Assembly: GCF_021568795.1 (NCBI RefSeq)
Contig: NZ_JAKGUE010000022.1
Span: 1-33,271 of the forward strand
Reading direction: 5' to 3'
From: Dethiosulfovibrio faecalis
GTDB lineage: Bacteria; Synergistota; Synergistia; Synergistales; Dethiosulfovibrionaceae
Length of the DNA stretch: 33,271 nt
Shown here: positions 1 through 33,271 of the stretch, piece by piece
How positions within the stretch are numbered: the stretch's first letter is position 1
Layout of the letters: every line of letters begins with the position of its first letter
Notes under the pieces: model-generated
What the model saw: only the letters and a program-made list of their open reading frames with translations
Database searches by the model: none
Told to the model about the DNA's origin: nothing
Position numbers and translations under genes: made by a program

Positions 1-345
1 GCTGGGAAAGAAGAAGGAGCAGCTCTCCTGACGGGCCACCTCCAGGGCGTTGTAGAGACCGTTCATGTTGACCGACCAGGCCAGCTGGGGGTTCTTTTCC
101 GCGTTTGCCGAGAGTATTCCGGCCAGATGAAGCACCGTGTCGGCCCTGTGTCTCTTCACCAGTTCGGTCAGCTTGGTCCCGTCCGTCACGTCCAGGAGCT
201 CGAAAGGCCCCTCGCCAAGTCGTTCCGATCCCTCTTCCTTCACGTCCGTAGCCAATACGCAGTCGCTGCCGTATTCCTTCCTTAGGCGGCGGATGAGCTC
301 CGTCCCTATCTGTCCCAGTCCTCCGGTTACCACTATTCGTTTCAT
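1..345 (-). CDS. L-threonine 3-dehydrogenase, NAD-dependent epimerase type (3' part cut off by window edge)
   Basis: The first 115 residues of an NAD-binding short-chain dehydrogenase/epimerase are visible; the gene runs off the left edge. The N-terminus carries a Rossmann glycine motif (TGGLGQIG, residues 7-14), followed by an acidic residue after strand 2 (ATDV) that suits NAD binding, and an HLAGILSANAEKNP segment. The glycine motif and the LSANAEKNPQLAW stretch resemble the epimerase-type threonine dehydrogenases, which oxidise L-threonine to 2-amino-3-oxobutyrate for cleavage to glycine and acetyl-CoA. This fits an amino-acid fermenter. The ATG at 345-343 is preceded by a GAGGGGG ribosome site. 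The catalytic Tyr-x3-Lys lies outside the window, so another sugar epimerase cannot be fully excluded. The gene has its own promoter downstream of the hydrogenase terminator. Confidence 0.75.
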   Translation of the reverse strand, partial: MKRIVVTGGLGQIGTELIRRLRKEYGSDCVLATDVKEEGSERLGEGPFELLDVTDGTKLTELVKRHRADTVLHLAGILSANAEKNPQLAWSVNMNGLYNALEVARQESCSFFFPS

Positions 346-399
346 AGGAAAAACCCCCTCAGTTAGGTTCGAAAATTGATCTAATCGACAACCCAGTTC

Positions 400-428
400 A
401 TTATATGCATTCCGTGGCTGCATAACAA
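400..428 (-). promoter_or_regulatory. Promoter of the threonine dehydrogenase gene
   Basis: On the minus strand a perfect -10 TATAAT (405-400) sits 17 bases after a -35-like TTGTTA (428-423). The spacer region contains an inverted repeat TATGCA-N9-TGCATA (404-424) that could be an operator. The -35 overlaps the T-run of the upstream hydrogenase terminator. This is pattern recognition only. Confidence 0.5.
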
Positions 429-460
429 GAAAAAAGAGAGAGGGAATATCCCTCTCTCCT
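429..460 (-). terminator. Rho-independent terminator of the hydrogenase operon
   Basis: Read on the minus strand, a 10-bp perfect stem (436-445 pairing with 449-458) of GAGAGAGGGA type with a 3-base loop is followed by TTTTTT. It lies 15 bases after the stop codon of the hydrogenase maturation protease gene. Confidence 0.85.
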
Positions 461-474
461 AAAAACAAACCAAG

Positions 475-924
475 TTAGGCCTGAGCCCACCATTCCTTGA
501 ACGCCGCTTCCGCCGAATCGACGAAACCAGCGCATTCGTCGGTTATATCGTCGCTAAAATCGAAGGAAACGCCGGTCACAGATATCAAAAGGGTCTTCGG
601 CTTCCTATAACCGAGATCGTCCATAAGGGACAACAACCAACTCGGCCCCATGGAGTGTATGTTCAACCCCTCCAAAGATGGGTCCGGTACTATCTCGTCG
701 AAAGAAAACCCCCCGGGCAGCTCCACCGTGCTCGCATCAACGAAAACCGCCAGATCCACCGAAGTCATATCGTCGGCCAATTCGGGCAGCAACTGAGCTC
801 CCAGCCATAGCTCCGTATCCACTCCCTGACCGCCAAGCCACTCGGCGATCCTCGGAGCCAGAACGTGACCTACGCGATCGTCCTGACGAAACTCGTTACC
901 GTACCCTACAAGGAGAACCCTCAT
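475..924 (-). CDS. NiFe-hydrogenase maturation protease (HycI/HoxW family)
   Basis: This 149-residue protein matches the hydrogenase endopeptidase family (usually 140-175 residues). These enzymes clip the C-terminal tail of the large subunit once nickel has been inserted. The N-terminus has the family motif GYGNEFRQDDRVG (residues 7-19). Candidate nickel-sensing residues are D16, D63 (FVDAS) and H90 (NIHSMGP), matching the acidic/Asp/His triad of E. coli HybD. The ATG directly abuts the TAG of the large-subunit gene (TAGATG), with AAAGGG just upstream as ribosome site, so translation is probably coupled. Being the last gene of the operon whose large subunit keeps a cleavable tail, it is the likely dedicated protease for that subunit. 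No hyp accessory genes are in the window. Confidence 0.93.
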   Translation of the reverse strand: MRVLLVGYGNEFRQDDRVGHVLAPRIAEWLGGQGVDTELWLGAQLLPELADDMTSVDLAVFVDASTVELPGGFSFDEIVPDPSLEGLNIHSMGPSWLLSLMDDLGYRKPKTLLISVTGVSFDFSDDITDECAGFVDSAEAAFKEWWAQA

Positions 925-2355
925 CTAACCCTTTAAGATCTCTCGGATCTCCCTGCCTTCTACGTCCACTATGGAAACCTTCAAAGGCATCTTTCCGACA
1001 GCGTGGGTAGAGCAGGAAAGGCAGGGATCGTAACAACGTATGACGTGCTCCATCCTGTTGAGGGCACCTTCCTTGACGTCTGCGCCGTGGATAAACTCCT
1101 TGGCTACCATCTCGACACCCTTGTTCATGGCATAGTTGTTATGACCGGTGGCCACTATGAGGTTGACCGCCTTGACCGACCCCACTTCGTCCACCTGGTA
1201 GTGGTGTATGAGAGTCCCTCTGGGAGCCTCTATGACGCCTATGCCCTCCGGCTGAAGTCCTTTTGAGGAAACCCTGAGATCGCTGCCAGTGATGTCCTCA
1301 TCCAAAAGCAGCTCTTCCATACGTTCCAGTGCGTACAAGGTCTCCATCAGTCTGGCATAGTGAGTGTACATGGTGTAGTGAACTATGCCGTCCTCTCCCA
1401 GCTCTCTGAACCTCTTGAGCTCTTTGGAGGCCTCCGGGGTGGCGAAGTCGTCGCAGGCGTTGACCCTTCCCAGAGGACCGACCCTGTAGCTTCCCTGGGG
1501 AAAGCCGAGGGAACGGTAGAAGGGGAATTTAAGATAACTCCAGGGCTCGACGTGCTCTCCTATGTGATCCAGATAATCCACGTCGGGGAACTCGTCGGTG
1601 ATCCTTCCTCTGGGACCGCGAAGACGGATGTCGCCGTCGAAAAGCTCCAGCTTTCCACCCTTCACCAACCCGAGGTATGAGCTCTCGAAGGAGGCAAACT
1701 TCTTGGCTTCCTCTCCGTTATCCTCAAGATATTTCCTGATCAACTCGATGGTGGCCTTTATGGCCTCTTTCTGCTCGGGAAGGCCCTTAAGGAACAGATC
1801 CCTTTCCTCTACCTTGATGCTCCTGTTGACCCCACCGGGAATGCTGTGCCAGGGATGGACCTTCTTGCCGCCCAGGGTCTTTATTAGCTCCTGGCCGAAC
1901 TTCCTCATAAAGATTCCCCTCTTGGCCAGCTCGGGGAAATCCCTTGCAACTCCTCCGACGTGTCTCACCGCAGGATCGGCGTCGAATCCGAACAGCAGAT
2001 CGGGGCTGGAGAGATGGAAGAAGCTCAGGGCATGGGACTGAACTATCTGTCCCATGTGCATCAGTTCTCTGAGCTTGTGGGCCGTGGGGGTTATCGTAAC
2101 TCCCAGTATGGCGTCGCAGGCCTTGGCGGAGGCCAGATGGTGGCTAACCGGGCATATTCCGCATATTCTGGGAGTTATCACCGGCATCTCCCTGAAGTCC
2201 CTGCCCTTGCAGAACGCCTCGAAGCCTCTGAACTGGGTAACGTGGAAACGGGTCTCGTCCACGTTACCAGATTCGTCGAGATATACGGTTATCTTGCCGT
2301 GCCCCTCTATTCTGGTTATGGGGTTTACGACGATGGTCTTTCTCTCTTTGGGCAT
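925..2355 (-). CDS. hydL: NiFe-hydrogenase large (catalytic) subunit, group 3 / HydL-HoxH type
   Basis: This 476-residue protein has both cysteine pairs that hold the Ni-Fe(CN)2CO site: RICGICPVSHH (C65, C68) near the N-terminus and DPCLSCSTH (C445, C448) near the C-terminus. The RIEGHGKI segment (residues 15-22) is the usual start of the family. About 25 residues follow H451, the tail removed by the maturation protease encoded immediately downstream. Length and motifs match the soluble NAD-linked group 3 large subunits (HoxH) and HydL of the Acetomicrobium electron-bifurcating enzyme, rather than membrane-bound uptake hydrogenases. The ATG is preceded by GAGGAGGGGAG. It heterodimerises with the small subunit encoded just upstream. 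Assignment as catalytic subunit is firm; the exact subgroup is inferred from the operon. Confidence 0.96.
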   Translation of the reverse strand: MPKERKTIVVNPITRIEGHGKITVYLDESGNVDETRFHVTQFRGFEAFCKGRDFREMPVITPRICGICPVSHHLASAKACDAILGVTITPTAHKLRELMHMGQIVQSHALSFFHLSSPDLLFGFDADPAVRHVGGVARDFPELAKRGIFMRKFGQELIKTLGGKKVHPWHSIPGGVNRSIKVEERDLFLKGLPEQKEAIKATIELIRKYLEDNGEEAKKFASFESSYLGLVKGGKLELFDGDIRLRGPRGRITDEFPDVDYLDHIGEHVEPWSYLKFPFYRSLGFPQGSYRVGPLGRVNACDDFATPEASKELKRFRELGEDGIVHYTMYTHYARLMETLYALERMEELLLDEDITGSDLRVSSKGLQPEGIGVIEAPRGTLIHHYQVDEVGSVKAVNLIVATGHNNYAMNKGVEMVAKEFIHGADVKEGALNRMEHVIRCYDPCLSCSTHAVGKMPLKVSIVDVEGREIREILKG

Positions 2356-2368
2356 GATTCTCCCCTCC

Positions 2369-2908
2369 TCAATCGTACCGCATCATGTCCACAGGTACCG
2401 TGGGGATGCGCCCCTCCAGTATCTCCTGGAAAACGTAAAGTATGGTATCCGCATCTGGAGGACATCCCGGTATATAGACGTCCACCTTAACCTCGTCGTC
2501 TATCGGGATAGCCATGGGAAGCAACTTGGGAAGATCTTCCCCGGGAATGACGCCGTCGGGGTTTACCGTGCTGAGGGTATCCTTGTACCCTACCTCAAGA
2601 GCCTCCTCCGGCTTCATGAAATTCCTCATGGCATTGATACCGCCCATAACTGCACAATCTCCCCAGGCTATCAGGATATCGCACTTCTCCCGAATATCCC
2701 GAGCGATATGGACCTCTTCATCGTTGCCCAGAGCTCCGGAGATAACCCCCACCGTCACCTTGGGGATCTCCTTTATATCGGTTATAGGACAGGAGGTCAG
2801 TTCAACCTTGTCCAGAAGATCGACGATCCTCTCGTCGATATCGAGAAAAGACATATGGCATCCGGCACAGGCCTCGAGCCATACTGTAGCGACCTTTGGT
2901 TTCGACAT
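2369..2908 (-). CDS. hydS: NiFe-hydrogenase small subunit, HydS/HoxY type
   Basis: This 179-residue protein carries the four cysteines for the proximal [4Fe-4S] cluster: C14 and C17 (ACAGCHMS), C85 (GDCAVMGG) and C149 (PGCPPDAD). It has no extra cysteines for medial and distal clusters and no twin-arginine signal, as expected for a short cytoplasmic HoxY-like subunit that passes electrons to diaphorase-type partners. It also shows GALGNDEEV, typical of the 20-kDa NADH:ubiquinone oxidoreductase fold (NuoB-like). The ATG at 2908 follows a GGGGGG ribosome site and lies 12 bases after the NuoG-like gene. Electron path expected: Ni-Fe site, then this cluster, then HydA. Confidence 0.94.
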   Translation of the reverse strand: MSKPKVATVWLEACAGCHMSFLDIDERIVDLLDKVELTSCPITDIKEIPKVTVGVISGALGNDEEVHIARDIREKCDILIAWGDCAVMGGINAMRNFMKPEEALEVGYKDTLSTVNPDGVIPGEDLPKLLPMAIPIDDEVKVDVYIPGCPPDADTILYVFQEILEGRIPTVPVDMMRYD

Positions 2909-2920
2909 GATCCAGCCCCC

Positions 2921-4936
2921 CTACAGTTCCACGGTCTTAGCCTTGTCCGGAGCTACATCGGAAAGGAAGACGCTCTCGCAGGGCCCGACAGAGCAAGACC
3001 TGTCGAGGGTCACGCCAAGCCTGTCGGCCAAACCGCTTACGACCTCATCGACCCCGATCCTCTCGTCGCCGGGCTTCACTATGACCTCGGCCTTTCTGCT
3101 CTCTCCCTCGAGACTACAGTAATGTCCCCCGACCTCGAACCAAGCCTGTGCCGGCAGGATGACGTCGGCCATGTTTACCAGAGGATGGACCATGAAGGGA
3201 GTGTGAGCCACGGTAAAACGGCTCTTGGCCATGGCGTCCAGCGTCTCCGGGTCTTCGTCGACCAGTCCGGTAGACGATACGAACAGGACGTCCAGATCCC
3301 CTTCTCCCAGCCAGGACTCCTGCCCCAACATGGCGTGAAGGGCTCCGAGACTGTTGCCGCTGGTCATCAGAGGGACCACTGCCAGTCCGTCGTCGAAGGT
3401 TCCGCCGGAGACTATGGCAACGTTGGTCACAGCTGTGACGGCCTTGGGGAACTTGGCCGCTTTTTTACCGACCACGAATACCGGTTTTTTCGCACCGGCC
3501 AGTAGCTTCACCGCCTCGCACACCGAAGCTGCGTCGAGATCGAAACGGTCGGCCAATTCAGAGGTATCTATATCCTTGCCGGACTTCACATCGGCCACCA
3601 TCGCACAGAAGCCGCCGAGAAAAGACTCCATATCTGACTCATCAACCCTGAGATCTGAATCGGTTACTCCGGGGAAAGGCGCTCCGTCGCCGGAGACGTT
3701 GATGATGGAAGCCCCGTTCTTTATAGCCCCGACCCTAACGTAGCTCGCCACGACGGGAGCCTCTTCCTGAGGATCGGCACCTACCGTCATTATCACATCG
3801 GACTCGAGAATGTTATGAGCAGCTGTAAAGGGGCGAACCTTCTGCATGGCCACGGGTTCCATACCCTTTAGGAAACCTCTGGAAACGTCGCCGTTGAAGA
3901 CGTCGTATTTCCCGAGTCCGAGACCGTATCTGAAGAGAGCCGCATAGCTGGAGAGATCCTCGTTGGAACTGAGATCGGACACCAGAGCCCCCACTTTATC
4001 CTTGGCGGCACCCTTTATCTTGGACGCGACCAGATCTAGAGCCTCGTCCCAGGATGCCTCCCTGAAGGACGACCCCTCTCTTATCATGGGAACCGCGACC
4101 CTGTCTCGCTCGGTCGACTTGGGAAGCTCCCAGCGCCCCTTGAAACAGAGCTGACCTCCGTCGGGAGACGAGGTCTCGGTTCCCTCGACCCTGGTGACGC
4201 TTCCGGTTCTCACGTAGGCTTTGATCTTGCATCCCATGGAACAGAGGGGACACACGCTCTCCACCACGTCGTCGCAGTCGTTCCTTCTGCCTCTGTAGAC
4301 AAAGTCCCTTATGGTTATGGCACCGGTGGGGCAGACCTGGGCACAGGCGCCGCAGTCTACGCAGCTCTCGCTCTGCCCCAGCAACTGACCGAGATCGGCG
4401 ACGACGTTGGTGTTCCAACCTCTCTTCTCCAGGTCGAGGGTATGGGCTCCGACTTTCTCGGAACAGACCCTGATACAGCGAAGGCATAGGATGCACCGGT
4501 TATGGTCCATCTGAATGGTCTCTTTGCTGGTATCGTTGTGAAAAGGAGCGTACAGGAAGGGATAGCGAACGCTGTCCATTTCGTGTTCTATTGCAAGACG
4601 CTGAAGTTCGCAGTCGCCGCTCTGAGAACAGAACATGCAGAAGTGGTTTCTGCCGGCGAACATAAGCTCCAGAATCTCCTTACGGTACGCCTTCAATTTA
4701 TCCGTCGCGGTGTGGACTACCATCCCGTCGTTGGCGGGAGTGGTACAGGACGTGAGAAGCTTTGCGTTCCCCTCCACCTCTACGACGCACATACGGCAGG
4801 CTCCTATAGGAGAGAGCCCCTCTAGGTAGCAGAGTGTGGGGATATATATATCGTTGGCCCGGGCAACCTCAAGGATGGTCTGCCCCGCCGACCCGTTACA
4901 GATTTTTCCGTCTATGGTCAGGGTAATTTGACTCAT
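2921..4936 (-). CDS. hydA: NuoG-like iron-sulfur subunit of NiFe-hydrogenase (HydA of HydABCSL type)
   Basis: This 671-residue electron-wiring subunit contains, in order: a plant-type [2Fe-2S] domain (C36, C47, C50, C64); a His-Cys [4Fe-4S] site (H98, C100, C103, C109); two ferredoxin clusters (C148/151/154/158 and C192/195/198/202); a further CxxCxxxC...C site (C229, C232, C236, C264); then a molybdopterin-oxidoreductase-like domain to about residue 600. HoxU subunits of standard bidirectional hydrogenases stop near 240 residues, so the long NuoG-like tail is distinctive. No C-terminal molydopterin-dinucleotide-binding domain is apparent, so the tail is probably structural. The start is the ATG at 4936, which follows GGGAGG by 9 bases. 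A longer in-frame start at 5020 would overlap hydB and adds low-complexity Ser/Thr/Pro residues, so it was rejected. A formate dehydrogenase identity is unlikely beside hydS and hydL. Confidence 0.9.
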   Translation of the reverse strand: MSQITLTIDGKICNGSAGQTILEVARANDIYIPTLCYLEGLSPIGACRMCVVEVEGNAKLLTSCTTPANDGMVVHTATDKLKAYRKEILELMFAGRNHFCMFCSQSGDCELQRLAIEHEMDSVRYPFLYAPFHNDTSKETIQMDHNRCILCLRCIRVCSEKVGAHTLDLEKRGWNTNVVADLGQLLGQSESCVDCGACAQVCPTGAITIRDFVYRGRRNDCDDVVESVCPLCSMGCKIKAYVRTGSVTRVEGTETSSPDGGQLCFKGRWELPKSTERDRVAVPMIREGSSFREASWDEALDLVASKIKGAAKDKVGALVSDLSSNEDLSSYAALFRYGLGLGKYDVFNGDVSRGFLKGMEPVAMQKVRPFTAAHNILESDVIMTVGADPQEEAPVVASYVRVGAIKNGASIINVSGDGAPFPGVTDSDLRVDESDMESFLGGFCAMVADVKSGKDIDTSELADRFDLDAASVCEAVKLLAGAKKPVFVVGKKAAKFPKAVTAVTNVAIVSGGTFDDGLAVVPLMTSGNSLGALHAMLGQESWLGEGDLDVLFVSSTGLVDEDPETLDAMAKSRFTVAHTPFMVHPLVNMADVILPAQAWFEVGGHYCSLEGESRKAEVIVKPGDERIGVDEVVSGLADRLGVTLDRSCSVGPCESVFLSDVAPDKAKTVEL

Positions 4937-4955
4937 CTGTTCGAACCTCCCGGGA

Positions 4956-6740
4956 CTAGAGCTTGAGGATCGCGTCGAAGGGGCACTTGTCGTAACAGGT
5001 ACCGCAGCGGACGCAAGCATCCTCGTCTATGACGAACTGGGTCTTCCGATCTCCGTCTATACAGTTGACCGGACAGTTCTTAGCGCAGAGACCGCACTTC
5101 TTGCACTTGTCCTGATCTATCCTGTAACGGATGAGAGCCTGACAGGCCCCGGCGGGACAGCTTCTGTCCTTTATATGAGCCTCGTACTCGTGACGGAAGT
5201 AACGCAGAGTCGTCAAAACCGGGTTCGGAGCGGTCTGTCCAAGCCCACACAACGACATGTCCTTGACCATATGGGCCAGCTCCTCGAGCTGAGCGAGATC
5301 CTCCATGGTCCCATCTCCATCGCAGATCTTCTTAAGAAGCAGGAGCATCTGCTTGGTTCCCTCTCTACAGGGAACGCACTTTCCGCAGGACTCCCTCTGT
5401 GTGAACTCGAGAAAGAACTTGGCGACGTCGACCATGCAGTTATCCTCGTCCATGACGACCATCCCGCCCGATCCCATTATGGCTCCGGCCTTGGCCAGAT
5501 CCTCGTAGCTGACGGGAAGATCCAGGTGATCCTCGGTAAGACATCCTCCGGAGGGACCGCCTATCTGGACTGCCTTGAACTTCTTGTCCCCGAGGATTCC
5601 TCCGCCTATGTCGAAGATGATCTCCCGAAGAGTTATACCCATGGGGACCTCGACGAGGCCGGTATGCTTGACCTTTCCGGTCAGGGCGAAAACCTTGGTC
5701 CCCTTGGACTTCTCCGTTCCCATCGAGGCGAACCAGGCGCCACTTCTGCGGATGATGGACGGCACGTTGGCCCAGGTTTCGACGTTGTTTATGTTGGTAG
5801 GCTTACCCCATAGACCGCTGACCGCCGGGAAAGGAGGCCTAGGTCTCGGCATGCCCCTCCGCCCCTCTATCGATCCCATCAGGGCGGTCTCCTCTCCGCA
5901 GACGAAGGCTCCAGCACCTTCCTTGACGTGAAGAGAGAAGGAAAAATCGGTTCCCAGGACGTTCTCTCCGAGAAGGCCATACTCCTCCGCTTGATCTATG
6001 GCCCTTTTAAGACGTTTTATCGCCAGAGGATACTCGGCACGACAGTAGATATATCCCTCGTCGGCTCCCATGGCGTAGGCGCCTATCATCATGCCCTCGA
6101 TGATGGAATGGGGGTCGCCCTCGAGTATGGATCTGTCCATGAAAGCACCGGGGTCTCCCTCGTCGGCGTTGCAGATGACGTATTTTTTCGGCCCCGGCGA
6201 CTTGGCGCAGAAACTCCACTTGAGACCGGTGGGGAATCCTCCGCCGCCTCTGCCTCTGAGGCCGGAGGTCTTCATCTCCTCCACGACGTCCTCTGGGGTC
6301 ATGGAGGTAAGGACCTTGCCCAGGGCCTCATAACCGTCTCTGGCTATGTATTCCTCTATCTTGTCGGCATCGATGTAGCCGCAGTTGCCCAAGGCTACCC
6401 TTTCCTGTTTAGAGTAAAAGGGGATCTCGCTGTAGTGGGGAACGTGGACGTCGCCCTCCCCGGTGTAGAGAAGACGTTCAACGGTCCTTCCCTTGAGAAG
6501 ATGCTCCTCGACCAACTCGGGGACGTCGTCCTTGGACACCCTGCAGTAGAAGGTCCCCTCGGGATACACGACCACGATGGGACCCATCTCGCACATACCG
6601 TGACACCCGGTCTGAACCACCAGGATCTCGTCGTCGAGATTCTGCTTCTTCAGCTCGGATTTTAGACCATCCATAACCCCGTGGGATCCGCTGGACGTAC
6701 AGCCTGTTCCACCGCATACGAGAACGTGAGCTCTATACAT
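4956..6740 (-). CDS. hydB: NuoF-like flavin/NADH subunit of the hydrogenase (HydB)
   Basis: This 594-residue protein has three parts. Residues 1-90 are a thioredoxin-like [2Fe-2S] domain (C9, C14, C46, C50). Residues about 120-525 are the NuoF core, with the FMN/NADH glycine-rich motif GLRGRGGGGFPTGLKW (160-175), CNADEGDPGAF (190-200) and the N3-type [4Fe-4S] ligands C452, C455, C458 and C498. The C-terminus is a two-cluster ferredoxin domain (C546/549/552/556 and C576/579/582/586), preceded by a C528/C533 pair. This architecture is that of HydB of electron-bifurcating hydrogenases and HndC of NADP-reducing hydrogenases. It binds NAD(H) and FMN, the probable bifurcation centre. The ATG follows GGAGGG. 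It sits between the HndB-like and HydA genes with short gaps of 12 and 19 bases. Confidence 0.94.
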   Translation of the reverse strand: MYRAHVLVCGGTGCTSSGSHGVMDGLKSELKKQNLDDEILVVQTGCHGMCEMGPIVVVYPEGTFYCRVSKDDVPELVEEHLLKGRTVERLLYTGEGDVHVPHYSEIPFYSKQERVALGNCGYIDADKIEEYIARDGYEALGKVLTSMTPEDVVEEMKTSGLRGRGGGGFPTGLKWSFCAKSPGPKKYVICNADEGDPGAFMDRSILEGDPHSIIEGMMIGAYAMGADEGYIYCRAEYPLAIKRLKRAIDQAEEYGLLGENVLGTDFSFSLHVKEGAGAFVCGEETALMGSIEGRRGMPRPRPPFPAVSGLWGKPTNINNVETWANVPSIIRRSGAWFASMGTEKSKGTKVFALTGKVKHTGLVEVPMGITLREIIFDIGGGILGDKKFKAVQIGGPSGGCLTEDHLDLPVSYEDLAKAGAIMGSGGMVVMDEDNCMVDVAKFFLEFTQRESCGKCVPCREGTKQMLLLLKKICDGDGTMEDLAQLEELAHMVKDMSLCGLGQTAPNPVLTTLRYFRHEYEAHIKDRSCPAGACQALIRYRIDQDKCKKCGLCAKNCPVNCIDGDRKTQFVIDEDACVRCGTCYDKCPFDAILKL

Positions 6741-6752
6741 GACGACCCTCCG

Positions 6753-7127
6753 TTAGTCGTCGACCCTGGCGATTACCAGGTCCTCGACGATACGACCGTT
6801 GACGACGTGCTCCGACACTATCCTGGGCACATCCTCCGGGGTCACTCTGCCATAGGTGATTCTCCCTTTATTGGGATAAATCACGTCCAAAAGAGGCTCT
6901 TCCTGACACATGCCGATACAGCCAGTGGTCTGCACCGATACGTCCTTAAGCCCTCTTTTATCTATCTCCTTTAAAACGGCGTCCATAACCTCTCTGGCAC
7001 CGGCGGCGATACCGCAGGTCCCCATCCCCACTATGACCTTCACGGCATTGCTGGATCTCGCAGCGGTCAGATCCGAGGCAGACGTCTTTATCCTGCGCAA
7101 CTCGTCCAAGCTCTTGATCTTAGCCAT
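6753..7127 (-). CDS. HndB-like thioredoxin-fold (2Fe-2S) ferredoxin protein of the hydrogenase operon
   Basis: This 124-residue protein has the VGMGTCGIAAGAREVM segment (from residue 33) and TGCIGMC (68-74) of the HndB-type small ferredoxins found beside NAD(P)-linked hydrogenases. The fold resembles the N-terminal domain of HydB and the cluster domain of HydC, so three such domains are encoded in a row. Only three cysteines are present (C38, C70, C74), whereas the usual [2Fe-2S] set in this fold has four. From memory this three-Cys pattern is shared by the HndB family, so it may not be a local loss. A role as accessory or regulatory electron-transfer subunit is inferred; it may not be a stable part of the core complex. 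The ATG follows GGTGGGGG. Confidence 0.85.
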   Translation of the reverse strand: MAKIKSLDELRRIKTSASDLTAARSSNAVKVIVGMGTCGIAAGAREVMDAVLKEIDKRGLKDVSVQTTGCIGMCQEEPLLDVIYPNKGRITYGRVTPEDVPRIVSEHVVNGRIVEDLVIARVDD

Positions 7128-7145
7128 ATTCCCCCACCTCTCAGG

Positions 7146-7616
7146 CTACTCAAACTTCTCCAGGATTTCCCGTACCTTGCCGGGTTCCAGACGTCCGAAG
7201 GTCTGATCGTCGACCATCATGACCGGTGCCAGACCGCAGGCCCCGAGACAGGCCACCGGCTCGATGGTGAAACGCAGGTCCTTGGTGGTCTCGTTCTCGT
7301 TTATACCGGTTATCTCCTTCACCATATCGAGGATCTTCTGGCTGCCTCTGACGTGACAAGCCGTTCCCCGGCAGACCCTCACTACATGGCGTCCCCTCGG
7401 GTTCAGATGAAACTGGGCGTAGAAAGTGGCCACTCCGTAGATCTCCGCCTCCGGAATCTTTAGATCCTTGGAAACCGTCTTCAAGGCCTCCGTTGGAAGA
7501 TAACCAAACTCTCCCTGGATGCTCTGAAGGATGGGGATCAACCCCCCGTGCTTCGATTTCCAGGGAGACACGATCTCACTGGTTCTGGCGATGACTTCTG
7601 TCGTGTTGAGCGACAT
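7146..7616 (-). CDS. hydC: NuoE-like [2Fe-2S] subunit of the hydrogenase (HydC/HndA)
   Basis: This 156-residue protein of the 24-kDa complex I subunit family starts the hydrogenase operon. An N-terminal helical bundle (GGLIPILQSIQGEFGYLP) precedes a thioredoxin-fold domain whose cluster ligands are C82, C87 (CRGTAC) and C123, C127 (CLGAC). The GVATFYAQF segment is typical of NuoE/HoxE. It pairs with HydB and forms part of the NADH-side electron circuit. The ATG follows a very strong AGGAGGGGG site. An overlapping 67-codon frame further upstream (7779-7576) is out of frame and not credible. Confidence 0.94.
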   Translation of the reverse strand: MSLNTTEVIARTSEIVSPWKSKHGGLIPILQSIQGEFGYLPTEALKTVSKDLKIPEAEIYGVATFYAQFHLNPRGRHVVRVCRGTACHVRGSQKILDMVKEITGINENETTKDLRFTIEPVACLGACGLAPVMMVDDQTFGRLEPGKVREILEKFE

Positions 7617-7706
7617 ATTCCCCCTCCTCTGAGATTGTTAAAAACTTCTCCATGTAAGAATACTCTCTTTCACCGTGCATCTCAAGAAAGGCCCGTTCCA
7701 AAATAC

Positions 7707-7761
7707 AGTATAAAGTATATTCAATAATACATGCGCAATATTCCATATATACTGAATATTG
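7707..7761 (-). promoter_or_regulatory. AT-rich promoter region of the hydrogenase operon with a dyad operator candidate
   Basis: The 160 bases upstream of hydC are much more AT-rich than the genes. On the minus strand two -10-like TATACT hexamers occur (7719-7714 and 7712-7707). Sixteen bases upstream of the first is an inverted repeat, CAATATTC-N10-GAATATTG (7736-7761), covering the -35 position where no good -35 hexamer exists. Such a site would suit a redox or fermentation regulator acting on the hydrogenase. It does not match the Rex (TTGTGAA-N4-TTCACAA) or FNR (TTGAT-N4-ATCAA) consensus well. Confidence 0.45.
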
Positions 7762-7769
7762 ACTCACAC

Positions 7770-7805
7770 AAAAAAACACCTCCGCGATATCGCGGAGGTG
7801 TTTTT
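7770..7805 (-). terminator. Rho-independent terminator after lgt (perfect 24-base palindrome)
   Basis: A perfect palindrome at 7777-7800 (centre GCGATATCGC) is flanked by seven As on the left and five Ts on the right, so it can act on both strands. On the minus strand it begins directly at the lgt TAA and separates lgt from the hydrogenase promoter. Confidence 0.88.
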
Positions 7806-8580
7806 ATCCTTTTTGAGTTCGAGAACGAACATACACGACGGCGAGCGATCTGGAAAGCCAGAGAATCCCAGCCAGAGCCACCAAAAATCCCAAGCCCTGC
7901 CCCACCTTGAAACCCATTACACGGTCACCATCTCTGAGGATATCCACAAAAAAACGTTCGGCACCATAGAGGATCATCAAAAGAGGCCACAGCACCGCCA
8001 CCGGAATTTTTCTCTTCCCCGCTCCTATTCGCCTCTCGATAGACCACAGAAGAACGGCTATCGCAAGGGCTCCGAAGGAATAGTAAAGCTGAGTAGGGTG
8101 AACCGGAAGGGGAAGTCTAGGGAACTTGACCGCCAGAGGACAGGAGGTAGTAATCCCGTGACAGCATCCGTTCAGGAAGCATCCCCACCGGCCTACGGCG
8201 ATACAGGCCATGGTGGGAACGCTAGCGGCCTCGGCAAGACGCCACACCTCTATCCCCTTACGCCGACAGAGCCAGATTCCCGTCAATCCGCAGGAAATGG
8301 CCGCAGGCATGGAGGACATCCCTCCTTCCCAGATCCTCCATATTCTGGACGGATCCTGGGCATAGACCGACCAGTTGTCGAAATATCCGCCTATCCTGGC
8401 TCCGAGAAGCATGGCGATGAAACTCCACATAAGAACGTGATAAAGGTCGTCCGGGTCGACGAGGTAACGTTTCTCCGCTCTGGACCTGGTCCAGAAGAGG
8501 GCTATCCACAAACCGGCGGTCCACAGCACGTAATAGCTGTGGACCGGAATGGATCCGAGATGAAATAAAACGGGGTACAT
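7804..8580 (-). CDS. lgt: Prolipoprotein diacylglyceryl transferase (Lgt), variant signature
   Basis: This inner-membrane enzyme of about 258 residues, with roughly seven hydrophobic segments, is recognised as Lgt. Lgt transfers diacylglycerol from phosphatidylglycerol to the lipobox cysteine of prolipoproteins. Visible features are LGARIGGYFDNW (59-70), the signature region GRWGCFLNGCCHG (130-142), HPTQLYYS, and a C-terminal YGAERFFVDILRDGD matching the conserved Arg/acidic segment. The canonical signature has Asn and Glu where this protein has C134 and C139, and the usual HGG is EGG (85-87). The start chosen is the ATG at 8580, which overlaps the jag TGA (TGATG); a TTG one codon earlier is possible. 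It is the last gene of the rpmH operon and ends in a strong terminator. Confidence 0.86.
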   Translation of the reverse strand: MYPVLFHLGSIPVHSYYVLWTAGLWIALFWTRSRAEKRYLVDPDDLYHVLMWSFIAMLLGARIGGYFDNWSVYAQDPSRIWRIWEGGMSSMPAAISCGLTGIWLCRRKGIEVWRLAEAASVPTMACIAVGRWGCFLNGCCHGITTSCPLAVKFPRLPLPVHPTQLYYSFGALAIAVLLWSIERRIGAGKRKIPVAVLWPLLMILYGAERFFVDILRDGDRVMGFKVGQGLGFLVALAGILWLSRSLAVVYVRSRTQKG

Positions 8581-9323
8581 CAACGTCTCCCGGAAGATCG
8601 TCTTTTTCTGCCCTGCTGGGTGAGGCGGATGGCCACCTTACGATCCGGGTCGACACCTACCGAGTGGGTCTCGACGTCCCTTCTGTCCTTGAGGGCGATG
8701 TGGACGATCCGTCTCTCCCAGCTGGTCATTGGATCCAGATATACGGTACGCCCGCTTCTGAGGGCATCCTTGGCGGCGGAGTTGGCCAATCTGCTGAGAG
8801 AGGATTCCCTTCGTTCCCTGTATCCGTCGCTGTCCAGCCGAACTCTAGCCCCCCCCGAACTCTGACGCACCATGAGGTTGGCCAGATATTCCATGGATTT
8901 TATGGTATCGCCGTATTTGCCTATAGCGATACCGGCGTCCGGACCGGAGAGGTTTATTCTGTCACGATCGTTGACATCGACCTGGATATCGAGATCCATC
9001 AGGGAGATCAGTTTTCGGACGACCTCCTCCTTGGAGCTTGGTCCTCCTGAAGCCGGATTCTCATCCTTTACGGGGGAGGTCTCCTCGTCCTCCGTCGGAG
9101 AAGTTCCGTCTATATCTATCTCAGCCTCAGAAATCTCAGGATCGTCGTCCCCCATACGGATCTCAACCCTCAGTTTTCTACCGAAAAGGCCGAAGAACGC
9201 TTTTTCCTCGTCCAAGACCTTCACTATCAACCTATCGGGATCGACTTCCCAGATATCGGACGCCTGTGCGATCGCTTCTTCCTCGGACTTGACGTCCAGG
9301 ACAATTCTGTAGTCTTCGGTCAC
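8580..9323 (-). CDS. jag: Jag/KhpB (EloR) RNA-binding protein
   Basis: This 247-residue protein has the standard three-part layout: an N-terminal Jag domain (about 1-57, with FFGLFGRK), an acidic Ser/Pro-rich linker (58-98), a KH domain with GKYG loop (135-138), and an R3H domain with the Arg-x3-His pair (R204, H208 in ERRIVH). Jag/KhpB binds RNA and, with KhpA, influences cell elongation and division in Firmicutes; a role here is by homology. It follows yidC, the usual position. The start is GTG at 9323, placed by a GGGAGGA site; a closer ATG at 9330 is out of frame. Its TGA overlaps the lgt start. Confidence 0.93.
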   Translation of the reverse strand: MTEDYRIVLDVKSEEEAIAQASDIWEVDPDRLIVKVLDEEKAFFGLFGRKLRVEIRMGDDDPEISEAEIDIDGTSPTEDEETSPVKDENPASGGPSSKEEVVRKLISLMDLDIQVDVNDRDRINLSGPDAGIAIGKYGDTIKSMEYLANLMVRQSSGGARVRLDSDGYRERRESSLSRLANSAAKDALRSGRTVYLDPMTSWERRIVHIALKDRRDVETHSVGVDPDRKVAIRLTQQGRKRRSSGRR

Positions 9324-9348
9324 CCTTCATTCCTCCCTTCGAGGAAAT

Positions 9349-10137
9349 TTAATCCTCCTTGGACTTCGTCGGGTTATCCTTGTACAGTATGGGTTTCCCT
9401 TCCTGCGAGGTCTTATGAAGGACCCACCACTGCTGCCCCACTCCTATGAAAGACGAGGCCCCCCAGTAAAGCATGACTCCTCCTGGAAGGCTGAGACAGA
9501 TGAACCCCATAAAAACCGGCATGAACCAGTTCATCATGGCCATCTGAGGATTTCCGGTCGAAGACATCCTCTGCTGATACCAGGTCACGAATATTATCAG
9601 GCCGAGAAGGAGAAGATTGGGGCCGTAAAGTCCGAAAGAGGCCAACCCCGCGGGGTTGGCCATTATGGCCTTGACCACCGTCATAAAGCCGATATTTGTA
9701 CCCTCGACGGCCACGACCCCGAGAGCATCCGCCATGGTGGTGAGAACGGACCCTTCAAGGGTGATGCCCAGGAAGCTGGCCCCTCCGAAATCGGAGTTCA
9801 TAAGGACCCTGAAGAGAAGGATCAGTATGGGCAGCTGCACCAGAAGGGGCAGACAACCCGCCGCGGGGTTGACGTTGTTCTCCTTGTAAAGGGCCATGGT
9901 CTCCCTGCTGAGCCCCTCTTTGTCGTCCTTGTATTTCTCCTGAAGCATCTTGAGCCGGGGTTGAAGCTTCTGCATCTTCTGCATACTGACCAGCTGCTTG
10001 TGGTTCAGAGGATGGAGTAACAACCTCACCAGCAAAGTCAGAACGATAACCGCAAGTCCCCAGGAACCTACGAAATTGTGGATGGTCGAAAGAAGACCAT
10101 ACATAGCGTTACTAGCTGCTTCCCACAAGACTTTCAC
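9349..10137 (-). CDS. yidC: Membrane protein insertase YidC/Oxa1 family (short form)
   Basis: This 262-residue integral membrane protein inserts and folds inner-membrane proteins with or without SecYEG. It shows the Oxa1 core: a first transmembrane helix around 22-42, a charged cytoplasmic hairpin ([20 protein letters not shown]), the [20 protein letters not shown] helix, and C-terminal helices with [10 protein letters not shown] and PGGVMLYW. There is no extra N-terminal helix or large periplasmic P1 domain, unlike YidC of E. coli, so it is the compact Gram-positive-like form although the organism appears diderm. No lipobox is present. The GTG start overlaps the yidD stop (GTGA). Its place between yidD and jag is the classic one. 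Confidence 0.93.
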
Positions 10138-10385
10138 TCTCCTCTTGAGTCGGGTCCATCTGTTTTATCTGGAACCGGATCGTAGCCCCCGGGATGCCAG
10201 GGACCACATTTAACGATTCTATACAAAGCCAGCCAACCACCCCTGATCAAGCCGAAACGCTCTATAGACTCTATGGCATACCGAGAACAGGTAGGATGAA
10301 ACCGACAGTTCTTTCCTAGATAGGGGGATATGAACAGCTGATATCCCCTAATAAGACAAACGGCGATTCGAGCCGGGATTTTCAC
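10134..10385 (-). CDS. yidD: Membrane protein insertion efficiency factor YidD
   Basis: This small protein of about 83 residues has the YidD hallmark [15 protein letters not shown] and an N-terminal amphipathic segment ([13 protein letters not shown]). The family helps YidC-dependent insertion at the inner membrane. Two adjacent GTG codons (10388 and 10385) can start it. The second is preferred because it forms a GTGA overlap with the rnpA stop. Its own stop overlaps the yidC start. Flanked by rnpA and yidC, the assignment is firm. Confidence 0.93.
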
Positions 10386-10753
10386 CACGATATTCCGGGC
10401 CAGTCGGAGGACAAAAAACCCTTGCGCTCCATCAGACGGGATACATCGACGTAGACATCTCTAGCGTTTCCGCCGAGCCCTCTGTAGGACAGACTCAGGA
10501 CAAACCAATATCCCGGACGAACCCAGGGAGCCAGCCTGCGGGCCGCCTCCCGAAGCACCCGTCTCCCACGACTGCGGACACAGGCGTTACCCTGTTTTTT
10601 GCCCACAACGACTCCGAAGCGGGTCTTTCCGTCGGGGGCCTCGATAAACAACAACCGCACCAGCGCGCCTTTATGCCGACTGCCGGTGCGGAATACAGCG
10701 TCAAACTCCCATCCCCTCTTCAACCTTAACGAGGGTGGATACTTGAACTCCAA
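10382..10753 (-). CDS. rnpA: Ribonuclease P protein component
   Basis: This basic 123-residue protein binds the RNase P RNA and helps cleave tRNA 5' leaders. The N-terminus [22 protein letters not shown] is typical, as is [20 protein letters not shown]. The most conserved RNR stretch usually reads RN..KR..RE; here it is [10 protein letters not shown], with Ser for Asn and Arg for Lys, a mild deviation. The only suitable start before LKR is a TTG at 10753, 10 bases after the rpmH stop, with a weak GGGG site, so translation may be low or coupled. It overlaps yidD by GTGA. Confidence 0.92.
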
Positions 10754-10763
10754 GGCCCCGGTG

Positions 10764-10898
10764 TTAAACGGCCAAGCGCTTCCGACCTTTGGCGCGACGG
10801 TTAGCGAGGATCCTGCGGCCGCTGGGGGAGCTGGAACGGGCGAGAAAACCCATCTTTCTCTTTCTAGGTCTGTTGTGGGGCTGAAACGTCTGCTTCAT
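10764..10898 (-). CDS. rpmH: 50S ribosomal protein L34
   Basis: A 44-codon gene encodes a very basic protein beginning [18 protein letters not shown] and ending in a KGRKRLAV tail, the full L34 sequence pattern (usual length 44-46). The ATG at 10898 follows an AGGAGGTG site by about 6 bases. It is too short for common ORF cut-offs and is easily missed. It heads the rpmH-rnpA-yidD-yidC-jag-lgt operon. dnaA, often found upstream of rpmH, is replaced here by a helicase gene. Confidence 0.97.
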
Positions 10899-10934
10899 GG
10901 TTACACCTCCTGCCATCTAGTGAAGACAAAAATC

Positions 10935-10962
10935 CCTATAGAATCAAAACCAGCCTGGACAA
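10935..10962 (-). promoter_or_regulatory. Promoter of the rpmH operon
   Basis: On the minus strand TTGTCC (10962-10957) and TATAGG (10940-10935) are separated by 16 bases. They lie directly after the stop codon of the helicase gene and about 37 bases before the rpmH start. Confidence 0.5.
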
Positions 10963-10966
10963 TATA

Positions 10967-12925
10967 TCACACTCCACCGGTGGGATCAACAGCTCTGTCT
11001 ACCACTCTTGTCTTTCTTATCGGCACTTCCGGAAGACTATCTAAAACCCTCCAGTTCCTGCGGGACAAAAGCCTTCCGTCCAAAACGGCGACCCTTCCTT
11101 TATCTCCGTAGGAACGTATCAGCCGTCCCACCGCCTGTCTAAGGTGCATCTTGGCATTGGGAAGAACCGACTTGACGAAGCTGGAGGGCCCTTCCAGATC
11201 CCGTCTCGCCCTCTGGATCGGATCGTCCGGATGGGGAAAGGGAATACGGTCGATTATCACCTGGGTCAGAGAATCTCCCGGTACGTCCACCCCCTCTCGA
11301 AACGAAACAGTGCCCACCAGAACGGAACTTTCGTCCTCCCTAAAACGACGTAGAAGCTCCACCTTGGGAAGGTCTCCCTGGATCAACACGTTGTATCCGT
11401 CTCCATCGCAACGCCTGAGATACCCCCCTACTCTCTTGAGCAACCTGGTGGAGCTCAAAAGCACCAAGGACGCTCCCCCGTTCTCCTTGCAGAGCTTTCG
11501 GACCACCCGGCATACCCGATCGTCGTATTTTTCGTCGGTCACGGCTATTCCCAGATCGACCACCAAAAGCTCCATCTGCTCCGACAGAGGGAAGGGAGAG
11601 TCCAGCAGCAGGGAGTCGTCCGGTTCGAGACCGGTCTCCCTGCTCCAGTAGTCGAAACGCCCGTCCACCGCCATGGTGGCGGAAACGGCCACCATATAGG
11701 GAGGATCGTCCCCTTCGAAAGCCCTGGGAAGGATATCGCCGCATCTGCTCGGAGCGCTCGCCAGGGCGCCGTCCTCCTTCCAGTAAGTCCAATCGGGATA
11801 GTCCGAAACGTCCAGACACCACCGAAAGGCCTGCCCCATCTCGTCCAATACCTGTACCCAGGCGAGATACTCCGCTCCGTCCCTGGCCATCTCCTCGCCG
11901 GAGGGCCCCAGATCGTCCAGATAGGAGGAAAAACGACGACCGGTTGCTACAACGGGAGCCGCCAGGTCCAGGACGTCGAGCCCCTCCCTGACCAACTCGG
12001 CCGGAGGATCGATGAAAAGACCGTTTTTTATCCCGGAGGAATCGAGCCTCTCGAAAAACAACTTTACCGCCCGATTCAAGGACTTGACATCGTCCAGCGT
12101 CTTCTGCTGATCGTAGCCCACCGTCTTCGCTCCCAGTTCGCTCAAGCCGGGAGACGGCACCCTTCTGAGATGTCTGATCCAGTCGTCCATCCTGGTGCTT
12201 ACGGCCGAAACCGAGGAGGCCGCCTCCGGCATCCTGTGGGCCTCGTCGCAGAGCACCAGACGAGCCGGAACCGGGAAAGCGCCTCCTTTTCCGAAAGCGT
12301 AGGAAAAATAAAGGTGATAGTTCGCGACCACCACCGTCCATCTCGAAGCGTTTCGAAGAGCCCTCTGAACGAAACATCGATCCCTGTAGGGACACCGGGC
12401 CCCCAGACACCCTCTAAAACTGCCGGCTATCCGTTCCACCGCGGGATGCCCAGGCGGCAGAGGCACCTCGGACAGATCCCCCTCCTCGGTCAGAGCCAGC
12501 CACTCCAGTATAACTCCGGAGGCCTCTCCCTTGTCGTTGAAGGAAAGCAGCCCCTCGTCCCCGAGCTCCGACGCCTTTCTCATGCAGGCGTAGTTGCCCC
12601 TTCCCTTCAGCAGACCGAAGGGAACATCCAGCCCCAACACCTCCGAAAGAGTGGGAAGGTCCTTGTTTATAAGCTGTTCCTGAAGGGTTATACTGGAGGT
12701 CAACACCAAAACGGTGTTCCCCGTAGCCCTGGCCCAGGTTATGGCCGGAGCCAACAGGGCAAAGGTCTTGCCCACTCCGGGAGGGGCTTCGGCGGCCAAA
12801 ATTCGACCGGAACGCCCCTTCAGCAGGCCCAACACCGCCTGAGAAAGCCTCTCCTGTTGAGGACGATATTCGAATCCGGAGAGGTTGTTGCAGAAAAGCC
12901 CATCTGGGCCGAATAAATCGGTCAT
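10967..12925 (-). CDS. DinG/XPD-family ATP-dependent DNA helicase
   Basis: This 652-residue superfamily 2 helicase has Walker A APPGVGKT (47-54), an iron-sulfur cysteine set (C114, C173, C178, C184) between motifs I and II, DEAH box (227-230), and a C-terminal motor domain with VGTVSFREGVDVPG and motif VI QAVGRLIRS (from 597). The four cysteines and DEAH box place it with the 5'-3' XPD/DinG iron-sulfur helicases acting in DNA repair or R-loop and replication-block resolution. No exonuclease domain is fused at the N-terminus, unlike Gram-positive DinG. The ATG at 12925 has only a weak ribosome site (GGTGAT). It is divergent from rpsT. Whether it is a DinG or YoaA counterpart cannot be told from sequence reading. 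Confidence 0.88.
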   Translation of the reverse strand: MTDLFGPDGLFCNNLSGFEYRPQQERLSQAVLGLLKGRSGRILAAEAPPGVGKTFALLAPAITWARATGNTVLVLTSSITLQEQLINKDLPTLSEVLGLDVPFGLLKGRGNYACMRKASELGDEGLLSFNDKGEASGVILEWLALTEEGDLSEVPLPPGHPAVERIAGSFRGCLGARCPYRDRCFVQRALRNASRWTVVVANYHLYFSYAFGKGGAFPVPARLVLCDEAHRMPEAASSVSAVSTRMDDWIRHLRRVPSPGLSELGAKTVGYDQQKTLDDVKSLNRAVKLFFERLDSSGIKNGLFIDPPAELVREGLDVLDLAAPVVATGRRFSSYLDDLGPSGEEMARDGAEYLAWVQVLDEMGQAFRWCLDVSDYPDWTYWKEDGALASAPSRCGDILPRAFEGDDPPYMVAVSATMAVDGRFDYWSRETGLEPDDSLLLDSPFPLSEQMELLVVDLGIAVTDEKYDDRVCRVVRKLCKENGGASLVLLSSTRLLKRVGGYLRRCDGDGYNVLIQGDLPKVELLRRFREDESSVLVGTVSFREGVDVPGDSLTQVIIDRIPFPHPDDPIQRARRDLEGPSSFVKSVLPNAKMHLRQAVGRLIRSYGDKGRVAVLDGRLLSRRNWRVLDSLPEVPIRKTRVVDRAVDPTGGV

Positions 12926-12998
12926 GCAATCACCGTCGTTTTCTGATACAATCTTGTCTTGCGCCCGAAAGTAGCCTATGGCTCAATGTTCGACGAGC

Positions 12999-13011
12999 GT
13001 GTATAATACAC
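12999..13011 (+). promoter_or_regulatory. -10 region of the rpsT promoter inside a short palindrome
   Basis: A perfect TATAAT (13002-13007) is embedded in the palindrome GTGTATAATACAC, 34 bases before the rpsT start. No convincing -35 is present 16-18 bases upstream. Confidence 0.5.
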
Positions 13012-13040
13012 CATGATTTTATCAAGGAGGTGAGTCGAGG

Positions 13041-13316
13041 ATGCCCAACAAACAGTCCGCCAGGAGACGGGTCCGTACGTCCGAGAGAAACCGTCTTTAC
13101 AACCGTTACTGGAAAAGCCGGTGCAAGACCGCGGTAAAGAGAGTGCTCGAGTCCGTCACCGCCGGTGACGTGGAGCTGGCCGCAAAGAGGCTCGACATGG
13201 CTCAGTCCGTTCTGGACAAGGCCGTCGTCAAGGGCGTGGTTCACAAAAACACCGCAGCCCGCCGCAAAGCGCGGTTGGCAGCCAAGGTCAAGACTTTGGC
13301 CACGGCAAAGGCGTAG
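13041..13316 (+). CDS. rpsT: 30S ribosomal protein S20
   Basis: This basic 91-residue protein has the S20 start MPNKQSARRRVRTSERNRLYN, central LDKAVVKGVVHKNTAARRKARLA, and the usual length. It binds 16S rRNA early in 30S assembly. A strong AAGGAGGTGA site lies upstream of the ATG at 13041. The gene is monocistronic: its own promoter and a terminator flank it, and holA is convergent. A 159-codon frame on the opposite strand is a shadow. Confidence 0.97.
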   Translation: MPNKQSARRRVRTSERNRLYNRYWKSRCKTAVKRVLESVTAGDVELAAKRLDMAQSVLDKAVVKGVVHKNTAARRKARLAAKVKTLATAKA

Positions 13317-13352
13317 CAAAACCACCGAAATCCTCGACGAGAGGACCCTACC

Positions 13353-13385
13353 GAGAGGTTGCGAATTCGCATCCTCTCTTTTTTT
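13353..13385 (+). terminator. Rho-independent terminator of rpsT
   Basis: A stem GAGAGG-T-TGCG closed by AATT pairs with CGCA-T-CCTCTC (13353-13378, one mismatch) and is followed by seven Ts. An earlier GAGAGG copy (13339-13344) could compete for the same right arm. On the other strand there is no T-run, so it is one-way. Confidence 0.85.
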
Positions 13386-13405
13386 ATGCCTCCGTAACCT
13401 CAACC

Positions 13406-14314
13406 TCACATGGACTGAAGCACCAATCTCTCAAGCCCGGCCCAGCCCTCTCCCGCTCCGGTACGCTCCGCCATGGACAGGGAGATTACCCCGGCCAGAA
13501 GGTCCTTCAGTTCCTGACGGTCGTACCTGCCTGCCGCGTCCCGCGCCTGTCTCGCCTGATATTTCGTCATGCCGAAGGCCTTCTCCACGGAATCGCCCCC
13601 GCCGGTCAGTGACAGATAGGCGGCGAAGCGCACCCTTTTGTGCAGGGCGGCCATGGTGGGGATCACATCCCCGGTCTCCCTGAGTTCCAAAAAACCCTGA
13701 AGACACTTCCCCGCCTTCCTGGCGCAGAAACCGTCCAATAGGCGGAGCATTCCCTTGGCCTCTTGGTTTAGGACCAGCTTCTCGACCATATCGCAGTCCA
13801 CCGTCCCACCGTCGGCGAAATTCCCCAAGGTGGACAGGACGGACAGAAGCTCCTCCGGCTCCTCAACCCATTCGACCATCAGAGAGGCTGCGTCGTAATC
13901 TAGGTCTACCCTGAGGGACCGTGCCCGCCCCAAAAGCCACTTGGTCCTCTGAGAGGGCCAGAAGGGAACCTGCTCGGGCTCCTCGACGGTAGAGGAAGCG
14001 ATCGCATCCTTGGGAAAAAACTTCCTGTATCCGCCGCCGTATAGGAGTATAAACCTGTAGTCGGCGTCACGGCCCTCCAGGGAGGGTATCAAAGAATCGG
14101 GAAACTTCCCCATGACCTCGGCCTTCTCTATCACCCGGGCGGAGCGGGAGGAAAACAGTCCTGCGGTCATGGCGTCGGCGAAAAGCCCGTTCCAATCCGT
14201 CTCCTCCGACGAGCCCAGAACGTCGTAGCCGTCGGATCTCGCTTTTTCCACCGCCTCCACCAGAAGACGCCGCTGAGAGGACTCAGCGGCGCTTACTATC
14301 ACCAGATGGGGCAC
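13406..14314 (-). CDS. holA: DNA polymerase III delta subunit
   Basis: This 302-residue protein resembles the clamp-loader delta subunit, which opens the sliding clamp. The family shows little motif conservation. Supporting points are the length, the N-terminal fold pattern (HLVIVSAAESSQRRLLVEAV, then a DWNGLFADAMTAGLFSSRSARVI segment resembling the delta ATPase-like domain), LEGRDADYRFILLY, and a C-terminal helical collar with ALHKRVRFAAYL and MTKYQARQARDAAGRYDRQE, close to the HolA pattern of Lys/Tyr...A. The start is GTG at 14314, three bases after the leuS stop, so it is probably coupled. leuS-holA is a common pair (as in E. coli, with lptE between). Confidence 0.88.
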   Translation of the reverse strand: MPHLVIVSAAESSQRRLLVEAVEKARSDGYDVLGSSEETDWNGLFADAMTAGLFSSRSARVIEKAEVMGKFPDSLIPSLEGRDADYRFILLYGGGYRKFFPKDAIASSTVEEPEQVPFWPSQRTKWLLGRARSLRVDLDYDAASLMVEWVEEPEELLSVLSTLGNFADGGTVDCDMVEKLVLNQEAKGMLRLLDGFCARKAGKCLQGFLELRETGDVIPTMAALHKRVRFAAYLSLTGGGDSVEKAFGMTKYQARQARDAAGRYDRQELKDLLAGVISLSMAERTGAGEGWAGLERLVLQSM

Positions 14315-14317
14315 CGT

Positions 14318-16825
14318 CTACTTCACCACCACGTTGACCAGTCGACCTGGCACGACTATGACCTTCACGACCGACTTACCCTCGATCCGGCCGACTATCC
14401 CGGGATGCTCCATGGCGACCTTTCTCAGCTCGTCCTCGGACACGTCGGAGGACACCTGTATCTTCTCCCGAACCTTTCCGTTTATCTGGACCGCCACGGT
14501 TATCTCCGGCTCCTTGACCAGCTCGGGGTCGTAGGACGGCCACGGCTGAAGGGAAGCGCAGGGCTTCTGTCCGAGACGTTCCCAGAGCTCCTCCGCCATG
14601 TGGGGAGCGTAGGGACACAGACACAGAACGAAGGACTCCATGAGGGATCTATAGGCCACGTCTGCCTTGAAACACTCGTTCACGAACACCATCATCTGAG
14701 CTATGGCGGTGTTGAAACTTAGAGAGTCGGTATCGGAGGACACCTTGGCTATGGTCTGATGGAGAACCCTGATCAGCTCCACAGGAGGCTCGTCGTCCAC
14801 CAAAGGCCTGTCCATCAGCCTCCACAACCTGTCGAGGAAACGGTGAACCCCTATGAGTCCCTGGGTGGACCAGGGCTTGGACATCTGAAGGGGCCCCATG
14901 AACATCTCGTACATCCTCATGGAATCGGCTCCGTAGTTCTCTATTATGTCGTCCGGATTTATGACGTTCTTCAGGGACTTGGACATCTTGGCCACGACCC
15001 TCTCGAGTGGCTCGCCGGTGTCCCTCTCCACGAAACTGTCCGGACCGGTCTCCTCGACCTCGTCGGTCGGCACCAGAGACTTGTCCTTTCTCTGATAGGC
15101 GAAGGAGGTTATCATCCCCTGGTTGACCAGCCTCTGGAAGGGCTCGTCGGTGTTCACCACCCCGAGATCGAAGAGAACCTTGTGCCAGAAACGAGCGTAG
15201 AGCAGGTGTAGAACAGCGTGCTCCGCTCCTCCGACGTAGAGGTCCACCGGCATCCAGTAGTCCACCTTGTCCCGCCCCACGAACTCGGACTCGTTGTCCG
15301 GGTCGAGATAGCGAAGGTAATACCAGCAGGAGCCGGCCCACTGGGGCATGGTGTTGGTCTCCCTCTTGGCGGGTCCTCCGCAGCAGGGACAGGTCGTGTT
15401 CACCCAGGAGTCTATGGCGGCCAGAGGAGACTCGCCCGTCCCGGTAGGAGCGTAGCTCTCCACCTCGGGAAGCATCAGGGGCAGCTGATCCTCCGGCACC
15501 GGCACCACTCCGCATTTTTCACAGTGAACCAGGGGGATGGGCTCTCCCCAGTAACGCTGTCTGGAGAAGACCCAGTCTCTCAGCTTGTAGTTCGTCGTTT
15601 TCTCGCCACGTCCCTTACCCTCCAGCCAGGATATCATGGACGAGATGGCCTCTTCCTTGCCCATGCCGTCCAGGAAATCGGAGTTTACGTGCAGTCCGTC
15701 CCCGGTGTAGGCCTCTAAGGAGACGTCTCCTCCCTGAAGCACCTCGACTATAGGCAGGTCGAACTTGACGGCGAACTCCCAGTCCCTCTGATCGTGGGCG
15801 GGAACGGCCATTATGGCCCCGGTGCCGTAGGATATAAGGATATAGTCCGATATCCACACCGGGATCTTCTTGCCGTTCACCGGGTTGATGGCGTATCCTC
15901 CGGTGAAGACCCCGGTCTTGTCCTTGCTGAGCTCGGTACGCTCAAGATCTGACTTCAGGGAGGCCTGACGTATGTAGTCCTCCACCGCGCCTCTCTGTTC
16001 TTCGGTGGTCATCTCCGCCACAAGAGGATGCTCCGGAGCCAGCACCATATAGGTAGCGCCGAAAAGGGTGTCGGGCCTGGTCGTGTAGACTACCAGCTCG
16101 CCCCTTCCGTCCTCCAGAGGGAAGGACACGTTGGCTCCGGTGCTCTTTCCGATCCAGTTTCTCTGCATGGCCTTGATGGCCTCGGGCCACTCCACCTTGT
16201 CGATATCCTGAAGAAGCCTCTCGGCATAGGCCGTTATCCTGAGGATCCACTGCCTCAGGTTTCGCCTCTCAACCTGGGCTCCGCATCTCTCGCACCGCCC
16301 CTCCTTTACCTCCTCGTTGGCGAGGCCGGTCTGACAGGAGGGACACCAGTTGATCGGGGTCTCCGCCTCGTAAGCCAGCCCCTTCTCGAAAAGCTTCAGG
16401 AATATCCACTGGGTCCAACGGTAGTAATCCGACCTGTGGGTGGAGACCTCCCTGTCCCAGTCATAGGAGAATCCCAACGACTTTATCTGCTCTCTGAAAC
16501 GCTCTATGTTCCTCTCGGTCGTCACGACCGGGTGGGTTCCGGTCTTTATGGCGTAGTTCTCCGCCGGAAGGCCGAAGGAATCGAATCCCATGGGATGCAA
16601 GACGGCGTAGCCCTTCATCCTCAGGAAACGACAGTATATATCCGTGGCGGTATACCCCTCGGGATGGCCGACGTGCAGCCCCGCCCCGGAGGGATAGGGG
16701 AACATATCCAGCACATAACGACGCTTATCCCTGGGAATCGCGGGGTCCTCCTCGGCCTTGAAGGTCTTGTTCTCCTCCCAGTAGGCCTGCCATTTGCTCT
16801 CGATGGATCGAAAATCGTAATCCAT
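14318..16825 (-). CDS. leuS: Leucyl-tRNA synthetase
   Basis: This 835-residue class I synthetase charges tRNA-Leu. It has the HIGH-type motif HVGH (51-54) in [19 protein letters not shown], a zinc-type cysteine knuckle (C161, C164, C178, C181), the CP1 editing domain with [12 protein letters not shown] and [16 protein letters not shown], a leucine-specific region with a further Cys-rich stretch (CPCCGG, near 479-483), and KMSKS at 613-617. Length matches bacterial LeuRS. The ATG at 16825 follows GGAGGAGG. A perfect -10 lies upstream. There is no leucine T-box in the 66-base leader. Confidence 0.97.
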
Positions 16826-16865
16826 AGCCAGTTCGTCCTCCTCCAGGTTCTATCTGAACTCGCCG

Positions 16866-16871
16866 ATTATA
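16866..16871 (-). promoter_or_regulatory. -10 hexamer of a leuS promoter
   Basis: On the minus strand a perfect TATAAT (16871-16866) lies 40 bases before leuS, in the short gap after radA. The position 17 bases upstream (TAGCGA) matches the -35 consensus poorly, so leuS may also be read from the radA promoter. Confidence 0.4.
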
Positions 16872-16891
16872 CCTACAAAATCGACTTATCG

Positions 16892-18238
16892 CTAGTTCAG
16901 CCCCAATCGGGCCATGGCCTCAGCCAGAGACCTGACCGCCATCACATCCATCCCCTTCGGGGCTTCCTCCTTCTCCCTGGCGCTGACCACGGCGCTTCTG
17001 AATCCCAACCGGGCGGCCTCCCTGAGTCTCTGTCCGGTTCGGCCGACCGGCCTTATCTCGCCTACCAGGCCGACCTCTCCCAAGAGGCAGCAGTCCGACG
17101 GGAGGGCCCTGTCCATGGCGGAAGACGCCAGAGAGAGGGCCAAAGCCAGATCGGCCCCGGGATCCCTGAGGTCCATCCCTCCCGCCACGTTTACGTAGAC
17201 GTCCAATCCGGAGGAGGTTAAACCGCATCTTTTCTGAAGAACCGCCAGAAGCAGATGGAGCTTGTTCACAGAGGTGCCCCTGGCGGTCCGTCTGGGATAG
17301 GCGAAGTTCGTCGATGCCGCGAGAGCCTGAACCTCTGCGACCAAGGCTCGGCTTCCCTCCATCACCACGGTGAGGCCCACTCCCGGAACCGACTGGTCCC
17401 CTCTGTCCCAGTAAAGACCGCTGGGATCGTCGACCGGGGTCAACCCCCTCTCGCCCATCTGGAAAAGCCCGACCTCGTCGGTCCCTCCGTATCTGTTCTT
17501 GGTGGCCCTCAAGGTCCTGTAGGGAGATCCGTCGTCTCCCGAGAATAAAAGGACCGTATCCACCATATGCTCCAGCAACATGGGCCCGGCTATGCGCCCC
17601 TCCTTGGTTATATGGCCGACCAGCACCATCGGAATCCCCTTGGATTTGGCCGTATCTATACACCTCTGAGCAGTTGCCCTGACCTGGCTCGGGGTGCCGG
17701 GCCAGCCTCCCTCTCCGGGATCCTTCATGGCCTGAACGCTGTCTATCACCACTAGACCGTGATCGTTCAGGGACTCCAGAGCCATCTCTACGTCGGCGAT
17801 GCAAAGCAGCTCCAGTCCCTCCGAGTCGGCTCCCAGCCTGGATGCCCTCAGAGCCACCTGGGAAGCGGACTCCTCCCCCGAGACGTACAGCACCTTGGAG
17901 CCCGACCTGGCCAGGTTCCCGCAGACCTGCAGCAACAAAGTGGACTTTCCTATGCCGGGCTGTCCTCCGAGGAGGACTACTCCTCCCTCGACCCAGCCTC
18001 CTCCCATAACCCGGTCCAGCTCCCCTATCCCCGAGGGCAGCCGCTTAGGGGGCTTCAGCCCCAGTATGGACCGTGGAGAAAGGGGGGACGATCCGCTCTT
18101 TCTGGCCTCCGTCGAGATCGGCAGCACCTCGGCCTCGACTGTCCCCCACTCTCCGCAGCCGGGACAGCGCCCCATGGGAGACAGGCTGACGTAGCCGCAC
18201 TCGGAACAGACGTATCTTACCTCGTTCTTCTTCGCCAT
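16892..18238 (-). CDS. radA: DNA repair protein RadA (Sms)
   Basis: This 448-residue RecA-like ATPase drives branch migration during recombination. It has an N-terminal C4 zinc finger (C11, C14, C25, C28), Walker A GGQPGIGKST (91-100), Walker B VVIDSVQ, the RadA-specific KNRYG (247-251; usually KNRFG), and a C-terminal Lon-like domain with DVYVNVAGGMDLRDPGADLA and PVGRTGQRLREAARLGF. Length is typical. The ATG follows GGAGG by 10 bases. It is divergent from the his operon, sharing a compact intergenic region with it. Confidence 0.96.
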   Translation of the reverse strand: MAKKNEVRYVCSECGYVSLSPMGRCPGCGEWGTVEAEVLPISTEARKSGSSPLSPRSILGLKPPKRLPSGIGELDRVMGGGWVEGGVVLLGGQPGIGKSTLLLQVCGNLARSGSKVLYVSGEESASQVALRASRLGADSEGLELLCIADVEMALESLNDHGLVVIDSVQAMKDPGEGGWPGTPSQVRATAQRCIDTAKSKGIPMVLVGHITKEGRIAGPMLLEHMVDTVLLFSGDDGSPYRTLRATKNRYGGTDEVGLFQMGERGLTPVDDPSGLYWDRGDQSVPGVGLTVVMEGSRALVAEVQALAASTNFAYPRRTARGTSVNKLHLLLAVLQKRCGLTSSGLDVYVNVAGGMDLRDPGADLALALSLASSAMDRALPSDCCLLGEVGLVGEIRPVGRTGQRLREAARLGFRSAVVSAREKEEAPKGMDVMAVRSLAEAMARLGLN

Positions 18239-18273
18239 AAAAAAACAGCCTCCGTTTCGACCTTTACCGGATC

Positions 18274-18302
18274 ATTGTACCGTCACAGGCCTGTCCTGAC
18301 CA
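18274..18302 (-). promoter_or_regulatory. radA promoter
   Basis: On the minus strand TGGTCA (18302-18297), a 17-base spacer and TACAAT (18279-18274) lie upstream of radA. The -35 almost touches that of the his operon promoter on the other strand. Confidence 0.5.
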
Positions 18303-18332
18303 CTTTACAGGACGACCTCACGATGGTATGAT
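18293..18332 (+). promoter_or_regulatory. his operon promoter with a centrally placed inverted repeat
   Basis: TTTACA (18304-18309), a 17-base spacer and TATGAT (18327-18332) form a good promoter for hisZ. An inverted repeat GTCCTG-N9-CAGGAC (18293-18313) covers both this -35 and the divergent radA -35, and a palindrome ACAGGCCTGT sits next to it (18285-18294). No T-box, His-rich leader peptide or attenuator was seen in the roughly 45-base leader. Confidence 0.6.
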
Positions 18333-18381
18333 CCCGCACGACACTATATTATCGCTTTAGCATAATAAAGGAGAGATCCCA

Positions 18382-19608
18382 ATGACATCTTCGAGATCGA
18401 TGAGACGGTTACCGGCAGGGTGCAGAAGCACCGGAGGACGCATGGCCATAGCCATGGAGAGATGCCGACATCGATTCATAAGCCTCTTCAACCGACACGG
18501 ATACCGCCTCTTCTGGTCTTCCGGGCTCCAGTTGCTGGAGACCTCCTGGGATCTTCTTCCTCGAACCATAAGGGAGAGCCTTCTGGTCTTGACCTCTCCT
18601 ATGGGAGAACCCTGCTGTCTTCGTTCCGACATCACCCTGGCGGCGGTGAACTATCTGGCGAACCATTACTCCCCTCAGGAACGGCCTCTCAGGATGTGCT
18701 ACGCCGATCGTCTCTACAGAAACCCCGCACCAGGCGGGGACCTGGAGAAATTTCAGATCGGAGCCGAGCTGCTCGGATGGGAGGGAGAGGGTGCCGACGT
18801 GGAGATCCTCTCCCTTCTTTTGGAGGGACTGGACTCTCTGGGGCTGAACGACGGAAAGCTCGTTCTGAGCGACGTCACCCTGGTGGACAGTGCCATGGAC
18901 AAACTGGACGAAGGGCTGAAATCCGACCTGCTGAAGGCCCTTCAGGAAGGATCCTACAGGACCTACTTTAAACTTCTGTCCGGATGCCGATCCACGGGAA
19001 ACAAGCTTCTGGAGGCGCTTCCGGAGCTGAAGGGAGGCCCGGAGGTACTGGACGAGGCCAGAAAACTGACAGGAGCAGAGTCCCTTCGATCCCTGGACAA
19101 CATCAGTGACATCCTCGGAAGGATGGGAAGATCGGACAGAATAACCTTCGATCTGGGATCGATAAGAGAGCTGGACTACTACAGCGGACCGGTTTTCGAC
19201 GTCTACTCCCCCGAGTCGGGAAAATCCCTGGGAGGTGGAGGAAGATACGACGGTCTGCTATGTTCCTACGGCCTTAGCGGACAGGCCATAGGCTTCGGAC
19301 TCGACCTGGAGGAGCTGGCCAAACACTCGATCTACAGAAACCCGGAACCGATAGTGGCCATCAAGGGAGGGGGTTCCCAGCCGGACCTGGTCCTGTCCAG
19401 ATGCTCCGCCTTCCACGACGCCGGGCTGACCACCGAGATAACCTGGAGCGACGACGGAGACTCGGGAATGGCCCGAGCCAAAGCCAAGGGATACTCCTGG
19501 TGGTACGATCCGAAAAACGACACCGTGACCGATATATCCAGGGAAGGCGGAAAGATCGCGAGCCTGGAGGTCTGGTTTCGAAACAGAGAGGAGAAAGGCT
19601 CATGCTGA
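18382..19608 (+). CDS. hisZ: ATP phosphoribosyltransferase regulatory subunit HisZ
   Basis: This 408-residue paralogue of histidyl-tRNA synthetase is needed by short-form HisG for activity and histidine feedback. It has the class II synthetase-like core: FNRHGYRLFWSSGLQLLET, motif 2-like RPLRMCYADRLYRNP, FQIGAELLG, DLGSIRELDYYSGPVFDVY and GGGGRYDGLL. A distinct C-terminal domain (about 318-400) replaces the anticodon-binding domain. First gene of the his operon; the ATG follows AAGGAGAG. It overlaps hisG by 7 bases (ATGCTGA). It is not HisS, because it is joined to a 214-residue HisG and lacks the HisRS-specific C-terminal domain. Confidence 0.92.
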   Translation: MTSSRSMRRLPAGCRSTGGRMAIAMERCRHRFISLFNRHGYRLFWSSGLQLLETSWDLLPRTIRESLLVLTSPMGEPCCLRSDITLAAVNYLANHYSPQERPLRMCYADRLYRNPAPGGDLEKFQIGAELLGWEGEGADVEILSLLLEGLDSLGLNDGKLVLSDVTLVDSAMDKLDEGLKSDLLKALQEGSYRTYFKLLSGCRSTGNKLLEALPELKGGPEVLDEARKLTGAESLRSLDNISDILGRMGRSDRITFDLGSIRELDYYSGPVFDVYSPESGKSLGGGGRYDGLLCSYGLSGQAIGFGLDLEELAKHSIYRNPEPIVAIKGGGSQPDLVLSRCSAFHDAGLTTEITWSDDGDSGMARAKAKGYSWWYDPKNDTVTDISREGGKIASLEVWFRNREEKGSC

Positions 19609-20246
19609 CCATAGCCCTGCCGACGGGACGAGTGATGAAAGAGGCGATAGAACTTCTGAGGGAAGCCGGACTCCCGTCGAAAAAACTGAGCAACCCCGGC
19701 AGAGAACTGGTGATAGAGGAAGATAGAATACGCTACATCCTGGCGAAACCCATGGACGTTCCCCTCTACGTCGACAGAGGCGTGGCGGACCTCGCCCTGG
19801 TGGGAAGCGACGTGATGTGGGAATCGGGAGCCAGACTGGTGGAGCTTCTGGACACAGGTATGGGGCGATGCTCCCTCCAGGTGGCGGGACCTCCCGAGCT
19901 CGGCGAGAGGTTTCGCTGCCACCGATCGGAGCTCATGTGGCTCAGAGTCGCCAGCAAGTACCCAAGGATAGCCGACGACCACTTCTCAAGAAGAGGCGTC
20001 CAGGTGGAGATAGTCCATCTGAACGGATCGATAGAACTGGCCCCCATGCTCGGCATGACCGACTGCATACTGGACATCGTCCAGACCGGAACGACCCTCA
20101 AGGCCAACGGCCTGGTTACACTGGAAAAGGTGGCTTCCGTGTCCCTCCGGCTGGTGGCCAGCAGGAAAAGCGCATCCCTCAGATGGGACGGTATAAAGCC
20201 GGTGCTGGAGAATATGAAGGGACTGGTAGGGGAGGTGGTGGCATGA
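19602..20246 (+). CDS. hisG: ATP phosphoribosyltransferase catalytic subunit, short form HisG
   Basis: This 214-residue enzyme condenses ATP with PRPP, the first step of histidine synthesis. It shows LPTGRVMKEAIELLREAG, DVPLYVDRGVADLALVGSDV, HLNGSIELAPMLGMTDCILD and DIVQTGTTLKANGL, the last being the PRPP-binding loop. It ends there without the C-terminal regulatory domain of long HisG, so it depends on HisZ encoded just upstream. The start ATG lies within the last codons of hisZ. Its TGA overlaps the hisB start (ATGA). Confidence 0.95.
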   Translation: MLTIALPTGRVMKEAIELLREAGLPSKKLSNPGRELVIEEDRIRYILAKPMDVPLYVDRGVADLALVGSDVMWESGARLVELLDTGMGRCSLQVAGPPELGERFRCHRSELMWLRVASKYPRIADDHFSRRGVQVEIVHLNGSIELAPMLGMTDCILDIVQTGTTLKANGLVTLEKVASVSLRLVASRKSASLRWDGIKPVLENMKGLVGEVVA

Positions 20247-20812
20247 TAACCCTTAAGAGGGAGACCAAGGAGACCTCCATATGTCTGTCTCTGGAAATCT
20301 CCTCCGAGGAAAGGTCCGTCGACATAGACACGGGATGCGGCTTTATGGACCATATGCTGACCCTGATGGCCTTCCACGGCGGGATGAGCCTTAAGATATC
20401 CGCCAGGGGAGACGACGTCGACGACCACCATCTGACGGAGGACCTCGCCATAGTCCTGGGATCCGCCCTGCTGAAGTCTCTAGAGGGCCGCAAATACGAA
20501 AGATACGGATGGTGCGCCCTGCCGATGGACGGATCTCTGGCACTGGTGGCGGTGGACCTGAGCGGCAGAGGAAGCCTCACCATGGAAGCCCCGTTTCCCA
20601 CGGAGAAATGCGGCACCTTCGACCTGGAGCTGATACAGGAGTTCTGGAGGGCCTTCTCCAGGGAGGCCAGGGCCACTGTGCACGTAAAGGCCCTGGCGGT
20701 GGACAACTCACACCACCTCGCGGAGGCCATCTTCAAAGGTGCGGGACGAGCCCTCGGCCAGGCCCTGGCCGAATCGGGCGACCTGAACTCCACCAAGGGG
20801 ATGCTGCTGTGA
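20243..20812 (+). CDS. hisB: Imidazoleglycerol-phosphate dehydratase
   Basis: This 189-residue monofunctional HisB converts IGP to imidazole-acetol phosphate. The manganese-binding motifs are present: FMDHMLTLMAFHGG, DDHHLTEDLAI and VDNSHHLAEAIFKGAGRAL. There is no fused histidinol-phosphatase domain, so that activity must be encoded elsewhere. Start ATG overlaps the hisG stop (ATGA); stop overlaps the GTG of hisH. Confidence 0.95.
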   Translation: MITLKRETKETSICLSLEISSEERSVDIDTGCGFMDHMLTLMAFHGGMSLKISARGDDVDDHHLTEDLAIVLGSALLKSLEGRKYERYGWCALPMDGSLALVAVDLSGRGSLTMEAPFPTEKCGTFDLELIQEFWRAFSREARATVHVKALAVDNSHHLAEAIFKGAGRALGQALAESGDLNSTKGMLL

Positions 20813-21411
20813 GACAGGTGGGCATAGTGGAATACGGCGCCGGGAACCTGGGCAACGTGATGAGGGCCCTTAGAAGGCTCGGCAGATTCGGCGTGCTGCT
20901 CGATTCCCCCGACGAGATCCCCGAATCCGTATCCACCATCGTTCTGCCCGGAGTCGGGGCCTTCGGACCGGCGATGAATTCTCTGAGGGAAAAAGGCTGG
21001 GACCAAGCCCTTGCCGAATGGGCCGATAGAGGAAGACCCCTCCTCGGAATATGTCTCGGAATGCAGCTCTTCGCCGAGGGAAGCGACGAAAACGGAAGTC
21101 ACCGAGGCCTGGGGCTCATAGATGGAAAATCGGAAAAACTGGACATGACCCCTCTACCCCACATGGGATGGAACGACATCTCCACGGAGGACCCCATACT
21201 CAAGCCCTTCGACGGCAGCTACCTTTACTTCGTCCACAGCTACGGCCTTAAAAGCTCAAAGGACCGGGCAGCCACGACCGAGGCGGGAAACGTCGCCTTC
21301 GTCTCCGCCGTAAGGAAAGGCTCCGTCATGGGGCTTCAGTTTCACCCGGAACGAAGCGGCGACGTGGGACACGCCATGCTGGACCGAATACTGGAGGAAC
21401 TAGGCCGATGA
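20809..21411 (+). CDS. hisH: Imidazole glycerol phosphate synthase glutaminase subunit HisH
   Basis: This 200-residue class I glutamine amidotransferase feeds ammonia to HisF. The catalytic nucleophile is C82 in LLGICLGMQLF; the partner His and Glu are H179 and E181 in QFHPERS. The N-terminus IVEYGAGNLGNV is the usual HisH start. The start is GTG at 20809, overlapping the hisB stop as GTGA. The stop overlaps the hisA ATG (ATGA). Confidence 0.95.
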   Translation: MRQVGIVEYGAGNLGNVMRALRRLGRFGVLLDSPDEIPESVSTIVLPGVGAFGPAMNSLREKGWDQALAEWADRGRPLLGICLGMQLFAEGSDENGSHRGLGLIDGKSEKLDMTPLPHMGWNDISTEDPILKPFDGSYLYFVHSYGLKSSKDRAATTEAGNVAFVSAVRKGSVMGLQFHPERSGDVGHAMLDRILEELGR

Positions 21412-22127
21412 ATAAAATCGAGATATACCCAGCCATAGACCTATACGGCCGAAAGATCGTCAGATTGACCGGAGGAAACTTCGAAAAGATAAAGGAATAC
21501 GGAGACGACCCGGTGGAAACCGCCCTATCCTTCGCAGAGGCGGGAGCCCGTTGGATACACCTTATAGATCTGGAGGGAGCGGGAAAAGGCTCTCCGGTCC
21601 ACCTGAAAGAGCTGGAAAAGGTGGCAGCCTCCACCGGCCTGCCGGTTCAATACGGAGGGGGACTGAGAACGGAGGAGGACGTAGCCCTCGCACTCGCCTC
21701 CGGAGCGAAAAGGGTATATCTGGGAAGCCTGCTGTTCAAGGGCTCGCCGAGTACCCTCTGGGAAAGGTTCGGCAACGCCATCGTGCCCTCGGTAGACGTC
21801 AAAAACGGAACCGTGGCTCTGTCAGGATGGACCGAGGTAACCCAACTCCCTCCGGAGAAAGCTATAACGGAACTCCTCCGTATCGGCTACTCCACCTTTC
21901 TGGTCACGTCGGTATCCAGAGACGGCACCGCCGCCGGACCGGACCTGAAGCTCTACGAAAAACTGAGAAAAACGGATGGACAGATCCTGGCGGCGGGAGG
22001 CATAAGGGACAAAAAAGACCTGTCCGACCTGGCGAAGATCGGAGTATCCGGAGCCGTGCTCGGCAAAAGCATCTACGAAGGCACGGTAGATCTCCGAGAG
22101 GCCGTCGAGGAGTTCGGGATATGCTGA
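21408..22127 (+). CDS. hisA: ProFAR isomerase HisA
   Basis: This 239-residue beta-alpha barrel isomerises the ProFAR aminoaldose to PRFAR. The two catalytic aspartates are D11 (YPAIDLYGRK) and D130 (VPSVDVKNG), with phosphate-binding loops QYGGGLRTEED and LAAGGIRDKKDL. It is homologous to HisF encoded next. Its TGA lies inside the hisF start (ATGCTGA). Confidence 0.95.
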   Translation: MNKIEIYPAIDLYGRKIVRLTGGNFEKIKEYGDDPVETALSFAEAGARWIHLIDLEGAGKGSPVHLKELEKVAASTGLPVQYGGGLRTEEDVALALASGAKRVYLGSLLFKGSPSTLWERFGNAIVPSVDVKNGTVALSGWTEVTQLPPEKAITELLRIGYSTFLVTSVSRDGTAAGPDLKLYEKLRKTDGQILAAGGIRDKKDLSDLAKIGVSGAVLGKSIYEGTVDLREAVEEFGIC

Positions 22128-22873
22128 CAAAGAGGATAATACCCTGCCTGGACGTCAAGAACGGACGGGTGGTAAAGGGAATAAACTTCGTAAACCTGAA
22201 GGACGCCGGGGATCCGGCGGAGCTGGCGGGGCTCTACTCCTCCGAGGGAGCGGACGAGCTTGTCCTGCTCGACATAAGCGCATCGGAGGAAAGGAGGACC
22301 ACCATGGCCGAATGGGTGAAAGCCGTGGCGGATCGCCTGACCATTCCCTTCACCGTCGGAGGAGGAATCTCCTCGACGGAACAGGCCAGAGAGATAATAG
22401 CCCTCGGAGCGGACAAGATCTCCCTGAACACCGCCGCGGTAAAAGATCCCTCTCTGATAGAGAGATGTTCGAGACTGCTGGGGAGCCAGGCCGTGGTGGT
22501 GGCGGTGGACGTCAAGAGGGAAAACGACCGCTGGGCCGTCTACATACAGGGAGGCGCGAAAAAAACCGACCTGGACGGACTGGAATGGGTAGAAAAAGTC
22601 CAGAAACTGGGCTGCGGCGAGATACTCCTGACATCGATGGACGGAGACGGAACGGAGGCGGGCTACGACCTCGAGCTTCTGAGACGGGTATCCCTGGAAA
22701 CCACCGTCCCGGTGATAGCCTCGGGAGGAGCGGGAAAGGAAGAACACATACTTCAGGCATTTCGAGCCGGAGCGGACGCAGCCCTGGCAGCGTCCATCTT
22801 CCACTACGGCAAGCTGAGAATAGGACAGGTAAAAGACTACCTCGCCGGGGCGAAAATCCCGGTCAGGATATGA
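22121..22873 (+). CDS. hisF: Imidazole glycerol phosphate synthase cyclase subunit HisF
   Basis: This 250-residue barrel uses ammonia from HisH to turn PRFAR into IGP and AICAR. Catalytic D11 (IIPCLDVKNGRVVKG) and D130 (VVAVDVKREN) are present, as are FTVGGGISS and ASGGAGKEEH phosphate loops and LTSMDGDGTEAGYD. Length is typical (250-258). The start lies in the last codons of hisA. Confidence 0.96.
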   Translation: MLTKRIIPCLDVKNGRVVKGINFVNLKDAGDPAELAGLYSSEGADELVLLDISASEERRTTMAEWVKAVADRLTIPFTVGGGISSTEQAREIIALGADKISLNTAAVKDPSLIERCSRLLGSQAVVVAVDVKRENDRWAVYIQGGAKKTDLDGLEWVEKVQKLGCGEILLTSMDGDGTEAGYDLELLRRVSLETTVPVIASGGAGKEEHILQAFRAGADAALAASIFHYGKLRIGQVKDYLAGAKIPVRI

Positions 22874-22886
22874 GAGGACGGTGCAG

Positions 22887-23504
22887 ATGAAACCGGAAGA
22901 CATAAAATACGGCCCCGACGGCCTGGTGCCGGTGGTGATACAGGACGCCGACAGCGGAGAGGTCCTCATGCTGGCCTACGGAAACGAGGAGTCAATGAGG
23001 CTGACCCTGGAGAGAGGCGAGATGGTATTCTACAGTCGATCCAGAAAAGAGATATGGCACAAGGGGATGACAAGCGGCAACAGGCTGCCTCTGGCATCGT
23101 TGCAGATAGACTGCGACTGCGACGCAGTCCTTGCCAGAGTGCGTCCCATGGGACCGGCGTGCCACACAGGAGAGACCAGCTGCTTCTATCGCTTCATCCA
23201 TGGGAACGACGACGACTCTCCCGTTTTTCTGGGCCGTCTGTGGGCTTACCTGAAGAAGAGATCCCAGGACTCGACGGAGGAAAGCTACACGGCCAGACTG
23301 ATCGCCGGGCCCAAGAGCCGGGTCGCCCAGAAGATCGGAGAGGAAGGGGTGGAGACGGCCCTGGCGATAGCCACCGAGGACAGGGGACAGACTGTCTACG
23401 AGGCGGCGGACCTAGTCTACCACCTGCTGGTGGGGCTATTGGCTTCGGACCTGTCTCCGGGAGAGATATGGAGAGAGCTGAAAAAAAGACATAAAAGCGG
23501 ATAG
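22887..23504 (+). CDS. hisI: Bifunctional PR-AMP cyclohydrolase / PR-ATP pyrophosphohydrolase HisIE
   Basis: This 205-residue fusion catalyses steps two and three of histidine synthesis. The HisI half (1-110) has the metal site DCDCDA (75-80) with C92 and C99. The HisE half (about 112-205) has the SYTARLIAGPKSRVAQKIGEEGVE and EAADLVYHLLVGL helices typical of MazG-like pyrophosphatases. ATG at 22887 is preferred over the GTG at 22881, because GAGAGGACGG gives better spacing. It is separated from hisF by 13 bases, the only gap in the operon. The stop overlaps the left arm of the terminator. Confidence 0.95.
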   Translation: MKPEDIKYGPDGLVPVVIQDADSGEVLMLAYGNEESMRLTLERGEMVFYSRSRKEIWHKGMTSGNRLPLASLQIDCDCDAVLARVRPMGPACHTGETSCFYRFIHGNDDDSPVFLGRLWAYLKKRSQDSTEESYTARLIAGPKSRVAQKIGEEGVETALAIATEDRGQTVYEAADLVYHLLVGLLASDLSPGEIWRELKKRHKSG

Positions 23505-23546
23505 ATAAGAAAGGGGCCCCCGAGTGGACGCCCCTTTTATCTATCC
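23499..23546. terminator. Bidirectional terminator between the his operon and the binding-protein operon
   Basis: A long hairpin with a 17-bp stem (one 2-base bulge) has core AAAGGGGC / GCCCCTTTT and outer arms GGATAGATAA / TTATCTATCC. A-tract and T-tract flank the GC core on both strands, so it can serve hisIE (plus) and the convergent gene ending at 23552 (minus). Confidence 0.8.
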
Positions 23547-23551
23547 CGACA

Positions 23552-24751
23552 TCAGCGTTCGTCTTTAGGGGTTCCGAAGTAATAGCCGGCTCCGGACTCG
23601 GAAAGAAACAACATCTCCCCCTGAACCCATTTTCCTCCCTTGGCCCTCACTACCGCCACCTTCTTCACAGAAGGACGATGGGTAACGGGGTTTATCTCCA
23701 AGCTCTCCGACCCTAGAGGAATCCCCTTGGTGGACGCCATGACCTTGGCCAGATGTTCGGAATCGGCCTTCTCCGCGTCTCTAAGCCCCTGGAATACCCA
23801 CTGACAGCAGGCATAGGCCTTGGCCGCCAGAGGGCTGTCCGGAACCCGAACCCTGGTGGCGTCCCAGACGTCTGTCTTGAGGGTCTTGATAGCCTTATCC
23901 GACCTCAAAGGAAGGTCCTGATCGGCGGTCATTATCCCCTCCAAACCGACGATACCGTCCAGAGAGACCCCACCGGACCATACCGGGACGGATCCGTCCA
24001 GCACCCTCAACTGCCTGTAGAACTCCCTGGCTGCCATGTCGGTCATCCAGACCACTACCATATCGGATCCGAAGCCCAGCATCTCCTGAGCCATCATGGA
24101 AAACGAATCGGTGCCCCCTCCGGCAACCCAGAAAACCTGGGAATTGAGCCCTCCCTCTCTAAGACCTCTGGAGACGGCTCTGGCTCCTCTGGAAAGATAC
24201 TCGGCCAGACGATCGGATAAAAGTCCCACCTCGCTTGCGGGAGGAAGGATGGATACGGCGGTCTCGACGGCGGCCCTTGTCACGTAAGAATCGTGAAGGT
24301 CAAGGGCAAAAAGCCCGGCCTTTACGACCTCCTTTTCGTCTCTCAAGGCGGTAGAGGAATCGTCCGCCAGGAGCAGCACCGGGTCTCCCTGTCGCCACGA
24401 ATCGGCCAGCACACGGTTGACCCTCTCGTCGGCAAAGGATACGACAGCCAGAAAGCCCTCTTTCCTCCAACGAGCCATGTCGGAGGAATCGAACACGTCG
24501 CCCGACTCCAGGCGGAAGAATACGTCGTGTTCCTTTATCCCCTCGATGCTGTCGTTTACAAGCCCTTGAGCGTATTCCACCACGGGAGCCACAGACAGAC
24601 CGGAAGGGCTATCCCAGCCGTCGGAAGGCGGGATCACCGCGATCGGCCAGGCCCATCCCTCCTCCACCGAGCGGGGAACCTCGGTCGCCGTCGACGACAG
24701 TGCCGTCAGCAAAAGGAGAAAAAGGGCCAATCCCAAACTTCGGAAACTCAC
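23552..24751 (-). CDS. Periplasmic-binding-protein (type I) like secreted protein, no transporter partner
   Basis: This 399-residue protein has a cleavable signal peptide (hydrophobic 5-20, likely cut after LSSTA) and no lipobox cysteine. It resembles type I periplasmic ligand-binding proteins of the branched-chain amino acid ABC family: a first lobe with [31 protein letters not shown] and [10 protein letters not shown], and a second with [23 protein letters not shown] and [20 protein letters not shown]. It ends in [13 protein letters not shown]. No permease or ATPase gene is near. It may be a stand-alone binding or sensing protein, or work with a transporter elsewhere. The GTG start overlaps the stop of the adenosine-specific kinase gene (GTGA). 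The ligand cannot be read from sequence. Confidence 0.65.
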
Positions 24752-25245
24752 CGTTTATATCCTATTATGTCTCTGAGAAGGCTCTTTCTGGCCGCTACGT
24801 CGTTCCCGGACTCGATCCCCTTGGGAACGAAGCCGTCCACGACGCCGACCACCCCTCTGCCCTGCTCCGTCTCCGCGATCAAAACCTGAATCGGATTCGC
24901 CGTGGCGGCGAAAATCCGGCACACCTCCTGACACCCTTTTATACGGTCCAACACGTTTATGGGATAGCCGTTTCTCAAAAGGACGACGAAACTATGACCA
25001 GCAGCGATCTTTCCGGCGTTCTCAACCGCCGTCTCGACCAGGTCGGGAGTGTTGCCGTCCTTTCGAATGAGACAATCTCCCGAGGCCTCGCAGAAAGCGA
25101 TGCCGAATTCCAGCGAGGGCGACGAGGTCACAAGAGCCTCGTAAAGGTCCTCTACGGTCTTTATGAAATGGCTCTGTCCCAACACTATGTTGCAGTTCTC
25201 CGGAATGACCATATCCTCGACGCACCATCTCGAAATCTCAGCCAT
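24748..25245 (-). CDS. Adenosine-specific kinase family protein
   Basis: This 165-residue protein has the strongly conserved stretches of the small family first described from archaea: [77 protein letters not shown] and [16 protein letters not shown]. Family members are annotated as adenosine-specific kinases on structural and limited biochemical grounds; the physiological role is poorly known. The fold is unlike ribokinase-type adenosine kinase. A strong GGAGGAG site precedes the ATG. The HAD gene stop lies inside its start (ATGGCTGA), and its own stop overlaps the next GTG. A cytoplasmic protein is expected, as there is no signal peptide. Confidence 0.85.
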
Positions 25246-26104
25246 TTACGTACTCCTCCTTCTCGATCTTTAAAAGCCGATCCACAAGGACATCTGCGCC
25301 GCCCATCTCTGGACATGGAACGGTCCAGGAAGCGAGAGCCAGAAGATCCCCGGGAGCGGAGGAAATCGCCACAGGGACGTCTGCCCTGCGCAACAACTCC
25401 ATATCGTTTTCGTTATCCCCTACGGCTACGACTATATCGTACTTCACCTCTACCATGTCCAGCAACCTGTTCAGAGCGCTTCCCTTGTTCACCCCAGGAG
25501 GCAAAACATCGACGAATCCGTTTCCCGCCAAGACGACCTCGGCCCTTCCATCTAGAGCCGATTTGAGCATCTCGGAAATCTCCCTTCCTTCCGACCGGGA
25601 GCGATCGTGAAACATAACCCTGAAGACCCTACCGAGATCGGCCTCGGGACCGGCAAGAGACGGAGAATATGGAACGTCGACGGACTCGAAAAACTCTATG
25701 GTTCCAAGATCCTGAGGCCTACAGAAGACCAGCTCGTCCCCCATAGCCTGAACCTCGACCCCCTGTTCCCAGCCGATACGAAGGACCTCCTCCACCAGGG
25801 CACCATCCATCTGAGCCTCCCAGAACACCTGGCCTCGTCTATCCATTATCCTGGCTCCGTCGTATAGAATCGACGGGAGCTCCGCCCCGACCGCCAGGAT
25901 ATGTGGCAAGGCGGAACCGAGAATCCTTCCGCTGGCCACAGAGATATCCCAACCGTCGGACCTCAGCCTTTCCAAGGCCAAAACGGTGACGGCCGACATA
26001 CTGCCCTTGCCGTCCAGTAGCGTTCCGTCCAGGTCCGTTACCAACAGACGACGAAAAGGCCCCGCCGAACGGCGGGGCCCCGAAAAATCCATCCCCTCTA
26101 TCAC
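25238..26104 (-). CDS. HAD-superfamily (Cof-type) hydrolase
   Basis: This phosphatase of up to 288 residues has motif [10 protein letters not shown] (nucleophile D24, acid D26), motif II VASGR, motif III lysine in [10 protein letters not shown], and motif [13 protein letters not shown], with a type IIB cap between motifs II and III. Substrate unknown; relatives act on sugar and nucleotide phosphates. The start is uncertain. The GTG at 26104 overlaps the Skp-like gene stop (GTGA) but adds about 18 residues before motif I that relatives lack. Those codons contain a terminator-like hairpin (26054-26079). An ATG at 26092 and a TTG at 26044 are alternatives. It is coupled with the adenosine-specific kinase gene. 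Confidence 0.85.
26054..26079 (-). terminator. Terminator-like hairpin after the Skp-like gene, inside the HAD reading frame
   Basis: On the minus strand GGCCCCGCC, loop GTTC and GGCGGGGCC make a perfect 9-bp, almost all-GC stem followed by TTTT. It starts about 20 bases after the Skp-like gene stop. It would cause partial or full termination before the three downstream genes. Confidence 0.6.
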
Positions 26105-26541
26105 TGGGAAAGGTTCATCTTCTTGAGCTGCTGGATGACGTCCTCGGTGAGGTCCACCCCGCCGTAGAAAACCTGGGCCTTGTCCAGAACGACGGTTATA
26201 CCCTTGGCCTTGGCCACAGTTCTTATGGCGAGGTTGATCTCCTTGAAGAGAGGTGCCATGAGCTTCTGCTCCTCCACGGCGGCCTCCTGTTTCTTGGTAG
26301 CGTAGATCTCGGCCTTCTTCTTGTTATCCGAGGCCTTCTCTATGGCGGACTTAGCCTCGTTCTGTTTGGACTCCAGAACGGCCTGAACCCTCTTAGTTAC
26401 CTGCTCGAACTTAGGATGCTGAAAAAGAATCTTCTGAGGTTCGATAACTCCGATCTTCTCCGCCGCTATCGCTACGGACGAAAAGACCAAAGCGAAAAGA
26501 ACTCCAAGAGCTACCAACCTGACAGACTTAACCATACCCAT
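26101..26541 (-). CDS. OmpH/Skp-like periplasmic chaperone
   Basis: This 146-residue protein has a signal peptide (1-27, hydrophobic LVALGVLFALVFSSVAIAA) and a mature start EKIGVIEPQKILFQHP that matches the Skp family opening (IGVVD...). A long Lys/Glu/Ala-rich coiled-coil (about 45-100) and a short C-terminal beta part with TVVLDKAQVFYGGVDLTEDV follow. Skp trimers carry unfolded outer-membrane proteins across the periplasm, supporting a diderm host. bamA and lpxD, its usual neighbours, are not here. The ATG at 26541 follows GAGGAGG by 8 bases. First gene of a four-gene coupled operon. Confidence 0.85.
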   Translation of the reverse strand: MGMVKSVRLVALGVLFALVFSSVAIAAEKIGVIEPQKILFQHPKFEQVTKRVQAVLESKQNEAKSAIEKASDNKKKAEIYATKKQEAAVEEQKLMAPLFKEINLAIRTVAKAKGITVVLDKAQVFYGGVDLTEDVIQQLKKMNLSQ

Positions 26542-26586
26542 AGAAAAACCTCCTCAAAGCTATTGCATCTCTCTCGTTGCAGAAGA

Positions 26587-26615
26587 ATTTTACCCCGTCC
26601 TTCAGGACAAGTCCA
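26587..26615 (-). promoter_or_regulatory. Promoter of the Skp-like operon
   Basis: On the minus strand TGGACT (26615-26610) and TAAAAT (26592-26587) are separated by 17 bases. The spacer includes a small hairpin GTCC-TGAA-GGAC, and outer arms TTTTACC / GGTAAAA enclose the region. Confidence 0.5.
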
Positions 26616-26632
26616 CGGTAAAAACGCCTATA

Positions 26633-27229
26633 TCACTGTCTGCGTCCCGTAACCTGTCCCTCCAAAGCGGCGATAGTGTTTTGTACCACGTCGATTAGAG
26701 GAGGCATTTCCTCTCTGAACACAAAGGCGGGAGCGAAAAACTTCCCGGCCTCGAAGGAATCGACCACCAACTCCATCTTTTCAGCCACCTTCTGACGGGC
26801 ATCCTGAAAATCTCCGAAGATACCCTCGTCGGGGGTGCAGCCGAGAAGAGACATACACCTTCCGACGGCGGTAAGCAGCCAGTCCATCCCCTCCATGACC
26901 TGAACCGACAGGTTCATGGCCTGTTCGACCTTCTCCGATTCCAGCATATCCGCCACGGAGAGAGCGCCTTTTCGAACATTGACGACGTATTCTCCGGCGG
27001 ATCCCAAAGTCTGGACGACCAGCTCCTTCACGTCCATGGAGACGAACTCCACCGAGGTCCCCCCCTCGAGGGACACGAAGGCCTCGGGAGACATCTCCAC
27101 GCCGTCCACGGCCACGGAGGCTATCACCCGGTTTTGATCGCTCAAAATAGACGAGATCCTCTCGTAAACCTGAACGTTGTCATCTTCATCTAGGGTCAAG
27201 GGGACCCCGTCGAGCACGATCTTCTCCAT
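26633..27229 (-). CDS. Unrecognised protein, 198 residues
   Basis: I do not recognise this protein. It is acidic and soluble, with no signal peptide or membrane segment. Residues 1-70 (IVLDGVPLTLDEDDNVQVYERI, VIASVAVDGVEMSPEAF, TSVEFVSMDVKELV) alternate short strands with one helix in a way that suggests a small beta-grasp-like domain. Residues 72-198 look all-helical, with two cysteines (GRCMSLLGCTPDEG). Codon use matches the neighbours. The ATG at 27229 has an AGAGGTG site and its own extended -10 promoter, so it is a real gene. It lies between the pse/flagellar genes and the Skp operon. A flagellar or envelope connection is a guess from position. Confidence 0.8.
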   Translation of the reverse strand: MEKIVLDGVPLTLDEDDNVQVYERISSILSDQNRVIASVAVDGVEMSPEAFVSLEGGTSVEFVSMDVKELVVQTLGSAGEYVVNVRKGALSVADMLESEKVEQAMNLSVQVMEGMDWLLTAVGRCMSLLGCTPDEGIFGDFQDARQKVAEKMELVVDSFEAGKFFAPAFVFREEMPPLIDVVQNTIAALEGQVTGRRQ

Positions 27230-27253
27230 GAGACACCTCTTTCGATCTTTGAA

Positions 27254-27269
27254 AAGGCTCGCAAGCCTT
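27254..27269 (-). other. Small hairpin in the leader of the 198-residue gene
   Basis: AAGGCT-TGCG-AGCCTT (minus strand) is followed by TTC. It could be a weak terminator for the pse operon that ends at 27311 or a leader structure of the downstream gene, since it lies after that gene's -10. Confidence 0.35.
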
Positions 27270-27286
27270 AAGACGACTACTTTATC

Positions 27287-27295
27287 ATTATACCA
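27287..27295 (-). promoter_or_regulatory. Extended -10 promoter of the 198-residue gene
   Basis: On the minus strand TGG directly precedes a perfect TATAAT (27292-27287), the TGn extended -10 form, which tolerates the poor -35 (GTAGCA) found upstream. Confidence 0.55.
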
Positions 27296-27310
27296 GCAGT
27301 CGAACCGTTG

Positions 27311-28435
27311 CTACGTATTTTTCAACATATCCTCGATTTTCCTCATAACCCACCCCTGGTCCGACTCGGAGAGCCCCACATATACGGGGAGGGAAATCTC
27401 CATGGAATAAAACCTCTCGGCAACGGGAAAATCTCCGATTGTATAGCCGAAACTCTTTCTATAATAAGGGTGAAGGTGAACCGGAGGATAGTGCACCTGG
27501 ACCCATATACCCTCATCCCTTAGATCCAAAAAGAGCTTTTTCCGAATATCCGCTGAAACCCTGAAGGCGTAGAGATGGTATCCGTGACCGGGATGCCCGG
27601 CCGGTATTACCGCCCCGGGAAGCTCGGCGAGTCGCTCGTCGTATCGTCCGGCCACGGCCCTGCGATAGGAGACGAAGTCGTCCAGTTTTTCAAGCTGGCT
27701 CAACCCCAAAGCGCACTGAAGATCGGTAAGCCTGTAGTTGTAGCCCAGATCGATCATCTCGTTGGACCAAGGTCCCTCGGCGTTTTCCATCTCGCCGGGA
27801 TCCTTGGTTATGCCGTGGGAACGGAAAAGCCTGAGCTTTCGGGCCAGCTCGTCGTCGTCGGTGACGACCGCTCCTCCCTCTCCTGTGGTTATGTGCTTTA
27901 CGGGATGAAAGCTGAAAACCGTCATATCCGCTTCCTGTCCCACCATAAAGCCATCTCTACTAGCGCCCAAGGCGTGGCAGCCGTCCTCCACGACGAGAGC
28001 CCCTACGGAACGGGCCATCTCCATAAAGGGGCTCAACTTCACCGGATAGCCGCTATAGCTTATCGGGGCTATCACCTTCGTCCTGTGAGACAGTTTTTCC
28101 ATGGCCTTTTCGGGATCGAGACATCCGGTTCTCTCGTCTATATCGGCGAAAACAGGGACCCCTCCCTGATAGAGAGCCGCATTGGAGGTGGCGGCAAAGG
28201 TCATGGGAGACGTGAGGACCTCGTCTCCCTTCTCCACTCCGGCGGCGAACATTGCTCCGTGCAATGCGGAGGTACCGTTACTGAAGGTAACGGCGTATCT
28301 ACACCCGACCTTGGCCGCCAGGGCCTTTTCGAAGGACTCCACCGTAGGGCCCTGGGTCAGCCAGTCTCCTCTGAGAACCGAGCAGACAGCCTCTATATCC
28401 TTTTCGTCTATATATTGATGCCCGTAGGGGATCAT
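27311..28435 (-). CDS. pseC: UDP-4-keto-6-deoxy-L-AltNAc aminotransferase PseC
   Basis: This 374-residue DegT/DnrJ/EryC1 aminotransferase has PLP lysine K180 (FSFHPVKHITTGEGG), VVEDGCHALGA with the PLP-ring aspartate D151, SNGTSALHGAM, and C-terminal VQVHYPPVHLHPYY, which is characteristic of PseC. It puts the 4-amino group on the PseB product. It is the last pse gene in transcription order, while pseB is first. The ATG is preceded by a modest GGCGGTG site. A legionaminic-acid or other sugar aminotransferase is less likely given pseB, pseG, pseI and pseF in the same run. Confidence 0.92.
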   Translation of the reverse strand: MIPYGHQYIDEKDIEAVCSVLRGDWLTQGPTVESFEKALAAKVGCRYAVTFSNGTSALHGAMFAAGVEKGDEVLTSPMTFAATSNAALYQGGVPVFADIDERTGCLDPEKAMEKLSHRTKVIAPISYSGYPVKLSPFMEMARSVGALVVEDGCHALGASRDGFMVGQEADMTVFSFHPVKHITTGEGGAVVTDDDELARKLRLFRSHGITKDPGEMENAEGPWSNEMIDLGYNYRLTDLQCALGLSQLEKLDDFVSYRRAVAGRYDERLAELPGAVIPAGHPGHGYHLYAFRVSADIRKKLFLDLRDEGIWVQVHYPPVHLHPYYRKSFGYTIGDFPVAERFYSMEISLPVYVGLSESDQGWVMRKIEDMLKNT

Positions 28436-28464
28436 GAAAACACCGCCGCTTTCTTATAAAATTT

Positions 28465-29418
28465 TTATCGAACCATGGAGAGTATGGCCCTGGCCACCCT
28501 CTTCGCTCCGTCGGTGGACACGCAACCGGCAGGAGGGGGGAAGGCCTTTTCTATGGCACCGTGCAGGATTTCGGGGGATACGTCTTTCCACCACCCCAAG
28601 TCGATACCCCAGCCAAGTTCGGACAGGGCCCGTCCTATCCTTCTCTGGTTTTCCGCCACCTGAAACACCACCACCGGTTTGCCGAGTGCCATCGCCTCGT
28701 AACAGGTCACGCTGGAGGTACAGACCACCGAGGAGGCCCTGGCCATCAGTCCGTCGAAATCGGAAGGAGCCCTCATCAGGGTCAATCCGTCCTTCTTATC
28801 AGCCATCCGAGACACCTTATCAAAATAATCGTCCGGCACCATAGGACCCAACACTGCTACCATAGGAGGCCAGGAAACATCGTACCACCGAGCCATATCC
28901 AGTGTCGCCACACCGATATCGGAAGATCCAGCGACAAAGAGAACGAAACCGTCGTCTTTAGGAAGCAGCTCCCGAAAGGACCTTCTAAGCAGACAATACT
29001 TTGGCCCAAGAAGCTTCACGACTTTATCGCCGTATGGAATAGAGTCGGAGTCGACGTTGTAGTTAAGGATAAAATCTGCGTGTCTATCCACAGGGAGATG
29101 GCGAAAATCGTCTACGATCATCAGCTTGGTATAATGTCTAATACCCTCAAGGATCGACGGAGAAAAACGATAGCTGTCGGCGATGACCATATCCACCCCA
29201 TCGAACTGCCCCGGCCTGTGGAGCTCCGAATAAAAGGCAGGGGAGCCAAAATCGGGAAAATCGCCACCGGCGGCCTCGGGTATACAAAAGCGAACCGAGA
29301 AGCCCCCCTCCTCCAAAGAGGCGGCCAAGGCCCTGCACCGGCTGATGTGTCCTCCACCGATGGAGGGACCTCCGTCGGCTAGGATCAGGATATTAGCTAT
29401 AACCTTCTCCAACCCCAA
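28465..29418 (-). CDS. pseG: UDP-2,4-diacetamido-trideoxy-L-altropyranose hydrolase PseG
   Basis: This protein of about 317 residues has a GT-B-like fold and removes UDP from the diacetamido sugar, the step before PseI. Hallmarks are ADGGPSIGGGHISRC with the putative catalytic H24, MVIADSYRF, FVLFVAGSSD and a C-terminal SSVTCYEAMALGKPVVVFQVAENQ with the UDP-binding region. The start is uncertain. The frame has no ATG near the N-terminus: TTG at 29418 or 29412 overlaps the upstream methyltransferase gene by 22 or 16 bases, while family alignment would begin near ANILILADGG. There is no fused PseH acetyltransferase domain at the C-terminus. Confidence 0.88.
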   Translation of the reverse strand: MGLEKVIANILILADGGPSIGGGHISRCRALAASLEEGGFSVRFCIPEAAGGDFPDFGSPAFYSELHRPGQFDGVDMVIADSYRFSPSILEGIRHYTKLMIVDDFRHLPVDRHADFILNYNVDSDSIPYGDKVVKLLGPKYCLLRRSFRELLPKDDGFVLFVAGSSDIGVATLDMARWYDVSWPPMVAVLGPMVPDDYFDKVSRMADKKDGLTLMRAPSDFDGLMARASSVVCTSSVTCYEAMALGKPVVVFQVAENQRRIGRALSELGWGIDLGWWKDVSPEILHGAIEKAFPPPAGCVSTDGAKRVARAILSMVR

Positions 29419-30158
29419 AGCCTAACCTGGCCTTTTAAGCCCAAGGGGGGGAGATCAAGGGCTAGCTTATTTATCGGGGCATCATAAGATGGACTTTTTC
29501 CATCCTCTTTAGCCATCCAAGCATTAATAACCCTGCTCAAAAAATAATAGGTAGAACTAAAGTTCTCTATGAATTCAAGCTTTACCCCAGGGCAATCAAC
29601 GGACTCTATTTCTGAATCAAAAAAGTAGCGGTTATGCCAGGGCTTTTTTATCTCGTCCAAACCTAAAGAGGATCTGAACAGATTAATCTCGTCCAGGCCT
29701 TCAGAGCTGTTTTCGCACATGAGGAAAAGGCCGTCTTTTTTTAGCAAAGAAAATATCTTATACATTGCATCCTTTTGTTCCTCCCAGGAGGGCAAGTTAA
29801 TAAGACATCTCTCGGTATAAATAATATCGTATTTAGGGCTATCTTCGATGGATGCGACATCAGAGACGTAAAACCTAACATCACCGAGAAGATCGGCATT
29901 CTTGATATTTTTATACGCCTCCTTTATCATACCCTCAGAGAAGTCAACTCCACATATGTTCAGCTTGAATTTACTAGCTATCTCCATACAGGTAATACCG
30001 TTACCGCAACCGACATCTAGAACGTCGATTCCATCTCTCATGTACTCCATTATTTTTTTTTCTTCTAGTTTTTTCATTAAAAAATCATTGGAGCCAGCAA
30101 CTTCTCCCATCGAGGATCGCTCTTCCCAAAAATCTCTTATCCTCTGTCCGTCTTTCAT
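29397..30158 (-). CDS. Class I SAM-dependent methyltransferase in the pse locus
   Basis: This 253-residue protein has SAM motif I VLDVGCGNG (46-54), an acidic residue ending the next strand (ICGVDFSEGMI), a DVRFYVSDVASIED segment and IIYTERCLINLP in the motif IV-VI region. The methyl acceptor is unknown; a sugar intermediate, the finished pseudaminic acid or flagellin are possibilities from the location. The gene is visibly richer in A/T and in Lys/Ile/Asn codons than its neighbours, hinting at separate acquisition. The start chosen is ATG at 30158: it overlaps the pseI stop (ATGA) and follows GGGGGAT at good spacing. ATG codons at 30173 and 30182 are alternatives. Its 3' end overlaps pseG. 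Confidence 0.85.
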   Translation of the reverse strand: MKDGQRIRDFWEERSSMGEVAGSNDFLMKKLEEKKIMEYMRDGIDVLDVGCGNGITCMEIASKFKLNICGVDFSEGMIKEAYKNIKNADLLGDVRFYVSDVASIEDSPKYDIIYTERCLINLPSWEEQKDAMYKIFSLLKKDGLFLMCENSSEGLDEINLFRSSLGLDEIKKPWHNRYFFDSEIESVDCPGVKLEFIENFSSTYYFLSRVINAWMAKEDGKSPSYDAPINKLALDLPPLGLKGQVRLWGWRRL

Positions 30159-31189
30159 ATAAACATCCCCCATAATAACCATTCATCTTTCTCTATATCG
30201 TTCTTTGCCGTCCTGCCAATTACATTTTTCTTGTGTTTTGAGAATATCCCATAGCCAGGTCTTTTGCAGGTTAACATGTCCTCTGTTATCACAGTTCCTG
30301 CTGGAATATCGCAAGAGGCATGTAAGCTCCTTCTGCCCTTCTCGTAAAACTCCATCTCCTCTTCGGAAGGGCCTAGCTTCCTGCCGTCTCCCATGGCGGA
30401 CTCCACGTCCCTGATCTGACGGACCAGCTCCTTTAGCTCCCCTGGCTCTATGGCAAAGGGATGGTCCGGTCCCTCCATGGACCTGTCCAAGGTGAAGTGT
30501 TTCTCCACGACGGAGGCCCCCATAGCCACGGCGGCCACGGAAACGTGGACCCCGGGGGTGTGGTCCGAAAGCCCCACAGCGGTGCCGAAAGCCCTACGGA
30601 TGGTCTCCATGGACCGGAGGTTCATTATATGGGCCGGAGCAGGATAGACTGAGGCACACTGGAGAAAGATGACCTGCTCGTTTCCGGCGTTGCGACAAGT
30701 GATGTAGGCGTCCTGTATCTCCTCCATGTTGGCAAGGCCAGTGGATATTATCATAGGCTTGCCTTTTGAGGCACAGTAGCCCAGCAGATCTAGGTCCACT
30801 ATCTCGAAGGAGGCGATCTTGAAGAAATCGCTCACCTCGTCCAACTCGTTAACAGCCTTATGGTCAAAGGGAGTGGCAAAAAAGAGGATGCCCTTTTCCT
30901 TGCAGTAGGAGGCCAAGCCAGGAAGCCAGTCCCTTGGGGTCTCTATCTCCGATATGAGGGTATGGAGATCTTTGTTGTAGCTGGAGTGAACCGGTGTTTT
31001 TTTAGAAAAAAGAGTATCAGCCGAGTATATCTGAAATTTGACCGCATCAGCCCCAGCCTCGACAGCGGCGTCTATGTGTCGTAAGGCCAGGTCGTAGGAA
31101 CGATTGTGGTTCGCCCCTACCTCCGCTATTATGAAGCAGGGGTGTTTTTCGCCTACAGGCCTTCCTGCCATGAGTATAGAGTCCGTCAT
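30155..31189 (-). CDS. pseI: Pseudaminic acid synthase PseI (NeuB family)
   Basis: This 344-residue enzyme condenses 6-deoxy-AltdiNAc with phosphoenolpyruvate. An N-terminal NeuB barrel shows FIIAEVGANHNRS, AGADAVKFQIYSADTLF, FFATPFD, IISTGLANMEEI, GLSDHTPG and VVEKHFTLDRSMEGPDHPFA (metal His). A C-terminal SAF/antifreeze-like domain (about 285-342) contains RRSLHASCDIPAGTVITEDML and KRPGYG. NeuB, LegI and PseI are similar; PseI is chosen because pseB, pseC, pseG and pseF surround it. The ATG follows AAGGAGG. Confidence 0.9.
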   Translation of the reverse strand: MTDSILMAGRPVGEKHPCFIIAEVGANHNRSYDLALRHIDAAVEAGADAVKFQIYSADTLFSKKTPVHSSYNKDLHTLISEIETPRDWLPGLASYCKEKGILFFATPFDHKAVNELDEVSDFFKIASFEIVDLDLLGYCASKGKPMIISTGLANMEEIQDAYITCRNAGNEQVIFLQCASVYPAPAHIMNLRSMETIRRAFGTAVGLSDHTPGVHVSVAAVAMGASVVEKHFTLDRSMEGPDHPFAIEPGELKELVRQIRDVESAMGDGRKLGPSEEEMEFYEKGRRSLHASCDIPAGTVITEDMLTCKRPGYGIFSKHKKNVIGRTAKNDIEKDEWLLWGMFI

Positions 31190-31215
31190 GGAAGAACCTC
31201 CTTTTTTTTATAAAC

Positions 31216-31917
31216 TTACTCTTCGTTTTTTTTCTCTATCATACGGAATATCTGCTCTGCCCTTTTCCAGTCGTCCAACGTGTCTATGTCTTGAACTCTC
31301 CAGGACGGCAATATGACGGGCCTGGCGTTTCGGCTGAAGAAGAGGGGGCCCTCTTCTGGCATCTCCGATACGTTCAGCCAGTAAAACTGCCCCGCATCAT
31401 GGTATGCCTCCGGCAGATCCTGCGATCTCGAGGACTGGTATTCCGGCCAGATCATCTCCACATGGCCGCCCTTGGAGAGCTTCAATCCACGGTATATTGG
31501 ATATTCGAAGGGGGTGACGGAGAAGGAGGATACCGCTCCCTCTTCGCAAACTTTTTCATATCCTTTTGTTATATCCTCTGCCTGTACGAACGGGGCCGTG
31601 GCGTATATACAGCATATATGGGTGACGATGTCTCCTCGTTTTTCATGCCATTCCAGGCAGTGACGGACGACCGCATCGGTTCCGGTATGGTCGTCCGATA
31701 GTCTTTCCGGACGGATAAAGGGAACTTCGGCACCGTAGGAACGAGCTACGTCGGCTATTTTTTCGTCATCCGTCGAGACTATCACCTTGTCGAAAAGACC
31801 TGTTTTCACAGCGGCCTCTATGGAGTAAGCCATTATCGGTTTGCCCCAAAATGGTCGTATATTTTTACCCGGTATTCTCTTGCTTCCCCCTCTGGCGGGG
31901 ATCAGGGCTGTTATCAT
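31216..31917 (-). CDS. pseF: Pseudaminic acid cytidylyltransferase PseF
   Basis: This 233-residue CMP-sugar synthetase activates the nonulosonic acid with CTP. The N-terminal LIPARGGSKRIPGKN (5-19) is the nucleotide-binding motif, followed by FDKVIVSTDDEKIADVA, SDDHTGTDAVV and DAGQFYWLNV. The C-terminal WRVQDIDTLDDWKRAE is typical of the PseF/NeuA group. The ATG is 8 bases after pseB with a weak ribosome site, implying coupling. Confidence 0.92.
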   Translation of the reverse strand: MITALIPARGGSKRIPGKNIRPFWGKPIMAYSIEAAVKTGLFDKVIVSTDDEKIADVARSYGAEVPFIRPERLSDDHTGTDAVVRHCLEWHEKRGDIVTHICCIYATAPFVQAEDITKGYEKVCEEGAVSSFSVTPFEYPIYRGLKLSKGGHVEMIWPEYQSSRSQDLPEAYHDAGQFYWLNVSEMPEEGPLFFSRNARPVILPSWRVQDIDTLDDWKRAEQIFRMIEKKNEE

Positions 31918-31925
31918 TTTACACT

Positions 31926-33004
<1,079 letters not shown>

Positions 33005-33026
33005 ATACCGTCGATTTCTCCAATCG

Positions 33027-33271
33027 TCACGCTTCCACGTCGATCAAAGCTCCGAACATCTCCTGTACGTGCTCTATGAAGTTGATAACGCTGTCAGGTG
33101 GTATTTTCCTTATGACTCTTTCCTCCGATCCGTCCTTTTCAAGTACCTCGACCTGAAATTCATCGGCCTCTTCCCTGAAACGGAAACGAATCTGTCTGTC
33201 AAAAGCCTGAGCCACCTCTTCGGCTTTCGCCAAAGAATTTTTTATCTCTTCTCTGCCGGGACGGTAAAAAA
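33027..33271 (-). CDS. flaG: Flagellar protein FlaG (5' end beyond window)
   Basis: The reading frame is open to the right edge of the window. The visible 81 residues include IRFRFREEADEFQVEVLEKD followed by RVIRKIPPDSVINFIEHV, the conserved FlaG C-terminal beta-hairpin and IPP helix. FlaG is a small cytoplasmic protein of flagellin operons that affects filament length in some bacteria. A TTG at 33233 could be mistaken for a start, but upstream codons continue without a stop and FlaG is usually about 110-120 residues, so the gene is taken as partial. It ties the following pse genes to flagellin glycosylation. Confidence 0.85.
   Translation of the reverse strand, partial: FYRPGREEIKNSLAKAEEVAQAFDRQIRFRFREEADEFQVEVLEKDGSEERVIRKIPPDSVINFIEHVQEMFGALIDVEA

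Follow-up and report, generated by a model that had tools for sequence, protein, structure and literature searches.

INTRODUCTION

What does a small, conserved gene contribute at the end of a flagellin glycosylation locus? The question is raised by a reading frame in the window (the whole 33,271-nt stretch of Dethiosulfovibrio faecalis DNA analysed here, contig C22 of genome G000), which encodes a 198-residue protein, protein X. The gene lies where the original prediction placed it, between flagellin glycosylation (pse) genes and a Skp/OmpH-like gene. From the place of its gene and its partner, its size and fold, and its homology to proteins encoded beside maf, protein X is probably a GlfM-type accessory factor of Maf, a flagellin glycosyltransferase.

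This reading would give a function to a family outside the coverage of Pfam and NCBIfam, and it can be tested as a prediction on the transfer of pseudaminic acid, a sialic-acid-like sugar, in Synergistota, a subject on which literature searches returned no study among the matches listed. Section 15 of PMC13317340 states that, to form a ternary complex with flagellin, Maf-2 depends on the GlfM encoded with it, and a passage of PMC12645811 states that no sequon is known for the choice of flagellin sites by Maf.

RESULTS

A conserved gene outside the named families

The reading frame starts with ATG, and its product is 95–96% identical to relatives in the two closest genomes, 53–58% identical in four more congeners and about 30% identical in other families. 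Because conservation is graded in this way, the sequence comparisons indicate a genuine conserved gene. Protein X matched no family in Pfam or NCBIfam, even at an E-value of 10, and its single match in PHROGs had an E-value of 0.19. Pfam searches with 22 relatives gave scattered weak matches only (best E-value 0.0056), and sequence searches of the PDB with protein X and its relatives gave weak matches only. The earlier statement that no family is recognised consequently holds for Pfam, NCBIfam and PHROGs. The protein is nevertheless not the orphan that it had been called: alignment A2 found relatives in 92 of 185 Synergistota genomes (38 of 62 by genus), counts in which related genomes are not independent, and relatives also occur in Bacillota. 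A single-sequence search found relatives in 19 of 41 near genomes.

Table 1. Features of the window around the protein X gene, with the evidence for each
Feature	Position	Strand	Evidence
CDS of protein X, GlfM-like, 198 aa	26633..27229	-	Open reading frame and conservation; full-length homology to Maf-adjacent Bacillota proteins
N-terminal beta-grasp (ubiquitin/ThiS-like) domain, residues 1-66	27032..27229	-	AlphaFold models; Foldseek match to ThiS 3cwi
C-terminal four-helix bundle, residues 67-198; helix 4 with F169, R172, E173, E174, P177	26636..27031	-	AlphaFold; column counts
Extended -10 element TGGTATAAT, likely promoter of the protein X gene	27287..27295	-	Shuffle count; upstream in six of seven genomes of the genus; no -35 match
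pseC, pseudaminic acid pathway, neighbour of protein X	27311..28435	-	NCBIfam TIGR03588 above cut-off
pseG-like gene	28465..29418	-	TIGR03590, 100.9 bits, below cut-off of 153.55
pseI/neuB-type synthase gene	30155..31189	-	PF03102, 286.7 bits, above cut-off; TIGR03586 and TIGR03569 below theirs
pseF	31216..31917	-	TIGR03584 above cut-off
pseB	31926..32951	-	TIGR03589 above cut-off

Neighbouring genes and upstream region

Upstream of the protein X gene and on the same strand lie pseB, pseF, the pseI/neuB-type gene, a methyltransferase gene, the pseG-like gene and pseC (Table 1). The methyltransferase gene (29397–30182) replaces the pseH-like acetyltransferase gene seen at this place in the near genome G001, which hints that the pseudaminic acid derivative may not be the same. 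The Skp/OmpH-like gene lies downstream (Skp match with an E-value of 3.7e-8, under the curated cut-off). It is near X in all six congener stretches and in none of 12 stretches from other families, and therefore looks incidental.

G001, whose protein is 96% identical to protein X of the window, has the whole island as one run on one strand, flgL-fliW-maf-fliC-flaG-pseB-pseF-pseI-pseH-pseG-pseC-X; here, Maf and flagellin were labelled by Pfam, most pse genes by match to those of the window, and flgL, fliW, flaG and pseH by reading of the sequence. The window ends at a contig break, and the maf end of the run sits on contig C21 of the same assembly, with flgL- and fliW-like genes.

The original prediction also gave the gene its own extended -10 promoter. 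The word TGGTATAAT is present 57 nt before the ATG, inside the 81-bp gap after pseC, and such words occur twice in the window when 0.18 are expected (100 shuffles, one of which had two). It precedes the X gene in six of seven genomes of the genus, where the alignment leaves these words out of register; in the seventh (G006), the 200 nt upstream of X do not contain it. A consensus scan upstream of X found no two-hexamer sigma-70 site and no -35 match. The word itself is confirmed, and we regard TGGTATAAT as a likely promoter element, judging from its sequence. The second copy of the word (29127–29135, plus strand) falls inside the pseG-like gene, in the opposite orientation. Between the -10 word and the ATG, the 5' leader contains an inverted repeat, AAGGCT-TGCG-AGCCTT (27254–27269, minus strand), in which one stem base changes to give a G-T pair in two near genomes. 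The repeat is a possible terminator or leader structure.

Predicted structure

We predicted the structure of protein X with AlphaFold (eight rows; mean pLDDT 91.1), and the model consists of a beta-grasp domain followed by a four-helix bundle with helices at residues 67–97, 101–128, 136–160 and 165–194. The N-terminal part modelled alone had a pLDDT of 89.7. DSSP of both models gave the strand-strand-helix-strand-strand-(short helix)-strand order of the ubiquitin/ThiS beta-grasp, the last strand of which runs into the helical bundle. The beta-grasp-like N-terminus and helical C-terminus proposed earlier are therefore borne out by the models. Profile and structure-based searches, which had been suggested as a check, gave no named family; Foldseek matched the N-terminal part to ThiS and ubiquitin-like proteins (best 3cwi, E-value 1.8e-3, TM-score 0.52), a match of fold only. 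A fold search with the whole model returned many unrelated generic helical bundles and says little. Some relatives, in Acetomicrobium and its kin (L017–L019 and L088–L091), lack the beta-grasp and consist of the four-helix part only.

Distribution in Synergistota and linkage to flagellar genes

The 92 Synergistota genomes with relatives comprise 86 with the canonical form, among them G084 with a short and weak match (44 bits), and six with a divergent form only. Canonical X is found in 85 of 137 flagellated genomes and in one of the 48 others, counting a genome as flagellated when at least one of FlhA, FliD and FliS was matched; G058 has X and no match to any of the three. A broader alignment, applied to the 52 flagellated genomes without X, added one (G096), leaving 51, of which 41 belong to genus g5. 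Members of this genus (for example, G073 and G109) are flagellated, have no strong Maf match and, except for G084 and G096, have no X. Their FliD open frames are mostly 1,000–2,000 codons long.

In 31 genomes, no more than 6 kb separates canonical X from fliD. The 86 canonical places divide into these 31, five that share a contig with fliD but are far from it, 28 whose fliD is on a different contig and 22 without a usable FliD row; distances were taken from rows among the matches listed, in the genomes with X plus four without (G020, G022, G031 and G036), with second halves of split matches and other rows excluded. When paralogues are counted, 37 places lie within 6 kb of a FliD match, the additional six being divergent paralogues in the window genus. 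Three genomes of the deep family f11 share the order flagellin, FlaG-like, fliD, X, HAD gene, SpsF-like, NeuB and aminotransferase genes (labels read from the sequence; FliD and NeuB also by family search).

The proximity to fliD in 31 genomes, the occurrence in 85 of 137 versus one of 48 genomes, the G001 island and the f11 gene order all support the flagellar link of the original prediction, and the gene-neighbourhood check that accompanied it ties X to flagellar genes (fliD, flagellin and maf) in other genomes. As to the proposed flagellar or envelope factor, the flagellar half stands and the wording is too vague, since the evidence points to Maf-dependent flagellin glycosylation.

A divergent paralogue beside fliD

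A second, divergent copy of X lies beside fliD in six of the seven genomes of the window genus; in the window genome, it is found on contig C2 (L038, 9157–9753) beside fliD and a YbhN-like gene (PF03706). In six further genomes of the family, all without flagellar markers, a divergent copy is the only one, and the YbhN-like gene adjoins it in all three of the neighbourhoods read. The six paralogue rows form one clade (100/100) in a midpoint-rooted tree. It seems that the copy linked to fliD diverged and that the one in the island retained the conserved sequence, a direction that we infer.

Co-occurrence with Maf

Maf was scored by a PF01973 match of at least 100 bits (57 genomes; 66 of 185 are over the curated cut-off). 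By this measure, 55 of the 185 Synergistota genomes have both X and a strong Maf match, 32 have X only, two have Maf only and 96 have neither. Consequently, X is present in 55 of the 57 genomes with strong Maf. Nine genomes with MptE-like matches under 60 bits only, above the Pfam cut-off, were not counted as Maf; X is present in three of them (G096, G112 and G113), and adding all nine raises the genomes with both from 55 to 58 and those with Maf only from two to eight. A search with PF20157, the Maf N-terminal domain, was uninformative, as it found no match in 35 genomes nor in control genomes.

The 32 genomes with X and without strong Maf argue against a strict dependence on Maf. Many are incomplete, but FlhA, FliD and FliS are all present in five whose completeness is 92% or more (G062, G115, G117, G119 and G120). 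The two genomes with Maf and, even in the broader search, no X (G045 and G070) are both 82% complete. The same comparison with strong NeuB matches (about 190 bits or more, 71 genomes; full tally 104 of 185) gave 58 genomes with both, 29 with X only, 13 with NeuB only and 85 with neither; 25 of the 32 genomes with X and no strong Maf also have no strong NeuB.

Where both genes are on one contig, Maf lies 10.5–20 kb from X in four of four congeners. Outside the window genus, the distance is 114 kb to 1.2 Mb in nine of ten one-contig pairs and 29 kb in the tenth.

Relatives beside Maf in Bacillota

Scanning the contigs of named genomes with the single protein X found no relative, and scanning them with a closer alignment (A3) found eight loci, including Bacillus methanolicus and Anoxybacillus rupiensis. 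In these two species, relatives of 117–120 aa are encoded between two Maf-type genes, downstream of flagellin in B. methanolicus, where both Mafs match PF01973, and upstream of a pseB-like gene in A. rupiensis. A profile built from the two had matches in 34 of 249 Bacillota genomes. Among the best 30 of the 34, with the query excluded, Maf is present in the flanks (about 1.5 kb) of 26 of 29 loci and FliD in those of seven of 29; the loci without Maf in their flanks are L109, L121 and L125, and L103 and L104 are identical. A search of plasmids for these relatives gave a single hit, in an unannotated Acetoanaerobium record.

We compared the Synergistota family (19 rows) with 30 Bacillota proteins (those of 29 of the 30 loci, the one containing N being left out, and the Anoxybacillus protein) and found that the two profiles align over 193 columns with an hhalign probability of 99.76% and an E-value of 1.7e-27 (single comparison). 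Control profiles scored 0.27% (FliS, nine sequences) and 0.26% (FliT-like, five sequences) against the X family. The Bacillota relatives are 101–234 aa long; 16 of 30 have the two-domain size (at least 185 aa), and the other 14, at 101–126 aa, have no room for the beta-grasp domain. The earlier description of protein X as lineage-specific falls because Bacillota carry the same two-domain protein beside Maf. In six of the Bacillota loci (L107, L114, L116, L122, L127 and L128), fliD is separated from the maf-adjacent GlfM-like gene by a gene of 72–98 aa, helix-turn-helix-like by eye.

Helix-4 positions, phylogeny and Maf length

In the joint alignment, position 169 (window numbering) is Asp in all 30 Bacillota rows and in all three f11 rows (from three of the four f11 genomes) and in none of the 32 Synergistales rows, where it is Tyr (11), Phe (10), Leu (7), His (2), Gly (1) or Gln (1); the window has Phe169. 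Among the columns listed, this is the only Asp shared by every Bacillota and f11 row. At position 163, Asp is found in 29 of 30 Bacillota rows and all three f11 rows; Synergistales rows mostly have Lys (20) or Arg (9), with Lys in the window. All 32 Synergistales rows have Arg at position 172, and Y81, G114 and W117 are near-invariant in all groups. In the midpoint-rooted tree, which has long branches, f11 groups with Bacillota (100/99), apart from Synergistales.

Maf open frames are 605–618 codons long in f11 and mostly 828–1026 codons long in Synergistales, which therefore have a C-terminal extension. Maf of the window genome (L140, 263–2977, on contig C21) has 904 residues and a Pfam match over residues 216–388 only (MptE-like); its C-terminal extension has no Pfam match and is without a counterpart in the shorter f11 Maf. 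The missing helix-4 Asp could be a real functional change, to judge from the alignment columns, and its covariation with Maf length rests on few independent lineages.

DISCUSSION

Alternative functions

FliT and FliS are small proteins that form helical bundles, and in many bacteria their genes lie close to fliD. Protein X could be a secretion chaperone of this kind for FliD or flagellin, a four-helix bundle with a beta-grasp extension and no tie to glycosylation. The predicted bundle, the position of canonical X near fliD in 31 genomes and its retention in flagellated genomes without a strong Maf match would all suit such a role. However, FliS occurs in 124 of the 185 genomes, elsewhere than X, and a FliT-like gene follows in the loci read. 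The 11 matches to PF05400 are weak, none is over the cut-off, and all are on FliS contigs. The profile comparisons with FliS and FliT-like proteins (0.27% and 0.26%) also speak against a chaperone, as does the setting in Bacillota, where the relatives are beside Maf in 26 of 29 loci and FliD in only seven of 29. We therefore consider the chaperone unlikely, and we reject the identification of X as FliT itself on the separate FliT-like genes and the profile mismatch.

An envelope or polysaccharide factor that works with the YbhN-like membrane protein (LPG_synthase_TM), its flagellar link being one of neighbourhood only, is less probable again. This proposal draws on the YbhN-like gene, often with an isoprenylcysteine-methyltransferase-like gene, that follows X in many Synergistales (by eye; PF03706 confirmed for one), and on the six relatives without flagellar markers that keep a divergent copy, with a YbhN-like neighbour in the three neighbourhoods read. 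Yet canonical X is nearly confined to flagellated genomes, and those without flagellar markers have the divergent paralogue only, with the exception of G058. Moreover, the window copy, the three f11 copies and those Bacillota copies that were read all have no YbhN-like neighbour. A role for X in regulating the expression of pse or flagellin genes, instead of partnering a transferase, would be consistent with a small two-domain protein that has its own likely promoter, but X matches no DNA-binding or sensor family in Pfam or NCBIfam, and the adjacency to Maf and co-occurrence with it would need another reason. We give this last proposal very little credence.

A probable GlfM-type factor for Maf

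The reading of protein X as a GlfM-type accessory factor draws on computed evidence, namely gene linkage, co-occurrence with Maf, full-length homology in Bacillota and the predicted four-helix bundle behind a ubiquitin-like domain. Under this reading, the bundle would dock flagellin and Maf in a ternary complex in the cytoplasm, and Maf would then transfer CMP-pseudaminic acid, which the adjacent pse genes would supply, to chosen serines and threonines of flagellin before export. The beta-grasp domain may act as an extra docking module. FliD is possibly a second client, as the fliD link suggests, and X perhaps has a Maf-independent second role at FliD. In Synergistales, the bundle would have been rewired, with Tyr, Phe or Leu in most rows in place of the helix-4 Asp, and with an invariant Arg three residues further along. 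We tentatively propose that this rewired GlfM (Asp to mostly aromatic or aliphatic, with the new invariant Arg) accompanies the C-terminally extended Maf, and that, where flagellated genomes have lost Maf, it may also act on FliD or cooperate with a different transferase; this extension is a good deal less certain than the GlfM-type role itself. The family follows Maf across two phyla; with its ubiquitin-like domain and its two charge versions, it is a natural experiment on acceptor recognition.

Comparison with known systems

Protein X resembles FliT and FliS in being a small helical bundle from the vicinity of fliD, and differs from them in having no profile similarity to either, both of which exist separately in these genomes.

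GlfM, in work attributed to Unay, Kint and Viollier (Curr Biol 34:2932, 2024), is reportedly a four-helix bundle, and an invariant aspartate is said to be needed for its function with Maf-2. Protein X is likewise small and encoded in the same island as Maf, flagellin and nonulosonate genes, and it has a four-helix bundle, predicted in X and reported for GlfM. Congeners with both genes on one contig have X and maf in the same island in four of four cases, and 26 of 29 Bacillota relatives are encoded beside Maf. The two genes are not adjacent in the 10 further one-contig pairs of Synergistota, nor in the Synergistota neighbourhoods read from beyond the window genus. Protein X has an N-terminal beta-grasp domain, possibly a point of difference from GlfM, and is without the helix-4 Asp of its Maf-linked relatives. 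Because of this Asp difference, and because the likeness is one of partner, location, size and fold rather than of direct sequence comparison with GlfM, protein X is best read as a GlfM-like variant and not as a proven member.

The Maf-adjacent Bacillota proteins (for example, L092 of B. methanolicus, L107 and L114) are homologous to protein X over the whole length and have the near-invariant Y81, G114 and W117 in common with it, but carry Asp at position 169 in 30 of 30 cases and at position 163 in 29 of 30, where protein X of the window has Phe and Lys.
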